Shown here: positions 1 through 64,000 of the stretch, piece by piece
Layout of the letters: every line of letters begins with the position of its first letter
Numbering within the stretch: position 1 is the first letter of the stretch
NCBI RefSeq assembly: GCF_000143985.1
Contig: NC_014364.1
Coordinates: forward strand, 3,906,001-3,970,000
Source: Sediminispirochaeta smaragdinae DSM 11293
Lineage (GTDB): Bacteria > Spirochaetota > Spirochaetia > DSM-16054 > Sediminispirochaetaceae
Length of the DNA stretch: 64,000 nt
Reading direction: 5' to 3'
Notes under the pieces: model-generated
The model's database searches: none
What the model was told of the DNA's origin: nothing
Seen by the model: the letters and a program-made list of their open reading frames with translations, nothing else
Made by a program: the position numbers and the translations under genes

Positions 1-865
1 TCAGCTCTTCAGAAACCGGCATATTATCGAACCCCATGATAAAAGGAGGAGCTATACCACTATCGGAACAATAGTGAATCACCGCAGATGCTAATTTGTC
101 GTTACAGCAAAACACAGCACACTTTTCTTTTTCTACCTCTGTTCCAAAGAGGGTCGGTACGTGACGCAGGGCCTCTTCAAAATGCCAAGTCCCTGCCGAT
201 ACCACCTGAGCATCAGGAAATTCGGAAAGAAAACCGGAAACCCTTGCCCGACTGCGTTCATCATCTTCGGGACCGGCAAAAACGAGATAGGCATCCAAAG
301 AAAGATATTCTTTGAAAATCTGAGCAGCGGCAGTCCCTCCGGAGTAGTTATCAATATACACACTGTCGACCCAAATCGACGAAAGTCCCGGCGCAGCTTT
401 TTGGTTCAACAAAAAGCCAAAAATATTTTGCCGGTAAAGCTGCATTTGAAGATAACCCGTATCGATCATTACAGGATAAAGATCGTCCTCCAAAACAGTA
501 TTGCGATCGGTCCATACGATTTTATGAGGAAGATCAACCGCTTCAAGACGAAGGACCAGTTTATGCAGCAGGAAAGCACTGTAGCTTGTTTTAATTTGGG
601 CCCGTTCGGACACATAAAGACCTACCGCGTCATACGTATGATGCTCTCCCTTGACAAATGAACCGGACTGGGCCTTTCGGCCCAGATAGCCCTCCTCTTC
701 CAGCTCTTTGAGAAGCCTGTGAGCAGTCATGTAGCTAATATGAAAGCGTGCGGCAATTGCACGATTTGAGAAAAACCGGTCACCGCTTTGATAGTATCCA
801 GACGCTATGCGGTCAATAAGCTTTTGCTTGATTTCGGCAACCTTCCGGGTCCTTCCTTTCGGCAT
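1..865 (-). CDS. GntR-type transcriptional regulator with LacI-like effector domain (partial)
   Basis: The C-terminus runs off the left edge; 288 codons are visible. Residues about 8-68 form a GntR-type winged helix (ISYMTAHRLLKELEEEGY, followed by a SGSFVKG wing). The rest resembles the periplasmic-binding-protein fold of LacI regulators (VFAGPEDDERSRARVSGF, CCNDKLASAVI, IMGFDNMPVSEE). It would sense a sugar or sugar phosphate and control its own cluster. The ATG follows the TAA of the transaldolase directly, so the two genes are co-transcribed. A likely target is the inverted repeat at 2348-2379 between the SIS and ROK genes. The exact ligand cannot be told. Confidence 0.85.
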   Translation of the reverse strand, partial: MPKGRTRKVAEIKQKLIDRIASGYYQSGDRFFSNRAIAARFHISYMTAHRLLKELEEEGYLGRKAQSGSFVKGEHHTYDAVGLYVSERAQIKTSYSAFLLHKLVLRLEAVDLPHKIVWTDRNTVLEDDLYPVMIDTGYLQMQLYRQNIFGFLLNQKAAPGLSSIWVDSVYIDNYSGGTAAAQIFKEYLSLDAYLVFAGPEDDERSRARVSGFLSEFPDAQVVSAGTWHFEEALRHVPTLFGTEVEKEKCAVFCCNDKLASAVIHYCSDSGIAPPFIMGFDNMPVSEEL

Positions 866-1516
866 TTATACAAAGCTCTTTATGTGCGAAAGGTCGTCAC
901 GGTAGGCATCACAGGCCTCCTGAACAAGCGGCTGCTGAATAAAAGCACGGATATCGTTCGGAAATATAAAACCGGATTTTACACCATGAGCAGCATAAAA
1001 ACTTAGGTCTGTGACATTATACAGGCCGGTACAAATTTCAACATCGAGATCCTGGGCATCAATGATCTGCTGCATTCGCAGTACTTCTTCGATCTTCGAG
1101 GAGACTCCTGCCTGCTGGATCATTCGACTGTAGGGTGCAATAGCTATTGCTCCGGCCGCTACGGCAAGAAGCATAAGAGGAGCCGTGGGCACAATCGTAG
1201 CCATGGCAATCGATCCCTGTTCTGTCAATGCACGAATAACGCGTAAACCGGCCGGTGTTGCAGGTACTTTGATGCGCATTTTGTTTGGATCTATGGATAC
1301 CATCCTATCAGCCTCTCCCATCATCGCGTCAAAAGTCCCGTCGCCTATCTGATAATAGAGAGAATCGGCTTTACTGCAAAGAGCCTTAAAGAGCTTTACC
1401 GGATTCATCTCTTCTTTTGCCACAATAGTGGGGTTTGTGATGATACCCTCAAAAACACCTAGGGATAACAGCTCTTCAGCTTCCGTCGTATTTGCCGTTG
1501 CCAACCAAAATTTCAT
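866..1516 (-). CDS. Fructose-6-phosphate aldolase / small transaldolase family protein
   Basis: This is a 216-residue class I aldolase of the FSA/TalC small-transaldolase family, near the usual 215-220 residues. Visible motifs are ITNPT near residue 26, the Schiff-base lysine in RIKVPAT (about K83), and the SRMIQQAG stretch in the last third. Family members cleave or form bonds in ketose phosphates or transfer dihydroxyacetone. The ATG has a strong ribosome site (GAGGAGAAGATT). It lies between the SIS-domain gene and the GntR-type regulator, with the ROK kinase opposite. A kinase-isomerase-aldolase route is therefore plausible, but the substrate is not known. Confidence 0.85.
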   Translation of the reverse strand: MKFWLATANTTEAEELLSLGVFEGIITNPTIVAKEEMNPVKLFKALCSKADSLYYQIGDGTFDAMMGEADRMVSIDPNKMRIKVPATPAGLRVIRALTEQGSIAMATIVPTAPLMLLAVAAGAIAIAPYSRMIQQAGVSSKIEEVLRMQQIIDAQDLDVEICTGLYNVTDLSFYAAHGVKSGFIFPNDIRAFIQQPLVQEACDAYRDDLSHIKSFV

Positions 1517-1536
1517 AATCTTCTCCTCACAGTTCG

Positions 1537-2295
1537 CTAGAATTTTGCCCTGAAAGTTTTATACGCATCAAAAATAGACTTCTCTCGTTCCAAAACTTCA
1601 TCAACATGCTGAGATACATTATGGCTTGGATACACCATTACGGGTACATCCCGCTTTTTCAGCAAAGCAGCTGTCTCCGACACAATTGTATTCATAACGA
1701 TCATGGACATAACGGTCGAGGCCCCTCCGGATTTCTCACCATCGCCAATATCCACAATTGCGTCATGTGCCGGGACACAGGTATCGATGACATACGAAGC
1801 GACCTCATCCAGGCGCTTGCCCGAGGGGGCTTTCGAACTCTGAGATTTTGCATGCGCAAGGGACACCACCGCAATTGTTTGCATACCAAGCGAGTGGGCC
1901 ATCTCTGCCATCTCGACAGGAAGTGCATTAATTCCGGAATGCGAAAAAACAATTAATGTATCATCAGAAGAAAAACGGTAATTCTCAAAAATAACCTCGG
2001 CAAAACCCGAGGTTTGTTCAAGAAACGACATCTGCCGCTGTCCGCCCTTCCCGGTAACGAATCCGTTAAACCCCAGGCTTGGTTCGGTCAGTTGATGAAA
2101 ACCGATAAAAGAGCCAATCCGGGGAAAGGCCTCCATACACGGCAAGGCACTATGTCCTGCCCCAAAAAGATGGATCCCGCGTCCCGCCTCAATACTATCC
2201 GCACAACATGTTACTGCCTGCTGTAATTGCAAGCAATTGCGTGAAACGAAAGTATCAAGGAGATCCTGTATTCCTTGAATAAATCGCGGCTCCAC
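1537..2295 (-). CDS. SIS-domain protein of the UPF0309 type (sugar isomerase fold)
   Basis: The protein has about 252 residues with a single SIS (sugar isomerase) domain: HLFGAGHSALPCMEAFPRIG near the N-terminus and VFSHSGINALPVEMA in the middle are the phosphosugar-binding loops. UPF0309-type proteins are presumed phosphosugar isomerases or deaminases of undefined substrate. The frame is open up to a TTG at 2334, but the GTG at 2295 is preceded by AGGAAAGGAGGAATCT, an ideal Shine-Dalgarno site, so I start there. It is followed by the aldolase after 20 bases. The first gene of the operon is divergent from the ROK kinase. Confidence 0.8.
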   Translation of the reverse strand: MEPRFIQGIQDLLDTFVSRNCLQLQQAVTCCADSIEAGRGIHLFGAGHSALPCMEAFPRIGSFIGFHQLTEPSLGFNGFVTGKGGQRQMSFLEQTSGFAEVIFENYRFSSDDTLIVFSHSGINALPVEMAEMAHSLGMQTIAVVSLAHAKSQSSKAPSGKRLDEVASYVIDTCVPAHDAIVDIGDGEKSGGASTVMSMIVMNTIVSETAALLKKRDVPVMVYPSHNVSQHVDEVLEREKSIFDAYKTFRAKF

Positions 2296-2347
2296 AGATT
2301 CCTCCTTTCCTAAAATTGTAGTGGACGATCCCAATTTTGTAAACTAT

Positions 2348-2379
2348 AATATACCAGTTTATTTTTATTCTGATATATT
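2348..2379. promoter_or_regulatory. Inverted repeat in the divergent SIS/ROK intergenic region, candidate operator
   Basis: AATATACCAG (2348-2357) and CTGATATATT (2370-2379) form arms matching in 9 of 10 positions around a 12-base A/T-rich spacer. The site fills the roughly 100-base gap between the SIS gene (minus) and the ROK kinase (plus). It is the natural place for the GntR/LacI hybrid regulator of the same cluster to act on both directions. The binding protein is inferred. Confidence 0.5.
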
Positions 2380-2393
2380 TTAAGGGGTCGAAT

Positions 2394-3344
2394 ATGTACA
2401 CATACTATGTGGGATTAGACATGGGCGGTACAAAACTCAAAGCAGCGGTACTGGATGAAGGCTATCAAATAATCAAAACGTTTTATTGCACTCCACAAAA
2501 TGAGAAAACTACCCGGGAAATGTGCTCCGGAGAGTGGAAAAAACTCATCACTCCATATCTTGCTGAGCTTGAACAAGAATACCATGCATTACCTTCCGCA
2601 TTCGGCATTTCGACTCCGGGAATCCCGAAAAAAGACCATACGGCAATAGGCCACATGCCCGAACGGCTAACCGACATTCAAGGTTTGGATTGGAGTGAAC
2701 TTCTCAAGTATCCTGGAAAAATCTATACGGTAAACGATGCAAAAGCGGCTTTTATTGGAGAAATTCAAGCCGACGAGCTCAAGCACATCAAAAATATCTG
2801 TATGCTTACGTTGGGTACCGGTGTGGGAGGTGCTGCAAAAGTCGATGGGATTCTGTTGGAAGGAAACATCGGCAGAGCAGGACACCTTGGAAATATGAGT
2901 GTGGATATGGAAGGTAGACAAGCACTGACAGGCATCCCCGGAGGGTTAGATAATTTAGTCGGGAATTGCCAGATCTCCGAAAGGACGCATGGTTTATATG
3001 ATGACCCGCTTGGTCTTGAAATGGATTATGTCAAAGGAGATCCGGCGGCTGTTGAATATTGGTTAAAGATGGTAAAGGCCCTGGCCGTGGGGATTGCTTC
3101 GCTAATAAATATACTTGATCCCGAAATTGTGATAATAGGCGGAGGAATTGCAAACGCCGGAAAAAATCTTTTCGGCCCCCTCAAGCGATACCTCGATCTT
3201 TATGAATGGAGACCCTATGGCATTCCGACAAAGATTATTCCCGCAGCAAATGGCGATTTCTCCGGCGCAATCGGTGCGGCGATATTTGCTCATGCGTGGC
3301 AACTGCATATCGATTCAGGCTCAAAAGGACAGTTAGCGATATAA
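2394..3344 (+). CDS. ROK family sugar kinase
   Basis: This 316-residue ROK protein has the phosphate-binding motif GLDMGGTKLKAAV at the N-terminus, FGISTPGIP near 75, LTLGTGVGGAAKVDG near 140, and IIIGGGIANAG in the last quarter. It would phosphorylate a hexose or amino sugar with ATP. The conserved His of the family is present (GRAGHLGN), but the cysteine-rich zinc motif that usually follows is missing; the equivalent region reads GGLDNLVGNC. This suggests a zinc-free subgroup. The ATG has AAGGGG eight bases upstream. It is divergent from the SIS-aldolase operon and probably feeds it. Confidence 0.87.
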   Translation: MYTYYVGLDMGGTKLKAAVLDEGYQIIKTFYCTPQNEKTTREMCSGEWKKLITPYLAELEQEYHALPSAFGISTPGIPKKDHTAIGHMPERLTDIQGLDWSELLKYPGKIYTVNDAKAAFIGEIQADELKHIKNICMLTLGTGVGGAAKVDGILLEGNIGRAGHLGNMSVDMEGRQALTGIPGGLDNLVGNCQISERTHGLYDDPLGLEMDYVKGDPAAVEYWLKMVKALAVGIASLINILDPEIVIIGGGIANAGKNLFGPLKRYLDLYEWRPYGIPTKIIPAANGDFSGAIGAAIFAHAWQLHIDSGSKGQLAI

Positions 3345-3371
3345 CCAATAGAGCCATAGCCATGTGCAGCC

Positions 3372-6300
3372 CTACCGAAACAGTGCCAGGATTTCCTCCC
3401 GGTCCATCCTTCCGATAAGCGAGGAATCGAAGGAGAGCAGCTCGTTGGCGATACGCCGCTTCTGTTCCTGAAGCTCTATAATCCGTTCCTCAACGGTCCC
3501 GGTAGCGATGAATTTGTAGGCAATCACAGGCCTCCTCTGGCCAATACGGTGACTTCTATCGATAGCCTGAGATTCCACCGCGGGATTCCACCAGGGGTCG
3601 AGGATAAAGACATAGTCGGCTTCGGTGAGATTGAGACCGGTTCCTCCGGCCTTGAGGCTGATAAGAAAGATCCCCTTTGCGTTTTTAAACGAGCGAATGG
3701 CCTGTTCCCGTGCACGAGTCCCCAGAGAACCATCAAGATAGGCATACTCCATCTCCTTTGCTTCAAGGCGCGCGCGCAGCAATGAGAGGACCTTGACAAA
3801 CTGACTAAAAATCAACACCTTGTGGCCCTCGGCGAGGAGGGTTTCCAAAAGCTGAATTACGACATCCAGTTTGCTGCTGGTTTCGGGCTTCTCATCCAGA
3901 AGAATCGGGGAAATGGCAGCCTGGCGGAGTCTGAGCAGGGCCATCAATATTGCGTTGGCTACCTTGAGAGATCCGGGCTTGGCATCGATGAGACTTTTAA
4001 CCTCCGCCCGCATAGACTCCTTCAACCGGGTGTAGAATCGGGCTTCTTGGGAGGAGAGCTCTACTTTGTACAAAACCTCTTCCCTTGCGGGAAGCTCTGA
4101 AGCCACAATCCCTTTGGTGCGTCTGAGAATAAAAGGAGCGATTCGTTTCCGCAGGTTTGAAGTTATCTCCCCATTACCGGCATGTACCGCCTTTGCGTAG
4201 TGACGTTTAAACGCCTCTCGTGTACCCAACAGGCCGGGATTAACGATATCCATCACGGCCCATAGCTCCATTACCGAGTTTTCGATAGGGGTTCCTGAGA
4301 GGGCTAAAGCACGATCTGCCGAGAGTGTCCGAACGGTTTTGTAGGTTTTCGTTGCTGCATTCTTAATGTTTTGACTTTCATCAAGACAAAGGAGATGCCA
4401 GGATATTGATGTAAACTCCCCGGCATCCAGCCTGAGAATCTGATACGAGGTAAGAACCACACCCCTGGGGGCCTTTCCCAGGGGTGCTCTGTCGGTCCCA
4501 ATATGAATTGTTACCTCCATTTCCGGCAAAAACCGGTGAAATTCCGAGGCCCAGTTGGGAACGACACTTACGGGGGCCACGATCAGATAGGGACCTGCAT
4601 CTCCCCTCCGAAGAGTATCCGCCAAGAGGGCAATGGTCTGGATCGTCTTTCCCAGTCCCATATCATCGGCCAGGATCCCTCCCAGGTTGTAACGTTCCAG
4701 AAAGCGCAACCACTCCAGTCCGGTTTTCTGATACTCCCGGAGCTTCGCCCGGAGGAGAGGACTAGGGGGCTCTTGGCGGGTATCGAATCCGGTCTCAAGC
4801 CTGGCGATGATATTCCGGCTGCGTTCCAGTCGGGGATCGTCGATGCCATCTATCAGGGAACCGAGATCCTGAACGGTTGCGATATCGTTGGGATACAAAC
4901 GAAAGCTGCCCGATTTCCCTCGATCCAGTTCGTTAAGATGGATCAGCCGATCCACCTGATCATCATCCAAAACAATGAAATGATCTCCCGCAGAAAGCAA
5001 TCGGCGGGATAGATCCAGCGAGTGAGTACCAATATCTTGTCCATCTATAGAAACTCTAAGATCAAGCCAATCCACCCCGCTGGCGGATTCAATCCTGATT
5101 TCACCGGCAGGATGAATCGGGATGCTATTCAAACGGAGTAACAAACCGGCAGCAAGCAGCTCGTGAGCCTTTTCCTTCAGGAATTGAACCAGAGTCATGT
5201 TGACTCTGAACAGCGAAGCATCGGGGGAAAAGCCTTCAGAAGCGCCCATACTGCGTGAAACCTGCTTCAAAGCAGCCTGATAGTCCACACGGGGAATCAC
5301 CCAATATCCATCAGCATGAAGGGAGACTTCGGAATCTGGAAGTGAGGCGTGGTCGATACCGACCGAAAACTCAAGACCTTGGGGAACCTCGGTGATGTCG
5401 AGAGTAAGCCTGGGAATATTATCGGAAAACCGAAACTCAGTTTTTACTTCCGCAAGGCTTATCTGCTCCTTCGGAAGCAGCCTTTCCAACTCCCGAATAT
5501 TCTCAGGACGCCAGGGCAGAAGTCCATTAACCAAGAGATCAAGGGCTCGATTTTCCGTACCGTTATCCACGGGGACGAGGGCCAGCAGACCGGAAAGGGG
5601 ATGAAAGAGGAATTTCTCTGCACCCCGTCTGTCCAGAAGGCACTCCCTCGCAGCAACATGCTGCCGACGCCCCTGGGAATCGATATATGCGAGCAGTGGC
5701 TGAAATTCAACCTCCCCATTTTCTTCCAGTTGCGGTCGAAAATCCACCTCAAGACCCTCGACAGGGAAAATAGTGATGGGGACCGGGGGAGTTTGCCCGT
5801 TATCGACGTAAGCAGGAATCCCCTTTTCCCCGAGAAGATAGCCTATGCCGGTGTGAAGATCCAAACGGTTTCCTTCATACTCGAGGCATGAAGAAAGGAG
5901 CATTTTTTCCCTGTCGGATACATCTGCAAGATGAGCCGAATCACGAAAATTCGAAATTGCACCGAGCTCACCGTCTTGTCGTATGTACCGAAGGGCAGGG
6001 CGGACGAAAAGTTTCGACCGGAAAGCATAGGAGGGGTAAGGCCCTATGAGGAAAAGAAGGCGGAACCGCTTCTTCGGATCGCGGACAGGATGCTGCGGCT
6101 CTTTGATCAGATCACGGACCCAGGATTCTCCAGAGGCACGAGAGAACGACTTCGAAATCCCTAATCCGGAAGGTAAAGGAAGCTTGTCGTTTATTGCCGT
6201 CAGCAGGGATGCCCAAATATGCTTACAAAAGTCATCGTAGGGACAATTGCAGCTTGAAGCCGAAAGGTCGTCTCCTTTGTCTCCCTTCGTCCTAAGCACA

Positions 6301-6512
6301 ACAGAATAGGGCATTCCCCGGCTCCCCTCCACCGAGAAAAAGGCTCCTTCAGGAGAGAGGCTTTCGAAGGCCACCCGGCCTTCCCGAAAGTACTCTGCCC
6401 CCCGATGCCGAATAATCGGTTCAAACAAACGCTTGGCTGCCACCAGATGCTTTGATGTAAAAATCATATCAGAGAAGGGATATTCATCATGTATGCTCTT
6501 TTGGGATGCCAT
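3372..6512 (-). CDS. SWIM zinc finger plus SNF2-family DEAD/DEAH helicase
   Basis: A 1046-residue SNF2/RapA-type ATPase. An N-terminal SWIM zinc finger is visible (CNCPYDDFCKHIW; C88, C90, C96, H98). A long middle region follows, then the SNF2 core: Walker A DDMGLGKTIQT, Walker B LCLDESQNIKN (DESQ instead of DEGH), LSGTPIEN, and at the C-terminus RSHRIGQRRPVIAYKFI. Such proteins translocate on double-stranded DNA and remodel DNA-bound complexes. The frame opens at GTG 6518, but AAGGAG sits seven bases before the ATG at 6512, which I prefer. It is a single gene, convergent with the ROK kinase. Its role in bacteria is poorly defined. Confidence 0.9.
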   Translation of the reverse strand: MASQKSIHDEYPFSDMIFTSKHLVAAKRLFEPIIRHRGAEYFREGRVAFESLSPEGAFFSVEGSRGMPYSVVLRTKGDKGDDLSASSCNCPYDDFCKHIWASLLTAINDKLPLPSGLGISKSFSRASGESWVRDLIKEPQHPVRDPKKRFRLLFLIGPYPSYAFRSKLFVRPALRYIRQDGELGAISNFRDSAHLADVSDREKMLLSSCLEYEGNRLDLHTGIGYLLGEKGIPAYVDNGQTPPVPITIFPVEGLEVDFRPQLEENGEVEFQPLLAYIDSQGRRQHVAARECLLDRRGAEKFLFHPLSGLLALVPVDNGTENRALDLLVNGLLPWRPENIRELERLLPKEQISLAEVKTEFRFSDNIPRLTLDITEVPQGLEFSVGIDHASLPDSEVSLHADGYWVIPRVDYQAALKQVSRSMGASEGFSPDASLFRVNMTLVQFLKEKAHELLAAGLLLRLNSIPIHPAGEIRIESASGVDWLDLRVSIDGQDIGTHSLDLSRRLLSAGDHFIVLDDDQVDRLIHLNELDRGKSGSFRLYPNDIATVQDLGSLIDGIDDPRLERSRNIIARLETGFDTRQEPPSPLLRAKLREYQKTGLEWLRFLERYNLGGILADDMGLGKTIQTIALLADTLRRGDAGPYLIVAPVSVVPNWASEFHRFLPEMEVTIHIGTDRAPLGKAPRGVVLTSYQILRLDAGEFTSISWHLLCLDESQNIKNAATKTYKTVRTLSADRALALSGTPIENSVMELWAVMDIVNPGLLGTREAFKRHYAKAVHAGNGEITSNLRKRIAPFILRRTKGIVASELPAREEVLYKVELSSQEARFYTRLKESMRAEVKSLIDAKPGSLKVANAILMALLRLRQAAISPILLDEKPETSSKLDVVIQLLETLLAEGHKVLIFSQFVKVLSLLRARLEAKEMEYAYLDGSLGTRAREQAIRSFKNAKGIFLISLKAGGTGLNLTEADYVFILDPWWNPAVESQAIDRSHRIGQRRPVIAYKFIATGTVEERIIELQEQKRRIANELLSFDSSLIGRMDREEILALFR

Positions 6513-6617
6513 CAGCACGCTCCTTGCACCGATTACACGGTATACTGATCCTAAAGATACTACACAAGAAGCGACTGAGGCTATTCATGGCTCATTACAA
6601 AATATACGCTGCAAAAA

Positions 6618-7607
6618 TCACGGAGTGGTTTCGGAGGATTCCCGCCGCACCAATGTAACCGGCAGGACCGTTCGAATCGGGACGACCTCCCCTTTCATTT
6701 TCTGAAGAATGATCTCGATTGCATATTTACACATCAGTTCTATGGGCTGGCGGATGGTAGTGAGCGTTGGAGTGGTCAGGGTTGCTATTTCTATGTCGTC
6801 GAAACCAACAAGTTTCACATCCTCGGGAATACGAATCCCCTTCTTGTAACAGGCCTGAATAGCCTGTGCAGCAATGACGTCACTTGATGCAAAGATACCG
6901 TCTATCTCCGGATTTTCTTCAATCAGGGTATCTATCTCGGGCCTATAGCGACGATTATCAAACTGTTCCTCATTCGTCGTAAATATCAGAGGATGAACGT
7001 TCGCCGCATTACATATGTCGATGAAAGCCTTTGCTCTGTCATCGGCGGGAAGACGGACATGCAGGCTGCCGTTAAGCATTGCCGGATGGGTACAGCCCGA
7101 TTCCAGGAGATGTTTGGTTGCCAGAACCCCTCCGAGGTAATTATCGCAGAGAACAGCAGGAATCTGATTGGAAATAGATCGCTCAAAGGTCACTACCGGA
7201 AAAGAGTAGCCGAGGTATTTTTCAACCTCTCCACTTCGTGTACATAAGATAATTCCGGCAACCTTATTTGATCTCAGCATATCGAAGTATTCCATTTCTT
7301 TTTCGATATTCCGCTGAGAATTGCAGATCATTATCTTGAAGCCATGCTGTGCCGCATACAACTCAAAGTAATTAATACTCACGGCAAAAAAGGGATGCAA
7401 CAGAGAGGGTACAATAATACCGATCGAGTTGGTCTGATTCTGTGCCAGAGCACGGGCAATCGCGTTGGGACGATAATCCAACTCTTTCATCGCCTGATAG
7501 ACTTTTTTTCTGGTCTTGTCGCTTATATATCCTCTGTTGTTTAGGACCCGAGAAACAGTGGTAACGGTAATACCGGCACGCTCCGCAACATCCTTGATCG
7601 TAGCCAC
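6618..7607 (-). CDS. LacI family transcriptional regulator
   Basis: This 329-residue protein has the LacI helix-turn-helix and hinge (IKDVAERAGITVTTVSRVLNNRG, then DYRPNAIARALAQ) and a full sugar-binding effector domain (SIGIIVPSLLHPFF, IDGIFASSDVIAAQA, VGFDDIEIATLTTPTLTTIRQP). The start is a GTG directly after the TAA of the hydrolase gene, with AGGAG in the last codons of that gene. It is the last gene of the ABC transporter operon. The obvious targets are the three TCAA-N-CG-N-TTGA sites at 11637-11825; the effector is unknown. Confidence 0.92.
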   Translation of the reverse strand: MATIKDVAERAGITVTTVSRVLNNRGYISDKTRKKVYQAMKELDYRPNAIARALAQNQTNSIGIIVPSLLHPFFAVSINYFELYAAQHGFKIMICNSQRNIEKEMEYFDMLRSNKVAGIILCTRSGEVEKYLGYSFPVVTFERSISNQIPAVLCDNYLGGVLATKHLLESGCTHPAMLNGSLHVRLPADDRAKAFIDICNAANVHPLIFTTNEEQFDNRRYRPEIDTLIEENPEIDGIFASSDVIAAQAIQACYKKGIRIPEDVKLVGFDDIEIATLTTPTLTTIRQPIELMCKYAIEIILQKMKGEVVPIRTVLPVTLVRRESSETTP

Positions 7608-8480
7608 TTACATGCTCCTAGTGAAAAAGCCATCATCAGAGACCTCAAGGGTCAAGCCATCGTAGGTAAGCCTCAGGCCTTCTTCAGCTATCAAGTCCTG
7701 AAACTCATCATGTATCATACCGCACATATGAGAAAAATGGTTGAGGTAGATTCGGGAAGCGGGAACGATTTTTCCCATTTTTTTTAACCTTCCGCAGAGC
7801 GACCGAACTTCCTTGATCCCCATATGTCCATCGCCATCGAGCGTTCCCCGGGCGCAATCGAGGCTTACGACGCTAAAGGGGTGAGGCAAGCGTTCGACCC
7901 CGGAAAAAAAATCTTCGGTTGGGGCACCGGTATCATTGGCGTAGAGTAAGGAGTGTTTTCCTTCCCGGACGCAATAGAGGAAGCACTCTTCGTCGGGGAT
8001 ATGCTGTGCCGGCAGCGGAGTAAATTCCAGGCCCTCGATCAGATAGGGCCGGTAGGCTTTCAGTTCATGAAAAATAAGAATGTTTCTATCGGCATGAGGC
8101 TGGGAGGAAAAGGCATGTTCTATTTTTCCGATAATTGCACTGCTCCCGTAGACATGGATGTGATTTTGAGAAGGGGGTATATCGGGGAGATGGGAGGATC
8201 CGGTCCGGCACCTTAACATCAGGGAAAAAAGGTCCAAGTGATCTTCATGTGAATGGGTACAGACAATTGCCTTAATCTTCGACATGCGAATGCCGAAGGA
8301 GAGGCTTTGTGCAAAAATGTCGGGAGATATGTCGATGAGGACAGAGTCGTTCAATAACGTACAACTTCTCATCTTCAGGTTTTTTCCCCGCCGGTCCCTT
8401 GCCTTCCTGCAAGCCGCACATTCGCAAAAAAGCCCGGGAAAACCCTCGGCAGCTCCTGTTCCGAGATATTTGATTCGCAT
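7608..8480 (-). CDS. PhnP-like metallo-beta-lactamase-fold phosphodiesterase
   Basis: This 290-residue hydrolase opens with IKYLGTGAAEGFP and the CECAACRKA cysteine pair typical of the PhnP branch. The metal site CTHSHEDHLDLFSL follows near residue 95, and a late histidine lies in LNHFSHMCG. PhnP hydrolyses cyclic phosphodiesters (ribosyl 1,2-cyclic phosphate), and relatives act on other phosphodiesters. No other phn gene is present, so a phosphonate role is unlikely. It sits inside the sugar ABC operon, 2 bases after the permease gene, and a second PhnP-like protein is found at 63071-63868. Substrate unknown. Confidence 0.85.
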   Translation of the reverse strand: MRIKYLGTGAAEGFPGLFCECAACRKARDRRGKNLKMRSCTLLNDSVLIDISPDIFAQSLSFGIRMSKIKAIVCTHSHEDHLDLFSLMLRCRTGSSHLPDIPPSQNHIHVYGSSAIIGKIEHAFSSQPHADRNILIFHELKAYRPYLIEGLEFTPLPAQHIPDEECFLYCVREGKHSLLYANDTGAPTEDFFSGVERLPHPFSVVSLDCARGTLDGDGHMGIKEVRSLCGRLKKMGKIVPASRIYLNHFSHMCGMIHDEFQDLIAEEGLRLTYDGLTLEVSDDGFFTRSM

Positions 8481-8482
8481 GG

Positions 8483-9334
8483 CTAACCTTTGATACCAGT
8501 CATTGCCAGGGACTGAATGAATTGCTTTTGGAACAATATAAATATGATAAGGACCGGCAGCGTCATAAGTGATGCGAAGGCAAAAATTTGTCCCCAGAAG
8601 ATATAGACATCGGTGGACAACGCACGTAAAGCCAGGGGAAGGGTTCTATATGTTTCATCCCGGGTAACAAGAGTCGGCCATAGCAGATCGCCCCAGGATC
8701 GAATAAATCCCATAATGGCAACCGTGGAGATGACCGGTTTCGACAATGGGAGCATGATTTTCCAGAATATACCGTTATAGGTTTCACCATCAACGATAGC
8801 GGCCTCGAGCAACTCCCTCGGCATCCCCTTAAAATGGTTATAATACAAAAAAATAAACATGGGATAGCCGACAGTTGGTAATGCAAGCCCTGCGTAGCTG
8901 TTAAGCATGTGCAAATGAAGCGCAACCATAAAACGGTTGATGATAACAGATTCGGTGGGAATGATTGCAAGCGCAATAATAAAAGAAATCATAAACTTCT
9001 TTCCCTTGAAGCTAAGCAAGCCCAAGGCATATCCCATCATTGCATTGAGAATGGTAACCAACGAAACATTCAGAATGGCAACAACCACGGAGTTCTTAAA
9101 AAACTTGAAGAAATTCACCTTTCCGATTATTGCCGAGTAGTTTTCTGCGGAGATATGGCCGGAAGGAATAAAGGCCCTGAAGGTCGACATATCTTCTACA
9201 ATCTGGGCATCCGTTTTTACGGAAGAGACAAACATGTAAAGCATAGGAAGCACAAACAGGCATGCGACCACTATGTAGGCAAGATACAAACATGCGACAG
9301 ATATATGTTTTCGACGTATGGATATTGATATCAT
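8483..9334 (-). CDS. Carbohydrate ABC transporter permease (MalG-type)
   Basis: This 283-residue inner-membrane protein has six predicted membrane segments (the first, residues about 12-33, is LYLAYIVVACLFVLPMLYMF). The EAA cytoplasmic loop is ELLEAAIVDGETYNGIFWKIMLPLSKP, which contacts the ATPase. It belongs to the CUT1 sugar-transport family. It pairs with the MalF-type permease four bases upstream and the binding protein above it. No ATPase gene is in the operon, so a shared MsmX-like ATPase elsewhere is expected, as is common for CUT1 systems. Confidence 0.92.
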   Translation of the reverse strand: MISISIRRKHISVACLYLAYIVVACLFVLPMLYMFVSSVKTDAQIVEDMSTFRAFIPSGHISAENYSAIIGKVNFFKFFKNSVVVAILNVSLVTILNAMMGYALGLLSFKGKKFMISFIIALAIIPTESVIINRFMVALHLHMLNSYAGLALPTVGYPMFIFLYYNHFKGMPRELLEAAIVDGETYNGIFWKIMLPLSKPVISTVAIMGFIRSWGDLLWPTLVTRDETYRTLPLALRALSTDVYIFWGQIFAFASLMTLPVLIIFILFQKQFIQSLAMTGIKG

Positions 9335-9338
9335 AATA

Positions 9339-10250
9339 TTACTTCTCGCTCATAGCATAATTCTGGATCAGCGAAATGATCAGCACAATCAGGAAAAACA
9401 CAACGGCAATGGCCGAAGAATAGCCCAGCTGACTATTGATAAAACCGGCTTTATACAGCAGATACACAACTGAAGTTGTTGAATGGTTTGGACCACCGTT
9501 CGTCAAAACATAGACCTGGGTGAAAAGCTTCAGGGTATTGATGGTCGTGGAAATAAGGACATAGACCAGGGTGTTTTTCAGCAGAGGCACGGTGATGTAA
9601 AGAAATTTCTGAACAATGCTGCAACCGTCCAGACGACCTGCTTCGTAAAGCTCTTCCGGAATATACTGCAGCCCCCCCAGGATTATTATCATCTGTAGAC
9701 CTAAGGATTGCCATATGTACATAACGGCAATACAGAACAGGGCCTGATTCGAGTTCTGAAGCCAGCTCTGAGGTGGTATTCCTATCAATCCTAAAAAAGA
9801 ATTAAGAAGCCCGCTCTCTCCCGGCGAAAAAATAAAAGACCAAACAACCGCCACGACGGTCATTGTCACGACCTGCGGGCTAAAGTAAATCGCCCGGAAG
9901 GTTTTCACTCCCTTTACCTGCCTGTTTACGAACACGGCTAAGATGGTACCAATTACCATAATGGCGGGTACGACCATAAGCGCGTAGAGACCGGTATTGA
10001 CGAAAGCCTTTGCCGCGATATCGTTTGAAAAAATTTTCAGATAGTTTCCCACCCCAACAAACTCTGTCGATCGTCCTATCCGCGGAACAAGCATCTTATT
10101 TGTAAAGGAATACGCAATCGAGAGACAAAAAGGGATAAGGTAAAACAAAAAAACCGAAAGCAGTGCAGGCGCACAAAACAGCCAGGCCGTTGCTGTTTGC
10201 CCGTCACGAATGTGATGACTTCTTCTCAACGAAATGCTTCTTCTATTCAT
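9339..10250 (-). CDS. Carbohydrate ABC transporter permease (MalF-type)
   Basis: A CUT1 permease of about 303 residues with an N-terminal membrane anchor (AWLFCAPALLSVFLFYLIPF) and the EAA loop ELYEAGRLDGCSIVQKFLYITVPLL. The frame is open to 10286, but that ATG has no ribosome site. The ATG at 10250 has CGGAG ten bases upstream, so I start there. It is translated with the MalG-type partner. The gap to the binding-protein gene contains a perfect stem-loop. Confidence 0.9.
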   Translation of the reverse strand: MNRRSISLRRSHHIRDGQTATAWLFCAPALLSVFLFYLIPFCLSIAYSFTNKMLVPRIGRSTEFVGVGNYLKIFSNDIAAKAFVNTGLYALMVVPAIMVIGTILAVFVNRQVKGVKTFRAIYFSPQVVTMTVVAVVWSFIFSPGESGLLNSFLGLIGIPPQSWLQNSNQALFCIAVMYIWQSLGLQMIIILGGLQYIPEELYEAGRLDGCSIVQKFLYITVPLLKNTLVYVLISTTINTLKLFTQVYVLTNGGPNHSTTSVVYLLYKAGFINSQLGYSSAIAVVFFLIVLIISLIQNYAMSEK

Positions 10251-10280
10251 GGTAAAGATACTCCGAAGTGCAAGAAAGGA

Positions 10281-10302
10281 GGGCATACGAAACTGTATGC
10301 CC
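10281..10302. promoter_or_regulatory. Intercistronic stem-loop between binding-protein and permease genes
   Basis: GGGCATAC (10281-10288) and GTATGCCC (10295-10302) pair perfectly around six bases. The hairpin follows the binding-protein stop codon (10325) and precedes the permease start. No clear U-run follows it. Such hairpins usually protect the upstream message and give more binding protein than permease. Confidence 0.6.
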
Positions 10303-10324
10303 CCGTATTGGTTAAGACAATCGC

Positions 10325-11605
10325 TTATTTATTCCAACCGTTATCTTTGATGATTTCATCTATGGACACAGCCGTGTTGTGTAAGGTCGTCGCAGCATCT
10401 GAACCGGCTATAATATCGGCTGTAGCCGACTGTACTGCACTATAGATCGTCATATGAGCAGGGGTTAAAGGCCTGAGAACAGATATACCGGCTTCCAACT
10501 GTTCACGGTACAAATAAAGGCGTCCACCTTTTTGAAGTTCAGGGTTGCCGTTCATAACCGATTTTCTCGAGGGAATAGCCCCGTTGAAGCCCGTTACCAG
10601 GTTGATGTTTTCAGGATCAAGGCTCTTTTCAATTACCTTCCATACCACATCTGCAGTACCGTTTTCGCTTGCCGAAGTCGTCATTGCCCAGACCGTTGAA
10701 CCGGAACATGTATAGACCCCATTACCGAAATCGGGGATTGGCACCAGGATGGCATCATCACCGAGATTTGTCACATGGTCCTTGTACTTCCAATGTCCAA
10801 GCAGGGCTATTGCACTTTCTTTTCTTCCGTAAAAACCATTCTCATAGTCACAAGCGCCATTCATATAGCCCTTGTCGATAAGCCATGAGATATAATCATA
10901 GGCAGCGATGGTTTCCGGGCTATCCAGGGTCCCTTCCGTCAGCATGGTATCACGATTGATGAAATCACCGCCAAAGCTTGCTACAACCGGCAAATACATA
11001 AAATACAGGGAAGAAGGCTTGTTCTGCCGAATATAGATCGGATACGGTACTCCATCTGCCTTCAGCCTTGCCAGGGCATCCTCGAACTCTTTTCTGTCCC
11101 ATGCATCCTTGTAACTTGTGGGTATTCTGATTCCTGCATGTTCCAGCATGCTCTTGTTCGCCCACATCGCCATCCCTGCATCAAACTGCGCAGTGGTAAT
11201 GAATTTCCCATCATAGGTGGATTCCGCTATCACCGAGGGAATCAAATCGTTTTTCAGCGTATCGGGTATTCGTCCGTCAAGAGATGCTATTAATCCGGCC
11301 TCGTAGTAGGATGGGATCTGAAGATAGTCAACAACGACCATGTCAGGAGCATCCCCGACAACGGGAGCCATCTTCAGTTTACTATCAAGCTCATCCTTCG
11401 GATAATACTCATCATTAATGACGATACCCAATGCCGATTCCATGTTGTCGAACATGCGCCTGTAGATATCATCCTCTGCACCACTGCTGACCCACACCTT
11501 GATCTGCGCCGTATCACCTGCAGCAGACGACTCTTGCTTACCTTCCGCAACGACCGAAGCCAAAGGAAGAAGAAGCACAAGCAGGACAAGAACCGCTTTT
11601 TTCAT
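10325..11605 (-). CDS. Extracellular sugar-binding protein of ABC transporter
   Basis: A 426-residue family-1 solute-binding protein. The frame is open to 11680, but the ATG at 11605 is followed by a classic signal peptide (MKKAVLVLLVLLLPLASVVA) and preceded by GAGGAGAG. No lipobox cysteine is visible, so it is probably a soluble periplasmic protein with cleavage after SVVA. The mature part has the usual binding-protein pattern (IKVWVSSGAEDDIYRRMF, MVVVDYLQIPSYYEAGLIASLDGRIP, GSTVWAMTTSA). It is the first gene of the five-gene operon. The ligand is unknown; the neighbouring phosphoesterases suggest a phosphorylated or phosphodiester-linked sugar. Confidence 0.9.
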   Translation of the reverse strand: MKKAVLVLLVLLLPLASVVAEGKQESSAAGDTAQIKVWVSSGAEDDIYRRMFDNMESALGIVINDEYYPKDELDSKLKMAPVVGDAPDMVVVDYLQIPSYYEAGLIASLDGRIPDTLKNDLIPSVIAESTYDGKFITTAQFDAGMAMWANKSMLEHAGIRIPTSYKDAWDRKEFEDALARLKADGVPYPIYIRQNKPSSLYFMYLPVVASFGGDFINRDTMLTEGTLDSPETIAAYDYISWLIDKGYMNGACDYENGFYGRKESAIALLGHWKYKDHVTNLGDDAILVPIPDFGNGVYTCSGSTVWAMTTSASENGTADVVWKVIEKSLDPENINLVTGFNGAIPSRKSVMNGNPELQKGGRLYLYREQLEAGISVLRPLTPAHMTIYSAVQSATADIIAGSDAATTLHNTAVSIDEIIKDNGWNK

Positions 11606-11908
11606 AAAACACTCTCCTCTATAAAAAATAAAAAAGTCAACCGCTTGACATATAAAAAGCAAAATGCTTTCCATATCCACAACAAAACTACACGTAACAT
11701 CAGGTATATCGATGTCAATTAATACTTTATTAACCGTTTTCTAACATTTTTCTCATTTTTCGTCAGTATACGCCATATTATCCATATGTCAAGCGGTAAA
11801 TATATTTATTATATCAATCGATTGACATACCATTTTGATATGTTTATCATCACCGCAGTTTACCGGCAAAGCCCTGTTCCCATACCCCGTTTAAAAAGGA
11901 GCTGTTGT
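11606..11908. promoter_or_regulatory. Divergent regulatory region with three LacI-type operators
   Basis: This gene-free stretch of 303 bases is A/T-rich and separates the ABC operon (minus) from the phosphoesterase pair (plus). It holds three sites of the form TCAA-N-CG-N-TTGA. TCAACCGCTTGA lies at 11637-11648 in the leader of the ABC operon, TCAAGCGGTAAA (degenerate right half) at 11789-11800, and the perfect palindrome TCAATCGATTGA at 11814-11825. The last overlaps a plus-strand promoter: TTGACA 11822-11827, 17-base spacer, TATCAT 11845-11850. On the minus strand TTGACA at 11713-11718 has only a weak -10. The local LacI regulator is the likely ligand. Confidence 0.75.
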
Positions 11909-12700
11909 ATGAAGTTGCTTGTCGTCTCAGATATACACAGTAATATCTGGGCGCTTGAGACGATTCTTTCGGCGGAAAAAGCGTATGATCAACTATGTTG
12001 TGCGGGAGATCTTGTCGATTACGGGATAGCACCGAAAGAGGTCATATCGACATTACGACAAAAAAAAGAGAATTCCATGATTGTACAGGGGAATCACGAT
12101 CGCCATGTCGTTAAAACATATCATGAACATGGATTCCGCAACATTGCTCCCGCGATGTATAAATGGGTGCACTATAACTGTGAAAGGTTATCGAATCAGG
12201 ATATTTCATATCTATCCGCTTTGCCCCTCCACCGTTTCTTTGAGGCCGACGGTTGGCACTACCTTATGCAACATCAGTACGATGAGGCCTACGGCTGCAT
12301 AGAAACCCCACACCAGTTTGAGCTTTACTGGAAATCTCATACGCCCAAGAAATATTGGAATGCGGAGCGAAAAAGAATGATTTTCGGACATTCACACAGA
12401 CAATGCAGGCATCAACTGGCAACCGGGATGGAATGGATAAATCCAGGCAGTGTATCATACCGCCGCCCGGACGATCCCGATAAATCGGCACATTATGCAT
12501 GTATCGAACATGGAGTGCTTACACTCAAACGGGTCCCGTATGACAGAACGCCTCAATTGGAAGAGGCAAGAAGATATCATGCACACCATGCAATGATGGA
12601 GACAGAATTACAGGATTTTTTCTTTTTCTTTGGATCAGCAGAAACATCGCGAGATCCCCTCCCCATAATAGAAAAAGAGAGCAAAAGGATAAACATATGA
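11909..12700 (+). CDS. Calcineurin-like metallophosphoesterase
   Basis: This 263-residue phosphoesterase carries the complete metal-site series: LLVVSDIHSN at the N-terminus, CCAGDLVDYG near 35, VQGNHDRHV near 60, IFGHSHRQC and WINPGSVSYRRPDD near 180-195. It belongs to the YfcE/MJ0936 branch, which hydrolyses phosphodiesters or phosphomonoesters in the cytoplasm. The frame opens at 11786, but the ATG at 11909 has AAAAGGAG eight bases upstream and begins exactly at the conserved domain. It overlaps the next gene by four bases (ATGA). Its promoter is overlapped by a LacI-type operator shared with the divergent sugar ABC operon. Confidence 0.9.
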   Translation: MKLLVVSDIHSNIWALETILSAEKAYDQLCCAGDLVDYGIAPKEVISTLRQKKENSMIVQGNHDRHVVKTYHEHGFRNIAPAMYKWVHYNCERLSNQDISYLSALPLHRFFEADGWHYLMQHQYDEAYGCIETPHQFELYWKSHTPKKYWNAERKRMIFGHSHRQCRHQLATGMEWINPGSVSYRRPDDPDKSAHYACIEHGVLTLKRVPYDRTPQLEEARRYHAHHAMMETELQDFFFFFGSAETSRDPLPIIEKESKRINI

Positions 12701-13386
12701 AAGCATTACGGCGATGGAACCTGCAAGGAGTGGCGAACTTTCGAGATTTGGGAGGCTATCCGTGTAAAAACGGGGGGGCAACCCGATACGGAATATTTTT
12801 CCGTTCCACACATCTCCATCATGCAACGGAAGAGGACCTGAAGGTGCTACAAAAGGCACACATCGACACCATAATCGATTTACGCTATGAAGAGGAAAGA
12901 GAGCTCTCTCCCGATAGAATTCCGGAAGGCGCATTATATCATCACATCTCCTTAATGGGCCGTGTTGAAGTAAAAGATATCAATGTAAACTCTTCTGTCG
13001 TCGATACACGTACCCTCCATCGAATGTATCGCCAAATTCTTACCTTCGGACAGGAAGAGATAGCAAAAACCCTCAACATCCTCGCCAATGCAGGAACGGC
13101 GATCTATCATTGTGCCGCGGGAAAGGACCGCACCGGCATCATAAGCATGTTTTTACTGAGCATTGCCGATGTTCCGAAGGAAGACATCATCGCCGATTAT
13201 GAGGTGAGTCATAGCTATATCCGAGATTTCACGAGCGACATATCGGGATCAAACTACTACAACATGCAGCTTGTTCTAGAATTTCTGGAAAAACGCTACG
13301 GCGGTGCGGTTCCCTATCTCAAAGCAATCGGAATCGACGAGACGACGCTTCATACGATACGCTCGAAATTCATCCTTTCTGCATAG
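12697..13386 (+). CDS. Tyrosine-phosphatase-superfamily protein
   Basis: This 229-residue protein has the Tyr-phosphatase-3 pattern: GVANFRDLGGYPCKNGG at the N-terminus, IIDLRYEEERELSPDR near 65, and the P-loop YHCAAGKDRTG (catalytic Cys, HCxxGKDRTG). Lysine and aspartate in the P-loop are also found in phosphatases acting on phosphoinositides or inositol phosphates, so the substrate need not be a protein. It is translationally coupled to the phosphoesterase upstream and controlled with the ABC operon. I infer dephosphorylation of an imported compound or its breakdown product. Confidence 0.85.
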   Translation: MKALRRWNLQGVANFRDLGGYPCKNGGATRYGIFFRSTHLHHATEEDLKVLQKAHIDTIIDLRYEEERELSPDRIPEGALYHHISLMGRVEVKDINVNSSVVDTRTLHRMYRQILTFGQEEIAKTLNILANAGTAIYHCAAGKDRTGIISMFLLSIADVPKEDIIADYEVSHSYIRDFTSDISGSNYYNMQLVLEFLEKRYGGAVPYLKAIGIDETTLHTIRSKFILSA

Positions 13387-13390
13387 TCGT

Positions 13391-13497
13391 TCCCGGGGGG
13401 AGCGGAAAAGCCGCCCGGCCGCCCCGGCGGAGGGGACGAAGCCGGAAGAGGCGGACGGAGAAAGCGGCTTTGCAGCGAGGGGGCGGCTGCCCCCCTC
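13391..13497. repeat. GC-rich inverted-repeat block
   Basis: A block far richer in G and C than its surroundings. It contains nested complementary arms: AAAGCCGC (13407-13414) with GCGGCTTT (13464-13471), and GAGGGGG (13477-13483) with CCCCCTC (13491-13497). Seven As follow on the plus strand, which is the wrong polarity for an intrinsic terminator of the phosphatase gene ending at 13386. It may be a structured 3' end or an unrelated repeat element. Confidence 0.4.
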
Positions 13498-13511
13498 AAA
13501 AAAATACCTAC

Positions 13512-13654
13512 TGTTCCGAATCCTGGTGATTGGAGGAACATAACTCCTTTTCCCGCAGCCACCTGGAGGACAAAGCATAGAAAAAAGCGAGTATCGGCAC
13601 TAAATCGAGTCTGTTACAGGGAAAAGGGCATGCAGACCACCAGGATTCGGAACA
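13512..13654. mobile_element. MITE-like element A (143 bp)
   Basis: The ends are perfect 17-base inverted repeats, TGTTCCGAATCCTGGTG (13512-13528) and its complement (13638-13654). They match the ends of the transposase-bearing element at 29564-32079 (TGTCCGGAATCGTGGTG) in 14 of 17 positions. There is no open frame inside. The flanks (CTAC on the left, CTAA on the right) resemble those of the other copies. This is a non-autonomous element that the outer transposase could move. Confidence 0.8.
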
Positions 13655-13665
13655 CTAAAAAAAGG

Positions 13666-16644
13666 TCACCGTCGAAAGAAGGCCTCCCGAAGACGCTCCA
13701 GTGAAAGCTCTGCGGTGGAAGAAAGACGCAAGGCGGCCCCCTCGAGATAGCCACCGATACCGACGGAGAGCATTCCGGCGGCGTTTATGGCGTCGATACC
13801 GGCCTGAGCGTCCTCTATGCCAATACAGTTGCGGTAGGGAACCCCCAAGAGCTCGGCGGCAAGGAAGAATTGTTCCGGATCGGGTTTGCCCTTCTTAAGA
13901 GCGCCGGGATCGGTTACCACATCAAAGCGGTCGGAGATCCCCAGGTAGCCGAGAATAGCACTTGCATTTCTGCTTGCCGAAGCAAGGGCGGTACGAATGC
14001 CTGCCTCATGTAACGCCGAAAGAAGGGCATCAATCCCGGGAAGCAGATCGTCCGGGGTAATACGGGCAATCAGTTTTTTGTAGTATTCGTTTTTTCTGGC
14101 GGCGAAGGAGGCCTTTTCCTCAGGGCTGTAGCTGCGCGTACCGCGGGCGAGAAGTAGCTCAAGGCTTGCCATTCTGCCTACCCCTTTGAGATTGTTGTTG
14201 AACTGCCGGTCAAAGGGAATCTCAAGCTCGTCGCAGAGTTGCTTCCAGGCGAGGTAATGATATTCGGCCGAATCGGTGATAACGCCGTCGAGGTCGAAGA
14301 TCACCGCTTCAAGCTCTGGTCTCATGCTTATCACCAGGGGAGCGCCGGGAAAAATCTTATGTCTGCGTCCTTCATGAAAAATGGTCAGCGCCTCTCCCCG
14401 CTTGATCCGGTAGGAGACCTCTTCATGTCCGATGCTGACCTCGAGGGCCGAATGGCCCTTTCTCAGGGAAAAAGAAAGACGGCTCCAGGCTGCCGGCAGG
14501 GCGGGAGCAAATCTAAGCATGCCGTCGTAATCTTCCAGTCCGGCAAAGCCGTAAACAAGGCTGATCCATGATCCGGCCATGGCGGCGGCGTGGATGCCGT
14601 CCCGGACATTGCCGTTGACATCGTCCAGGTCCATCCTCACGCTGCGTGTGAAATGTCGGTAACTTTCCTCATCGTAGCCGAGCCGGGCGGCCATCACCCC
14701 TTGGATGCAGGGACTGAGGGAGGAGTCGGCGGTGGTCAGGGGATCGTAATAGTCGAAGTCGCGTTTTTTCTGGGCATGGGAGAAGTAGCGCCCCAACAGC
14801 ATCTGGGCAAGGACAAGGTCCGCCTGTTTAAGGATCTGGTAGCGGTAGATGGTAAGGGGGTGGTAATGAAGGAGCAGGGGACGTCGCTCGCTGGGGATGG
14901 AGGCCCGCTCCCATCGAGCTTTGGAGAGAAAGGTGTCGTCCTGGGGGGTAACACCGAGCTCTTCGTTGTAGGGAAGGTACATGGCATCCGCGGCCGTAAG
15001 CCACGCCTCGGGCTCTCCGGGATCAAGGCCGATGGAGTCGACAAGGCCTTTCCATGCCTCCGGCTGTCGCTTTTTCAAGAGATCGAGGAAACGAACCGCA
15101 CTTCGAAGATTCTCTCGGGCCATGAGGTTGGTATAGTAGTTATTATCTACCAGTGCAGTATATTCATCGGGTCCGGTAACGCAGTTGATACAGAAAGCAC
15201 CGCCGCGGGAGGGGATGAAGTCTCCGAAACCGTACCAGAAACGGGCGGTCTCGAGGAGAATCTCTACTCCATGAGCCAGAAAGCTCTCGTCACCGCTTAC
15301 ATCAAGGTACTTTACCACTGCATAGGCGATATCGGCATTAATGTGATACTGAGCGGTGCCTGCGGGAAAAAAGGCAGAGGCCTCGTTTCCGTTGATGGTT
15401 CGCCAGGGATAAAGAGCCCCGGGATAGCCGAGCTGGGCTGCCCTGCCTCGGGCATGAGGCAGGATACGGTAGCGGTATTCAAGAAGGTCCCGGGCAATCT
15501 CCGGGCGGGTATAGAGGAAAAAGGGAAGCGCATAGATCTCCGTGTCCCAGAAAAAATGTCCTTCATATCCCTCGCCGGTGAGTCCTTTTGCAGGGAGCGA
15601 GGTTCCCCCTTCCCTTCCGGCTCCCTGCAGCAGATGAAAGAGGTTGAACCGGATACTCTGCTGCACCTCCGGAGCATGTTCAACCAAGAGATCGGCATCT
15701 TCCCAAAAGTGATCAAGAAGTTCTTTCTGTTTGTCCGCGGCCGCATCGAAGCCACAGGAAAGAGCCTCGGAAACGTGCGAAATGGCTTTGGACTCCAACT
15801 GTTGCTCCTCTCCGGCCGCGCCGTGATACCACCCTGCACAAACAACCATCTCCAGCCAATCGCCCGCCTTCATATTCGCCTGAGCCCCGACAATACCACT
15901 GCTGTTACGTTCTTTCCGCCATAGTTCGTAACCCGTTTCACCGGCAGAACAGGAAAGGGAGCGATCCGCAACGACACACATACGAAGGCCGCTCATCTTC
16001 GTAAAATGATTGAGCACGGTACGGTTTTCTTCCTGGCGAACAGACTCGATCCCAAAATCTCCCGGCATAATATGAGAACCGGTACGGGGGTCGTCACCGG
16101 CGGCGAGATTGGAAACATCACCGGAGAGTTCGTGGCGAAGGGAAAAATCACCCCCGCCCTCGATCAGGGTTACCCTATAGGAAATCAGCATGAGATGACG
16201 AGGCTGGTAGGGCACGAGACGACGGCTTTCTATCTTCACCTTCGTACCGGGGACGGAGGAAGGCGACCACATCAGGTTCCGCTTCAGGATCCCGGTGCGA
16301 AGATCAAGCTCCCGGCTATAGGTATCGATATGTGAGCTCGCCGGGGAAAAGGATTCCCCATGTAGATTCAGCGTGAAAAGCGTGGCATCACTACAATTGA
16401 GAATAGTCTGATAGCGATCGGCAAAACCATAGGCCCTTTCACCATAGACAATGGGGCGGCTTTCATAAAAGCCGTTGACATAGCTGCCCCGCCACCATGA
16501 GGCATCCAGCTCTTCATGACAGCCCCGAATGCCGAGATAGCCGTTGCCAAGGGCAAAAAGGGTCTCTTTTGCGGCAATCGTGTCCCTGTCGAAAGATTCT
16601 TCGCGTAAAACCCAGGCATCTATGCCGAACAAATGATGATTCAT
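13666..16644 (-). CDS. GH65 disaccharide phosphorylase fused to beta-phosphoglucomutase
   Basis: This 992-residue fusion has two enzymes. Residues 1 to about 765 form a GH65 phosphorylase: FWDTEIYALPFF, GALYPWRTINGNEASAFFPAG, and GPDEYTALVDNNYYTN with the catalytic acid Glu. From about 774 follows a HAD domain of the beta-phosphoglucomutase type: AVIFDLDGVITDSAEYHY, ASASRNA, KKGKPDPEQF, GIEDAQAGI. GH65 enzymes split an alpha-linked disaccharide with phosphate to glucose plus beta-glucose-1-phosphate, which the mutase converts to glucose-6-phosphate. The frame opens at 16677, but that start lies inside an operator; the ATG at 16644 has GGGGTGG upstream. Maltose, trehalose, kojibiose and nigerose are all possible substrates. 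Confidence 0.9.
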   Translation of the reverse strand: MNHHLFGIDAWVLREESFDRDTIAAKETLFALGNGYLGIRGCHEELDASWWRGSYVNGFYESRPIVYGERAYGFADRYQTILNCSDATLFTLNLHGESFSPASSHIDTYSRELDLRTGILKRNLMWSPSSVPGTKVKIESRRLVPYQPRHLMLISYRVTLIEGGGDFSLRHELSGDVSNLAAGDDPRTGSHIMPGDFGIESVRQEENRTVLNHFTKMSGLRMCVVADRSLSCSAGETGYELWRKERNSSGIVGAQANMKAGDWLEMVVCAGWYHGAAGEEQQLESKAISHVSEALSCGFDAAADKQKELLDHFWEDADLLVEHAPEVQQSIRFNLFHLLQGAGREGGTSLPAKGLTGEGYEGHFFWDTEIYALPFFLYTRPEIARDLLEYRYRILPHARGRAAQLGYPGALYPWRTINGNEASAFFPAGTAQYHINADIAYAVVKYLDVSGDESFLAHGVEILLETARFWYGFGDFIPSRGGAFCINCVTGPDEYTALVDNNYYTNLMARENLRSAVRFLDLLKKRQPEAWKGLVDSIGLDPGEPEAWLTAADAMYLPYNEELGVTPQDDTFLSKARWERASIPSERRPLLLHYHPLTIYRYQILKQADLVLAQMLLGRYFSHAQKKRDFDYYDPLTTADSSLSPCIQGVMAARLGYDEESYRHFTRSVRMDLDDVNGNVRDGIHAAAMAGSWISLVYGFAGLEDYDGMLRFAPALPAAWSRLSFSLRKGHSALEVSIGHEEVSYRIKRGEALTIFHEGRRHKIFPGAPLVISMRPELEAVIFDLDGVITDSAEYHYLAWKQLCDELEIPFDRQFNNNLKGVGRMASLELLLARGTRSYSPEEKASFAARKNEYYKKLIARITPDDLLPGIDALLSALHEAGIRTALASASRNASAILGYLGISDRFDVVTDPGALKKGKPDPEQFFLAAELLGVPYRNCIGIEDAQAGIDAINAAGMLSVGIGGYLEGAALRLSSTAELSLERLREAFFRR

Positions 16645-16660
16645 CCCATTTCCACCCCTT

Positions 16661-16712
16661 TGCACACGGTTGCACAATACATACTTTACGCTGTCCTATT
16701 GCCTATTGTCAA
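16661..16712 (-). promoter_or_regulatory. Promoter and LacI-type operator of the phosphorylase gene
   Basis: On the minus strand TTGACA (16712-16707) is followed after 18 bases by TAAAGT (16688-16683). The operator, TGCACACGGTTGCA on the plus strand, lies at 16661-16674, downstream of the -10 and 17 bases before the start codon. It has the TGCA-NN-CG-NN-TGCA form of LacI-family sites. The identical 14-mer occurs at 29498-29511 before the second ABC operon. Confidence 0.8.
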
Positions 16713-16761
16713 GGAGCACGGGGTGGCTAGAAAAATAAAATGGTGATACGATACCGCAGGT

Positions 16762-18282
16762 ATGAGCAGACACCCTGATAGCGAGAGGCGACGGCATGTC
16801 ATCATGTTCGCTGTGGCGGACAGAGCCGAGCAAGAGGCATTTCACCAGTTAATTAAAAAGGATAATCTTCCCTATACCCTTCTTTTTCCTGAATCGGTTT
16901 CCAATGTGGAAGAGCTCAGCAAAACTCATGATGTGGATATCATCGTTACCGATTTGAAATTCCAGAATGGAGGCTTTGCCGATTGGCTCATCCTTTGGCC
17001 CCAGCCTTTCATTTTGTTGTTTGATTTCATAGATCACAATATGGTTGATGAGATGGTTTCGAACGAAACCAGTGATTTTTTGATACGCGATAAAGAAGGG
17101 ACGTATCTTACGACTCTTCCCCACAGGATTCGAAAAATTCTTAATTACAAAGAGAGCATGGACCGGCACAACATCCATCTCCAGGCAACCGAGCGGCGTT
17201 ACCTGGATTTGGTCCAGGCGCTTCCCGATATCATCTACTCACTCGACGACAGGGGGATGTTCAATTTTGTCAATGATGCCGTCCGTGCCATCGGATATGA
17301 ACCCTACGAATTACTCGGTAAACATTTTTCCAGCATCCTTGATCCCGCCGATATCCCAAGGGTAAGCAGAGAGACGGTGCTTCCCCGATATACAGGGAAA
17401 AAGACCGGCGATGTGGGAGCCCCCAAGCTCTTTGACGAACGGCGGACCGGAGAACGCAAGACAGCAGGACTCGAGGTGAGGGTCATCCCCGGACCACACC
17501 TCCCTGATCGTCAGAAGCAGATGATAGGTGCCGTAATAGCCTATGGGGAGGTTAGTGCCGTAGGGTTCTCAAATACGATGCTTGAAGGGGGCTTCGGATC
17601 GGTTGGTATCATCAGGGATATTACGACGAGAAAGGAACATGAAAATCTTCTGCGAAAGTCTTTGGCGGAAAAAGAGGTTTTGCTGAAAGAAATTCATCAT
17701 CGTGTTAAAAACAATTTACAGATCATCAGCAGTCTTTTGAGTCTTCAAAGCAACTATTTTGAAAATGATAATGATTACAGGCTCTACCTCGATACGCAGA
17801 TGCAAGTGCAATCTATGGCACTGGTTCATGAACAGTTATATCTATCGGAAAATTTGAGCCGAATCGATATGACACAATATTTTAATCGCCTGTGTGACGC
17901 TCTTTTCGATATTTACCGACAAACAGATCATGTCAGCTACCACATCACGGCTACAGAGGTCTTTCTCAGACCCGAGGTTGCAACGCCGCTGGCCCTTCTC
18001 ACGGCGGAGCTCATTTCCAACAGTCTAAAACATGCCTTCCCGAAGGATCGTCACGGCCGAATCGAGATTACACTCAAAGAGCGCGAGAAACTTTCTTATA
18101 CATTGACGGTCAAGGACAATGGAATAGGAATGAACAATAAAGAACAACAGAAAGGAACAGAAACAACAGGTTTAGGCCTCCTGCTTATCCGAAATCTCAC
18201 CGAACAGCTGAAAGGAACGATTGAGGAATTAGACACACCTGGTACAGGCTTTCGAATCAATTTTTCGACCGCCCTTGAATAG
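16762..18282 (+). CDS. PAS sensor histidine kinase (HisKA_2 type) with receiver-like N-terminus
   Basis: A 506-residue soluble kinase with no membrane segment. Residues about 12-125 resemble a receiver domain (VDIIVTDLKF could hold the phospho-acceptor Asp, but the acidic pair is not evident, so it may be a pseudo-receiver). A PAS domain follows (QALPDIIYSLDDRGMFNFVND). Next comes the HisKA_2 motif KEIHHRVKNNLQIISSLLSLQ with its phospho-His, then the ATPase (TAELISNSLKHAF, KDNGIGMNN, GLGLLLIRNL). No response regulator adjoins it; the orphan regulator at 24380-25042 is a possible partner. The gene diverges from the phosphorylase. Confidence 0.85.
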   Translation: MSRHPDSERRRHVIMFAVADRAEQEAFHQLIKKDNLPYTLLFPESVSNVEELSKTHDVDIIVTDLKFQNGGFADWLILWPQPFILLFDFIDHNMVDEMVSNETSDFLIRDKEGTYLTTLPHRIRKILNYKESMDRHNIHLQATERRYLDLVQALPDIIYSLDDRGMFNFVNDAVRAIGYEPYELLGKHFSSILDPADIPRVSRETVLPRYTGKKTGDVGAPKLFDERRTGERKTAGLEVRVIPGPHLPDRQKQMIGAVIAYGEVSAVGFSNTMLEGGFGSVGIIRDITTRKEHENLLRKSLAEKEVLLKEIHHRVKNNLQIISSLLSLQSNYFENDNDYRLYLDTQMQVQSMALVHEQLYLSENLSRIDMTQYFNRLCDALFDIYRQTDHVSYHITATEVFLRPEVATPLALLTAELISNSLKHAFPKDRHGRIEITLKEREKLSYTLTVKDNGIGMNNKEQQKGTETTGLGLLLIRNLTEQLKGTIEELDTPGTGFRINFSTALE

Positions 18283-18341
18283 ACGCTTTTCTTTCGATAC
18301 AATCGATTTCCACGTTTCGCGAGATTTTGGAGCTACTTGAA

Positions 18342-19103
18342 ATGAAGAAGCTAATTGACTTTTTTGCCCCCCGAGAGCTTTTACATATTGTAAGTATTGC
18401 AAATCGACTGAAGATACTCTCAACAGAAGAAAAAAAATATCTTCTTGCGGTGAGGATGGGATCGAAACGGGATGAACATAAGGAATGGGATCTTGAGGAA
18501 GGAGAAAAAGAGAAATTTTATCCACTTTTTTCCCGGTTCATGAACCTCTTTCCCCAAGACTATGAGTGTGTACGGGATGAATGCCCCGTATGCAGCCGAC
18601 TTCTCTCGCTAAAACAAGATTTTACCGGCAAGGGCAAGAGTGAAGAGTACGGTATGCTCATGAGCTGGGTCTCTCGGGGACAGAATCATTATACAGGTGG
18701 AAATAGTGTTGCCCATGAAAGTTTTTCGAGTGAGGATCTTCCAGATGAGGCCAAGCAAGAGGAAAGTAATCAGCCTTCTCGACCTGCAAGGGTAAAGCGC
18801 ATCCGCGTTGTTGCCAGAAGACCAAAACTCGATCGAAGCGAGCCCAAAGAGGTAAAGGTTCCCGACGACCACCCCCATCATCCTTTTATCGAATCGGTGC
18901 GAGAGCTTGCCGAAATGGAGACCGATACCCTAGACAGAGAGGACCTTCTCGAGTATTGCAGAAGAAGCCGGGAACTTTTTGCAAGACTGATAGCGCTCTG
19001 GGATCAATTCGACAAAACAGGTAAAGAATACAGAAATCATCACAACTTTTCTTGGATCACGGAAACCAGACAGGAGATTCAGGCAGATTCACAAAGGGGA
19101 TAA
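18342..19103 (+). CDS. Conserved hypothetical protein with CxxC motif
   Basis: This 253-residue protein has no family I recognise. It is hydrophilic and without a signal peptide or membrane segment. A short cysteine motif, CVRDECPVCSRLL, lies near residues 75-87 and could bind a metal. A basic stretch, RVKRIRVVARRPK, follows a low-complexity linker near 145-157. The C-terminal 70 residues look helical. The frame opens at a TTG (18327), but the ATG at 18342 has GGAG at a suitable distance. It starts 59 bases after the sensor kinase, so the two may be co-transcribed. Confidence 0.6.
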   Translation: MKKLIDFFAPRELLHIVSIANRLKILSTEEKKYLLAVRMGSKRDEHKEWDLEEGEKEKFYPLFSRFMNLFPQDYECVRDECPVCSRLLSLKQDFTGKGKSEEYGMLMSWVSRGQNHYTGGNSVAHESFSSEDLPDEAKQEESNQPSRPARVKRIRVVARRPKLDRSEPKEVKVPDDHPHHPFIESVRELAEMETDTLDREDLLEYCRRSRELFARLIALWDQFDKTGKEYRNHHNFSWITETRQEIQADSQRG

Positions 19104-19138
19104 CGGCATAGTCAAACTTCGCTTTCGAACCGGGAAAA

Positions 19139-19173
19139 GACGTCCTTCATCGGTTCATCGACGAAGGAACGTC
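19139..19173. terminator. Stem-loop between convergent genes
   Basis: GACGTCCTTC (19139-19148) pairs with GAAGGAACGTC (19163-19173) with one bulge. It lies between the hypothetical gene (plus) and xylulokinase (minus), which converge here. No U-run is present on either strand, so it is a weak candidate terminator. Confidence 0.3.
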
Positions 19174-19197
19174 CCGATAGACGACAGAGCCGAGAAG

Positions 19198-20847
19198 CTA
19201 AGCAGAAAATCCCTGCAAGACCGATTCGTAACGCCCAATCACCCGACGAGCAAACCCCGACTCACCATGCAGGGCCCGTACCATCTCCGCCTCAGGCCTT
19301 ACCACTTCCCCTCTGGGTAGGACGGCAGCTGCAAGCTCATCGGCAGAAGGAAGTCCCCGTCGAAGGGATGAAAGTGCAGAAACCCCAGCAACAGCGGCTC
19401 CAAGCCCGGCCCCCAATCTGCCGATGGTGACCACCGGTCGGTTCCAGACCGCTGCAATGCGGGAAACCACTCCAGCTGCCCCTGCAGGGCCTCCTGTCAC
19501 GTATAAGGGCTCATCGGTATCACGGGAGAAACTGCGTGAATAATGTTCGATGATCGTAAGAGTGGTATCGATAATACCGGCATAATCCGCCTCAAGGGAG
19601 GCCGCCTGTCCCGTATTTCGGACTGGATCGACTATTGCACCGCCAGCAGGGAAAGATTCGGCATCCGGCTGCCAGATGAGAAGGTATTTTCCAACGGGTA
19701 TCGAGGGCAAGAGATCATCGGCAGGAGCGTATTCATCTTTCTTCAAACCGTGCATCATGCGAACCCGGTCCCAGACAAGGGCCCCGTTGGTTCGGCAGCC
19801 GAAAAGGAAGGGTCTTCCAAGTCCGTCGTACATGGCATTGGCGTATCCCGCCTGGTCCATGGCAACCCGGCCATCGCCTGAGGTCGAAGCCGCGACCATG
19901 AAAACAAAGCTGGTGCCGAGGCTCAAGAGATCACCGTCGACCAGAACCTTTGTCTGCGGATTATCACCGCTGCCTGCCGCAACAATACAATCGGGCGAAA
20001 GCCCGTAGCGCTCGACGAAATAGGCAGCTACCGAGCCGACAACGGCATCAGGGGCAACGACATCGGTAAGTTTTGCACGGAACGCCTCGGAACCTCCCGG
20101 CAGGGATGCCGATGCAGCATCAATCAACTCAGGCGACCAGGAACGTCGCTGATAATCAAGTAAACTGGTACCACAACCGTTTCCAAAATCGGTACCGACC
20201 CTACTGTTGCCAACGAGAACCGCAGGGATAAAGGAACTGATGAGGAGTACCGTTTCGGTCTTTTCCCATACATCGGGATACCGCTGGGCGACCCTCCTCA
20301 TAACCGCTCCGGAAAAACGCAAAGGGCTGTCGCTGCCGGAAAGCTCGATCATGCGCTGCTTTCCACCCACCCCGGTTCGAATGGCCTCTGACTGAGCCGC
20401 TGTATCGCTCGTCTTCCAAATCGGAGCCGCCTTGTAGGAAAAAATATCGGCCAGTCGATGTACCAGGTCCCCGGCTTCCGCACCGATCCCCTTTTCTCGT
20501 AAGGTCGAAAAGGATTTTTGTGCACCGCTTTTCAGATACACATGGCCATGTTGCTGCCCGGAAACATTAATGGCAGCCACGGAATCGGGCCTGACAATGC
20601 CCTCTTCTTTCATATCGGATAAAAGGGCGTCAAGGGCGGCGAGGAAAAGCTTCGGTGGTTGGTCCGCCTCTCCTTCAACCCTCGGAGGAACCACAAATGT
20701 ATCATGTTCCAGGCCGAAACCACCGAGACGGGAATCGGACTGGTATGACAGGCTCTTCTTCCAGACAACGGAACCACTCTCCGCATCGACTGCCACTCCT
20801 GTCATACTCTGGGTACTACAATCAATTCCGAGACTCACTGTGCTCAT
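19198..20847 (-). CDS. FGGY carbohydrate kinase, probably xylulokinase
   Basis: A 549-residue sugar kinase of the FGGY family, somewhat longer than typical xylulokinases (about 480-500). Visible features are SLGIDCSTQSMTGVAVD at the N-terminus, AAINVSGQQHGHVYL near 95 (the xylulokinase-like GQQHG motif), and the C-terminal ATP-binding part YVTGGPAGAAGVVSRIAAVWNRPVV with GLGAAVAG. It would phosphorylate D-xylulose or a close ketose. AGGAGG precedes the ATG. No isomerase lies next to it, so the gene stands alone and the substrate is less certain than the family. Confidence 0.82.
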   Translation of the reverse strand: MSTVSLGIDCSTQSMTGVAVDAESGSVVWKKSLSYQSDSRLGGFGLEHDTFVVPPRVEGEADQPPKLFLAALDALLSDMKEEGIVRPDSVAAINVSGQQHGHVYLKSGAQKSFSTLREKGIGAEAGDLVHRLADIFSYKAAPIWKTSDTAAQSEAIRTGVGGKQRMIELSGSDSPLRFSGAVMRRVAQRYPDVWEKTETVLLISSFIPAVLVGNSRVGTDFGNGCGTSLLDYQRRSWSPELIDAASASLPGGSEAFRAKLTDVVAPDAVVGSVAAYFVERYGLSPDCIVAAGSGDNPQTKVLVDGDLLSLGTSFVFMVAASTSGDGRVAMDQAGYANAMYDGLGRPFLFGCRTNGALVWDRVRMMHGLKKDEYAPADDLLPSIPVGKYLLIWQPDAESFPAGGAIVDPVRNTGQAASLEADYAGIIDTTLTIIEHYSRSFSRDTDEPLYVTGGPAGAAGVVSRIAAVWNRPVVTIGRLGAGLGAAVAGVSALSSLRRGLPSADELAAAVLPRGEVVRPEAEMVRALHGESGFARRVIGRYESVLQGFSA

Positions 20848-20933
20848 GAAGCAACCTCCTGTCGCTGTGAAATGTGCTTTTTTCCGCTGACCGAGGAAAG
20901 TATAGCATGCAGAGCCTCACGCTGGAATATCCT

Positions 20934-22217
20934 CTACTCCTCTTTCGGGCTGTCAATCGTTTTCGGGAGAATCAAATTCAGCACGATGCCGACGAGGGTG
21001 GCGAGGGCAACGCCGCTTAGTTCAAAATGAAGGCTTTCGCTCAGGGGAAAGAAAATCCTTCCGCCGCCGATTCCGATCACCAAGATCACCGAACTGATGG
21101 TAAGATTCCTTTTACAGGTGTAATCAACGCCACTTTCCACGACAGTGCGGATACCTGCACTGGCAATGATTCCGAAAAGCATCATCGAGATGCCGCCCAT
21201 TACCGGAACAGGAACCGTATTGATGATAGCCCCGACCTTGGTGATGAAAGAGAGGATGATCGCAATCACCGCTGCCCCCCCGATGACCCAGACGCTGTAG
21301 ACCCTGGTGATGGCCATGACACCGATATTCTCCCCGTAGGTCGTATTGGGGGGCCCGCCGAAAAGGGCGGCAAGGGCTGTTGCAGCACCGTCACCCGCGA
21401 GGGTTCGGTGAATACCGGGATCCTTCAGAAAGTCTTTTCCTACTACCTTACTGGTCACCATGGTATCTCCGAGGTGCTCGGCGATGGTCGCAAGGCTGAC
21501 AAGCAAAAAGGTGATAATGGGAACGGCGGAGAATTTCGGAATCTTTGGGGCTGTAAAGCCGAACCAGGCGGCTTCCTTTACCGAAGAAAAATCGATCCAG
21601 GAAAAAGCGGGCCAGATTGAGCCGGCAACCAAAGTAAAGAGATAGCCACCGAAAAAGGCAATCAGAATCGGAATGACGGTAAAAAACCCCTTCAGCACAA
21701 GGAGGGAAACCACCGCAATGCTGAGGGTGACCACGGCAATGGTCACCGATGCAAAGCTGTAGCTGCCATCAGGACCATTCATGGCCATGTCCATCGCCGT
21801 CGGTGCAAGATTGAGGCCGATTACCATGATGACTGTCCCAATCACAACCGGCGGCAGAAGACGGTCTATCCAACCGGTTCCGGCCTTACTGATAATAAAG
21901 GCGACAATGAGATAGAATATTCCCACGCAAAAGGCTGCTCCAAGAGCATATTCCATTCCAAAGCTTCCCGAGATCGCGACAATCGGCGGAATAAAGGCAA
22001 AAGAGGAGCCGAGGTATGCAGGGACTCGTCCCCCGGTAATCAGGATATACAAAAGTGTACCTATTCCTGAGGTAAAAAGTGCCGTCGAAGGACTCAGGCC
22101 CGTCAAAAGCGGCACAAGAACCGTTGCCCCGAACATTGCAAAAACATGCTGAAAGCTCAGCGGAATCCACCGCCGCAGCTCAGGCTGTTCCCTTACTCCA
22201 ATGATCTTGTCCTTCAT
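20934..22217 (-). CDS. uraA: Uracil/xanthine permease (NCS2 family)
   Basis: This 427-residue NCS2 transporter has about 12-14 membrane segments. It begins with PLSFQHVFAMFGATVLVPLLTGLSPSTALFTSG-type sequence, characteristic of UraA-like carriers. It also has AEHLGDTMVTSKVVGKDF (transport-site helix with Glu), FGGPPNTTYGENIGVMAITRVYSV, and the PVPVMGGISMMLFG motif. It imports uracil or xanthine with protons. Its leader, a promoter followed by a 21-codon peptide gene that overlaps a strong terminator, points to UTP-sensitive control and so favours uracil. A xanthine carrier cannot be excluded. Confidence 0.88.
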   Translation of the reverse strand: MKDKIIGVREQPELRRWIPLSFQHVFAMFGATVLVPLLTGLSPSTALFTSGIGTLLYILITGGRVPAYLGSSFAFIPPIVAISGSFGMEYALGAAFCVGIFYLIVAFIISKAGTGWIDRLLPPVVIGTVIMVIGLNLAPTAMDMAMNGPDGSYSFASVTIAVVTLSIAVVSLLVLKGFFTVIPILIAFFGGYLFTLVAGSIWPAFSWIDFSSVKEAAWFGFTAPKIPKFSAVPIITFLLVSLATIAEHLGDTMVTSKVVGKDFLKDPGIHRTLAGDGAATALAALFGGPPNTTYGENIGVMAITRVYSVWVIGGAAVIAIILSFITKVGAIINTVPVPVMGGISMMLFGIIASAGIRTVVESGVDYTCKRNLTISSVILVIGIGGGRIFFPLSESLHFELSGVALATLVGIVLNLILPKTIDSPKEE

Positions 22218-22238
22218 CGTTCCTCCTTTATTACGGAC

Positions 22239-22279
22239 AAAAAAAAGCTTTCCTTTTCTCTATAAAAGAAAAGGAAAGC
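22239..22279 (-). terminator. Intrinsic terminator (attenuator) in the uraA leader
   Basis: On the minus strand a perfect 13-bp stem (22279-22267 with 22259-22247), a 7-base loop and eight Us (22246-22239) form a strong terminator just before the permease gene. The ribosome site and ATG of the permease lie downstream, so readthrough is required for expression. The loop contains the stop codon of the leader peptide. Confidence 0.9.
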
Positions 22280-22325
22280 CGTCGGAGGGAAGACCCGCGC
22301 CCACAGGCAACATATGAAGAACCAT
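22260..22325 (-). CDS. Leader peptide of the uraA attenuator (21 aa)
   Basis: A 22-codon frame starts with ATG at 22325 behind AAAGGAGGGAGT, a very strong ribosome site, and ends with TAG at 22260-22262 in the loop of the terminator hairpin. The peptide starts MVLHMLPVGAGL and ends GFPFLL. The last codons are almost pure U and C. A polymerase short of UTP would pause there and let the ribosome run into and melt the terminator stem, as in the pyrBI leader of enteric bacteria. GGAGGGA of the ribosome site can also pair with UCCCUCC at codons 12-14. Confidence 0.75.
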   Translation of the reverse strand: MVLHMLPVGAGLPSDGFPFLL

Positions 22326-22356
22326 ACTCCCTCCTTTTGTTATCCAAATTGTCGGA

Positions 22357-22386
22357 TTTATATCAGAAGGGGGCAAGTTCTGTCAA
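22357..22386 (-). promoter_or_regulatory. Promoter of the uraA leader
   Basis: On the minus strand TTGACA (22386-22381), an 18-base spacer and TATAAA (22362-22357) form a near-consensus sigma-70 promoter. Transcription would begin about 25 bases before the leader peptide start and traverse the attenuator. Confidence 0.75.
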
Positions 22387-22404
22387 GTCTTTCTTTCTCA
22401 TATA

Positions 22405-23379
22405 TTAACCATGACGAAACACCTTGGCATTAAGACACTGGGCACCAGCTCTGCCGTCGAGCATTGCGATAAGGTTTTCCGCAGCCATTACCGCCATGTC
22501 TCCACGTGAGCCGCTTGTTGCCGAACCCGTGTGGGTCGTGATCACCACGTTATCGAGATCCGCAAGCCCCTTGCTCATTGCAGGCTCAAACTCATATACA
22601 TCAAGCCCGGCACCGGCAATCTTTCCTTTGCGCAAAGCATCTACCAAAGCGGCTTCATCTATCAATGCTCCCCTGCCGGTATTGATAAGACATGATGTCG
22701 GTTTCATCGCCTCAAACTGAGGTTTCCCGATCAAATGCCGGGAAGTATCGTTCAGGGGAAGATGCAGCGAGATGAAATCCGATTCCTCAATCAGCTGATC
22801 AAGCTCAACACGCTGTGCTCCCACGCCCTCTTCAAGTCGGGGGGATGCACTTCGGTTCCAGTAGATCACCTTCATACCGAAGCCGCTGCTCATCAATCCC
22901 ATTGCTGTACCGATCCGGCCGGCACCGATAATACCGAGCGTCTTTCCGGTAACATCACAGCCGACAAATTCCATGGGGGCCCATCCCTGCCACCGGCCGC
23001 TACGCATCAAGCGGTCGGAAGGGACGACCTGACGGGCTACCGCAAAAAGTAGAGCCCAAGCCATCTCAGCTGTCGCATGTGTAAGGACATCTGGAGTATT
23101 GCTTACCCCGACACCAAGGCGACCTGCAGCGGCAAGATCGATGTTGTCGTAACCGACCGCATAATTGGCCACCGCCTTCAGTCCGCCTCCTGCGGAAAGT
23201 ACCTCTTCATCTATCTTGTCGCATAACATCGAAAGCAAACCGTCGGCCCAGTCGGCTCCCTCCAGGAGCTCTTCCCTTGTGGCCGGTCTGTCCGCAGCCT
23301 GTACACGAACATCGCACTGCCGTCGCAGCAGCTCGATCCCTTTATCCGAGATTGCTCTGGAAACATAAACCTTCTTCAT
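22405..23379 (-). CDS. D-isomer-specific 2-hydroxyacid dehydrogenase (glyoxylate/hydroxypyruvate reductase type)
   Basis: An enzyme of 324 residues with the complete NAD-binding pattern: GKTLGIIGAGRIGTAMGL near 145, LINTGRGALIDEAALVDALRKGKIAGAGLDVYEFEP, and the catalytic His in VVITTHTGSAT; the active-site Arg is in KAVANYAVGYDNID context and LINTGRG. It reduces glyoxylate, hydroxypyruvate or a similar 2-oxoacid. The frame opens at a TTG (23415), but the family begins at the ATG at 23379 (MKKVYVSRAI). It lies just upstream of the uraA promoter and diverges from rex. Confidence 0.87.
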   Translation of the reverse strand: MKKVYVSRAISDKGIELLRRQCDVRVQAADRPATREELLEGADWADGLLSMLCDKIDEEVLSAGGGLKAVANYAVGYDNIDLAAAGRLGVGVSNTPDVLTHATAEMAWALLFAVARQVVPSDRLMRSGRWQGWAPMEFVGCDVTGKTLGIIGAGRIGTAMGLMSSGFGMKVIYWNRSASPRLEEGVGAQRVELDQLIEESDFISLHLPLNDTSRHLIGKPQFEAMKPTSCLINTGRGALIDEAALVDALRKGKIAGAGLDVYEFEPAMSKGLADLDNVVITTHTGSATSGSRGDMAVMAAENLIAMLDGRAGAQCLNAKVFRHG

Positions 23380-23465
23380 AATCAACAGTCTACTTCCAAG
23401 CAGTATGCTCTGCAAGAGGATCCCGGTCTCAAGGAGAATTTACAAACCTACAATGTTGAATAAGC

Positions 23466-23493
23466 TTGACAGGGGACCGGAGTGAGTTACAAT
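23466..23493 (+). promoter_or_regulatory. Promoter of rex
   Basis: TTGACA (23466-23471), a 16-base spacer and TACAAT (23488-23493) lie about 45 bases before the start of rex. No clear Rex operator (TTGTTAA-type inverted repeat) was found overlapping it, so autoregulation is not evident. Confidence 0.7.
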
Positions 23494-23538
23494 AACTGAA
23501 GTTTTCTCATGGAAAGACTCTGAAAGAGGAGCACAACT

Positions 23539-24183
23539 ATTTCAATTCAGCTTTCACGTCCGTCACTGGAAAGGCTTCCCGTATATTACCGCATTTTGAA
23601 GCATGCGGCCGAGCAGGAATCGTCGTACATATCCTCCTCTGAGATAGGCCGAAAAGCAGGGGTTCCTGGAGCCCAGGTTAGGAAGGATTTACTCTGTTTC
23701 AAAGCAAAAGGAAGGCCGAGTGTAGGCTTTCATGTTCTTACCTTGCGAAAAGATCTTGAAAGGTATCTAGGACTTGAGCACTCGAGAAGTGTGGCATTGG
23801 TCGGGGCAGGAAACCTTGGAAAGGCCCTTGCACAGTTTCCTGGTTTTGCTCAATACGGCATGAAGATCACCCTTTTGCTGGACAAGGATCCCCAAAAAAT
23901 AGGAAGTGTAATCGGGGGATTAGAGATCAAAGGGATGGATGTTCTGCCCCTCATTGCAAAAGAAAAGAGGCTCAAGATCGGAATTATCACCACTCCGGCT
24001 TCCGAAGCACAGCTTGTTGCCGAACAGATGGTTGCCGCCGGAATTATTTCCATTTGGAATTTTACCCCCACAAGGCTCTCCCTTCCGGAAGACGTCTTCA
24101 TTCGCTATGAAGACCTTTCGGCAGGGTTGGCACTCCTCAGCCAGAAAGCGGCGGAATTTGAAAGAAATCATAACCATGAATAA
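23539..24183 (+). CDS. rex: Redox-sensing transcriptional repressor Rex (apparent ATT start)
   Basis: A 214-residue Rex protein. Visible parts are the winged helix (SSSEIGRKAGVPGAQVRKDL), the Rossmann motif VALVGAGNLGKALAQF near 100, and FTPTRLSLPEDVFIRYEDLSAGLALLS at the C-terminus. Rex binds NADH/NAD+ and represses fermentation and hydrogenase genes when NADH is low. The only ATG/GTG/TTG/CTG codons in frame are internal to the conserved domain: CTG 23566 and TTG 23596. The residues before them (SRPSLERLPVYYRIL) match the Rex N-terminus. GAGGAG sits seven bases before ATT at 23539, preceded by a stop at 23521, so ATT is the probable start. Confidence 0.85.
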   Translation: MSIQLSRPSLERLPVYYRILKHAAEQESSYISSSEIGRKAGVPGAQVRKDLLCFKAKGRPSVGFHVLTLRKDLERYLGLEHSRSVALVGAGNLGKALAQFPGFAQYGMKITLLLDKDPQKIGSVIGGLEIKGMDVLPLIAKEKRLKIGIITTPASEAQLVAEQMVAAGIISIWNFTPTRLSLPEDVFIRYEDLSAGLALLSQKAAEFERNHNHE

Positions 24184-24223
24184 AAAAAGGAGAGAGGCCT
24201 ACGAGGGTTCCGCCTCTCTCCTT
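24182..24223 (-). terminator. Intrinsic terminator, minus strand
   Basis: AAGGAGAGAGGC (24187-24198) and its perfect complement (24212-24223) enclose a 13-base loop. Seven Ts follow on the minus strand (24188-24182). It would end transcription from the response-regulator gene. The hairpin also lies just past rex and may shape the rex 3' end. Confidence 0.75.
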
Positions 24224-24379
24224 AACCTGGAATGATAGACATTTTTTGCTTACCGCTTTTTTCCATCAACCTTTCTTCTTTGTTTTTCTACCATTCACTT
24301 TATCTATATATACTATACCATAGCAATAATCAGCCTAAAACTGGGATTAGTCACAATCGTATAGGGGAAAGTCCTAGAA

Positions 24380-25042
24380 TCAATCGATATCAATGAGCCC
24401 AATCCTCGTTGCATAGTGCACAAGCTCAACCGAATTATTGATATTGAGCTTCTTGAAAATACTTGTACGGTGGTTTTCCACCGTCTTCTTGCTGATAAAA
24501 AGCATTTGAGCCACCTTACGAACGGAATTCCCCTGAGCAAGGAGGCGCATGATTTCCTGCTCGCGAGCGGTAAGTGTTGCATAAGCACTATCGCTGACAT
24601 CCATGATGTTATAGGAATTTTCCAGTAACTTTCCAACGATAGCATCGAGGACCGTTCCGTCGAAGAAATATTCACCGGTATGAACCCGTTCAATGGCTTC
24701 GGCTATCCGCGAAGGAGATGTCTCCTTTGTCACAAAGCCCCGGGCCCCGTTCCTAAGCGACTCAACAATATAATCAATCCGATTGTACATGCTCAGCATC
24801 AAAATCCTGACATGAGGCAGCTTCATTCTGATTTTCTCGATCAAATCGATTCCCGATCCGTCGGGAAGACCAATATCGAGCAAAATCACCTCCGGGCGCA
24901 CCGTCTCAAGATCCATAAAGAGCCGGTATGCGTCATCGGCCTCACCCACTATGGAAATAAAGCCGCTGCGAAGCAAGGCCGAGCGGACACCGTCACGAAC
25001 GGCCGGGTGATCATCAACAAGATATACGCATATCTTTTCCAT
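24380..25042 (-). CDS. NarL/FixJ-type response regulator
   Basis: This 220-residue regulator has a receiver domain (VYLVDDHPAVRDGVRSAL; phospho-acceptor in EVILLDIGLPDGSG; conserved Thr/Lys region ARGFVTKETSP). A LuxR-type helix-turn-helix follows (YATLTAREQEIMRLLAQGNSVRKVAQMLFISKKTVENHRTSIFKKL). It controls genes after phosphorylation by a histidine kinase. No kinase adjoins it; the orphan kinase at 16762-18282 is the only one in the window. The 196 bases between it and rex hold only the terminator and A/T-rich sequence. Confidence 0.92.
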   Translation of the reverse strand: MEKICVYLVDDHPAVRDGVRSALLRSGFISIVGEADDAYRLFMDLETVRPEVILLDIGLPDGSGIDLIEKIRMKLPHVRILMLSMYNRIDYIVESLRNGARGFVTKETSPSRIAEAIERVHTGEYFFDGTVLDAIVGKLLENSYNIMDVSDSAYATLTAREQEIMRLLAQGNSVRKVAQMLFISKKTVENHRTSIFKKLNINNSVELVHYATRIGLIDID

Positions 25043-25141
25043 ACGTTAAGTATAGTAACAATGGCCCATTTTCGCCACTTTTTTGGATGATTGGAAACCA
25101 AAAGGCTATTGCAAGAAGGGATGCTACGCTACTATATCGGT

Positions 25142-25987
25142 ATGAAACAGCAAACACTACCCGATGGGGCTTTGGAAGTTGCAACAGAGGCGGCACAAAA
25201 AGCCGGCGAACTGCAGAAAAGACTTTTAATTGAAGGTTTCCGGGTGGACCGAAAATCGACAAGTGTCGATATGGTCACCGAAGCTGATAAGAAAAGCGAA
25301 CAGATCATCCGGTCTGTGATCACCTCCCGTTTTCCCGACCATGATATTCTGGGAGAAGAAGAGGGTTCGACGGTGTGCGGATCGCAATGGCAGTGGATCA
25401 TCGACCCTCTCGACGGAACCACCAACTATGTCCACCATCATCCGATCTTCTGCGTTTCCGTCGCGCTTACCTTCCAAGGGGTGCCGATGCTCGGCGTTGT
25501 GTACGCACCTATGCTGGATGACCTCTACAGCGCAGTGGCAGGGGAGGGGGCATTGAAGAACGGTATCCCAATCAGGGTGTCAAAACGACGGATATTGAAC
25601 GAAACGCTCATGGCCACGGGAGTGCCCTACGACAGGGCTACGAGCAGTGAAAACAACATCGACTACCTCGCCGATATGTCCACAAAGGTAAGGGGCATAA
25701 GAAGGCTCGGGGCGGCTGCCTACGATCTTTGTCTTGTTGCCGAAGGGGTTTACGATGCCTATTGGGAGCTCAAAATAAGGAGCTGGGACATTGCGGCGGG
25801 GAGTCTTATTGTCAAGGAAGCAGGGGGCTTTGCGGTACATTGGCATCACGGAGGAACCGCGCAGCAACCGGCCCTGCTGGATTGTCTGGTAGCAAGTCCG
25901 GCAATCCTCCCTCCCCTTCTCGAGGCCCTTTCCGAGACGGGAAGCGCCTATTCCGACGCAAAACATACGGGAAATGAGCTTTTTTAG
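25142..25987 (+). CDS. Inositol monophosphatase family protein
   Basis: About 281 residues of the IMPase/CysQ/SuhB phosphatase family. The metal-site motifs are complete: DMVTEADKKSEQ, ILGEEEGS, WIIDPLDGTTNYVHHHP and, late, IRSWDIAAGSLIVKEAGG. It removes phosphate from inositol phosphate or a related substrate such as 3'-phosphoadenosine or a sugar phosphate. The start is uncertain. The frame opens at TTG 25091, ATG 25121 has its AAGAAGGG too close, and ATG 25142 fits the usual length best but has a weak ribosome site. It is divergent from the response regulator. Confidence 0.85.
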   Translation: MKQQTLPDGALEVATEAAQKAGELQKRLLIEGFRVDRKSTSVDMVTEADKKSEQIIRSVITSRFPDHDILGEEEGSTVCGSQWQWIIDPLDGTTNYVHHHPIFCVSVALTFQGVPMLGVVYAPMLDDLYSAVAGEGALKNGIPIRVSKRRILNETLMATGVPYDRATSSENNIDYLADMSTKVRGIRRLGAAAYDLCLVAEGVYDAYWELKIRSWDIAAGSLIVKEAGGFAVHWHHGGTAQQPALLDCLVASPAILPPLLEALSETGSAYSDAKHTGNELF

Positions 25988-25991
25988 TTAA

Positions 25992-26008
25992 TGTTCCGAA
26001 TCCTGGTG
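25992..26008. mobile_element. Solo terminal repeat of the MITE/IS family
   Basis: TGTTCCGAATCCTGGTG is identical to the end of MITE-like element A and close to those of the transposase-bearing element. No matching inverted end was found nearby, so this is probably a remnant of a decayed or deleted copy. It lies just after the inositol-monophosphatase gene. Confidence 0.65.
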
Positions 26009-26048
26009 ATTATCTCTTTACCGCCAGGGTCCTTCACGAAAACGCTTA

Positions 26049-26092
26049 GCTGCTGTTCTGCGGAACGTCATCACTTCCCGCAAAACAGCAGC
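26049..26092. terminator. Long stem-loop between convergent genes
   Basis: GCTGCTGTTCTGCGG (26049-26063) pairs with CCGCAAAACAGCAGC (26078-26092) with one mismatch around a 14-base loop. It separates the phosphatase (plus) from the ABC permease (minus). It lacks a U-run but could stop transcription or protect both messages. Confidence 0.45.
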
Positions 26093-26104
26093 CATGGTTC
26101 ATAG

Positions 26105-26977
26105 CTAATATTTGACGGCGCCTTGAACAAGCCCTGCTATGATCTTCCGCTGAAAAATCATGACAAGAACAAGGAGTGGAACCGTTACGATAACCGCCGC
26201 GGCCATAATCTCACCGAAGGGCTCTTGCTTGGAGACCTCTCCGGTAAAAAGGGCAATCGCTACAGGTACGGTCCTTGCCGACGGCTGAATCGAGGTAAAG
26301 GTTAAGGCGAAAAGATACTCGTTCCAGGCCTGGATGAAGGCAAGCAGCCCGGTGGTAACCAGAGCGGGGGCTGTCAGGGGAAGAAGAATCTGGTAAAAGC
26401 TCTGAAACGGTGTTGCTCCGTCTATCTGAGCGGCCTGAAGCAGGGAGGTCGGCAAACCGCGAAAGAAGCTGGTCAAGACCCAGATCGTAAACGGAAGCGT
26501 CATCAGCATATAGGTAAGAATCATGCTAAGGGTGGCAGGAATACCGAGAACGCGAATCACCGCATACAAGCCAGTAAGGACAGAGACCTGCGGAAACATC
26601 GTCATCGAGAGGATGATATACATCGAGGGAGTCTTCCCTCGGTATCGCAGCTTTCCCATGGCAAAGGCGGCAAAGGAACCAAACAAGAGGGAAAGGAGGG
26701 TCACCGACCCCGCGACGACAAATGAGTTCAGGATCCCCCGCATAAAGGTTTTGTTTCGAAAAACCGCGGCATAGTTTCGCACATAGAGGGAGACCTTCAT
26801 TGTAGTGGGATCTCTGGGAACCATGGTGCCTGGGGTCATTTGGAGCTGCCCCTCACTTTTGAGACTGGAATTAATCGCCCAGAGGAAAGGAAATGTCATA
26901 TGAATGAAGATGTAAACGATGAGAATCCAGAAAAGAATACGAAGAAGCGGCCTTCCGGAATACGGCTTATGCATCAC
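26105..26977 (-). CDS. Carbohydrate ABC transporter permease (MalG-type)
   Basis: This 290-residue CUT1 permease has an N-terminal anchor (LFWILIVYIFIHMTFPFLWAI) and the EAA loop SLLQAAQIDGATPFQSFYQILLPLTAP. It overlaps the upstream permease gene by 11 bases, which indicates coupled translation. With its partners it forms a ThuEFG-like uptake system for a disaccharide. The ATPase is encoded elsewhere. Expression follows the operator at 29498-29511. Confidence 0.92.
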   Translation of the reverse strand: MMHKPYSGRPLLRILFWILIVYIFIHMTFPFLWAINSSLKSEGQLQMTPGTMVPRDPTTMKVSLYVRNYAAVFRNKTFMRGILNSFVVAGSVTLLSLLFGSFAAFAMGKLRYRGKTPSMYIILSMTMFPQVSVLTGLYAVIRVLGIPATLSMILTYMLMTLPFTIWVLTSFFRGLPTSLLQAAQIDGATPFQSFYQILLPLTAPALVTTGLLAFIQAWNEYLFALTFTSIQPSARTVPVAIALFTGEVSKQEPFGEIMAAAVIVTVPLLVLVMIFQRKIIAGLVQGAVKY

Positions 26978-28040
26978 TGTCCACCCCCCCTATCATTTTT
27001 ATGTAAATAAAGTCAAAGATAAATATCAGAAGGAATATGACGACACTGGAAGCAGATGAGTAGCCCATCAGTTTATTATCTACCAACTGATAATAGGCAA
27101 AACTCGCCATCGAATACCGGTTTGCGCCGAAGACGATCTGAAATACATCGAAGACCCGTAAGGCATCCAGGGTCCGAAACACAAGCGCAACAGCAAGGGT
27201 CGCTCTGAGCATTGGGAGGGTCATGGACCAAAACTGTCGCAGTTTATTGGCCCCGTCCACATATGCTGCTTCATAGATCTGACGGGGAATCATCTGTAAG
27301 CCAGCAAGGATAAGCAGGGCCATAAAAGGGGTTGTTTTCCACACATCAATGGCGATCATGACCCAAAGCTGACTCGACGATTCCACCAGAAAAGCAAACT
27401 GGCCGCTGCCTACTCCGAATTTATCAAGAAGAATGTTGAAGAATCCCGTTCTGTTCGAGGCAAACATCCATTCCCACATTCTGGACGAAACGGCGGTGGG
27501 GATGGCCCAGGGGATCAGCATGACCATTCTCATGAAGCCCCTTCCTCTAAAAGCCGAATTGAGGACCAAGGCTACCGCAAGCCCCAAAACCGTCTCGATA
27601 AAGACCGAAAGGATGGTAAATCCAACGGTATCACCGACGGCTTGAAGGAAATCCGGATCGGTGGCGCCGATAACGTATTGGGTGCCCATAAAACTGAATT
27701 GAGATAGTTCTTTGTACCGTACCGGTTCCGTAGGCAAAACGTCGAGGGGGCTTTCCCAGACGACATCGCCTGTTTCAGGATCGATCTTCTGCTTTCCCGT
27801 TGCATCATCAATCACCGGAGGGAGCCCCATCACCTTGAAACTAAGGAGTTTCTTGTAGTTTTTCAATCCGACGAATTCCGTCTTCTGACTACTGGCAAAG
27901 CGTTTATTTGTCACGCTGTTTACAAATACGCTGCCCAGAGGATAGAACGCAATCATAATTAAGATGATAAATGAAGGAACAAGAAGCAGATAGGCAAGCC
28001 GGGCCTCGGATTTGACCAGACTCTTTGACGTGGTCTGCAT
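26967..28040 (-). CDS. Carbohydrate ABC transporter permease (MalF-type)
   Basis: This 357-residue CUT1 permease is longer than the usual 300 residues. After the first membrane segment (LLVPSFIILIMIAFYPLG) comes a hydrophilic insert of about 80 residues (about 50-130) that includes DDATGKQKIDPETGD, as seen in ThuF/AglF-type permeases for trehalose or alpha-glucosides. The EAA loop is QIYEAAYVDGANKLRQFWSMTLPML. AGAAAGGAGAG precedes the start. It is separated from the binding-protein gene by a strong stem-loop. Confidence 0.9.
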   Translation of the reverse strand: MQTTSKSLVKSEARLAYLLLVPSFIILIMIAFYPLGSVFVNSVTNKRFASSQKTEFVGLKNYKKLLSFKVMGLPPVIDDATGKQKIDPETGDVVWESPLDVLPTEPVRYKELSQFSFMGTQYVIGATDPDFLQAVGDTVGFTILSVFIETVLGLAVALVLNSAFRGRGFMRMVMLIPWAIPTAVSSRMWEWMFASNRTGFFNILLDKFGVGSGQFAFLVESSSQLWVMIAIDVWKTTPFMALLILAGLQMIPRQIYEAAYVDGANKLRQFWSMTLPMLRATLAVALVFRTLDALRVFDVFQIVFGANRYSMASFAYYQLVDNKLMGYSSASSVVIFLLIFIFDFIYIKMIGGVDSDA

Positions 28041-28065
28041 ACCTTACTCTCCTTTCTGCAAAAGG

Positions 28066-28093
28066 GCGGGCCGGAGAAATTTCTCTGGCCCGC
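28066..28093 (-). promoter_or_regulatory. Intercistronic stem-loop after the binding-protein gene
   Basis: GCGGGCC and GGCCCGC (28066-28072, 28087-28093) pair, and the inner bases GAGAAA/TTTCTC extend the stem after one mismatch. On the minus strand it is followed by CCTTTTG. It may partly terminate transcription or stabilise the binding-protein message, giving excess binding protein over permeases. Confidence 0.6.
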
Positions 28094-28116
28094 TTTCATT
28101 ATAGGCGATTTGTCAC

Positions 28117-29454
28117 TTATTCGGGAGATCCGGTCGGGTAATCGAGAAGATCCTTCAAGTCAAGCTCCATCGCACGAACCGCTGTGGCAGCATCTTTTTT
28201 TCCACTGAGAACATCGTGAACGTTGGTAAAAAAGATCTTCGACGTTTCACTGTACCGTGGTGCCGTTGCCGTCGAGGGACGCGGGGTAGTATTGATAAAG
28301 ACATCGTAGAGGGTTCCGAATATGGGTGTAGCGTCAAGAACATCTTTGTCCTGATACAAGGACTTGATGGTCGGGTTGAAAGAGCCCTCAATGGCCCTCA
28401 TTTTCTGCACGTCGTATCCGGCCATATAGCGAAGCACTTCCGCCGCAACCTTTTTATTGTTGCTGTACTTGGAAAGCGCAAGCTGCCATCCGCCAAGGGC
28501 TGCAGCCCCTTTCCCGGAGTCTCCGGCAGGAAGCGGAGCAGCGGCGAATTTCCCCTGGACCGCACTCTCATCCGAGGTACTCAGATTGTAGGCATAGGGC
28601 CAGTTGCGCATAAATGCGGCGTTTCCCGCCTGCCATACGTTTCTCGCATCCTCCTCACCAAAGGAAAGAACGCCCTTCGGGCTGATGGTACCGACCCATC
28701 CCTTTGCCATATTGAGGGCTGCGATAGCCTTCCCGTTATTGATAGTTATTTTCTTGTCAGGGCTGACGATGGTACCGCCGCCGTTGGAAGCAAGCCATTC
28801 GATGGCATCGCAGGTAAGGCCTTCGTAGCTGTTTCCCTGCCAGACATAGCCCCAGAAATCCGCATTTCCTGCGGCCCGTTCTCCGTCCTGGATCGTTTGT
28901 GCCATGGTTTCAAGCTCTTTCCAGGTAGCGGGAGGTCCGTCGAACCCGTATTTCTCAAGGAGATCGGTACGGTAATAGAGCAAACCTGCATCGGTAAACC
29001 AGGGCATGGCCACCAGTTTTCCATCAACGGTATTGTTTTGAACAATAGGAGCAAAGTGTTTTGCAGCATCCTCTTTCATGCCGGGATACTGGTAGAGGTC
29101 TTCAAAGTGTTCGGCCATATCTCCGGGCCATATTACATCAACCTGATAAAGATCGACCTCGGGACTTTGGCTTTCGAAAAATTGTAGATAGAGACCGAGA
29201 CGATCGTCGGAAAGATCAGGAGTATCAAGCACCTTAACCAAAACATCGGGGTGCATCTTTGTGTATTCGGCCGCCGCCTGTTTGGTCAATTCAAGTTCCT
29301 GGCCGACGGCACCGGCGGCAATGGTAACCACCACCTGCCCTGAATCACCGGCAGGAGCGGACGAATCCTGCTGACCTCCAGCCATAACAAAGGGTGCCGA
29401 GATAAGAGCAAGCAACGCCACAAGCACGGCAAAGCTTTTCATTCTTTTACACAT
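28117..29454 (-). CDS. Sugar-binding protein of a trehalose/maltose-type ABC transporter
   Basis: A 445-residue solute-binding protein with a signal peptide (KSFAVLVALLALISAPFVMAGG). The mature part carries VTIAAGAVGQELELTKQ and SPEVDLYQVDVIWPGDMAEHFEDL, a pattern I associate with ThuE-like trehalose/maltose binding proteins. The ATG at 29454 has AAGGAG six bases upstream. It is the first gene of a three-gene operon. Its operator is identical to that of the GH65 phosphorylase gene 13 kb away, so the transported sugar is probably the phosphorylase substrate. Confidence 0.9.
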   Translation of the reverse strand: MCKRMKSFAVLVALLALISAPFVMAGGQQDSSAPAGDSGQVVVTIAAGAVGQELELTKQAAAEYTKMHPDVLVKVLDTPDLSDDRLGLYLQFFESQSPEVDLYQVDVIWPGDMAEHFEDLYQYPGMKEDAAKHFAPIVQNNTVDGKLVAMPWFTDAGLLYYRTDLLEKYGFDGPPATWKELETMAQTIQDGERAAGNADFWGYVWQGNSYEGLTCDAIEWLASNGGGTIVSPDKKITINNGKAIAALNMAKGWVGTISPKGVLSFGEEDARNVWQAGNAAFMRNWPYAYNLSTSDESAVQGKFAAAPLPAGDSGKGAAALGGWQLALSKYSNNKKVAAEVLRYMAGYDVQKMRAIEGSFNPTIKSLYQDKDVLDATPIFGTLYDVFINTTPRPSTATAPRYSETSKIFFTNVHDVLSGKKDAATAVRAMELDLKDLLDYPTGSPE

Positions 29455-29497
29455 CTTCTTCTCCTTCTTTTAGTATTTTCTCATACAACAGAGTTTA

Positions 29498-29546
29498 TGC
29501 ACACGGTTGCATTTAATAGTGTAGGTGTCCTCATCACAGATGTCAA
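29498..29546 (-). promoter_or_regulatory. Promoter and LacI-type operator of the ThuE-like ABC operon
   Basis: On the minus strand TTGACA (29546-29541), a 17-base spacer and TACACT (29523-29518) form a good promoter. The operator TGCACACGGTTGCA (plus-strand reading, 29498-29511) lies directly downstream of the -10. The end of the outer IS begins 18 bases beyond the -35, so the insertion just spared this promoter. Confidence 0.85.
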
Positions 29547-30081
29547 GGGAAATATTTTACTAGTGTCCGGAATCGTGGTGGAAAATGAATAAAATCTCCT
29601 TTTCTCGTAGTTACTTATAGTAAGAACAATACGAAAAAGGAGTTTCCCATGTTCCATCCCCCCTTCTGCCCCAATCCCCATTGCCTCAACCACTTCTCTC
29701 CCTCCGGCCACTGGTTCTTTAGAACAGGTTCCTACTCTACCCAAACCTCTCCCCGTATCCAAAAGTTCAAATGCAAAACCTGCCACCTCTCCTTCTCCAC
29801 TCGCACCTTCAGCATCGACTACTGGACCCATTTCCACCTCCCCTACACAACCATCCTCTCTCACCTCGTCACCAGCTCCGGTATCAGAGACCTCTCCCGT
29901 ATCCTTAAGGTCTCATGCTCCACCATCTCAGACCGTATCCGTCGCCTTTCCCACCAGTGCCTTGCCTCTTCCGCCTCCCTCACCTCAGACATGAACCTCC
30001 ACGAAGACCTGGTCGCAGACGGCTTTGAAAGCTTTGGAAAAGTCAAAATAAGTGCAGACCCCAAACGCCCCAAATGTTATG

Positions 30082-30969
30082 CTAAGCAGCAGCCTGTCTT
30101 GCTGCGGCCTGAATCCTGAACATAGTCGGCGGTAAGCCGCCTTTGTTCACCGTGCTTATACGCTGTCGGTTGTAGTATACCATGACGTAGCGCCAGACTA
30201 TGGTTTTTACATCTTCCCTAGTCCTTTTCATGGTGTTCATTTGATACAGTTTTTCCTTTTTCAGTGTCGCAAAAAAGCTTTCCATACGCGCATTGTCGTA
30301 GCACTTCCCCACATCGCTCATACTCTGTACAGCGTGGAATCCTCCGAGTGTTTTCTTGTACAACTCACTGGTGTACTGACTTCCCGCATCACTGTGAATA
30401 ATTACCCCACTTCCCGGATTCCTGGTTCTATATGCCTCCTTCACCGCTTGTATACAAAGCTCTTTCTTCATGGTGCTCTCCATTGCCAGTGCAATAATCT
30501 CTCCACCAAAGCAGTCAAAGATCGGGGCTATGTAAAGTGTGCCGTCTAAACAGGGTATCTGCGTTATATCAGTAAGCCATTTCTCATTCGGACCCGTTGC
30601 ACTAAAGTCCCTCTGGAGAAGGTTCTCCGGCCTCTGTGCTTTTTCCTCCGCTTTTGTCACTCCCTCCGGTCTTCTGGGGCTTGCATGAAGAAGATTTCCC
30701 TTTCTCATGGCTCTGATGACTGTTGATCGTGATACTCGCTCTCCCCGTTGCTCCAGTGCTATCAGGATTCTCTTTATCCCATAATTCTGATTATCCGGGT
30801 GCTCATCAAGAATCTTATGGATTTTGACCAGAAGAAGCTGCCATGCTTTCGGCTTATTACCCGTGCGTTTCCACTTGTAATATCCTGTTTCGCTGACTTT
30901 TAGGGCTTTACACATCCGCACAACTGAAAATCTTTTCCTTCCCTTTGTTTCTCGGATGTATCCGAACAT
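30082..30969 (-). CDS. IS3-family transposase OrfB (DDE integrase domain)
   Basis: This 295-residue protein carries an rve integrase core. The catalytic residues are visible: Asp in KWLTDITQIPCLDGTLYI, Asp in VIIHSDAGSQYTSELY, and Glu in RMESFFATLKKEKLY. The N-terminal part has the HTH_21 region typical of IS150/IS3 OrfB. It lies in the -1 frame relative to OrfA, so the active transposase is presumably the OrfAB frameshift product. Its stop codon is close to the left end of the element. Confidence 0.93.
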   Translation of the reverse strand: MFGYIRETKGRKRFSVVRMCKALKVSETGYYKWKRTGNKPKAWQLLLVKIHKILDEHPDNQNYGIKRILIALEQRGERVSRSTVIRAMRKGNLLHASPRRPEGVTKAEEKAQRPENLLQRDFSATGPNEKWLTDITQIPCLDGTLYIAPIFDCFGGEIIALAMESTMKKELCIQAVKEAYRTRNPGSGVIIHSDAGSQYTSELYKKTLGGFHAVQSMSDVGKCYDNARMESFFATLKKEKLYQMNTMKRTREDVKTIVWRYVMVYYNRQRISTVNKGGLPPTMFRIQAAARQAAA

Positions 30970-30980
30970 GCTCCTTTTGC

Positions 30981-31256
30981 TTACTTCTTCCGGTCTTTTA
31001 CGAAAAAACCCAGGGCATCCTTCAGGATCTCATTCGCTTCCTTCAACTCATGTATCTCCTTGAGCATGTGCCGTTCCCGTTCCGTCAACGGTAGTATTTC
31101 AGGTTCTGCCGAACCCTCCTTTTTCCGGTTTCTGCTTTTCCTCCAGTCCATTAGTGTCCCGTAAATGATTCCCAGCTGTTCCGCTGCTTTTTTTACTCCA
31201 ATCTCATCCGACAGCTTTAATGCTTGCTCCCTAAACTCTTCGTTATAACGTCTCAT
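30981..31256 (-). CDS. IS3-family transposase OrfA
   Basis: This 91-residue protein has a helix-turn-helix (EQALKLSDEIGVKKAAEQLGIIYGTLMDWRKS) and a C-terminal leucine-zipper-like helix (LKEIHELKEANEILKDALGFF). These are the DNA-binding and multimerisation parts of IS3-family OrfA. GGGGTGG precedes the ATG. It ends 11 bases before the ATG of OrfB, which also has AGGAG nearby. Confidence 0.92.
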   Translation of the reverse strand: MRRYNEEFREQALKLSDEIGVKKAAEQLGIIYGTLMDWRKSRNRKKEGSAEPEILPLTERERHMLKEIHELKEANEILKDALGFFVKDRKK

Positions 31257-32127
31257 AAATCCACCCCTTTTATTTTCGGGTGTTTTTAGACTGCACTTTT
31301 AGGATAACCCTTCACTTTGTCTGTTCCCAGTACCTCCCCAACAACATCCACATCCTGGCAGGAAAAGATTCCCAGTTCTGGTTCCTCTCCGACTATGCGC
31401 AGCTGACCAGAAAGGGACGTATGACCTGCTATCAGAAGAAGAAAAACAGGGTGATCAAGGAGAAGCTAAAGGTCTATAGAGGAATTGTTTATCAGTCCTT
31501 TCAGAATGTCGTGGCAAAGGTGCTTGCCCTGGCAGAGCAATCGGAGAGGGATAGGGTGAAGTTGTATACCGATGAACACACGCAATACAAAAGGGTGATG
31601 AAGGGGCTACCGGCAGAGATGGCAGGAATGATAGAGCACCACAGGATCAGTTCGAAGAGGGTTCGGGATCTGCGTAATCCCCTCTTTAGTGTGAATTATC
31701 TTGACAGGGAGATCCGGAAGGATGACTCGGATCATGTGAGGCAGACGGTCCAGTTTGCAAGGAGTACGGTGAACATGCTGGAGCGGCTTGAGATCTACCG
31801 GTATTATCACAACTTTATGAAGCCCTATCGGGTTGGGGGAAAGGATGAGAAGCGGGGGCTGACACATGGGGTGGTGGCTGGGATAAAGGGAAAGAGGATA
31901 GCGTCCGAGCTGAGGACTCTTTACAGTAAGCGGAGGTTTTTCTTACGGAATCAGCCTATGAATCGGAGTGGGAGGGAGCTGTGGGTCAGGTGTATTCCTA
32001 CACCCTTACGATGGATGATTGACTATCTGCCCTCTTATGCATGGGCTTAAAGGTAAAGGAATCACCACGATTCCGGACAGTAGAAAAACATTACCCTTTC
32101 CTTACTTTCTCTGATATGATAGAGACG

Positions 32128-32472
32128 ATGAAACTTATAGAAATAATCGATTTGGTTGAGGGTAAGGTGCTTTGCGAATGCGGGGACCTCGGCAGAGAGA
32201 TTGAATCGGCCTTTTCCTCGGACCTAATGAGTGATGTACTTACGCTTTTGACCGACAATATGCTGCTTATCACCGGCCTAACTAATATTCAGGCGATCAG
32301 GACGGCAGAAATGGCCGATATTGCCCAAATTTTGTTTGTTCGCGACAAACAGCCAACGGCAAAAATGATAGAACTGGCATCGGAAACAGGTATTTGTCTC
32401 ATCACAACTCGCTTCTCCATGTTTCGGGCCAGCGGTATCCTTTTCGGGCATGGTCTGCCTGCGGTCTACTAA
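32128..32472 (+). CDS. DRTGG-domain protein of the sensory hydrogenase operon
   Basis: This 114-residue protein matches the small DRTGG-type proteins found next to sensory [FeFe] hydrogenases (MKLIEIIDLVEGKVLCECGDLGREIESAF, LITGLTNIQAIRTAEMADI, LITTRFSMFRASGILFGHGL). Such proteins may bind nucleotides or act as a signal partner. The frame is open from 32041, inside the mobile element, but the ATG at 32128 starts the conserved domain. It lies 48 bases after the outer IS, so the native upstream region has been displaced; a TATGAT at 32115-32120 may serve as a -10 box. Confidence 0.75.
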   Translation: MKLIEIIDLVEGKVLCECGDLGREIESAFSSDLMSDVLTLLTDNMLLITGLTNIQAIRTAEMADIAQILFVRDKQPTAKMIELASETGICLITTRFSMFRASGILFGHGLPAVY

Positions 32473-32491
32473 TCGGGAGGCAGCTTGAGTT

Positions 32492-32908
32492 ATGCAATTT
32501 CAGTACGAACTCGTCGCAGGCGATTTCACCAAGGCGGGCTATGCTTCCAGCGATTTGAAAAAAAAAATGAAACAGCTCAATATTCCGACCAGTGCTATGA
32601 AGAGAGCGGTGGTGGCACTCTTTGAGGCAGAAGTAAACGTCGTAGCCCACTCGTTTGGAGGGACACTCACCGCAGATATTTTTAAGGATAAGATCCATGT
32701 ACTCGTCGCCGACCGGGGGCCTGGAATCCCGGATATCGAACTGGCGATGAGTGAAGGTTACTCAACCGCCAGCGATGAAGTCCGGGAGATGGGCTACGGA
32801 GCAGGAATGGGATTACCCAACATCAAAAATAACTGCGACAGCCTTGACATACGAAGTGCCTCAGGAAGCCCTACCGAGGTTGAGTTCACTATCAATTTTG
32901 AGGCATAG
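32492..32908 (+). CDS. RsbW-like ATP-binding anti-sigma/serine kinase
   Basis: This 138-residue GHKL ATPase has an N-box-like stretch (AVVALFEAEVNVVAHSFGG), a G1 motif VLVADRGPGIPD and G2 MGYGAGMGLPNIKNNCD. It resembles RsbW/SpoIIAB anti-sigma kinases. In several anaerobes such genes sit beside DRTGG proteins and HydS, and are thought to relay a hydrogen or redox signal. It lies 19 bases after the DRTGG gene and 6 bases before the hydrogenase gene. Confidence 0.85.
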   Translation: MQFQYELVAGDFTKAGYASSDLKKKMKQLNIPTSAMKRAVVALFEAEVNVVAHSFGGTLTADIFKDKIHVLVADRGPGIPDIELAMSEGYSTASDEVREMGYGAGMGLPNIKNNCDSLDIRSASGSPTEVEFTINFEA

Positions 32909-32914
32909 CGAAAG

Positions 32915-34258
32915 ATGCAAAAGAGTTCCTTTCATCATGCCCTCAAGATTGTTGAGGCAAAATGCATTGGTTGTACTCACTGTATGCTCACCTGCCCCAC
33001 CGAAGCCATCAGGGTATTTGGAGGTAAGGCCCACGTTGATCCGAACCGCTGCGTCGACTGCGGTAATTGCATGTCGGTCTGCCCCGTGGATGCTATTGTG
33101 ATCGAACAGGATGACTTCGACCAGATTTATACCTATTCACACCGTATTGCAGTGGTACCTTCGGTAATGATAGGGCAATTCTCAGAAGAAATCCCTGAGC
33201 AACAGATCTTCAGTATCCTCATCGACATGGGCTTTACCGATGTGTATGAGGCGGAAACGGGTATCGATCTGCTTCACAAGATTTCTGGCCGCTTTTCTAC
33301 CTATGCCGGACAAAAACCAGTTATCAGCAGTTTCTGTCCAGCCATCATTCGTCTAATTCAGGTTCGATTCCCGTCCTTGGTTGGGCAGATAAATCTTCTC
33401 AAGCCTCCACTCGATATCACCGCCGCGTACATCAGAAAAAAACTGACAGAAGAAGGGGCAAATCCTCACGAGATAGGCATTTTCTACGTCACTCCTTGTG
33501 CTGCCAAGATTGCGGCAATAAAAAGGCCGATTGGAGAACCCCGAAGCGCCTTCGACGGTGTCATCAACATGGATTTCCTCTATAACCTTATCCACAGAAA
33601 TCTTGTAAAACAAAAAAATCGTAAGGATTGCACCCTACCACCTCCGAGGAGGCTCTCCTCCGCAGCAGTACTCTGGAGCCTAACCACCGGAGAGGCTCAG
33701 CAAATCCCGGGCAGAACCCTGGCAGTCGACGGTATTCATAATGTCATGGCGTTTCTGGAAAAATTGGAAAACGAAGAGATCTCCGGGATAGATTTTCTTG
33801 AACTAAGGGCCTGCGATGAAGGCTGCGCCGGAGGTATCCTCGGTTCGGGAAACCGGTTTCTCACCGCGGAGCGACTCCGCCATCGTGCCGAACAACTATC
33901 TCCGGTATCGGACTATTGTGGGGAAGATATCTCCGAAGAGACCGCCGAATTCTTACGCGATACCATCAAACTGGAGACCGTCGAACCCCGCTCCATCATG
34001 AAACTTGACGATGATGTGGCTAAGGCCATGGAAATCATGGATACCGCCACCCACATTTTAGAAGCACTACCCATGGTCGACTGTGGTCTCTGCGGTTCAC
34101 CTAGCTGCGAAGCCTTTGCCCGGGACGTGGCACAGGGAAAGGCAAGTCCTCAGCGTTGCATCTTTCTTCAGAGACGTCAGGAAAACCTTGATCCTACCAT
34201 GGTCAAAAAAAACTTTTCAACCGTGAAAAAGGTCTGGGGACGGGAGAAGGTGGAGTAG
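32915..34258 (+). CDS. Sensory [FeFe]-hydrogenase-like iron-sulfur protein (HydS type)
   Basis: A 447-residue protein. Residues 17-27 and 46-56 bind two [4Fe-4S] clusters (CIGCTHCMLTC, CVDCGNCMSVC). The hydrogenase large-subunit core keeps the four H-cluster ligands: C141 in SSFCPA, C195 in TPCAAK, C300 and C304 in CDEGCAGG. Phe140 replaces the proton-relay Cys of catalytic enzymes (TSCCP), which fits a sensor rather than a fast enzyme. A C-terminal cluster domain follows (DCGLCGSPSCEAF). It probably senses hydrogen or redox state and signals through the adjacent RsbW-like kinase. No catalytic hydABC genes are in the window. Confidence 0.87.
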   Translation: MQKSSFHHALKIVEAKCIGCTHCMLTCPTEAIRVFGGKAHVDPNRCVDCGNCMSVCPVDAIVIEQDDFDQIYTYSHRIAVVPSVMIGQFSEEIPEQQIFSILIDMGFTDVYEAETGIDLLHKISGRFSTYAGQKPVISSFCPAIIRLIQVRFPSLVGQINLLKPPLDITAAYIRKKLTEEGANPHEIGIFYVTPCAAKIAAIKRPIGEPRSAFDGVINMDFLYNLIHRNLVKQKNRKDCTLPPPRRLSSAAVLWSLTTGEAQQIPGRTLAVDGIHNVMAFLEKLENEEISGIDFLELRACDEGCAGGILGSGNRFLTAERLRHRAEQLSPVSDYCGEDISEETAEFLRDTIKLETVEPRSIMKLDDDVAKAMEIMDTATHILEALPMVDCGLCGSPSCEAFARDVAQGKASPQRCIFLQRRQENLDPTMVKKNFSTVKKVWGREKVE

Positions 34259-34274
34259 GCTTCTCTTTGTATAG

Positions 34275-34418
34275 TGTTCGGAATCCTGGTGGTTGCATGT
34301 TGTCTTTCCCGGAAAAATCCTTAGGTTTTCAGGATTGCTTGATCTTATGTATCTATATTCTTGTAATTGGCAGCAAGGAAAAAATTTAGATATTCCTGAC
34401 CACCACGATTCCGAACAC
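34275..34418. mobile_element. MITE-like element B (144 bp)
   Basis: Terminal inverted repeats TGTTCGGAATC-C/G-TGGTGG (34275-34292 and 34401-34418) differ at one position between the two ends. Size and ends match element A at 13512-13654, and the ends match the transposase-bearing element at 29564-32079. No open frame is inside. It lies between the hydrogenase gene and gpmA. Confidence 0.8.
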
Positions 34419-34501
34419 TACTTTCTCTTTTGCTATTGGACTTTCTTCTCCTGCATGCCTATGTTTGTATAAAATAGCATAAACCCAGAGAGGAGGTATC
34501 T

Positions 34502-35251
34502 ATGGGACCCCTTCAATTAGTCCTTATCCGTCATGGTGAAAGCCAATGGAATAAAGAAAATAGGTTCACCGGTTGGACCGATGTACCCTTATCGGAAAAG
34601 GGAAAAAAGGAGGCACAAGCGGGTGGCAGGTTATTGCGTGAAGAAGGTTTTGTCTTCGATAAGGCCTACACCTCCGTTCTGAAGCGTGCCATCAAGACCC
34701 TCTGGATCGTCCTCGAAGAGATGGATCTCATGTGGATCCCCGTTGTTCGGGCATGGGAACTGAATGAGCGACACTACGGAGGATTACAGGGGCTGAACAA
34801 ATCGGAAACGGCAAAAAAGTACGGAGAAGAACAGGTTCTGATCTGGCGACGCAGCTATGACACCCCGCCTCCCGAATTGACAAAAGAGAGCGCATACTAT
34901 CCGGGAAAGGATCTAAAATATCGGGAACTCTCGGAAGAACAGATACCCTTAACCGAAAGCCTCAAAATCACCATAGAGCGGGTCGTACCCTACTGGGAAA
35001 AGGTGATAGTCCCCGAACTGAAGGCGGGAAAGCGTCTCTTGATAGCGGCCCACGGCAATAGTCTGCGAGCATTGGTCAAATACCTTGACGGCATCTCGAA
35101 CGAAGAGATCACAAAACTCAACATTCCGACCGGAGTTCCGTTGGTCTACGAGCTGGATAAGGATATAACACCAATCCGCCACTACTATTTGGGAGACCAA
35201 GAGGCCATTCAGGCCAAAATGGCCGCAGTGGCAAATCAGGGCAAAAAGTAA
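34502..35251 (+). CDS. gpmA: 2,3-bisphosphoglycerate-dependent phosphoglycerate mutase
   Basis: This 249-residue enzyme interconverts 3- and 2-phosphoglycerate in glycolysis. The active-site histidine lies in [38 protein letters not shown] and [16 protein letters not shown] (second His) complete the site. Length and motifs are canonical for GpmA. The ATG follows AGAGGAGGTATCT. It stands alone after MITE-like element B, and its stop is only 14 bases from the convergent MATE gene. Confidence 0.96.
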
Positions 35252-35265
35252 CTGCTTAACGCCGT

Positions 35266-36621
35266 TTATCCTTCTTCTTCTTGGGCTTCCAGGCAACGTT
35301 GTCGTCGAAGTTCCAGTCCAAATAGGATGGTGCCGATAACAACAACGAACATGTCGGAAACCGGAGTTGCAAGCCAAACCCCGGCAAGGCCGAGAAGTCT
35401 GGGAAGAAGAAGGATAACGGGAATAAAAAAGAGACTCATTCTGCTCACAACCAGGAAAGCAGCGGGAATGCTTCGACCTATGGCCTGAAAAAAGGTGATC
35501 ACCAAAAGCATATAGCCGTAAATGGGGAAATCACATAAATAGAGGCGAATAACAGAAACTCCGGCTTCAAGAACATCGGAATCGATGATGAACCAGCCCA
35601 GGGGAACCCGCGGAAACAGCTGAATAAGCAGCCATATCACAAGGGTGATAATCGTAGAATAGAAGGAAAAGAGAGTGAAGGCCCTGGCAAGTCTTTTGTA
35701 CTTGCCAGCTCCGTAATTCATACCGGCCAATGGTTGGAATCCCTGGCAGATTCCCCAAATCGGCACAAAGATGAAGTTGAGAATTTTAATAACCGCCCCA
35801 ATGATGATCAGTTCTTGTTCCGTTCCGTAAGAGGCAACACTTTTTAAAACGAAAATGATTTGGATAACCGTCATGATTGGCAGGGCCATACCGGAAAAAC
35901 CGACTCGAAGCATCTCAAATAGATGTCCGGTGAAAGCGATATGGCTTTTTCTTAAGGTAATGGCCCCGTTTGCTTTGCCAAAATAGAAAAAACTGACGCA
36001 ACACATCACCCCCTGGCTTATTACGGTAGCGCTCGCAGCGCCTGCGATCCCCCAGTCGAAGACGCCAAGAAAAAACGCATCGAGAATGATATTAAGGATG
36101 GTACCCGAAAGCATGATTCGCATGGCCTGCTTCATCCGCCCCTCGGCCCGAATGAGAATATTGGCACTGGAAGCAAAATTGAAAAAAAAGGAACCGAGTA
36201 CCAGGATTCTGAGGTATATCACCCCGAGACGGTGTATCTCTCCGCTTGCACCGAGAAAGGCAACAATCGATTCGGCCGCCAGGAGACCGAAAAGGATCAT
36301 CGCGCCTGAAAGAATCAGGTTGGCAAGCAGCAGATTGCCGAAAAGGGCATCGATAGTCTTTTGGTCCTTTCGACCGATTGCCCTGCTGAGCATGGAAGCA
36401 GCCCCTACACCGATGAGACTGAATATTCCATTGTTGATCAGAGAAAAAGGATAGACAACGCCGACTGCTCCTAAGGCAGCGGGTCCGACCCACTGCCCGA
36501 CAAAAATGCCGTCGACGAATTGATACAAACCGAGAGAGAGTAAACTCACAATGGCGGGAAAGGAGAGACGGACAAAGAGTCTGCTTATCCCGCCGTTGAG
36601 AATACGGTCGCTGTTGTTCAT
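35266..36621 (-). CDS. MATE family efflux transporter
   Basis: This 451-residue protein has about 12 membrane segments in the two-bundle MATE pattern: LFVRLSFPAIVSLLSLGLYQFVDGIFVGQWVG at the start and GICQGFQPLAGMNYGAGKYKR at the beginning of the second half. It would export drugs or metabolites with sodium or protons. It overlaps the M16 peptidase gene by four bases, so it is the last gene of the tex-peptidase-MATE operon. The substrate is unknown. Confidence 0.92.
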   Translation of the reverse strand: MNNSDRILNGGISRLFVRLSFPAIVSLLSLGLYQFVDGIFVGQWVGPAALGAVGVVYPFSLINNGIFSLIGVGAASMLSRAIGRKDQKTIDALFGNLLLANLILSGAMILFGLLAAESIVAFLGASGEIHRLGVIYLRILVLGSFFFNFASSANILIRAEGRMKQAMRIMLSGTILNIILDAFFLGVFDWGIAGAASATVISQGVMCCVSFFYFGKANGAITLRKSHIAFTGHLFEMLRVGFSGMALPIMTVIQIIFVLKSVASYGTEQELIIIGAVIKILNFIFVPIWGICQGFQPLAGMNYGAGKYKRLARAFTLFSFYSTIITLVIWLLIQLFPRVPLGWFIIDSDVLEAGVSVIRLYLCDFPIYGYMLLVITFFQAIGRSIPAAFLVVSRMSLFFIPVILLLPRLLGLAGVWLATPVSDMFVVVIGTILFGLELRRQRCLEAQEEEG

Positions 36622-39587
36622 CCAGGAAGCCTTGTGCGCCGTGTTCCAAGACCGGCAAACCGATCCGCGGCCTTGCTTACCGCGGCATCACCGCCGAGTA
36701 CAACCAAATGCGAAGAATCAAGGGCTGAGAGAAGAGATGCTGCCGCAAGAGAAACAGCCTCAACGGTAGAGGCGCGCATGGTATCGCGTTTGCTCTGCCT
36801 TAGTGTGTCATTCAAACCGTAGAGAATACGTCGGAACCCAATCATGCTTTTTTCGCCTGGAGATTGGGGGCGGGTCTCTTTACCGACGAGGGTGATGATC
36901 GCCTTTTCAAGCTCGGCCTGGTCCACCCCTTCTTCGGCAACGATGCGGAGCCCCTCGCGAAAGGCATCAACGGTTGAAAGGATATGGGGATCTCGATAAC
37001 TGGAGAGACCGAAGATGCCCTCAATACCGTTGGCAAAGGCTCCGGCACCGTATGCTCCACCTCTCATTCTGATCTTCTCCCAGAGAAAGGTCGTTTTCAG
37101 CAGCTGGGCAAGAATGAGCTGATGGCTATGGGCTGCCGAATCGATTGTCGCCGCAGGAAATACCAAGGCCACAAAGTTGACGGAGGCGGGAACAATCAGC
37201 GCCTCTTCACTGCACGACGAGGCTTCTCCCATGAGGTCTGTCACGGAGAAATGGGAGGAAGAGAAAGCAGCACCTTCCCCCTGAGGAAAGGATGCCAGGG
37301 CCTCTCCGACCAGTGTCTCCGCCTTGGGCAGGAAGGCCTCATCAGCGGTTATGTTGCACAGAAGGCGACTTTTTACCAACAATGTGCTGCGGAGGTGCTC
37401 CATGCGTGTTACGGCTTCGGGAAATCCCGCCTCTCCTTTTTTTACGAGCCCGTCGAGAAAGAGAAGCTGCTCAACACCGCGCCACAACTCGTTTGTTGCA
37501 AGCGAAGGAGAAAAGCCTGCGGCGGCCCGCATGGTGGCTACGCTGTTCCCGGAGGGAACGATATCGGAGACGACATCGTTGCGCATTTCCAGCAAAACAT
37601 CTTTTAGCCGCCGGGTATCGGTAAGGACTCCCTGCAAAAGAATGGAAACAGCAAGATTCAGAGCAAGACGGCCATTCTCTTCCAGCGCCTTGAGACGAAA
37701 CACCAGGTAGTTGCGATAGACTCCGGCCTCACCGATCACAGGACTCGACTCAAGAAAGGAATAGAATCCGCCGGTATCCTTGAAAAGGCGGTGAGCAACT
37801 TGATCGTAGCTCATATCGGGAAGAGCTGTATGAAGGAGCAGTCGGGTCAGCAAGGGCAGATAAAGCAACTCCTCACGGCCGAGTCCGGCGAGATCAAAGA
37901 CAAAATCGGTATAGAGAATCCCATTGGTGAAAAAGTTGTGGGAAAAACATCGGACTCCTTCGAGAAGGCCGTCAGAGGTCTCGATCCGATCCACCTCGGT
38001 AGGTACATCCTGCATGGAAAGGGTGGGAATGGTAGCCAAGGCTTCAGGAGAATCGGGTTTATCCTGAAAAGCGCGAAGACGACGATTCTTCTCTTCGATG
38101 GCGGCAAGACCATCTTGATTTTCACCTTCCACCAAGGTATGAGCAAGCTTGTCGAGTTCTTGTTCAATCTTTGTCTCGTGCTCGGCATCGGGAGTCACAA
38201 TGACGGTTGCACGATGATCATTACTCAGAAATCGATCACGGAGTAGATCTTCAAAGAAATGAGGATCCGCAGCAACCCGCTCCTTCAAGCGCTCCATAGG
38301 CGCAGCAAAGGCAAGGGAGGTTCCCGGGTCTTCGCCGTGTAACCAGCCCCTGAAAAGTTTACCCATAAGACGCAGGCCGAAGGGATAGCCACCCTTTATT
38401 TCCCGCTGCCGAAACTCCACCCGTGTCATAGCCCCTTCGACAGCTTCCCGGGATAATCCTTGATCGACAAAGTTTCGGAAACACTTCGTTACAAGCTCTT
38501 CCAGCGCCTCGGTTTGCCGGGGATCGATACCCCGCAGGCCAACGGCGAATATCAACTCTTTAAGATCCGTTTCAAGGCCGCTAACAGGGGAGATATCCTC
38601 TCCAAGCCGGGAATCGACCATGGCCTTGTAAAGGGGGGAACCCACATGCCCGATCAGAATCTCCGAGAGAACCTCAAGAGCCAGTACTTCGTCGGGCTTC
38701 GATATCTCACCGACAATCCAACTCAGAACAACAGACCCCCTGTTTGTGTTTTCATCTCCGTCAGCCGGGCTGGTAAAGGAAAACCGTCGGGGACTGTTCC
38801 AGCGAGGCTGGGTCGGAATATCCGATGCCTTCTCTCCCATGGTAAACCGGGAAAGAAAACGTTCCTGAAGAAACTCGAGTTGCTGCTCCGTATCGATATC
38901 GCCATAGAGAAAAATCCGACAATTGGAGGGGTGATAGGCCCGGCGATGAAAATCGCGAAAGGCTTCGTAACTCAGCTTGGGAATCGATAAGGGATCTCCT
39001 CCTGAATCGTAGTGGTAGGGGGTATCGGGGAAAAGAGATCGGTAGGACCACTCCCCGACAATAGAGTCGTGATTCGAATAGGCCCCTTTCATCTCGTTGA
39101 AGACAATGCCGGTCACCCCGTAGCGCCCTTCTTCGTCGGCCTCAAGGCGATGACCCTCCTGACGGAAAACATCCTCCGACAGGGTGGGAAAAAAGACGGC
39201 ATCACCGTAGACAGCCATCAAATTGAAATAATCTTTGGCCACAGGAGAGGCCGCAGGATAGACCGTCTTATCGGGATAGGTCATGGCATTGAGAAAGGTG
39301 TTCATGCTTCCCCGCATAAGGGCAAGGAAGGGATCCTTCACAGGATAGCGTGCCGACCCGGAAAGCACAGAATGTTCTATGATATGAGGAACTCCGGTAT
39401 CGTCAGAAGGAGGCGTTTTAAAGGCAAAAGAAAAGAGATTCTCACTGTCGTCGCAGTTGAGATGGTAAAGATCGAGACCTGTGGCGTCATGGCGAAACCG
39501 GTAGCCGGTTCCCCGGTACTCGCTTTGATCATCCACACCAATAAGAGTAAAACCGTGTAATGTGTCGCCTATATGTAATGTTTTCAT
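36618..39587 (-). CDS. M16 family zinc peptidase (presequence-protease type)
   Basis: This 989-residue peptidase belongs to the M16C group. The inverted zinc motif is in DTGVPHIIEHSVLSGS (HxxEH) near residue 65, with the third ligand Glu expected about 75 residues later near GIVFNEMKGAY. The four-domain length of about 1000 residues is complete. Relatives degrade small peptides and unfolded fragments. No signal peptide is visible, so it is cytoplasmic. It follows tex by 19 bases with GGAGGAGCG before the ATG. Confidence 0.92.
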   Translation of the reverse strand: MKTLHIGDTLHGFTLIGVDDQSEYRGTGYRFRHDATGLDLYHLNCDDSENLFSFAFKTPPSDDTGVPHIIEHSVLSGSARYPVKDPFLALMRGSMNTFLNAMTYPDKTVYPAASPVAKDYFNLMAVYGDAVFFPTLSEDVFRQEGHRLEADEEGRYGVTGIVFNEMKGAYSNHDSIVGEWSYRSLFPDTPYHYDSGGDPLSIPKLSYEAFRDFHRRAYHPSNCRIFLYGDIDTEQQLEFLQERFLSRFTMGEKASDIPTQPRWNSPRRFSFTSPADGDENTNRGSVVLSWIVGEISKPDEVLALEVLSEILIGHVGSPLYKAMVDSRLGEDISPVSGLETDLKELIFAVGLRGIDPRQTEALEELVTKCFRNFVDQGLSREAVEGAMTRVEFRQREIKGGYPFGLRLMGKLFRGWLHGEDPGTSLAFAAPMERLKERVAADPHFFEDLLRDRFLSNDHRATVIVTPDAEHETKIEQELDKLAHTLVEGENQDGLAAIEEKNRRLRAFQDKPDSPEALATIPTLSMQDVPTEVDRIETSDGLLEGVRCFSHNFFTNGILYTDFVFDLAGLGREELLYLPLLTRLLLHTALPDMSYDQVAHRLFKDTGGFYSFLESSPVIGEAGVYRNYLVFRLKALEENGRLALNLAVSILLQGVLTDTRRLKDVLLEMRNDVVSDIVPSGNSVATMRAAAGFSPSLATNELWRGVEQLLFLDGLVKKGEAGFPEAVTRMEHLRSTLLVKSRLLCNITADEAFLPKAETLVGEALASFPQGEGAAFSSSHFSVTDLMGEASSCSEEALIVPASVNFVALVFPAATIDSAAHSHQLILAQLLKTTFLWEKIRMRGGAYGAGAFANGIEGIFGLSSYRDPHILSTVDAFREGLRIVAEEGVDQAELEKAIITLVGKETRPQSPGEKSMIGFRRILYGLNDTLRQSKRDTMRASTVEAVSLAAASLLSALDSSHLVVLGGDAAVSKAADRFAGLGTRRTRLPG

Positions 39588-39605
39588 CGCTCCTCCAGTA
39601 TAAGC

Positions 39606-41804
39606 CTATTCTCTTTTCATGGACAATCCGATCCTACGCCTCTCAAGATCGACGGAAATAACCTTGACCTGTACCTGCTGCTTGAGCCGGACTACTTCCG
39701 CAGGATCCTTTACAAAATGATCGGCAAGATGACTGATATGAACAAGACCATCCTGGTGAACGCCAATATCGACAAAGGCGCCGAAGGAGGTAATGTTGGT
39801 AACAATACCGGGAAGAATCATCCCCTCCCGAAGGTCCTCGGGGCTTCTAACGCCTTCATCAAAAGAGAAAATTTCAAAGGGGCTTCTCGGATCCCGGCCT
39901 GGCTTTTCAAGCTCGGCCATGATATCACGCAGAGTGGCCATCCCGGTATGTTCATTAATATAGGAATGAAGGTCGATGGTCGATCGTACCGTATTGTCGT
40001 CACCAATCAAATCGCCAACGGAGACTCCGACAGTGACGGCCATCTTTTCAACCAAGGTGTAACGCTCGGGATGAACGGCAGAGGCGTCCAAAGGATTATT
40101 CGCTCCCCGAATTCGAAGGAAGCCGGCGGCCTGTTCGTATGCCTTCGGGCCGAGGCCCGGGACCGAAAGTAGCTGGCTGCGACTTTGAAAGGGGCCGTTG
40201 TCATTGCGAAAAGCGATGAGAGAGGATGCAAGCTTTTCTCCGACCCCACTGACATAGGATAATAGCCGTACCGAAGCGCTGTTCAGCTCGACTCCGACGT
40301 TATTTACACAGCTCTCTACGGTTTGATCCAGGGCCTTTTTCAGTGCCTTCTGATCAACATCGTGCTGATACTGGCCGACCCCGATCGATTTGGGATCGAT
40401 TTTCACCAATTCGGCGAGGGGATCCTGCAAGCGCCGTCCGATGGAGACTGCGCCCCGGACCGTGACATCCTGGTCGGGAAACTCCTCCCTGGCAAGGGGC
40501 GAGGCACTATAAACCGATGCACCGCTCTCGTCCACACTCACCACGCTAACGGAAGCCGGAAGTCCGGCCTCCTTCAGAAAGTCGACGCTCTCACGGCCGC
40601 CGGTCCCGTTGCCCACAGCCACGGCCTCGATACCGTACTGCGCAATCAACTCGAGAATTCTGCGGGTAGCCTCCACCTTTTTATTCTGAGGTGGTAAGGG
40701 AAAGATGACATCATGCTCTAAAAGCGCTCCTCCTGAGGAGATCACCGCAAGCTTACATCCCGTTCGAAGGCCGGGATCAAGGGCCAAAACGGAGCGGGGC
40801 CCAAGGGGAGGCTGAAGCAAAAGCTCCCGCAGATTCTCTCCGAAACGGAGGATAGACTCCTCTTCGGCCCGGGCCACCAGGACCGATTTCAATTCGGTTT
40901 CAAGGGAAGGGGCCAAAAGCCTGGAGTAGGCATCCTCGGCAGCCGAAGCAACCTGCTTTGCAGCCTCTCCGTGCAACGGGGTATGAGGCCCTTCCGAGGC
41001 TTCAAGGGAAGATGGAACGCCCCCTACCCGCATGGAAAGATGCTTAACAGAAAGGAGGGCATCCTCCTCGGGAGGCAGGAGGTGCCAACGTAAAAAGCCC
41101 AAGGCTGCCCCACGGCGAACCGCAAGGACCCTGTGTCCGGCAACGCCTTTCACAGCTTCACTCCAGTCGAAATAGTCACGAAACCGTGCAGAGCCTTTCG
41201 GATCTTCCTCGCACCTCTTCTTCACGGAGATAGCAGAAAATATGGCCTTTCGAGCAAAAAGTTCACGAAGGCAAGCCCTCACCGCCGCGGACTCCGAGAT
41301 TTCCTCGGCAATGATATCCCGGGCACCTCCGAGGGCATCCTCGACACTCGTAGTCCCCTTATCCGGATCAATAAAATCGGCGGCAGCAGCATCCACATCA
41401 TCACAGCGTCCGGAAACAAGAAGCTCCGCAAGAGGCTCAAGACCAACTTCCCTGGCTGCCGAGGCTCGAGTCTTTCGTTTGGGGCGGAAAGGAAGGTAGA
41501 GATCCTCAAGCTCGGAAAGGGCCGTTGCCTGGCAAAGGGCCTTCTCCAAGTCGGTGTTTAAAAGATCACGCTCTTTCAAACTGTCAAGAATAGACTCCCG
41601 CCGCTTCCAGAGCGCCGCTGTCTTCTCCTTTGCCTCGAGTATCCCTCTGATCTCTTCCTCATCAAGTTCGCCCGTTGCCTCTTTGCGATACCGGGCGATA
41701 AAAGGAACCGTCGCTCCTGAAGCCGAAAGTTCAATAACGGCTCGAACCCCTCGCTCCAGTAGCCCCGTCTCGAGGGTCACGGCCTGTATCAACGCATCGT
41801 CCAT
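39606..41804 (-). CDS. tex: Tex-like RNA-binding transcription accessory protein
   Basis: A 732-residue Tex protein. Visible parts are the N-terminal helical domain (TVPFIARYRKEATGELDEEEI), the YqgF-like domain (VLALDPGLRTGCKLAVIS), the helix-hairpin-helix region (GVGEKLASSLIAFRNDNGPF, LLSVPGLGPKAYEQAAGFLRI) and a C-terminal S1 domain (GIVTNITSFGAFVDIGVHQDGLVHISHL). It binds RNA and affects transcription. The frame opens at 41837, but AAGGAGGAGGCAG precedes the ATG at 41804. It is the first gene of the operon with the peptidase and MATE genes. Confidence 0.95.
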   Translation of the reverse strand: MDDALIQAVTLETGLLERGVRAVIELSASGATVPFIARYRKEATGELDEEEIRGILEAKEKTAALWKRRESILDSLKERDLLNTDLEKALCQATALSELEDLYLPFRPKRKTRASAAREVGLEPLAELLVSGRCDDVDAAAADFIDPDKGTTSVEDALGGARDIIAEEISESAAVRACLRELFARKAIFSAISVKKRCEEDPKGSARFRDYFDWSEAVKGVAGHRVLAVRRGAALGFLRWHLLPPEEDALLSVKHLSMRVGGVPSSLEASEGPHTPLHGEAAKQVASAAEDAYSRLLAPSLETELKSVLVARAEEESILRFGENLRELLLQPPLGPRSVLALDPGLRTGCKLAVISSGGALLEHDVIFPLPPQNKKVEATRRILELIAQYGIEAVAVGNGTGGRESVDFLKEAGLPASVSVVSVDESGASVYSASPLAREEFPDQDVTVRGAVSIGRRLQDPLAELVKIDPKSIGVGQYQHDVDQKALKKALDQTVESCVNNVGVELNSASVRLLSYVSGVGEKLASSLIAFRNDNGPFQSRSQLLSVPGLGPKAYEQAAGFLRIRGANNPLDASAVHPERYTLVEKMAVTVGVSVGDLIGDDNTVRSTIDLHSYINEHTGMATLRDIMAELEKPGRDPRSPFEIFSFDEGVRSPEDLREGMILPGIVTNITSFGAFVDIGVHQDGLVHISHLADHFVKDPAEVVRLKQQVQVKVISVDLERRRIGLSMKRE

Positions 41805-41969
41805 CTGCCTCCTCCTTAAGACACAATCCAACGACAATAGGAGAGTAGCATAGCCTTTGGGGAGAAAACAGGGAAGAGCATCAATGACCAGTAATCATTT
41901 GATTATATCGAAAGCCAAGACCTTCCGCAGCCAATAGCAACGGAAGGTGAAATTTCTTATCGGCAGAAC

Positions 41970-43253
41970 TTAACGTTGAAATGAACCTCGATAGGTATCG
42001 ATATTCATCTTTGAAGCAAGCCGCATGGCAAGAAAATAAAGGATGCCGCCAATAACAAAGGAGTTGATAGCGGCAACACCAAACGTAAGTTGCTTGGCAA
42101 TAATCCCGGATATGACTACGGTAAGAACTGCAGCAAGATTCCATTTTCTATAACGAGTATCAGAGGAAAATTGATATTTCTTTCTCTTACCGAGAAAGTA
42201 GTAGTCCACAACAATGACTCCACCAATGGGAGGAATAAAAACGCCAAGAAATACCAAAAACGGAACAAAGAAATCGGTAATATCCAAAAAGGCTATAGCA
42301 GTAGCAATTATACCAAGGATAAGTGATATTTTGTATTTTGGAATTTCTCGAATATTCGAAATACCCAACGATGCAGAATAAAGATTATTGTCGTTACTGG
42401 TCCACTGCGCAAGTATCACCATCAGTAAAGATGCCAGCCCCATTCCGAGTCCAACCATGGCCGCCATGATGGTATCACTACCTGCGGCTTTAACCATAAC
42501 CATCCCGGCGAAATTGGCAAGAGCAAAGACAAACATCGCAAGGGCAGACGCTATCCAGTTATGTAACTTCGTCTTTACATAGCGCGAAACATCGGGTTGC
42601 ATAATGCTACCGACAATCCACCCGCCGATTACGATGGTAATTCCTGTTCCCAAACTGGCAGGCTCTGACGGGGCACTATTCACGATGGCTTCGAAACCAA
42701 TTTCTCTAAATGCTTTCGTACTTCCCCAAAGACAGATGATAAGGATAAGCGGAGAGGCAATCGTACTAAGAAAAGACAGACCTTTATAGCCGACAATTGC
42801 GGTAGTCATCATCAAAAGACCGCCCCAAACGGTAGCGACAGGGATCGAACACAAATATACATTTGGAAACATGATATGCATTGTTTGCCCAAAAAAACCT
42901 GTCTGGTATGCATACCACCCGGTTAGACTTACAGCCCATACCAAACCGACTATCTTCGAGCCTGAACGTCCAAAAGCATGCCGAGAAAGAACGGAAAAAG
43001 GGACGCCGGTATCCGCACCGATCCCTCCCATAATTCCGGCCATAAATAACAAAAAAAGAGAGCCCAAAATAATCGCCCAAACAGCATCTCGAAAGGTCAA
43101 AAGATTTGCCAATGAAGCCCCTGTATAAAGCGTCGACATCGCAACCGCCAGACCCGCAGTAACAAAAGAAAGATTTAGGAGTGATCGCCGTTTTTCTTTC
43201 GGAACCGGCTCGGTAGGATAGTCATACAATAGGCTTTCTTTATATGCCTTCAT
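41970..43253 (-). CDS. NCS1 family permease (cytosine/allantoin/hydantoin type)
   Basis: This 427-residue carrier has 12 membrane segments and the NCS1 pattern near the start (SFVTAGLAVAMSTLYTGASL, GADTGVPFSVLSRHAFGRSG, SLTGWYAYQTGFFGQ). QPDVSRYVKTKL in the middle is a cytosine-permease-like motif. It imports a pyrimidine, hydantoin or similar compound. It lies 14 bases after the DUF917 gene under IclR control, so the substrate is probably the compound processed by that enzyme. Confidence 0.88.
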   Translation of the reverse strand: MKAYKESLLYDYPTEPVPKEKRRSLLNLSFVTAGLAVAMSTLYTGASLANLLTFRDAVWAIILGSLFLLFMAGIMGGIGADTGVPFSVLSRHAFGRSGSKIVGLVWAVSLTGWYAYQTGFFGQTMHIMFPNVYLCSIPVATVWGGLLMMTTAIVGYKGLSFLSTIASPLILIICLWGSTKAFREIGFEAIVNSAPSEPASLGTGITIVIGGWIVGSIMQPDVSRYVKTKLHNWIASALAMFVFALANFAGMVMVKAAGSDTIMAAMVGLGMGLASLLMVILAQWTSNDNNLYSASLGISNIREIPKYKISLILGIIATAIAFLDITDFFVPFLVFLGVFIPPIGGVIVVDYYFLGKRKKYQFSSDTRYRKWNLAAVLTVVISGIIAKQLTFGVAAINSFVIGGILYFLAMRLASKMNIDTYRGSFQR

Positions 43254-43267
43254 ACCTTATCCTCCTT

Positions 43268-44398
43268 CTAAAAAAAATTCTCAACAGGACGATAATCAAA
43301 ATCATGGCCGAAATAACGAGGCCCCAAAATGTCGATTCCTTTCGGGGTTCGAAATTCCGATCGTGCTTTCATTCCTATCACAGCCACCTTTTGTCCGGTT
43401 CGAACAAGAGGATTGGGAATTGGTTCTCCTGTCTTAAGGTCGACTAACGAGATAATATCCGGACTCGTGACAAAAGGTTTACCATTTTTCCATGAAACGT
43501 GGTTTTCATTTTTGAACCATACCTTCAAGACCTCTCCGGAGAACCTTCCGATTCCAGTTATCGTATTTGTTCCCCAGTAATACCCTAGCCTGTCATCTTC
43601 TTCTTTACCGGTTACTTCACCTTCAATTAAAATCCATGCGTGTAACTTGTCCGCAAGATCCTTAACAACGGCTTTGCCTGCCTCTCTTCGTTCTCGAATG
43701 AATCGCCCGAGTTCATAGCTTTCGGTCATTGTTCCGGCGATGATAATTTTCTTTGCATCTGCCGCCTTCATAAGAAAGCCAGCCTGGCCAGCAAGGCCGT
43801 ACGCCCCGGCGCTGATGAGCTTTCCGATACGTTCAGTCACCCGATAGTTAATTGCACTTTTGAGAATCGCAACATTTCCCCATTCATCGACTGAAGTGAT
43901 GGGCAAAATTGTCTTTCCATGAAGGTAAGGAGTAGTTTGTTGGATTTCAGGAATAGCTCTGCCGGTATAATCACCGTCCAAAACAGGAATACCAAGAGCG
44001 GCGGCGGCAGCCACTGCCCCCGATGTATTTGCACCTGCCAGCTCTATGGGCACAATAGCACTTATCTTTTTTCCTGTGTAATCGGCAAGCTCCTCTACCG
44101 CTTTTTTCAGTCGGTCTTTTTCTGTATTGACAGTTGAAACTAGACCGAAACCTTCCATTTCTTTGGTGACTTCAGGAGTGTGCGGTGCTATAGACCCCAT
44201 GAGAAACGGACAGACAACCAGAGCATCATCATCAAGCTCAGAAGCATCTATCCAACCTACGCTTCGTCCCGCATCAAGTTCACTGTTCAGCGAAGCAATT
44301 CCATTGTTCGGCAGACCGCCTCCCCCTGTGGCAAAAAACGTGCAACCTCGAACAAAATCTTGTATTGCCGTTTTATCCTTAAAAAGAAATCTACTCAT
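43268..44398 (-). CDS. DUF917 family protein (S-methylthiohydantoin desulfurase-like)
   Basis: A 376-residue DUF917 protein. Recognisable segments are CTFFATGGGGLPNNG near the start, PIELAGANTSGAVAAAAALGIPVLDGDYTGRAIPE in the middle, and LVDLKTGEPIPNPLVRTGQKVAVIGMKARSEFRTPKGI-like sequence at the end. One family branch desulfurises S-methylthiohydantoins, and others accompany hydantoin or pyrimidine catabolism. The frame opens at 44422, but AAAGGAGGGTATTT precedes the ATG at 44398. It lies between the IclR regulator and the NCS1 permease; no hydantoinase is nearby. Confidence 0.85.
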   Translation of the reverse strand: MSRFLFKDKTAIQDFVRGCTFFATGGGGLPNNGIASLNSELDAGRSVGWIDASELDDDALVVCPFLMGSIAPHTPEVTKEMEGFGLVSTVNTEKDRLKKAVEELADYTGKKISAIVPIELAGANTSGAVAAAAALGIPVLDGDYTGRAIPEIQQTTPYLHGKTILPITSVDEWGNVAILKSAINYRVTERIGKLISAGAYGLAGQAGFLMKAADAKKIIIAGTMTESYELGRFIRERREAGKAVVKDLADKLHAWILIEGEVTGKEEDDRLGYYWGTNTITGIGRFSGEVLKVWFKNENHVSWKNGKPFVTSPDIISLVDLKTGEPIPNPLVRTGQKVAVIGMKARSEFRTPKGIDILGPRYFGHDFDYRPVENFF

Positions 44399-44421
44399 AA
44401 ATACCCTCCTTTTATCGGGCA

Positions 44422-45189
44422 CTAATCCCGACTATTGGTATTTCCTAATGTTTGAGATATCTCCCTAGCAACAGTGCGCATACTTTGTACAGTATCCTCA
44501 AGCTGCTTTTCGGAAATGCTTGAAGGAATCATGGTGCTAATGGAAGCTACCACCTCATCTGTGTGGTCGAAAACAGGAACACCAACGGCATGCAAACCCT
44601 GCCTGTGCTCTTCATTGTCGATGGAGTAACCACGCCTCCGCGTTTCTGACAATTCATGTTCCAAGGCTTTTCGATCTGTAATGGTTTTCTCGGTATATGG
44701 AACGAGACTGATTCTATCCACATAGTCGGCAAACATCTCTTCCGAAAGGTAAGCAAGCAAAACCTTGCCAAGGGCCGTCGGGTAGAGATCAAAACTCATC
44801 CCGACCCTGGTAATAGAGGGAATTGCCTGGCTATTCCCAACTTTGCTAATACAAACGCCGAGATCACCTTCCTGTATCGCAAGGTGAACCGTGGATTTAA
44901 GCTCTTCGCTTAACTTGCCCAAAAGCGGATATGTTATCTCGGTTAGGTCGTTGTTTTCCTGCACCACACTCGCAAGTTCAACAATGCGAAAGGTCGCCCT
45001 AAAACGGCCACTGATTTCATCCTTAAATATGAAGCCTTCTTTTTGAAGACTTTTCAGATAGTTATAGATTGCAGGAGATGATGTATGGAATGATCTGGCA
45101 AGCTCCGCCACCTTTACCCCATGCTTTTGGTGACAAATATGCGATAGAACACGAACAGTTCGCTGAATCGAATTGATCTTCTGGTCCAT
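44422..45189 (-). CDS. IclR family transcriptional regulator
   Basis: This 255-residue regulator has the IclR winged helix (SIQRTVRVLSHICHQKHGVKVAELARSFHTSSPAIYNYLKSLQKEGF, seen as a split pattern) and an effector domain (LYPTALGKVLLAYL, RRRGYSIDNEEHRQGLHAVGVPVFD). The frame opens at TTG 45201. TTGGAGG is two bases from ATG 45192 and five from ATG 45189, so I take the latter. Tandem repeats directly upstream are the likely autoregulatory operator. It leads the operon with DUF917 and the NCS1 permease. Confidence 0.9.
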   Translation of the reverse strand: MDQKINSIQRTVRVLSHICHQKHGVKVAELARSFHTSSPAIYNYLKSLQKEGFIFKDEISGRFRATFRIVELASVVQENNDLTEITYPLLGKLSEELKSTVHLAIQEGDLGVCISKVGNSQAIPSITRVGMSFDLYPTALGKVLLAYLSEEMFADYVDRISLVPYTEKTITDRKALEHELSETRRRGYSIDNEEHRQGLHAVGVPVFDHTDEVVASISTMIPSSISEKQLEDTVQSMRTVAREISQTLGNTNSRD

Positions 45190-45201
45190 CATGACCTCCA
45201 A

Positions 45202-45272
45202 TATATTAACTAATATTTAATATATTAATTTATATTTAATACATTGTATGCCCACCCTTTTTCCACTGTCAA
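45202..45272 (-). promoter_or_regulatory. Promoter and tandem operator repeats of the IclR operon
   Basis: On the minus strand TTGACA (45272-45267), an 18-base spacer and TACAAT (45248-45243) form the promoter. Directly downstream two 19-base A/T-only-type repeats lie head to tail (45202-45220 and 45221-45239), identical in 17 of 19 positions, with the palindrome TTAATATATTAA across the junction. A protein bound there would block transcription start or escape. The IclR product is the likely ligand. Confidence 0.75.
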
Positions 45273-45322
45273 GTTTTTTTCACCCGATTCCCTATCCCTC
45301 CCCAATAGGATAGAATCAGCCC

Positions 45323-46297
45323 ATGCAAAGAGAGATGATCCTCTTTCGGTCCCGTCTCAACAGGGCCGTACGAAATTTTTTCGAATCAAAGGGTTTTCTT
45401 GAAGTTGAAACCCCTCAGCTTTCTCCAACAGTCATTCCCGAAGCCCATATCGAACTCTTCTCCACCCGATTTTTCAGCGACAGGTTCGGAGAACGAGAAC
45501 TCTACCTCCTGCCGAGCCCAGAAATTCACATGAAGCAGCTCATTGCCGAGGGATCGGGAAGTATTTTCCAGATCTGTAAGAGTTTTCGAAATGATGAGCA
45601 GATGAGTCACTACCACAATCCGGAATTTTCCATGCTGGAGTGGTATGCGGTTCAGGGAAGCAGCGAAGAAAATATTGCCACGACCGAAGAGCTTTTTTCC
45701 TGTTTGGCCGAAACACTCCACAGAGACGGTGAATACCTGAGCCCCCCCTTTCGCAGGATGACCATGGCGGAGGCCTTCGACCGTTTTGCCGGTATCGATC
45801 TCGAAAAAGGGCTGAGCCTTCCCGGGCTGAGGAAACAGGCACAAGCCGCAGGCATCGATCTCAGAGACAAACAAGAAAGCTGGGAAGAGCTCTTTCACCG
45901 CATCTTTCTCACGCACGTCGAGCCGGAACTTCCGGCCGACCGTCCCCTCGTCCTGGAACGCTACCCTGCGGCGGTCGAGGTCCTTGCCGAAAGAATTCCG
46001 GGAACCGGCTGGCTCGACCGCTGGGAATTGTACGTCAAGGGGACGGAACTTGCCAACTGTTATGCCGAAGAGCGTTCGCAAAAGCAGGTGGAAAGTTTTT
46101 TTCATAGTCAGTCAGCCCAGAAAGTACAATCGAGCCGTGTGGTGCCGGATATTGATCCGGAGTATCCACAAATTTTCCGAAACTTTCCGAAGTGCAGTGG
46201 GGTGGCCCTGGGAATGGACCGCTTGGCCATGCTTTTTTCAGGAGCAGCCACCATAGAGGGGGTGATGTTGTTTCCGTTTTCTGATATGCTTCGCTAA
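45323..46297 (+). CDS. epmA: EF-P beta-lysine ligase (EpmA/PoxA, lysyl-tRNA synthetase paralogue)
   Basis: This 324-residue protein is a class II aminoacyl-tRNA synthetase core without an anticodon-binding domain. Class motifs are visible: motif 2 ICKSFRNDEQMSHYHNPEFSMLEWY in two parts, and motif 3 SGVALGMDRLAMLF. It activates (R)-beta-lysine and attaches it to a lysine of EF-P. The EF-P gene follows after 61 bases, and an EpmB-like aminomutase is 6 kb away. The ATG has only a weak upstream AGGA. The upstream 130 bases hold the IclR promoter. Confidence 0.93.
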   Translation: MQREMILFRSRLNRAVRNFFESKGFLEVETPQLSPTVIPEAHIELFSTRFFSDRFGERELYLLPSPEIHMKQLIAEGSGSIFQICKSFRNDEQMSHYHNPEFSMLEWYAVQGSSEENIATTEELFSCLAETLHRDGEYLSPPFRRMTMAEAFDRFAGIDLEKGLSLPGLRKQAQAAGIDLRDKQESWEELFHRIFLTHVEPELPADRPLVLERYPAAVEVLAERIPGTGWLDRWELYVKGTELANCYAEERSQKQVESFFHSQSAQKVQSSRVVPDIDPEYPQIFRNFPKCSGVALGMDRLAMLFSGAATIEGVMLFPFSDMLR

Positions 46298-46358
46298 AAT
46301 GAATATATTGGCCTTATGGCTGTCAGCATAAAACTCATTAACATCGAGGTAAAGATAG

Positions 46359-46922
46359 ATGATAAAAGCTGGATCGATCGATAAGGGAACCGCACTGCTG
46401 ATTAAGGGGACACCCTATGTCGTTGTCGAGCGGGAATTCGTCAATCCCGGAAAGGGATCGGCCTTTGTACGACTCAAGCTAAAAAGCCCTTCCACAGGGC
46501 AGGTTCTTAGAGAAACCTACAAGACTCAAGATTCGGTGGAGGATATCATTGTTTCCGATAAGGATTGTCAGTATCTCTATGCCGATAATGATTCCTACCA
46601 TTTCATGGATCTGGAGACCTATGATCAGTTCGAAGTACCTATGCAGGGTTTCGAGGATTACAAACTTCTGATGAAGGATGGGGAAACCTACAACATCGTC
46701 TTTTGGGAAGACAAGCCTCTGGATATCAAGATTCCCTTTAAGGTAGTCTACGAAGTAACAGAGGCCCAGGAAGCGGTAAAGGGTGATACCGTCACCGGAG
46801 CAACGAAGATGGTAACTGTTGAGACGGGACTTCAGGTTAAGGTTCCGATTTTTATCAAGCAGGGCGAACGGATCATGATCAATACGGAAACAAAAGAATA
46901 TGTCGAACGGGTCAACCAGTAA
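46359..46922 (+). CDS. efp: Elongation factor P
   Basis: This 187-residue protein has three beta-barrel domains and rescues ribosomes stalled at polyproline. The modified lysine is K32 in NPGKGSAF (equivalent to K34 of E. coli EF-P), which fits modification by the adjacent EpmA. The C-terminal signature is recognisable (TGLQVKVPIFIKQGERIMINT). GAGGTAAAGATAG precedes the ATG. The methyltransferase gene overlaps its last 23 bases. Confidence 0.95.
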   Translation: MIKAGSIDKGTALLIKGTPYVVVEREFVNPGKGSAFVRLKLKSPSTGQVLRETYKTQDSVEDIIVSDKDCQYLYADNDSYHFMDLETYDQFEVPMQGFEDYKLLMKDGETYNIVFWEDKPLDIKIPFKVVYEVTEAQEAVKGDTVTGATKMVTVETGLQVKVPIFIKQGERIMINTETKEYVERVNQ

Positions 46923-48153
46923 CCTGTTACGATTTTACTCACACAAGGAGGTCGCATTCCGCTATAATGGATGCGGCCTCTCCTTTTTTCTCAGCCACGG
47001 GCTGTTCAGCAGCTATGCAATTGATGCCGGAACCTCCCTTCTTCTAAAGCTGATCGCCCAGCATAAGATTGCCGAAGGGAAGCGATCGCTTATCGACATT
47101 GGCTGCGGAGCAGGGGTTATCGGGCTTAGCATCAAAAAGCGACATCCGGAAATTAACGCCACACTGCAGGACCGCGATGCCCTTGCCGTGGCATTTTCGC
47201 AGGCTGCCGCACGACGTAACGGCCTGTTGCCCGACGGGGCCGAAGAATCCCCGGATCTGAGATTCGCAGGCGCCCTGGCCTTCGAGGGCCAGGAAGGACG
47301 CACATTCGATCTCATCGTATCGAACTGGCCGGCAAAGGCAGGCATCCCGGTACTTAAAGAGTTCTTTTTCCTTGCCGCTGCCTCATTGGAAAAGAAGGGA
47401 GACCTGGCCATGGTAGTGGTGCGCCCGCTTAAAGAGCAGGCTCTCGCTTTCGCCCTGGAGGCCGGTTGGGAAGTTCAGGCCTCTGAGACCACGGCAAACC
47501 ACTGTGCCTTCCTTGCCTCCCTGTCTGGGGAAGCCCAAAAGCAGCATAGCCCCACCTTTTCTCTTTCTCCCTACCTTCGAGGAATCTTCAAAGGCAAAGG
47601 CTACCAAATGGAAAGTGTCTACGGTCTTCCAGGATTCGACACCCTAGCCTTTCACCACATGCTGTTCGCTTCGGAACTAGCTAAAGTAGTTGAGTGTCTG
47701 GCTCCCGAACAGGGAACAACACTCATACGAAATCCTGGCCAGGGACATATTCCACTTATTCTTGCAGCAGAAGTAAACAAACAAGAACGTAAGCTGCCCC
47801 TCCCTATTCGGCTTGCCTCAAGAGACCGATTGCAGCTTTTGATAAGCAGCAGGAACCTACAGAAAGCAGGGATACCGCATATCATCGAACACGATGCCTC
47901 TCCAATCCTGGACACGGCGAATGAAGAAACGAAGGCATCTCTGGCCATCATGGATATCGACTATGTTCCCGGCAGCGATATTTGCAAAGAGACTTGGCTC
48001 TGGGCCGATCAACAGTTGTTGCCAACAGGCCGCGTCCTATTTCTCGGCAAGAGTGCTCTTATAGGCCGAATAGCAGATGGAGCCCAGGGTTTCTCCCTCA
48101 TTCATACGAAAAAATACAAAGGGTATCGCCTTTTGCTTTTCTCGAAGAATTGA
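46900..48153 (+). CDS. RsmC/RlmG-like methyltransferase
   Basis: This 417-residue protein has an N-terminal half resembling MTS-domain RNA methyltransferases: LSFFLSHGLFSSYAIDAGTSLLL, the SAM loop LIDIGCGAGVIGLSI near 65, and the catalytic-type motif FDLIVSNWPAKAG (normally NPPF, here NWPA). RsmC and RlmG methylate guanines of rRNA. The altered NPPF motif may change the target or activity. The second half is a weaker methyltransferase-like repeat (MDIDYVPGSD). The ATG lies inside the end of efp in another frame, so translation is probably coupled. Confidence 0.72.
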   Translation: MSNGSTSNLLRFYSHKEVAFRYNGCGLSFFLSHGLFSSYAIDAGTSLLLKLIAQHKIAEGKRSLIDIGCGAGVIGLSIKKRHPEINATLQDRDALAVAFSQAAARRNGLLPDGAEESPDLRFAGALAFEGQEGRTFDLIVSNWPAKAGIPVLKEFFFLAAASLEKKGDLAMVVVRPLKEQALAFALEAGWEVQASETTANHCAFLASLSGEAQKQHSPTFSLSPYLRGIFKGKGYQMESVYGLPGFDTLAFHHMLFASELAKVVECLAPEQGTTLIRNPGQGHIPLILAAEVNKQERKLPLPIRLASRDRLQLLISSRNLQKAGIPHIIEHDASPILDTANEETKASLAIMDIDYVPGSDICKETWLWADQQLLPTGRVLFLGKSALIGRIADGAQGFSLIHTKKYKGYRLLLFSKN

Positions 48154-48187
48154 TAGCCATTATCTATTGTTTTTGTGTATTTCATGC

Positions 48188-48193
48188 TATATT
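48188..48193 (+). promoter_or_regulatory. -10 box of the Rrf2 gene, possible leaderless start
   Basis: TATATT ends only seven bases before the ATG at 48201. TTGTTT at 48167-48172 is a weak -35 with a short 15-base spacer. No Shine-Dalgarno sequence precedes the ATG. Transcription would therefore begin at or next to the start codon, giving a leaderless message. Confidence 0.5.
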
Positions 48194-48200
48194 CGTATAC

Positions 48201-48617
48201 ATGAGGATAACAACCAAAGGCCGCTACGCAATCCGGGCGGTTCTTCGGCTGGCACAAGCAGAAGAGCACCGCCCTATTCCTATACGCATTCTCGCCGCAC
48301 AGGAAGGAATTTCTCCGGAATTTCTTGAACAGATTTTCTTTCGACTTAGGAAAAGTGGCATCATTAATTCAACAAGGGGGCCGGGCGGTGGTTTTCGGCT
48401 TATGAAAGAGGCTAATGATCTCACCCTCATGGAAATATTCGATGCCGTAGAAGAGGGGTTCTTTCTCTCCCCCTGTACTCAGGACGGTGAACAGTGCGAC
48501 AGAGAAGAACGCTGTCTGGTCCATGGTCTTTGGGAACATACCTACGAAATGCTACAATCCTATTTTGGTGCCATCACGATTGCCGATGTAATGGCAAATC
48601 GTTATCCCCATCTTTAA
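48201..48617 (+). CDS. Rrf2 family regulator with IscR-type cluster cysteines
   Basis: This 138-residue protein has the Rrf2 winged helix (TTKGRYAIRAVLRLAQ, ISPEFLEQIFFRLRKSGII, RGPGGGFRL). The cysteines C92, C99 and C105 match the spacing of the [2Fe-2S] ligands of IscR. It probably senses iron-sulfur status or redox. The frame opens far upstream at 47982 inside the methyltransferase gene, but the family starts at the ATG at 48201. Its last 44 bases overlap the 3' end of the convergent MscS gene. Confidence 0.9.
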   Translation: MRITTKGRYAIRAVLRLAQAEEHRPIPIRILAAQEGISPEFLEQIFFRLRKSGIINSTRGPGGGFRLMKEANDLTLMEIFDAVEEGFFLSPCTQDGEQCDREERCLVHGLWEHTYEMLQSYFGAITIADVMANRYPHL

Positions 48618-49728
48618 GATGAAGGTCCAGTTGAGGAAAGGGGATCTCTATTCCCTTGGTTTGACATGCCTTCCAAATTTCCATATTGATCCAGTGATGG
48701 GCGACATATTTATCGTGAACGTCTTTAATCCAGGTAAAGACGGCAAAATTGATACTTGAACTCCCGAACTCCTTCAGCCGCACGGCAGGGGCCTTATCCT
48801 TTCTCCGAAAAGGACAGGAGATTATGGCCGTTTCCAGTATCTCTACCACCCGTTCTACGTCCGAACGATAGGAAACACCAATATCGTTTCGTATTAAAAC
48901 ACTCTTGTCGTCATAGGTATTGTTATAGACGGTATTGGAAACCAGCTGACTATTGGGAACAATAATAGTTTCGTTCATGAGGGTATTAATAACCGTAGAG
49001 ATAATCCGAATCTGAACGACCGACCCCTCGTTTCCCTCTACGATAATGAAATCCCCCTCTTTTATCGGTCTGGTGATGATGATCACAACACCGGCAAAAA
49101 AATTGGCAACTACATTTTGCAGGCCGAAACCAAGACCGAGACCGAGCACACCGAAGATGACGGTCAGGGCCGACAGGTTAATACCGATAACCGAAAGGCC
49201 AATCAGCAAAACGATAAACATGACCGAGTAGCGCAATAGATTTGCAAGAGAGAACTGTTTTGCTTCATCAATACCGATGCGGCGCAGGAAGGATTGATTC
49301 ATCATTCCTTTCGAAATTCTTCCCGCCCAGCTGGCAAGATAGAACACAGGGATCGTAAGGATGATGGTAACAAAGCTGATGCTGGTGTCTCCCGACTTGA
49401 TCAGCGGTTGATTTAGTGCACTGTAGAAAAGTCGCCAGTATTCGAAGAGCTTGGCACCAAAAAGCCTGCTGATAAGGCCGATAATGAGAAAAAGGTAGAT
49501 AAGACGCAAGATCAGACGGTACCAGTGACCAATCTTTTCTTTCATCTCGTCTTGTATTTTCAGTGTGAAAAGAAGTTTCCTTCCGCCGCGCAGCAAGAGG
49601 CGGTAGATAACAAATGCACAGACAAGGGGAAGGACAAAGACGAGCAGAAGGTGCAATGGGGTAAAGGGAAACGATATGGCTCCAAGGGCAAGGGGCTTAT
49701 TGAAAAAAGCGATAAGCAGGTCAGGCAA
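48574..49728 (-). CDS. MscS family mechanosensitive channel
   Basis: A channel of about 384 residues. After several N-terminal membrane segments comes the MscS pore helix region (LTVIFGVLGLGLGFGLQNVVANFFAGVVIIITRPIKEGDFI, in parts), then the cytoplasmic beta and C-terminal domains (VNTLMNETIIVPNSQL, IGVSYRSDVERVVEIL). It opens on membrane tension to release solutes. The frame opens at 49794, but a TTG at 49728 has AAGGAAG six bases upstream and overlaps the stop of the HD-GYP gene by eight bases; I prefer it. ATG 49770 is an alternative. Confidence 0.88.
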   Translation of the reverse strand: MPDLLIAFFNKPLALGAISFPFTPLHLLLVFVLPLVCAFVIYRLLLRGGRKLLFTLKIQDEMKEKIGHWYRLILRLIYLFLIIGLISRLFGAKLFEYWRLFYSALNQPLIKSGDTSISFVTIILTIPVFYLASWAGRISKGMMNQSFLRRIGIDEAKQFSLANLLRYSVMFIVLLIGLSVIGINLSALTVIFGVLGLGLGFGLQNVVANFFAGVVIIITRPIKEGDFIIVEGNEGSVVQIRIISTVINTLMNETIIVPNSQLVSNTVYNNTYDDKSVLIRNDIGVSYRSDVERVVEILETAIISCPFRRKDKAPAVRLKEFGSSSINFAVFTWIKDVHDKYVAHHWINMEIWKACQTKGIEIPFPQLDLHLKDGDNDLPLHRQS

Positions 49729-51562
49729 GATCAACTTCCTTCTGTTTATGTTTTCCTTCAAGGAGATCATACATGGTTTCGGGGTTTTCTTCAAATTCGA
49801 AAAAACGCTTTATACGAGCGAAAACCTGGTGGTTCTCCATAAAGGCATCCACGATCTCCGGATCAAATTGTTTGCCGCGCTCCCCTGCGATAATCTCCAC
49901 GGCCTTTTCGTGGCTATAGGCCTCTTTGTAGGGACGTTTGCTGGTAAGAGCATCGTAGACATCGGCGATGGAAACAATTCTTGCCGAAAGAGGGATACCC
50001 TCCCCACTAAGGCCCTCCGGATAGCCGCTGCCATCCCAGCGTTCATGATGATAGTAGGCAATCTCTTTACCCATGGTGAGAAAACTGGTCTTTGTAAGCT
50101 GTTTATCAACAACCTCCAAAGCCTCGCCTCCAAGCCTGGAATGAGCCTTAATCTGTTCATACTCATCCGGGTTAAAGCGTCCGGGTTTCAGCAGGATGGA
50201 ATCGGAAATTCCCACCTTCCCGACATCGTGAAGAATGGAAGAAAGCGAAAGATCTTCAAGATAGTCGTCGGTTATATAGGCCGCATATTTGGGCAGTCTC
50301 CGAAGGGTTTGGGCCATGATTCTCGTAAATTCGCGAATACGTTCGAGATGAGCACCGGTATCTTTATCTCGGTATTCGGTAAGCTTGGCAAAGCCGATGA
50401 TGGCTGCCGACTGGGTGTCTTTGAGCTCATGAAGGGAATCCCTTAGTTTCTGCTCCAGATGAACACGCTCGGTCAAATCCTTTTCGGCCATGGAATAGGC
50501 GATAACGGTTCCCGTCGAATCTACAATGGAAGTGAAACTTGCATAGGTGTAGATGACCGCTCCATCTTTCCGACGACGTTTCACCTCGCTCTCAACATAA
50601 CTCCCTTCATTATACTGAATCAGGGCAACCAGCTTTGCAAAGGCGTCGTTGCCCCGATCGACCCTAAGCAAATCGTCGTAATGTTGGCCGACCATCTCTT
50701 CCCAATGGTAGCCGTAGGTTCGTTCTGCGGCGGTATTGAGATTAAGAATGGTTCCTTCGGGGTCAAAAATGATGATTCCGGAAAGGATGGTATCAAAGAG
50801 AATGGTAAAATTTCGTTCCGATATCTTGAGCCTGGATTCAAGATTCCGAAGATAGGTGACATCTTTCCATTGAGTGGCATAGCCGGTCACGTTCCCCGAC
50901 TGGTCCTTGATAATCCAGCTGGTATCAAGTACCCGTTTGATTGCACGATTGTTGTTATAGAGGTGAGTCTCCAGATTAAAAACCGTCCCAGCCTCAAGCA
51001 ATCTGCGCTGCTTATCCTCAAGTTCATCCTGGTAAACGTAGACCTCGCGCAAATCGGAAGGTGCATCTTCTTCATGGTACTCAAGAAGCTCGGCAAAAGC
51101 GGGATTTGAGGTTTCGACCCGGCCGTTCATGCGTGCGGTAAACATTGCATCGCCGATCGTTCGAAAGAGTTGCTCATACTCCTGTTCCGCCGCTTGATTG
51201 TTGCTGCCGTCGACCAGTTCCCTCAGGATAATCAAAAAATAAAAGCCGTTGTCCGTGGTAAGGCGTGTACTTTTAACACTGAAACCGCGCGTAGGTTCGT
51301 CGAACCGAAATCCTGTACCCGAAAGGTGAACACTAAAAGAGGTCTCTTCAGGATGTTCCAAACCGATATTCTTAAGAAACGAATGATGCCCCGAAAGAAT
51401 TTCGTCGGCACGAAGGCCAAACATTCTCGAAAAAACATCGTTAAAAAAAAGAAGTTCACTCTTCTCGTCAATGATGAGGATTCCGTCGGAGACTTCTTCA
51501 ATTATGCTCAGCAGTACCGTATCCACTCCAACAGTTATACACCTTCGTGCCTGACGGGTCAA
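49721..51562 (-). CDS. PAS-domain HD-GYP cyclic-di-GMP phosphodiesterase
   Basis: This protein of about 613 residues has three PAS-type sensor regions (IEEVSDGILIIDEKSELLFFNDVFSRMFG; TIGDAMFTARMNGRVETSNPAF; ILFDTILSGIIIFDPEGTILNLN, each visible in part) and a C-terminal HD-GYP domain (HDVGKVGISDSILLKPG, YYHHERWDGSGYPEGL, SIADVYDALTSKRPYKE). HD-GYP enzymes hydrolyse cyclic-di-GMP. It has no membrane segment, so it senses a cytoplasmic signal. The start is uncertain: the first candidate is a TTG, and later GTG codons are possible. It is co-transcribed with the MscS channel. Confidence 0.9.
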   Translation of the reverse strand: MTRQARRCITVGVDTVLLSIIEEVSDGILIIDEKSELLFFNDVFSRMFGLRADEILSGHHSFLKNIGLEHPEETSFSVHLSGTGFRFDEPTRGFSVKSTRLTTDNGFYFLIILRELVDGSNNQAAEQEYEQLFRTIGDAMFTARMNGRVETSNPAFAELLEYHEEDAPSDLREVYVYQDELEDKQRRLLEAGTVFNLETHLYNNNRAIKRVLDTSWIIKDQSGNVTGYATQWKDVTYLRNLESRLKISERNFTILFDTILSGIIIFDPEGTILNLNTAAERTYGYHWEEMVGQHYDDLLRVDRGNDAFAKLVALIQYNEGSYVESEVKRRRKDGAVIYTYASFTSIVDSTGTVIAYSMAEKDLTERVHLEQKLRDSLHELKDTQSAAIIGFAKLTEYRDKDTGAHLERIREFTRIMAQTLRRLPKYAAYITDDYLEDLSLSSILHDVGKVGISDSILLKPGRFNPDEYEQIKAHSRLGGEALEVVDKQLTKTSFLTMGKEIAYYHHERWDGSGYPEGLSGEGIPLSARIVSIADVYDALTSKRPYKEAYSHEKAVEIIAGERGKQFDPEIVDAFMENHQVFARIKRFFEFEENPETMYDLLEGKHKQKEVDLA

Positions 51563-51637
51563 ATAGTTCCGGGAAACGACACGGCAGGGGAAAAGGGCTT
51601 GCCAGATCGATAGCAGCCTGCGAGAATAAAAGAAGCC

Positions 51638-52669
51638 ATGAAGAAAGAAATCGCCTATATCGCAATTGAAATAGAAAACACCACGCTTACCCGCTGTATG
51701 GATTTAAAGGATGGTAAGCAGTCTCATACCCTGCAGTTGACCACGATGGTCGACAATCAGAGGAGAGCACTCGTCACCATCTTTCTGTGCGAAGGGTCCA
51801 CGAAGCAGCTTCTGAAACAGTTTGATTTGACCCATCTTCGGCCGAAGCCGGCAGGCCCCCCCCGCTTCTTTCTCACCTGCCTGTACGACGGCAATAGCCT
51901 GCTCACTATTCGGCTCAAGGTGGACGGGAAAGAGTATGCCGCAGAACGCGTCGACCTAAGCCGATTTATCAGGCGGAAACGACCGATGCTTCTGCTGATT
52001 CCGGTGTTCCTGCTGCTTGCGGCTGCTGCGGTATTGCTTATTCCCCGAACGTGTACATCCCGAAAGAATACGGACCGTACGGTAACGGCATCCGTTTCTG
52101 CAGAAGAAAGCAGACACAGCGAGGAATCCTCTCCGGCGGCAACGGGGAAGATGACGCAAGAAGCTTCAGAGACTATCGAAACACAGCAAAGCCCTGCAAA
52201 ACCATCGCCTCAAGCTTCATCGCCCCCCCCTACTTCGCCCCCGCAGGAGCAGCCTCAGGAGCAAAGAAAGATAGCCGAGCAGGAGCCAACGGCCCCGGTA
52301 ACGGCTTCCGCATTTCGGTCCGTCGAAAAAAGAGCCGTCATTTATTTTCATCCCAACGATTCGGAGCTCACCGCCGAGGCCCAAACCCAGCTCCGCGTCT
52401 TCGGCCGGCAACTCAGGGAGTGGAACAGTATCGATGCCGTGAGTATCGAAGGCCACTGCGCTCTGCTGGGCACCGAAAAGGGGAGGATAGAGCTCTCACG
52501 GGAACGCGCCGAAAACAGTGCCGCTTTTCTCGAAACGATCGGGATCCCCGCGCAAGGAGTTTCCTTGCAATGGTTTGCCGGCGAAAGGCCCGCCACCCGG
52601 GACCCTGACAAACAGGAGCTGAACCGACGGGTTGAAATTTCGGCGAAAGGGAAAGAAGAGCGGCAATAG
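51638..52669 (+). CDS. DnaK substrate-domain-like protein fused through a membrane segment to OmpA domain
   Basis: This 343-residue protein has an unusual order. Residues about 25-105 align by eye with the beta-sandwich substrate domain of DnaK (TTMVDNQRRALVTIFLCEGS, KQFDLTHLRPKPAGPP, TIRLKVDGKE), but no ATPase domain is present. One membrane segment follows (about 115-135, MLLLIPVFLLLAAAAVLLI), then a Ser/Glu/Pro-rich linker to about 225. The last 110 residues are an OmpA-like peptidoglycan-binding domain (IYFHPNDSELTAEAQTQL, SIEGHCALLGTEKGRIELS, LNRRVEI). The Hsp70-like part would face the cytoplasm and the OmpA part the periplasm. It diverges from the HD-GYP gene. Confidence 0.8.
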   Translation: MKKEIAYIAIEIENTTLTRCMDLKDGKQSHTLQLTTMVDNQRRALVTIFLCEGSTKQLLKQFDLTHLRPKPAGPPRFFLTCLYDGNSLLTIRLKVDGKEYAAERVDLSRFIRRKRPMLLLIPVFLLLAAAAVLLIPRTCTSRKNTDRTVTASVSAEESRHSEESSPAATGKMTQEASETIETQQSPAKPSPQASSPPPTSPPQEQPQEQRKIAEQEPTAPVTASAFRSVEKRAVIYFHPNDSELTAEAQTQLRVFGRQLREWNSIDAVSIEGHCALLGTEKGRIELSRERAENSAAFLETIGIPAQGVSLQWFAGERPATRDPDKQELNRRVEISAKGKEERQ

Positions 52670-52676
52670 CCGAAGC

Positions 52677-53771
52677 TTAATCCTCGACGGGATAGGGCCA
52701 GAGTCTATTGTCGGGACCGGGAAGCAATGCCTCTCTCTCCTCCACCCGGGGAACCGGATCAAGGGGAATAGAAACCTTTCCTCCGCCGCCGGGTAGGTCA
52801 ACGGCATAGACCGGTGTGGCGAGCCCCGACATGCACTGCCGCAATGAGCGCATAATCGACACGCCTTTGAGGATCGGGGCCCGGAGATGCGATGTGCCGG
52901 CCGCAAGGTCCCCCTGAAACAGGTAGTAGGGAATAACCCTGGCGGCGAGCAACGCCCCGCTCAGGACCTTCAGGGTCTCACGGTCATCATTCACCCCACG
53001 CAGCAAAACCGACTGATTGAGAATCGGGATTCCTGAATCCGCAAGCCGCGCAAGGGCCTCGACAGCCGGAGGAGAGACTTCATCGGGATGGTTGAACTGG
53101 CACACGACGAAAAGCGGTGCCCTGCGACCAAGCTCCCGGGCCAATACAGGCGTTATCCGTGAGGGAAGCACCGCCGGCATCCTCGTACCGATACGAAGAA
53201 TGAGATCGGGCCTGTGCTTACGAAAAAGATCGATAAGCCGAAAAAGGGTACCATCGGGAAGCATCAGGGGATCACCACCGGAGAGAAGGAGTTCCCTGAT
53301 CTCCGGCCGTTTTTCAAGATAACAGGCGGCATCCTGGGCCGCCTCAAAAAGCGAACGCCGGTCCTTTCGATTCTTTACCTCACGGTCTCCCTGACCAGCG
53401 CCACCGGTAAAATGGCGACGAAAGCAGTGTCGACAATAGAGGGCACAGCGATCGGAGGCCAAAAAAAGGGCCCTGTCTTCGTAGCGATGAATCAAACGGG
53501 GAAGCGGGCTATACTCCTGTTCACAAAGGGGATCGGCAGACTCATAGGAAAGAAAGTGGAACTCCTCTTTCCTGGGAATGGCCTGCCGACGCAGGGGCGA
53601 TGCCGGATCATCGCCCATAAGGGACAGATAGTGTCGTGTCAGGGCAAAGGGAAGGCGCCGCTCCTCTTCGGAGTCAAACCAGGCCCGTTCCTCATCCTCA
53701 AGACAAAGATGCCTCTCCAGCTCATCCAGATTCGTTACCCGCTCTTTTAGTTCCCGTTGCCAGCTCTCCAT
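52677..53771 (-). CDS. epmB: EpmB/KamA-type lysine 2,3-aminomutase
   Basis: A radical-SAM enzyme of about 364 residues. The cluster motif is CALYCRHCFRR (CxxxCxxC), followed by ELLLSGGDPLMLPDG, RIGTRMPAVLPSRIT and SVLLRGVNDDRETL; the PLP lysine region lies near the C-terminus. It converts lysine to beta-lysine with SAM and PLP. With epmA and efp in the same window it most likely supplies beta-lysine for EF-P, although some KamA enzymes serve osmolyte synthesis. The frame opens at 53801; I prefer the ATG at 53771, which has AAAGGG just upstream. It converges on the OmpA-domain gene. Confidence 0.85.
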   Translation of the reverse strand: MESWQRELKERVTNLDELERHLCLEDEERAWFDSEEERRLPFALTRHYLSLMGDDPASPLRRQAIPRKEEFHFLSYESADPLCEQEYSPLPRLIHRYEDRALFLASDRCALYCRHCFRRHFTGGAGQGDREVKNRKDRRSLFEAAQDAACYLEKRPEIRELLLSGGDPLMLPDGTLFRLIDLFRKHRPDLILRIGTRMPAVLPSRITPVLARELGRRAPLFVVCQFNHPDEVSPPAVEALARLADSGIPILNQSVLLRGVNDDRETLKVLSGALLAARVIPYYLFQGDLAAGTSHLRAPILKGVSIMRSLRQCMSGLATPVYAVDLPGGGGKVSIPLDPVPRVEEREALLPGPDNRLWPYPVED

Positions 53772-53881
53772 GTTCCCTTTGTACCATGGAACTGTCCTCA
53801 TCGGGAAGTGATTGACGCAAGGAGGAGGGCAGACTAAGCTCTAAGCCATTCCATAATACACCCAAAAGGCAAGGAGCGATG

Positions 53882-55195
53882 ATGAAGAAAAAAGAGGGAA
53901 TGAGACAGTACTACGGTATAACTTTTTTGATCGGCCTTGGTTTCTTTACCATGGGACTTATGGATCCGCTGTACGATACCTATGTTCCAATGTTCCTATC
54001 CAACTTTATCTCCATGGACAGCATCGTCGGCACCGTCATGGGACTCGACAACCTTTTCGCTCTCTTGCTTATCCCCATTGTTTCGGCCCTCTCGGATAGA
54101 ACGCGGACCCCTATTGGAAGAAGAATGCCATATATCATTGTCACGCTTCCTGCAACGGCGCTCTTTTTCGGTCTCCTCCCCTACTCCGCTCTTACCAGTT
54201 TGGTGGCGCTGATTCTGGCCATCTTTTTCCTCAACCTTTTCAAACAAGCCGCTCGGGGGCCGGTGGTGGCCCTTATGCCGGATATGATTCCCGGTGAATA
54301 TCGCTCCGAGGCAAACGGTGTTATTAATACCATGGGGGGAATTGCGGCCATCGTCGGCACCGTTGGACTGGCAAAGCTCTACGATCTGAACGTTACGCTT
54401 CCCTTGTTCGGAGCAACGATACGGTCAGGCGGAGCAGGGAGCTACATAGGAACCCTTCCCTTTCTGCTTTCCGCCCTTTTGGTTCTTCTTGCGGTCCTTC
54501 TGCTTTTCCTTTTTGTCAAGGAAAAGCAGGTTGCCCAGGAACACGAGCAGGAAGAGAAGGTCCCGATATGGAAAAGCTTGCACATGATCATCGGGACACA
54601 AGATAAGAGTGCCCTTTTCATCCTTGTCAGCCTTCTGCTCTGGTTTATCGGCTACCAGGGGGTGCTTCCCTGGATCGGCATCTATTCCCGTGAATTCCTC
54701 GGTCTAAAGCCGGGGACAGCGGCCCTTTCTGCCGGGATGGTGGGAATCGCCTATGCTATCTTCGCCATTCCCTCGGGGATTCTGGCTCATCGAATAGGCA
54801 GGAAACGAGCAATACGGGGATCCCTCTTCTCCCTCACCCTCGTTACGGTCTTACTTTTTTTGCACCATCCCCTGGCGTCCGGAATTCTCGGCTTAACAGG
54901 CATGCCGCTGGTACTCAGTTTCTGGCTGCTGCTTTTCCTTTTCGGGATCTTTTGGGTCACAGTGGTTACCAACAGCTTTCCGATGCTCTGGCAGATGGCG
55001 TCATACGGAACCATGGGAATATACACCGGGCTCTATTATTTTTTCTCGCAATCCGCCGGTATCATCGCACCGGGATTTTCCGGTGCGATGAGGGACCTCT
55101 TTGGAGATCGCAGCATGTTTCTTACCGCTTCCTGCTGCATGTTTGCCGCTTTTCTTGTAATGGGGCTGGTACGAAAGGGTGAGGCGGAAGAGTAG
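53882..55195 (+). CDS. MFS transporter, glycoside/sugar-cation symporter-like
   Basis: This 437-residue protein has 12 membrane segments. The signature loop after segment 2 is SALSDRTRTPIGRRMPYI, of the GPH/SLC45 sugar-cation symporter type. A second-half loop, LAHRIGRKRAIRG, marks the internal repeat. It probably imports a sugar or glycoside. Two ATGs are adjacent; AAGGAGCG fits the second (53882) better. No metabolic gene lies next to it, so the substrate is unknown. Confidence 0.87.
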   Translation: MKKKEGMRQYYGITFLIGLGFFTMGLMDPLYDTYVPMFLSNFISMDSIVGTVMGLDNLFALLLIPIVSALSDRTRTPIGRRMPYIIVTLPATALFFGLLPYSALTSLVALILAIFFLNLFKQAARGPVVALMPDMIPGEYRSEANGVINTMGGIAAIVGTVGLAKLYDLNVTLPLFGATIRSGGAGSYIGTLPFLLSALLVLLAVLLLFLFVKEKQVAQEHEQEEKVPIWKSLHMIIGTQDKSALFILVSLLLWFIGYQGVLPWIGIYSREFLGLKPGTAALSAGMVGIAYAIFAIPSGILAHRIGRKRAIRGSLFSLTLVTVLLFLHHPLASGILGLTGMPLVLSFWLLLFLFGIFWVTVVTNSFPMLWQMASYGTMGIYTGLYYFFSQSAGIIAPGFSGAMRDLFGDRSMFLTASCCMFAAFLVMGLVRKGEAEE

Positions 55196-55208
55196 CCGTC
55201 CGTACACG

Positions 55209-55237
55209 AAAAAGGGCTGCCTTTTGCCTGGCAGCCC
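55209..55237 (-). terminator. Intrinsic terminator of the polA-coaE-SPOR operon
   Basis: GGGCTGCC (55214-55221) and GGCAGCCC (55230-55237) form a perfect 8-bp stem with an 8-base loop. Five Ts follow on the minus strand (55213-55209). It ends transcription after the SPOR gene and may also serve the convergent MFS gene. Confidence 0.75.
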
Positions 55238-55266
55238 CATTTAACGGTATGATGCATGATATCATG

Positions 55267-55983
55267 CTATTCGGTGACGGTTTTTGTGACCCGGACCTGG
55301 CTGATGTAGCTTTCCTTAAAAGGTTCCACATCCTTAACCCAGCGCAGAAATTTTTCCGCTTCTTCCTTCCCGGCATAGGGGCCTAGGCGAAGACGATAAT
55401 ACTCTCTGCCGTCGACCTCCTTTGTGGTAAGACGCCCGGTAAACCCCTTATCTGCAAGAAGCTTGTTCGCTTCCTCGGCCCCGCTTCTGCTTTGGAACGA
55501 TCCCGCCTGGATCCAATACTCCAAGACCGATACGGTACGCCGAACCGGTGTCGGTGTCCGGGGCGGCTCACTTCGAGGGGCAGTGGAAGGAGGAGTAGAA
55601 ACCGATTCACTCTGCCGTTTGGGAGCGGGAGTAAGTACTGGTTCGGGGCTTTTGCCCGTCCCGGCATCAACAGAAACTGTCGATGAGTCCTTTTCTCCAT
55701 ACACAATGACAAACTCATCACTGCCGTCTCCGGCCTTCTCATCGCCGGAGGCCCCAGAGGACGCCTCTTCCAAACCAGGATACTCGGAGTCATCACTTCG
55801 TACCCATTCAATCGGATCCTTTATCGGGCCAGCCGCCGAAGAGGTCGCTTCGGCAGAACCGTCGCCTGCGGCAACGGGAACATCATTCCCCTTTGGGAAA
55901 AACCAGATAAATCCGGTCCCTACCAACACCAGGAGAAAGAGCGTCACCGAAAAAAGTATCCACACTATCTTCTTTTGTTCCAT
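55267..55983 (-). CDS. SPOR-domain membrane protein
   Basis: A protein of about 238 residues with one N-terminal membrane segment (IVWILFSVTLFLLVLVGTGFIWFF), a long Ser/Pro/Thr-rich periplasmic linker (about 40-160), and a C-terminal SPOR domain (WIQAGSFQSRSGAEEANKLLADKGFTG, YYRLRLGPYAGKEEAEKF). SPOR domains bind denuded peptidoglycan at division sites. The frame opens at 56004, overlapping coaE by four bases; the ATG at 55983 has AGGA seven bases upstream. Either start is possible. It is the last gene after polA and coaE. Confidence 0.85.
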   Translation of the reverse strand: MEQKKIVWILFSVTLFLLVLVGTGFIWFFPKGNDVPVAAGDGSAEATSSAAGPIKDPIEWVRSDDSEYPGLEEASSGASGDEKAGDGSDEFVIVYGEKDSSTVSVDAGTGKSPEPVLTPAPKRQSESVSTPPSTAPRSEPPRTPTPVRRTVSVLEYWIQAGSFQSRSGAEEANKLLADKGFTGRLTTKEVDGREYYRLRLGPYAGKEEAEKFLRWVKDVEPFKESYISQVRVTKTVTE

Positions 55984-56000
55984 CGTTATTCCTGCCTGCT

Positions 56001-56591
56001 TCATCCCTTCAACAAATTCGCCTCGATTCGAAGGACTTTTTTCCGCAAATACCGTATCGAACCGACATTGTATATAGTATAAGTATCGACATCTTTTCTC
56101 AGTCGTTTAGCATCAATACTTTTTTGAGCGGAAAAGCGTTGAAGAATTCGCTGCGGGGGGAGCGCATCCCGCAGCAGAGCCCGAAAGAAGCGGAGCGGCA
56201 TCGGAGCGGCAACAAACAGGACCGCGCCACAGAGCTTATCCAAACCCATCTTTTCAAGAATGGCAGCATTGACGATCACCTTCCCCCCGATCCCGACGTC
56301 GTCGATTCGCCGCCGGACCTCACGTACCATCTCAGGGTGCACGATAGCCTCCAGCCGGGCCAGGGCCTCATCATCACCGAAAACCCGTGCGCCCAGACGA
56401 CGTCGATCGATGCCGCCCTTTCCATCTCCGACATCAGAACCAAAGGCCGCAATAACATCCGCGGCCCTGGCCGTAAGGGCACCGTGGCCAAGATCATCTA
56501 CATCGATGACAATCCAGCCCCTTTCGGCAAGCAGTGAGGCAACAAGATCCTTTCCAGCGCAATAGCGGCCGGTGAGACCAAGGACCATCAA
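56001..56591 (-). CDS. coaE: Dephospho-CoA kinase
   Basis: This 196-residue kinase carries out the last step of coenzyme A synthesis. The P-loop region is GLTGRYCAGKDLVASLL, where Asp replaces the usual Ser/Thr after GK. VIDVDDLGHGAL (nucleotide and CoA binding), RRRLGARVFGDDEALARLEAIVHPEM and the lid region match CoaE. It overlaps polA by four bases and the SPOR frame by a few, so the three genes form an operon. Confidence 0.88.
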   Translation of the reverse strand: MMVLGLTGRYCAGKDLVASLLAERGWIVIDVDDLGHGALTARAADVIAAFGSDVGDGKGGIDRRRLGARVFGDDEALARLEAIVHPEMVREVRRRIDDVGIGGKVIVNAAILEKMGLDKLCGAVLFVAAPMPLRFFRALLRDALPPQRILQRFSAQKSIDAKRLRKDVDTYTIYNVGSIRYLRKKVLRIEANLLKG

Positions 56592-59323
56592 TGGAGATCT
56601 CCCCAGCTCCCACCTCGCTCAATACTTACCCGCAAAGGAACCGAGAGCTTCACCGCCGACTCCATCTCCTCTTTCAGCAGCCCCTCCATACGGTCGGCCT
56701 CATCAAAGGGAACCTCGAACAGCAGCTCATCATGGATCTGCAGGACCATCTTGCTTTTCAGTTCCTCAGAGGCCATTCGCCTACTAACGGCGAGCATGGC
56801 CAGCTTCACGATATCGGCGGCAGTGCCCTGAATCGGCGTGTTGACGGCAATGCGCTCGGCCCCCGCCTTCTCCGTCTTGTTTCTACTGTTAATGGCGGGG
56901 ATGGAACGCTCTCTGCCGAGAAGGGTTTTGCTTACCCCGCTCTGCTCTGTCTCCTGCACCACCTTTCTCATGAAGCTCTGGATCCTGAAATAACGGCGAA
57001 AATAGGCGGAGATAAAGGAATCGGCCCTGCTTCGGGATATTCCCAATTCACGGCTCAGCCGAAAGGCGGACATGCCGTACATCACACCAAAATTAATGGT
57101 CTTGGCAATCCGCCGCTGCTCAGAGCTGACATCCGCTTCTGACACATCGAAAATCAGGGAGGCTGTACGGCGGTGAACATCCCCTCCGCTGCGAAAGGCC
57201 TGGGAAAGCTCAGGGTCTTCGGACAAATGGGCAAGAACCACCAGCTCGATCTGACTGTAGTCAGCGGAGATAAAAAGATTCCCTTCGGCAGGAACAAAGG
57301 CAGAGCGGATCCTTCGGCCGTCCTCATCCCGGATGGGGATATTCTGGAGATTGGGATCCTTACTGGAAAGACGCCCGGTAGCGGTCCCGGTCTGGATCAG
57401 CTGGGTATGAATCCTGCCAGTTTCCGGGTTAACCAGTTTGGGCAGGGCGTCGACATAGGTTGATTTGAGTTTTGCCAGGCTGCGATGACGAAGGACCAGC
57501 AAGGGCACAACGTCTTCCCTGGCAAGCTCCTCCAGCACGGAGATATCGGTCGAATAACCGGTTTTGGTTTTCTTTATCGGGGTGAGCTTCCGCTCCTCGA
57601 AGAGAACCTGCTGAAGCTGCTTTGTCGAGTTGATATTGAAGCTGTGGCCGCAGGCCTGCCAGATATCATCCTCGATCGTTCCAAGATCCTTTTCAAGTTC
57701 CCGGCCATATGCCTCCAGGCGGTCGGAAAGCAGGGTAATGCCGGCACACTCCATCTCCGCAAGGATGGGCACAAGGGGCATCTCAAGCTCGAAAAAAAGC
57801 TTTTCGAGGCCCCGTTCCTTCAGTTGGCGACGAAAAAGTTCATAGAAGCGAAAGGTGATGTCGGCATCCTCGGCTGCATAGCGGGTTGCCGTCTCCACGG
57901 AGATATCCTGGAACAGCCCATCCTTCGGTACCACATCCTTAAAAGAGATGGTCTTATAGCCCAAGAGCGAAGCGGCAAGGGGATCCATGCCATAGCTGTT
58001 GGCCGTGGTATCGAGCAGCCATGCGGCGACCATGGTATCGAAGGCAAGGTTCTTCGTGACCACTCCCCAGCGACGCAAGACCTTGTAATCGTATTTGAAG
58101 TTATGCCCGATAATGCGGACCGAAGGGCTTGAAGTGAGGCGCACAAGGCGTTCACGCACGGCATCATCGTCGAATTTTCGCTGCCCCTCCGCAATAAGTG
58201 GCAGATAAGCAGCCTGTTTCGGGCTAACGGCCAATGAAAAGCCGACAGGATTGGCCAGCATGGCATCCAGGCTGTCGGTTTCTATATCAAGGGCACAAGC
58301 ACCCGCCGATATAGCCTTTTCAATCCATCGATCAAGACCTTCAAGATCATCGATCTGCTCATAACGCCCCTCTCCGAGAAGCTCATCGGGAACGGAGGAA
58401 GCCTCGGCACGTTTTTCACGCTGCCGGGAAAGCTGCTTTTCGCTTATCTTAGCCCCTTTTGCTTGCTCGGCAAGGGCTTTGGCACCGTAACGCAACAGAA
58501 GAGGGACTGCAGCTTCGCGGTTAAGATCCCCCACCGGAGTAGGAGCCTCAGGAGGAAGGGACACATCTTTTTTCAGGATGATAAGGGAGCGGCTGAGAAA
58601 GGCATCCTCCCGGGAGGCCTCGAGCTTTGCCCGCTCTCCCGTACTGCATGCATTGAGGTTTGCATACACCCCGTCGAGATCACCGAATTTCGTTAAAAGC
58701 TTGGAAGCGGTCTTGGGACCGATCCCTTTGACCCCAGGAACATTATCGGCCTGATCGCCGGTAAGGGAAAGATAATCGACGATCTGATCAGCCTCGACAC
58801 CCCACTGATCGAAGACATCGTCCCTACCGATGAGCTGATAGCCTCCCTTTTCGGGACGCAGCATACGGATCTCTCCCCCGAGAAGCTGCAAAAGATCCTT
58901 GTCGCCGGTCACAATGACACAGGGACGATCCTTTTTCCTGCACCGTTCGGCCATGGTGGCGATGATATCGTCGGCCTCTACACCATCTTTTCGCAAGACG
59001 GTCATTCCCATGACACCGAGGATTTCCTCGATCATCGGGACCTGGGCGTGTAATTCCTCGGGAGCCTTTTCCCTATTGGCCTTATACTCGGGATACATCT
59101 CATGCCGAAAGGTAGGAACCCTTGAGTCGAGCACGACGGCGAGCGCGCCGGGGCGGTATTCATCAAGGATTGAAAAAAGGGTTCGGAAAAATCCGAAAAG
59201 GGCCGAAACATTCGTCCCGTCGGGCGCACTGAGATGCCTCCCCATGAAGGCAAAATAGGAACGGTAAATAATACTATAGCCGTCAAGCAGATAGAGTGTG
59301 GTTGTTTCTTCCGATCTTTTCAT
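56588..59323 (-). CDS. polA: DNA polymerase I
   Basis: This 911-residue polymerase has all three parts. The N-terminal 5' nuclease shows YLLDGYSIIYRSYFAF, VVLDSRVPTFRHEMYPEYKANR and TGDQADNVPGVKGIGPKTA. The 3'-5' proofreading domain keeps its acidic pair (ALDIETDSLD near 345), so it should be active. The polymerase shows SADYSQIELVVLAHLSEDP, KTINFGVMYGMSAFRLS and LQIHDELLFEVP. It fills gaps in repair and removes primers. It starts four bases into the flagellar gene upstream (ATGA overlap). Confidence 0.97.
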   Translation of the reverse strand: MKRSEETTTLYLLDGYSIIYRSYFAFMGRHLSAPDGTNVSALFGFFRTLFSILDEYRPGALAVVLDSRVPTFRHEMYPEYKANREKAPEELHAQVPMIEEILGVMGMTVLRKDGVEADDIIATMAERCRKKDRPCVIVTGDKDLLQLLGGEIRMLRPEKGGYQLIGRDDVFDQWGVEADQIVDYLSLTGDQADNVPGVKGIGPKTASKLLTKFGDLDGVYANLNACSTGERAKLEASREDAFLSRSLIILKKDVSLPPEAPTPVGDLNREAAVPLLLRYGAKALAEQAKGAKISEKQLSRQREKRAEASSVPDELLGEGRYEQIDDLEGLDRWIEKAISAGACALDIETDSLDAMLANPVGFSLAVSPKQAAYLPLIAEGQRKFDDDAVRERLVRLTSSPSVRIIGHNFKYDYKVLRRWGVVTKNLAFDTMVAAWLLDTTANSYGMDPLAASLLGYKTISFKDVVPKDGLFQDISVETATRYAAEDADITFRFYELFRRQLKERGLEKLFFELEMPLVPILAEMECAGITLLSDRLEAYGRELEKDLGTIEDDIWQACGHSFNINSTKQLQQVLFEERKLTPIKKTKTGYSTDISVLEELAREDVVPLLVLRHRSLAKLKSTYVDALPKLVNPETGRIHTQLIQTGTATGRLSSKDPNLQNIPIRDEDGRRIRSAFVPAEGNLFISADYSQIELVVLAHLSEDPELSQAFRSGGDVHRRTASLIFDVSEADVSSEQRRIAKTINFGVMYGMSAFRLSRELGISRSRADSFISAYFRRYFRIQSFMRKVVQETEQSGVSKTLLGRERSIPAINSRNKTEKAGAERIAVNTPIQGTAADIVKLAMLAVSRRMASEELKSKMVLQIHDELLFEVPFDEADRMEGLLKEEMESAVKLSVPLRVSIERGGSWGDLH

Positions 59324-59772
59324 CCGGTCATGTCGAAGCGGCTCGGTTCGTCTACCCGGGGAAACGCAGGAGGTCTGAACGGCATGGCATGGAGAGAAGC
59401 AATTCTGCGGGAAAGTACCTTCATTTCCGTTTCCATCGACTGCCTGAGCGTGGATTGAAGGTCCAAAACGACATCCTTCTCCCTGATAAATTCGGCATCG
59501 AAAGCGGAAATAGTATCCTTTTGCCCCTGATTCGGCTCTAAGGAACTTCGCAACGGTACGATGACCCCTTGAAGCCCGTTTAAACGATCCAGAAGCTCCT
59601 GCTCCATCTTAAGATATTGGTTCATGCTCTCGCCGAACCCGTTTGTATTGATGCTTCGGTTCATGAGGTTAAGCAACTCCCTGTAGTGCGCCATGGCCTT
59701 GCGGCGGGCTGCAAGATGTGTATGCAACCGCCTGTAGATAGCGTTTCTGTCTCCGGTAAGGGAACGAGCCAT
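59320..59772 (-). CDS. Probable flagellar export chaperone (FlgN-like)
   Basis: This 150-residue, largely helical protein follows fliS by 28 bases and overlaps polA by four. The helices (RRLHTHLAARRKAMAHYRELLNLM, EQELLDRLNGLQGVIVPLRSS, VVLDLQSTLRQSMETEMKVLSRRI, each seen in part) and an uneven C-terminal tail resemble FlgN/FliT-type chaperones. The assignment rests mainly on size, helicity and the fliS neighbour. It is otherwise unrecognised. Confidence 0.5.
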   Translation of the reverse strand: MARSLTGDRNAIYRRLHTHLAARRKAMAHYRELLNLMNRSINTNGFGESMNQYLKMEQELLDRLNGLQGVIVPLRSSLEPNQGQKDTISAFDAEFIREKDVVLDLQSTLRQSMETEMKVLSRRIASLHAMPFRPPAFPRVDEPSRFDMTG

Positions 59773-59800
59773 CTTTCCCTCCCTCTTGTATGTGATTGTG

Positions 59801-60229
59801 CTAGCCTGCGATATTGATTCCGCCGGAGGAACTGCCTTCCGACTTGGATGCCTTCCCCGAGATGATTTGGTCCCACGCTTCCCGAAGTTCGGAGAGCTGG
59901 TTTTTCACCACCGACAGCTTATCGCTGTTTTTCTCAAGGTTTGCTTCCATCATCTGACGATTGAAAAAGGTGTAGAGGCTAAAAAGCCCCGTTGCTATCT
60001 CACCGCCCTGATCAAAATCAAGGGAAACCATCAATTCGGTTACCATATCCTGGGCTCGGAGAATCGCGGCATTGATTGCATCGTATTTTTTACTTTCCGC
60101 TCCGAGAAGTTTAACCGCGTATTCCAGCTGTTTGATCGCCTCATCATAGAGCATGATGATCAGCTTTCCACCGCCGGCGGTTTTGATGCTCGTCGTTTTG
60201 TAGGCGTTTACTCCATTATACCGGTTCAC
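59801..60229 (-). CDS. fliS: Flagellar export chaperone FliS
   Basis: This 142-residue protein matches FliS: NAYKTTSIKTAGGGKLIIMLYDEAIKQLE at the start, LMVSLDFDQGGEIATGLFSLYTFFNRQMMEAN in the middle (each partly quoted), and a helical C-terminus. It binds flagellin in the cytoplasm and delivers it to the export apparatus. No flagellin or fliD gene is in the window. It is followed by the FlgN-like gene, polA, coaE and the SPOR gene in one direction. Confidence 0.93.
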   Translation of the reverse strand: MNRYNGVNAYKTTSIKTAGGGKLIIMLYDEAIKQLEYAVKLLGAESKKYDAINAAILRAQDMVTELMVSLDFDQGGEIATGLFSLYTFFNRQMMEANLEKNSDKLSVVKNQLSELREAWDQIISGKASKSEGSSSGGINIAG

Positions 60230-60350
60230 GCTTTCCTCCCCTCCCGTTTCGGGTTCTCTTTACACATATCGTCAGAGGATCCGAAAAGCTTAAGGAAAAA
60301 ATGAGATCTGTCTATAACTTTTCCCAGGACCTGCACGGCCATACTATATG

Positions 60351-62639
60351 TCATCTGGCGTGCTCCATCAAGGTGGTAACGGGAACGATGGAATATCCTT
60401 CCCGAATGAGTCCGTTTATCAAAAGATCGAGATACTGAAACAGGTAATCGCCCCGGCCTTCTTCGAGCTCTCCAAGACGGATGGGGATGATCGATCCGGG
60501 CTGCTTCAGCTGCATGATTCGTTCGACAATATCCCTGCTTGCAAGATAAAAGCTATCTCCGTCACATTCGGTTTCAGGTACCCAATCCAGAGGATCGACA
60601 TCTCTTCCCACATAACGGTAGTTCATAGCCTTTCCGGCCGAAATGATATTGGTGCTGACAAAGTAGTAGGGTGCATGCCACAAAAGCGAGAGTTCTTTCC
60701 CCGTGGCGTCGAAAAAATCATCCTCGTTACGGGCAAGTCCCCGTTTGATAAAGTCAACATCGACCTTGAACCGGGCATCAGTCATGTTGAAATAGACATA
60801 AAACAGACTACCGATCTCGTGGCGGGAGGATGCCAGCTCTTTTACCGCACCCGGATTGCGGCGAATAAACTCTCCGTTGACAAAGAAGGTCGCACGAAGA
60901 GCATAGTCGTCGAGGACCTGCAACACCTCGGTCAGCCCTTCGGGACTATCGATGGCATTGAAAACAAGGGCGACCTCCCGACGTCTGATACGTGATCCGT
61001 GAGTAAAGCTTTCGCCGACCAGGGGCTCATCGACATCGGGAAAGGGAACATAACGTTTTTCAGGTTCCGGAAAGAGCCGTTTCGTTCCGTAGCCGGCGAC
61101 GCTGCGCACCATGACAATGTTGCGATAGCTGCTGCCGTTCACCGATTCGATATAAACCCTAAAAGCCGTTCCTGCGGTGGAGGGGTCGACCAAGGTAGAT
61201 CGTTCCTTCAGTTCTTCCCAAGCAGTGGAATCTTCCGAGCCGGTAAGGCGAAAATAACGACCTCCTACAATATTCTCTTCCTCCCCGGCTTCGGTAAAAC
61301 CGTATTCCCCCGCCTGACTCAGGGCGATAATGCGGCGCTCTCCTTTATCAAGGCCGACCAACTCGGTATACCGTTTACCGGCAATAAGCAGCTCCTTATC
61401 GCTGGGCCATAATACATGCATCGGATCGGGATGGGTAAAGGCAGAAACACTCTTCCAGCTATCATACGCCTTCAGATCGACCCCGTCACCTCGCACCACC
61501 GCGACAAGCTCCTCGTTGGGAGAAAGCTCTATATCGGAAACACCGCTGCCCGGTATCTGCTGAAAGCTGAGGGCGTCACTCTCAACGGTAAGATCGATCC
61601 GAAAAAGACCGCTCTTCTTACCGCCGTCTTCAAAACTACCGGTCAACACCGTAATGATATTGCCGGAAGACCAGAGGATCTGCTTCACTCTTGTATTGCG
61701 GGGAAGCAGAAGATAGGGCAAGGATTTGATGCCGCCTTCCGCCAGATAATCATCGGCCTGAAGATAATAGAGGAAAAGGCTGCGGCCTCCCCGATTGTAC
61801 AGGAGTTTGTTTCCGTCCGGACTCACCACAAAGGCATCAAAATTCGGATCAAAGACAAAAGGAACCTTTCCCACGATGGTTCCGATATCAAGCATCCCCC
61901 CGTAAATCGATCTGGCAAAGAATTCCGAACCAAGGATACGGTAGACAAGATTTCTTCTGATATAAAAAAGCTCGTTCTGCTTCGACCACACCACACTGGA
62001 GATACCACCGGGGCCTATCTTTCGATACGATTCGTCGATAACCCGGTCACCGGCCTTCTGCTCCATGGAAAAATAGTAAACATCTCCACCCTTTTGGTAG
62101 ACGAAGAACTCGGAATTCCCCGCCCAGAGCGCCGGGGGATCATTATAACTAATCTCCACCGATGAAGAGACCTGAAAGAGTTCCTCACTTTCCACTTCAT
62201 AGAGATAGAGATCCGCGTAGGCATCACCCGTCGGCTCAAGGTAAACAAGAAACCGACCGTCGGGAGAAGAGGATATCTGCAAAAGCTTACCGCTTTCGAT
62301 ATCGGCCCCGGAACCGAAACTGGGAAAGGCCCCCACCGTTTCAAGTCCTTTCAGCTCCGACCCGCTTCGAAACACCCCAAAGCGGTTACGAATCTGTATC
62401 CGCTCCCCCCTGTCGAGCAAGGCAACCTGCTCGGGAAAAAACGAGAGCTGACTGATCGTTCCCGTGGAAAGATCACTTGCAAGCAGGGTATCGAAAGAAC
62501 CATACACAGGGCTTTCGGTACGAGCGGAAAAGAGCAGTTGATCATCCTTGGAAAGGCGAAGCCCTGAAAAGTCGACTTCCGCAGCCAGGGAAGAGGCACA
62601 AAACCCCATTATCAGCAGAAACAGTACCGTTCTTCTCAT
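60351..62639 (-). CDS. Beta-propeller protein fused to a degenerate NodB polysaccharide-deacetylase domain
   Basis: This protein of about 762 residues has a signal peptide (RRTVLFLLIMGFCASSLAA). Residues about 25-500 contain repeated PD40/TolB-type blades (LLISSSPDGRFLVYLEPTGD-like, VVSPDGNKLLYNRGG, IELSPNEELVAVVRGDG). The last 220 residues resemble a NodB deacetylase (LRATFFVNGEFIRRNPGAVKELASSRHEIGS in parts, LLWHAPYY). The metal-binding TFDDGP is replaced by VFNAIDS, so the domain may be inactive. The frame opens at 62882 across the zinc-ribbon gene; the ATG at 62639 is chosen because the signal peptide starts there. It lies in the envelope; function unknown. Confidence 0.75.
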   Translation of the reverse strand: MRRTVLFLLIMGFCASSLAAEVDFSGLRLSKDDQLLFSARTESPVYGSFDTLLASDLSTGTISQLSFFPEQVALLDRGERIQIRNRFGVFRSGSELKGLETVGAFPSFGSGADIESGKLLQISSSPDGRFLVYLEPTGDAYADLYLYEVESEELFQVSSSVEISYNDPPALWAGNSEFFVYQKGGDVYYFSMEQKAGDRVIDESYRKIGPGGISSVVWSKQNELFYIRRNLVYRILGSEFFARSIYGGMLDIGTIVGKVPFVFDPNFDAFVVSPDGNKLLYNRGGRSLFLYYLQADDYLAEGGIKSLPYLLLPRNTRVKQILWSSGNIITVLTGSFEDGGKKSGLFRIDLTVESDALSFQQIPGSGVSDIELSPNEELVAVVRGDGVDLKAYDSWKSVSAFTHPDPMHVLWPSDKELLIAGKRYTELVGLDKGERRIIALSQAGEYGFTEAGEEENIVGGRYFRLTGSEDSTAWEELKERSTLVDPSTAGTAFRVYIESVNGSSYRNIVMVRSVAGYGTKRLFPEPEKRYVPFPDVDEPLVGESFTHGSRIRRREVALVFNAIDSPEGLTEVLQVLDDYALRATFFVNGEFIRRNPGAVKELASSRHEIGSLFYVYFNMTDARFKVDVDFIKRGLARNEDDFFDATGKELSLLWHAPYYFVSTNIISAGKAMNYRYVGRDVDPLDWVPETECDGDSFYLASRDIVERIMQLKQPGSIIPIRLGELEEGRGDYLFQYLDLLINGLIREGYSIVPVTTLMEHAR

Positions 62640-62646
62640 ATCGATA

Positions 62647-62916
62647 TTATTGTCGGCATGAAGGAATCGCCAGTTCAATAATTTGTTCCAATTCCCGATC
62701 AAGTTCTTCAAGTCGCAAGCGGGCCACCTCCAATCGACGCTCATAGCCGCGGAGTGCCACCTTCTCAAGGCGCAGAAAGGAGTTCTCCACAACCTCCTCG
62801 AAGCTGAGCGATTCAAACCGGGGCGGATCAACAATTTCGATGCCGCACCCCGGACAGATCCGCTCCCCACGTTCCAGAACATGCCCGCAATGAGGGCAGA
62901 AAGATACCGGTTCCAT
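62647..62916 (-). CDS. Small zinc-ribbon protein
   Basis: This 89-residue protein starts with a zinc ribbon (FCPHCGHVLERGERICPGCG, two CPxC pairs). A coiled-coil helix follows (SFLRLEKVALRGYERRLEVARLRLEELDREL in parts). It is read in the same direction as the propeller-deacetylase gene seven bases downstream. I do not recognise a specific function; such proteins often act as small scaffold or nucleic-acid-binding proteins. The ribosome site is weak. Confidence 0.65.
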   Translation of the reverse strand: MEPVSFCPHCGHVLERGERICPGCGIEIVDPPRFESLSFEEVVENSFLRLEKVALRGYERRLEVARLRLEELDRELEQIIELAIPSCRQ

Positions 62917-63070
62917 TACCTACAGTATACCCTTACCCATGGACGGATGCAACTCAAGAAGGGAAGAGGAATGGTCATTGTTTGAGCCAGAGAAAGATAA
63001 CGAAATGAGTTTCGTATATTTATCCTGAACACATCGGTGAAGGCGCTGCCGGATAATACCAGGCCTGCAC

Positions 63071-63868
63071 TCAGCCGAATCCATTGTGTATATCCACCCG
63101 AAATGAGAGCCCGTCCCAGGCCGGTTCCACCCCGGTCGGGAGCATCCTTCGAATATCCTCATGATCGACATCATGGGTAAGGTGGGTAAACCACGCCTTT
63201 TCGGCCCCGATCTTCCGTACCGCCTCAAGGGCCTGGCCGAAGGAAAAATGGGTGGGATGGGGTTCCGGTCTGAGGGCGTCGATAACCACGAAACGGATCC
63301 CCTCAAGCAGTTCATAGCTATATTCGGGAATGATATTGCAATCGGTAAGATAGGCAAAGGGGCCGATTCTGTAACCGAATACGGGAAGGGAGCCGTGGAG
63401 CAACGGTATGGGAATCACTTCAAGGGAACCGATGGTGATATGATCTTCCGGCCCAATGGGCTTGAGCAGAACCTTGGGTTTGCCGCCCCCCTCCTGGCCT
63501 GAGGAAAAGATATAGGAAAAACGGCGGCGTATCTCGTCCATGGTTTCGGCCGACCCGTACAGGGGGATGGGGCCGTTAAAGCTTAAAGGGCGCAGATCGT
63601 CCAAGCCGTGAAGGTGGTCTGCATGGGCATGGGTATAGAAAACCGCATCGATGTGGGCAATTCCCTCCCGCAGTGCCTGGAGGCGAAACTCGGGAGCGGT
63701 ATCAAAAAGAATGACCTCGTCTTCCGCCCCGCGGACCAGGGCACTGGCCCGGCTGCGATGGTTTTTCGGATTCTTTGAACGGCAGACAGGGCAGATACAA
63801 GCGATGACCGGCACGCCGTGGCTGGTCCCGGATCCAAGAATGGTAACGGTACATGATGATTGCTTCAT
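63071..63868 (-). CDS. PhnP-like metallo-beta-lactamase-fold hydrolase
   Basis: This 265-residue hydrolase begins TVTILGSGTSHGVPVIACICPVCRS, with the cysteine pair of the PhnP branch. The metal site FYTHAHADHLHGLDDLRPL follows, with a further His in LLHGSLPVFGYRIG and WFTHLTHDVDHEDI. It resembles the widespread bacterial MBL-fold phosphodiesterases annotated near tRNA- or nucleotide-processing genes. Its ATG overlaps the stop of the aminotransferase upstream by one base. It is distinct from the hydrolase at 7608-8480. Confidence 0.85.
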   Translation of the reverse strand: MKQSSCTVTILGSGTSHGVPVIACICPVCRSKNPKNHRSRASALVRGAEDEVILFDTAPEFRLQALREGIAHIDAVFYTHAHADHLHGLDDLRPLSFNGPIPLYGSAETMDEIRRRFSYIFSSGQEGGGKPKVLLKPIGPEDHITIGSLEVIPIPLLHGSLPVFGYRIGPFAYLTDCNIIPEYSYELLEGIRFVVIDALRPEPHPTHFSFGQALEAVRKIGAEKAWFTHLTHDVDHEDIRRMLPTGVEPAWDGLSFRVDIHNGFG

Positions 63869-64000
63869 CAGAAAATTCCCTTCGGCCCGTCGTTGCCCAA
63901 GGCGTCGAAGACGCCGCCAAGATATTTGAGTCCGGCCACAAAGCGCTCTTCAGACATTCCCATGAAGGAGAGTCGGAACCGGTAGCGGGAAGCAGGATCA
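63868..64000 (-). CDS. Aminotransferase-like protein, C-terminal end (partial)
   Basis: Only the last 43 codons are in the window. The sequence RYRFRLSFMGMSEERFVAGLKYLGGVF resembles the C-terminal end of class I/II PLP-dependent aminotransferases or MocR-type regulators, which share this domain. The stop codon TGA overlaps the ATG of the hydrolase by one base, so the genes are coupled. The rest lies beyond the right edge. Confidence 0.6.
   Translation of the reverse strand, partial: DPASRYRFRLSFMGMSEERFVAGLKYLGGVFDALGNDGPKGIF

Follow-up and report, generated by a model that had tools for sequence, protein, structure and literature searches.

Organization of the uraA Locus

The minus strand of the window, the 64,000-nucleotide stretch of Sediminispirochaeta smaragdinae DSM 11293 DNA that was analysed, carries uraA, a gene for an NCS2 uracil permease that is preceded by a promoter, a short open reading frame (ORF) with its own ribosome site, and an intrinsic terminator hairpin (Table 1). 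The NCS2 assignment had been made earlier from the sequence alone (hereafter, the sequence-only reading) and was sharpened by profile searches: the protein is a UraA-type uracil permease, scoring best among the NCS2 models with NCBIfam PRK10720 (463 bits; curated cut-off 477) and passing the cut-off of TIGR00801. A gene for the Rex redox repressor (23596–24183, plus strand) lies near the locus and is oriented divergently to the gene for the hydroxyacid dehydrogenase.

Table 1. Features of the uraA leader and its flanking genes in the window, as read or predicted from the sequence (SD, Shine-Dalgarno sequence; MFE, minimum-energy)
Feature	Position	Strand	Basis
FGGY-type carbohydrate kinase gene, downstream of uraA (86-nt gap), possibly co-transcribed	19198–20847	−	
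uraA, NCS2 uracil permease, 427 aa, own SD AAAGGAGGA	20934–22217	−	NCBIfam profiles
Eight Us of the terminator	22239–22246	−	direct reading
Intrinsic terminator: hairpin with a perfect 13-bp core, extended to 16 pairs in the MFE fold	22246–22280	−	fold
Leader ORF MVLHMLPVGAGLPSDGFPFLL, 21 codons plus TAG	22260–22325	−	direct reading
15-nt U/C-only run, last leader codons and terminator 5′ arm; candidate UTP-dependent pausing tract	22264–22278	−	direct reading
TCCCTCC, codons 12–14, able to mask the leader's own SD	22284–22290	−	MFE fold
SD of the leader ORF, AGGAGGGAG	22327–22335	−	direct reading, fold
Predicted transcription start AATTTG, 6 nt past the −10 element	22345–22350	−	comparison with MG1655 pyrBI leader
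Promoter: −35 TTGACA, 18-nt spacer, −10 TATAAA	22386–22381 (−35); 22362–22357 (−10)	−	direct reading
Hydroxyacid dehydrogenase gene, upstream, ending about 20 nt before the promoter	22408–23379	−	

The promoter, which the sequence-only reading had called near-consensus, matches the consensus at 11 of 12 positions, and a strict promoter scan missed it only by requiring T at the last −10 position; the promoter of the congener has the same position and quality (11/12), and those of most other relatives match at 9–11 of the 12 positions. The eight Ts of the terminator are followed by 21 nt with a fresh SD and then by the uraA ATG at 22217; as the hairpin and uraA are just 28 nt apart, the promoter has to be ahead of the terminator. 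The rest of the leader also proved to be built as first described: a 21-codon peptide gene begins with an ATG at 22325 behind a strong ribosome site (context AAAAGGAGGGAG), its final codons fall in a run of U and C only, and its TAG (22262–22260) sits within the loop (TTTATAG) of a hairpin that has a perfect 13-bp core, eight Us, and a predicted ΔG of about −20 kcal/mol. A proposed pairing between the ribosome site and codons 12–14 is present in the minimum-energy fold of the leader, where GGAGGGA of the SD pairs with 22290–22284; it is formed in the congener (L005) too and was seen only in this genus. The predicted leader fold is more stable than those of 200 of 200 shuffled sequences (z = −4.3), an excess that is mostly owed to the terminator.

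Taken by itself, the window ORF is at chance level: its frame stays open in about 0.9 of dinucleotide shuffles of the ORF body, and none of the three frames meets a stop before the hairpin. An open frame is therefore expected by chance at this locus and the case must rest on the relatives, across which alone the ORF becomes significant. A frame so readily open, together with a hydroxyacid dehydrogenase gene that ends just before the promoter on the same strand, would suit a terminator that ends the transcript of that upstream gene, or that sets a fixed low output of uraA, with the ORF a chance frame; yet the interval between hairpin and uraA is too short for a promoter, and the order promoter–ORF–terminator recurs in many families with unrelated leaders in which the frame is kept (P about 1e-7, see below), and this explanation is thus held to be very improbable.

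Distribution of the Leader Layout

Orthologous permeases were drawn from Spirochaetia genomes and from named GTDB contigs and their upstream stretches were examined; a second type of permease (48% identical; L026) was traced on its own, and the regions upstream of pyrB were examined in 16 genomes. Terminators were called from hairpin energy and the T-run, promoters were chosen by eye or by consensus, and the leader set was curated by hand. An arrangement of promoter, short ORF ending at or running through a hairpin, and gene was found recurrently before uraA, before the second uraA-like permease, and before pyrBI. Before uraA, it is present in the window's family and in several further genome families (L004, L005, and L016 in family f1; L006, L008, L034, and L014 in f6; L007 and L012 in f4; L010 and L035 in f18; L011, L013, L033, L036, L039, and L040 in f26; L041 and L042 in f44; L134 in f25; L115 in f9). 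The leaders of the second permease type (L026, L175–L178) belong to family f9, and those of pyrBI (L193 and L194, from this genome and its congener, L188, L189, L197, and L198) to three families that include the window's own.

These ORFs span some 9–56 codons, and the position of their stop relative to the hairpin takes four forms. The stop falls at the first bases of the hairpin in L006, L007, L008, L034, L026, L175, and L176; in its arm or loop in L004, L010, L033, L035, L036, L039, L177, L178, and L189; just before it in L012, L014, L115, and L188; and past it, near or overlapping the start of the gene as in the E. coli arrangement, in L016, L134, L013/L040, and L193/L194. Many spirochaete leaders begin 8–11 nt after the −10 hexamer, so that their AUG should coincide with or closely follow the RNA 5′ end, a location that would allow immediate ribosome binding.

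Many Treponema orthologues and some closer ones are without such a leader. Several terminators before permease genes were not counted as attenuators: that of L015 follows tRNA genes, and those of L047, L083, and L117 are not preceded by a plausible promoter and leader. In L122, an ORF before a strong terminator upstream of the permease resembles a decayed permease N-terminus (MKNKTILGVFNWPPFGRRIPLCFRYVIVLFGAPLAVPP).

Conservation of the Leader Frame

Leader starts were fixed by a rule that is blind to whether the frame is open, namely the first ATG that is 3 nt or more past the −10 element and is either no farther than 12 nt from it or provided with an SD, and one leader per genus and gene was counted (n = 20, Spirochaetia). 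The frame reaches the hairpin in 18 of the 20 genus-level leaders against 7.3 expected from shuffles (P about 1e-7), and 14 of them have their stop at or in the hairpin against 5.0 expected (P = 3e-7); when the same starts are used with the frame shifted by one or two bases, 11 of 40 frames are open. The result does not hinge on the window, as 16 of 18 leaders are open once its genus is removed (6.1 expected; P about 4e-7), and a cruder rule that takes the first ATG after the −10 element gives 16/20 (7.1 expected; P = 9e-6). The two exceptions under the fixed start, L041 and L197, each have an ORF from another start. The check that the sequence-only reading had put forward, conservation of frame and terminator in related genomes, thus came out in its favour: the relatives keep an open frame that runs into the terminator.

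Peptide Sequence, U Content, and RNA Fold

Within genera, leader ORFs keep their frame and length, and the differences between them are mostly nonsynonymous: L006 and L008 differ at nine nonsynonymous and no synonymous codons, L004 and its congener L005 by three nonsynonymous C-to-T changes that leave the frame intact; the ORFs of L036 and L039 are exactly one codon apart in length, and those of family f6 have the same length. Such a pattern argues that the leader peptide is free of amino-acid constraint. In family f26, a ATTTATAAT stretch before the hairpin is conserved in its nucleotides, and the frame differs between L033/L036/L039 and L013/L040. No repeated regulatory codons of a single amino acid were found across the listed leader peptides, nor was an antiterminator fold. 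Eight leader peptides gave no Pfam match at E values up to 10, which is a weak test given that short peptides are hard to match; at the level of sequence, the leader would not be recognised as belonging to the enteric leader-peptide family.

Across the set, the 30 nt that directly precede the hairpin are 37.8% U vs. 25.9% for the preceding 30 nt (paired Wilcoxon P = 6e-4). The window leader has no such enrichment (0.27 vs. 0.27), and its U/C run is part of the hairpin's 5′ arm. Leader sequences are unrelated between families, and the consensus folds of five leader groups consist of essentially the terminator only.

These folds bear on the possibility that the leader RNA acts as a riboswitch or as a site for a protein to bind, with the ORF being incidental. 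The window leader does fold stably before its terminator, with the SD masked, and PyrR often governs uracil permeases in other phyla. On the other side stand the terminator fold as the sole structure shared by the five groups, whose leaders are unrelated between families, and a reading frame conserved beyond chance. No Rfam match was found in the window or in the spirochaete leaders tested, and PyrR was below the cut-off in this genome and in 21 other spirochaete genomes (best scores of 22–42 bits vs. a cut-off of 138). A riboswitch or binding site with an incidental ORF is accordingly given little credence. The statement in the sequence-only reading that neither PyrR nor a riboswitch takes part agrees with these searches, and the conserved aptamer that it had named as a sign of a riboswitch was absent from the folds of all five groups.

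Other Pyrimidine Genes

The Rfam search did detect PyrR sites (RF00515) in three Bacillota loci with the orthologous permease, which served as positive controls; these loci (L058, L063, and L067) come from metagenome-assembled genomes, their permeases are 68–69% identical relatives, and a downstream purine riboswitch accompanies L067.

The S. smaragdinae genome also has a complete pyrBI-pyrE-pyrF-pyrDK-pyrC operon (L231; 1,529,800–1,542,000), whose genes were assigned from their order, from family matches, and from inspection of the proteins: a fused PyrB-PyrI of 529 aa, PyrE, PyrF, a PyrD-PyrK fusion of 620 aa, and PyrC. Its leader ORF, of 53 codons (MGQARIMRSIGNEKHPVGNGMHLPSCFSDEFFMINQPAVVPVFFCPNVIKEEG), runs through a terminator, and its stop overlaps the pyrB start. 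The layout is absent from carA, stand-alone pyrE, an upp-like gene, and the genome's two other NCS2 permeases. In several genomes, the terminators near carA follow tRNA genes. The regions upstream of carA in L233–L242 have repeated palindromic boxes resembling TGCATAAATATGTA, which are suggestive of ArgR-type control, and have no leader attenuator. In L203–L213, the only upp-like matches are proteins of about 360 aa with a conserved N-terminal DLDGYLT motif and a C-terminal half like uracil phosphoribosyltransferase; judged from sequence, they are possibly a distinct spirochaete salvage enzyme.

The choice of genes and the base composition before the hairpin bear on what the leader would sense. 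Ribosome-coupled attenuation could be real with a signal other than UTP, such as the general rate of leader translation (set by growth rate, initiation, or translation inhibitors) or another nucleotide: a conserved frame and stop with a free peptide would fit any sensor of the distance between ribosome and polymerase, and the window itself is without U enrichment. Against this, the enrichment holds set-wide and, among the genes examined, only the pyrimidine supply genes uraA and pyrBI carry the device, which makes a non-UTP signal unlikely, if less so than the two explanations weighed above.

Proposed Model for UTP-Responsive Attenuation of uraA

The evidence points, with good though not full confidence, to control of uraA by a ribosome-coupled, UTP-responsive transcription attenuator of the pyrBI kind, as the sequence-only reading had proposed; that reading gains from the conservation of the frame in relatives and from the presence of the same device before the genome's own pyrBI operon. 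Translation of the leader, pausing by polymerase, the role of UTP as signal, and the sign of the response are all inferred. In the proposed sequence of events, polymerase would start at the promoter and a ribosome would load on the leader ORF. When UTP is ample, polymerase would outrun the ribosome, the hairpin would fold, and transcription would terminate before uraA; when UTP is scarce, polymerase would slow in the U-rich tract immediately ahead of and within the hairpin, and the ribosome would catch up to the stop at or in the hairpin and cover the 5′ arm, allowing read-through into uraA. Under such a scheme, the frame of the leader and the position of its end would matter and the sequence of the peptide would be irrelevant. 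Given the enteric pyrBI-like layout, the cell probably turns these genes on at low UTP and, as the same device precedes pyrBI-E-F-DK-C, pyrimidine uptake and synthesis may be placed under one signal.

A more elaborate picture joins several of these observations and is offered tentatively, as one that is rather unlikely to hold in full. Spirochaetes would have evolved pyrBI-style attenuation independently and across a regulon of uptake and synthesis, with leader starts at the extreme 5′ end for instant ribosome loading; uraA of Sediminispirochaeta would add a second timer, in which the SD is masked once codons 12–14 have been transcribed and only early-loaded ribosomes count; and its transcription start may slip on UTP as at E. 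coli pyrBI.

Comparison with Known Attenuators

Ribosome-coupled attenuation by pyrimidines has been described in enteric bacteria and their kin, and other phyla are usually thought to use PyrR. Literature searches of open-licence papers found no report on spirochaetes. The PyrR-RNA attenuators of Bacillota (RF00515) are alike in that transcription termination controls orthologous permeases; unlike the leaders described here, they need PyrR and a binding loop, neither of which was found in the spirochaete material tested. The attenuators of the trp/his type likewise combine a leader peptide and a terminator and let the position of the ribosome decide, but the spirochaete leaders have neither runs of regulatory codons nor an antiterminator and place the stop at or in the hairpin, whereas in amino-acid attenuators more than 20 bp separate the leader stop from the terminator (PMC4824070).

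The distance between stop and terminator is known to matter in E. coli, where the ribosome represses terminators close behind a stop codon, with less than 10% termination at 5 bp and about 90% beyond 30 bp (PMC4824070), and prevention of termination at pyrBI requires tight coupling across pyrL (PMC5021804). Several spirochaete leaders have their stop at −7 to −1 relative to the hairpin. They resemble E. coli pyrE/rph (orfE) in this respect. There, translation that ends a few nt before the terminator lets the ribosome block it; a full upstream gene is translated at that locus, in contrast to a short leader with its own promoter here.

The start region of the window leader, TATAAA-TCCGAC-AATTTG, resembles that of E. 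coli pyrBI, TATAAT-GCCGGAC-AATTTG, and at positions 22356–22345 (minus strand) the two are nearly identical (CCG-ACAATTTG). When the two leaders are aligned locally, the score is 48, and 2000 shuffles reach 40 at most; this similarity was noticed after the fact, is partly made up of promoter, SD, and ATG, and does not reach that strength in other genera. A homologous relation between the window leader and E. coli pyrBI was accordingly kept as no more than a lead, the similarity being post hoc and confined to this genus. At E. coli pyrBI, UTP-dependent slippage occurs at the transcription start (PMC6245113); by analogy, the window start suggests slippage as a second layer of control.

The closest counterpart is the pyrBI attenuator of E. 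coli and Salmonella, which likewise has a promoter, a short ORF that enters a strong terminator, and a pyrimidine target; its U-rich stretch before the hairpin has a parallel in the U enrichment of the spirochaete set as a whole, though not in the window leader. The same script that was applied to the spirochaete leaders gives U contents of 40% vs. 17% for the E. coli pyrL leader and places the end of pyrL 44 nt downstream of where the hairpin begins, 3 nt short of pyrB; the pyrBI leader of S. smaragdinae is like pyrL in running through the hairpin to the pyrB start. Differences from the enteric system are that spirochaete leaders also precede the uracil permease, that their stop usually lies at or inside the hairpin and not beyond it, that the AUG of many is predicted to be at or near the 5′ end, and that the peptides have no Pfam match. 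The same logic would now extend to at least eight Spirochaetia families, on both a uracil transporter and the biosynthetic operon and with PyrR undetected, and would offer a simple account of pyrimidine sensing in these bacteria; the roughly 30 leaders make up a natural set on what an attenuator requires, which appears to be a hairpin, a frame, and a stop position and not a peptide sequence. In nearly every feature that is visible in sequence, the group matches the enteric pyrBI attenuator.

Follow-up and report, generated by a model that had tools for sequence, protein, structure and literature searches.

Can the peptide clamp of an Hsp70 chaperone be fixed to the bacterial cell wall, and what would such a protein do? 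This question is raised by a gene of Sediminispirochaeta smaragdinae DSM 11293 that lies in the 64,000 nucleotides analysed here (NC_014364.1, positions 3,906,001 to 3,970,000; the window). Hsp70 substrate-binding domains (SBDs) are usually viewed as ATP-driven soluble clamps. The original prediction for this gene placed a DnaK-like beta-sandwich without ATPase, a membrane crossing and a terminal OmpA domain in a single protein, and an open reading frame with these parts in this order is indeed present (Table 1).

Table 1. Positions of the window gene, its parts and neighbours, and of the LysM-type locus in the same genome
Feature	Position	Strand	Remarks
Whole CDS, 343 aa	51638..52669	+	Hsp70 SBDbeta, TM, disordered linker, OmpA
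Hsp70 SBDbeta, residues 5-115	51650..51982	+	without lid, without ATPase; phmmer, profile, AlphaFold, fold matches
One wall of the peptide cleft, residues 34-46 (LTTMVDNQRRALV)	51737..51775	+	DnaK F426-I438; DnaK cleft residues from PMC4408060
Single transmembrane (TM) helix, residues 117-135	51986..52042	+	RRKR just before
Linker, residues 136-225	52043..52312	+	low-complexity, S/T/E/P/Q-rich, disordered, PPP present
OmpA-like domain, residues 226-341	52313..52660	+	GHCA replaces GHTD, LSRERA Arg retained
Promoter-like pair TTGCCA - 17 nt - GAGAAT	51599..51627	+	ends 10 nt 5' of ATG
EpmA-like gene and EF-P gene, one side of window gene	45323-46297, 46359-46922		partly conserved neighbourhood
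KamA/EpmB-like gene, other side of window gene	52677-53801		partly conserved neighbourhood
Divergent PAS-HD-GYP protein, neighbour of window gene	49721-51562	-	
SBD-TM-LysM copy of S. smaragdinae	L067:6159-7160	-	near 4.128 Mb
Divergent TPR neighbour of the LysM-type gene	L067:7022-8533	+	N-terminal membrane segment, TPR repeats, C-terminal Mrr-type nuclease-like domain

Domain architecture of the window protein

The architecture SBDbeta, TM helix and OmpA domain is near certain. One TM helix is predicted (residues 117-134/135), in agreement with the proposed membrane crossing, and the OmpA domain assigned to the end of the chain matches PF00691 over residues 236-328 with 51 bits, the cut-off being 27.2. 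In the full-length AlphaFold model the SBD is followed by a helix at 117-134, by a linker whose pLDDT is <50 across most of 139-222, and by the OmpA domain, which is modelled at pLDDT ~93.

Homology of the N-terminal domain to Hsp70

As a single sequence, the N-terminal region gives weak matches below threshold to Pfam HSP70 (E 0.24) and TIGR02350 DnaK (E 0.12). Hsp70 SBDs nevertheless rank first in a phmmer search of the PDB, with the Hsc70 SBD matching residues 28-93 at E 1.5e-4, and the E-value for this Hsc70 domain falls to 1.6e-5 when 17 relatives are combined in a profile. Profile-profile comparison with a spirochaete DnaK SBD gives E 4.5e-7 and a probability of 92.6%, with 87 columns in register. 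A bridge is formed by a second family, the LysM type described below: in profile comparisons the OmpA-type SBD matches the LysM-type SBD at E 3.5e-15, and the latter matches DnaK at E 1.5e-16. The AlphaFold model built from the OmpA-type family alone is eight-stranded (pLDDT 82.9, pTM 0.74). The top 50 PDB matches are all Hsp70 SBDs both in Foldseek (E from 1.6e-4, TM up to 0.74) and in VIA-align (best Z 12.1, 2.9 A, 111 residues), and VIA-align superposes model residues 5-115 on DnaK 396-510.

The predicted fold could have contradicted the claim of a DnaK beta-sandwich at the N-terminus; together with the profile match it upholds that claim. From the motif list of the original prediction the SBD match stands, while the final motif, K.DGKE, is weak and lies past the end of the confident profile alignment (residue 94), the structural alignment running on beyond this region to residue 115. 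That an unrelated beta-sandwich resembles DnaK by chance, as the sub-threshold Pfam and NCBIfam matches of the single sequence might suggest, has a vanishingly small probability and was ruled out by the profile match, the fold and the bridging family, whose SBD exceeds the Pfam HSP70 cut-off.

The domain shares with DnaK SBDbeta (PF00012, ~391-510) an eight-stranded beta-sandwich of the same strand order. Since the first residues of the protein correspond to DnaK ~391-396 and the HSP70/DnaK profiles match the SBD part only, the ATPase domain is absent as had been claimed. The helical lid (SBDalpha) is also absent, the TM helix at 117 coming straight after the beta-sandwich. In contrast to Hsp70/DnaK, the protein has no nucleotide-binding domain, DVTPLSL linker or helical lid, while it possesses an acidic M404 position, Ala at V436 and a membrane anchor. 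Because ATPase and lid are missing, it is a carrier of an Hsp70 SBDbeta and not an Hsp70.

Conservation of the peptide cleft

Cleft positions were mapped in DnaK numbering on 31 OmpA-type sequences, with the cavity residues taken from PMC4408060. Far from being absent throughout the family, they are the best-conserved part of the OmpA-type domain. Q433 is found in 31/31 sequences, T428 in 28/31 and Ile or Val at I438 in 29/31, while S427 is replaced by Thr (30/31; likewise in human Hsp70), V436 by Ala (28/31) and F426 by Leu (27/31), so that Q433, T428, S/T427, F/L426 and I438 are features shared with DnaK. Q41 of the window protein corresponds to Q433, which is invariant in all three groups compared, and A44 stands at the V436 position, with a wider pocket. 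Mean information amounts to 2.42 bits at the 30 cavity positions versus 1.73 bits at the 72 others, a difference reached in 0/5000 permutations; because several of the cavity positions lie in the hydrophobic core as well, which this statistic may partly reflect, it supports peptide binding without proving it. Judged from cleft conservation, the SBDbeta would bind peptides.

Two further positions differ from DnaK. The arch position M404 is not conserved, with E/D/N in 25/31 OmpA-type sequences (E13 here) and Ala in most LysM-type members, and the A429 position is Ile, Leu or Val in the OmpA type. We know of no precedent in DnaK for an acidic residue at M404, at the top of the cleft.

Membrane topology and the OmpA domain

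Lys and Arg are commoner before than after the TM segment in 24/30 OmpA-type and 9/14 LysM-type members, and rarer in 2/30 and 2/14, respectively. This charge bias predicts a cytoplasmic location for the SBD and a periplasmic one for the OmpA domain. Such an N-in single pass with a periplasmic OmpA-like domain at the end is shared with MotB and other OmpA-anchored inner-membrane proteins, but the window protein has a large cytoplasmic SBDbeta and the MotB Asp was not found in its TM segment (MLLLIPVFLLLAAAAVLLI). A MotA-like gene is not among the conserved neighbours of OmpA-type loci.

Going by its domain family, the OmpA domain likely binds peptidoglycan. The DAP-site motif TD(x)7NxxLSxxRA is present in part: Arg290 and LS are kept, and the Asp has become Ala275 in 17/17 sequences. 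Spirochaete homologues of Tp0624 carry the same replacement, which was linked to L-ornithine peptidoglycan, and ornithine is used instead of DAP in most spirochaetes (Parker et al., PMC5104382). Tp0624 itself differs from the window protein in having other N-terminal domains and no SBD. GHTA or GHCA, versus GHTD elsewhere, was seen in every spirochaete OmpA domain inspected (including L002, L003, L004 and L024-L036). The loss of the DAP-binding Asp across spirochaete OmpA domains would match their ornithine peptidoglycan.

Distribution, neighbourhood and gene start of the OmpA type

Full-length relatives of the same architecture are present in 16 further spirochaete genomes, with more on wider search, and their SBDs are mostly 21-34% identical to that of the window protein. 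A scan of named genomes used a closer subset as query, the alignment of all 17 members being too diverse. It returned relatives of the N-terminal part from spirochaetes only, among them Sediminispirochaeta sp., Alkalispirochaeta alkalica and Candidatus Marispirochaeta, while other phyla matched the OmpA part only.

The OmpA-type neighbourhood comprises EF-P, EpmA, Rrf2, MscS, PAS-HD-GYP and KamA genes, with a PAS-HD-GYP-containing cluster in 7/19 loci. The divergent PAS-HD-GYP neighbour is a possible regulatory partner of the window protein. None of these genes names a client, and no J-domain, GrpE, Sec or chaperone genes were seen among the conserved neighbours. PPP stretches occur in 13/29 OmpA-type versus 1/14 LysM-type proteins, and through them the OmpA-type proteins are possibly EF-P dependent.

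A TANNNT -10 hexamer lies <=17 nt before the start codon in 22/30 OmpA-type genes (background 8% per search window), usually at a distance of 6-7 nt, with TTGAC 16-17 nt further 5'; in most relatives a -10 hexamer stands 5-8 nt from the start codon. A Shine-Dalgarno-like site was found in 1/30. Examples of relatives with the hexamer near the start are L011, L013, L022 and L161. The LysM-type genes show the reverse, with the near-start TANNNT in 0/17 and a Shine-Dalgarno-like site in 15/17. Since most relatives have near-start -10 hexamers, the OmpA-type mRNAs, including that of the window gene, are predicted to be leaderless.

A LysM-anchored sister family

The profile also found a second, wider spirochaete family whose SBDbeta is closer to the canonical form and is followed by an acidic linker, a TM segment and a C-terminal LysM domain; Pfam shows these proteins only as an HSP70 part plus LysM. 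In the copy of S. smaragdinae both domains are above the Pfam cut-off (HSP70 36.5 bits, LysM 36.9 bits). SBD-TM-LysM proteins occur in many Spirochaetia genomes, with a length of 318 aa in a Treponema pallidum-like genome, and two Borrelia-like genomes have an SBD-TM form without LysM. When OmpA-type genomes were searched again with the profile of the LysM type, every one (13/13) was found to contain the LysM type or its SBD-TM form as well.

Both types share an N-terminal SBDbeta, a positive-flanked TM segment and a periplasmic wall-binding module. The LysM-type proteins differ from the window protein, which lacks a C-terminal LysM and has OmpA instead, also by a longer acidic cytoplasmic linker, a Shine-Dalgarno start and a lytic transglycosylase cluster. 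In the Treponema-like L098 and L097 the linker between SBD and TM reaches 500-600 acidic residues, which brings the whole proteins to 810-869 aa. LysM is absent from L150, L151, L196, L201 and L202, which retain SBD and TM; such LysM-less proteins point to the cytoplasmic SBD as the essential part.

In a tree of the SBDs the OmpA type forms one separate clade (support 100/92). L029 and L216 have an OmpA domain behind the TM segment, but their SBD is on the LysM/DnaK side (for L029 in the SBD tree), and SBD and wall module were therefore probably joined, or joined anew, on more than one occasion.

Lytic transglycosylase and flagellar context

An SLT lytic transglycosylase gene accompanies the LysM type in 14/20 loci, and the TPR gene with its Mrr-type domain is kept in 11/20, also in Borrelia-like genomes; UppP follows the cluster in several loci. 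The order TPR, SBD-TM, SLT, UppP is retained in Borrelia-like loci, where gene order, size, lipobox and SLT domain make the SLT protein an apparent counterpart of BB0259. Flagellar assembly needs the peptidoglycan hydrolysis by BB0259, which lets the hook through the wall (PMC8517470). The SBD-LysM gene of the T. pallidum-like genome lies near 49.5 kb, upstream of SLT and gidA genes. A link to TP0048, which a T. pallidum interactome study tied to motility (PMC2386257), was ruled out, since TP0048 is the bactofilin CcmA (PMC5015957).

The SBD-TM gene is present in 13/19 genomes with a full FliG match and in 0/8 without any, but Fisher's p of 0.002 ignores kinship and 5/8 of the FliG-less genomes are from one family. 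Strict co-occurrence with flagella was dropped, as two genomes with a partial FliG-like match only have the gene, and FliG-bearing Brachyspira-like and Leptospira-like genomes are without it. For the LysM-type gene, the link to flagella is thus loose. The window protein's own locus is not flagellar, and because the OmpA-type neighbourhood differs from that of the LysM type, ascribing such a role to the window protein would be an extrapolation. The flagellar clients suggested in the original prediction accordingly gain indirect support for the LysM-anchored sister, through its cluster with the transglycosylase gene, but not for the locus of the window protein.

Discussion

Our preferred reading, in which our confidence is just above even, is that the window protein acts as an ATP-independent, passive peptide-recognising tether that connects a cytoplasmic partner to the wall. 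We infer this role, and a client for it, from computed features, namely the domain order, the fold and homology of the SBDbeta, the lack of ATPase and lid, the conserved cleft and the two anchor types. The protein would pass the inner membrane once and keep an Hsp70-type peptide clamp attached to the cell wall. Its cytoplasmic SBDbeta would hold on to a cytoplasmic protein by a tail or an extended segment, using neither ATP nor a lid. The TM helix would take the chain through the inner membrane, the flexible linker would span the periplasm, and the OmpA domain would dock onto ornithine-type peptidoglycan. In this way a cytoplasmic client or partner may be concentrated at a wall-attached site. 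The LysM sister may have the same role via its other wall-binding module, probably at flagellar or wall-remodelling sites. In favour of a tether, an SBD recurs with a wall-binding module in the same phylum (OmpA, LysM, L029/L216). Against it, a peptide bound by a lidless clamp would exchange fast, and the acidic M404 position, the Ala in place of the DAP-site Asp and a neighbourhood without a named client also count against it.

The SBDbeta could instead serve as a plain protein-protein interface that holds one folded partner, such as a filament, array or elongation protein, via another surface, making the protein a structural linker between wall and cytoplasm. The missing ATPase and lid would fit, as would the changes at M404, A429 and V436 in most members, and Hsp70-type domains are found in axonemal proteins (FAP363 is among the PDB matches). 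However, the positions with top conservation are the DnaK peptide contacts Q433, S427, V436, T428 and F426, and contact positions are kept in both types despite the low identity within the OmpA type. We regard this explanation as unlikely, though it deserves serious consideration.

Both of the remaining explanations appear improbable to us. As a transmembrane sensor, the protein would let cytoplasmic peptide or unfolded load alter the engagement of OmpA with the wall, or let the state of the wall alter client binding. A single TM between two ligand-binding domains and the divergent PAS-HD-GYP signalling neighbour are compatible with such a function, but the post-TM linker of ~85 residues with pLDDT <50 would be a poor conductor of conformational signals, and no HAMP, coiled coil or output domain was seen. 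An envelope-tethered holdase that passes unfolded or secretory proteins to DnaK or the Sec machinery, to which we assign a similarly low probability, would make use of the conserved cleft, and clients could be passed on to the two DnaK-like proteins of the genome or to its third Hsp70; yet the conserved neighbours include no gene of such a pathway, and the grip of an SBD that has neither lid nor ATP would be weak.

Beyond the tether proposed for the window protein, we put forward more tentatively, as a possibility that we consider less than likely, a dedicated class of ATP-independent Hsp70-type clamps in many spirochaetes, connected across the inner membrane to peptidoglycan, in which OmpA and LysM wall modules are interchangeable, and whose LysM members, together with the flagellar lytic transglycosylase, position the assembly of periplasmic flagella or the opening of the wall.

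Each single domain of these proteins is known. In the literature searched, where coverage of subscription papers was limited, we found no description of an SBD with LysM or OmpA, nor any account of such a combination recurring with two anchors or of how broadly it occurs in spirochaetes. Related proteins extend through a large part of the Treponema-like spirochaetes, the syphilis agent among them, and members in Treponema- and Borrelia-like genomes are apparently undescribed. With a clamp that has lost motor and lid and is anchored across the membrane in the wall, a universal domain would have been put to a new purpose, and cytoplasmic proteins would be physically linked to peptidoglycan. Since the LysM type lies beside a relative of a flagellum-related lytic transglycosylase that opens the wall, it would offer an entry into the coordination of wall and flagella in spirochaetes.
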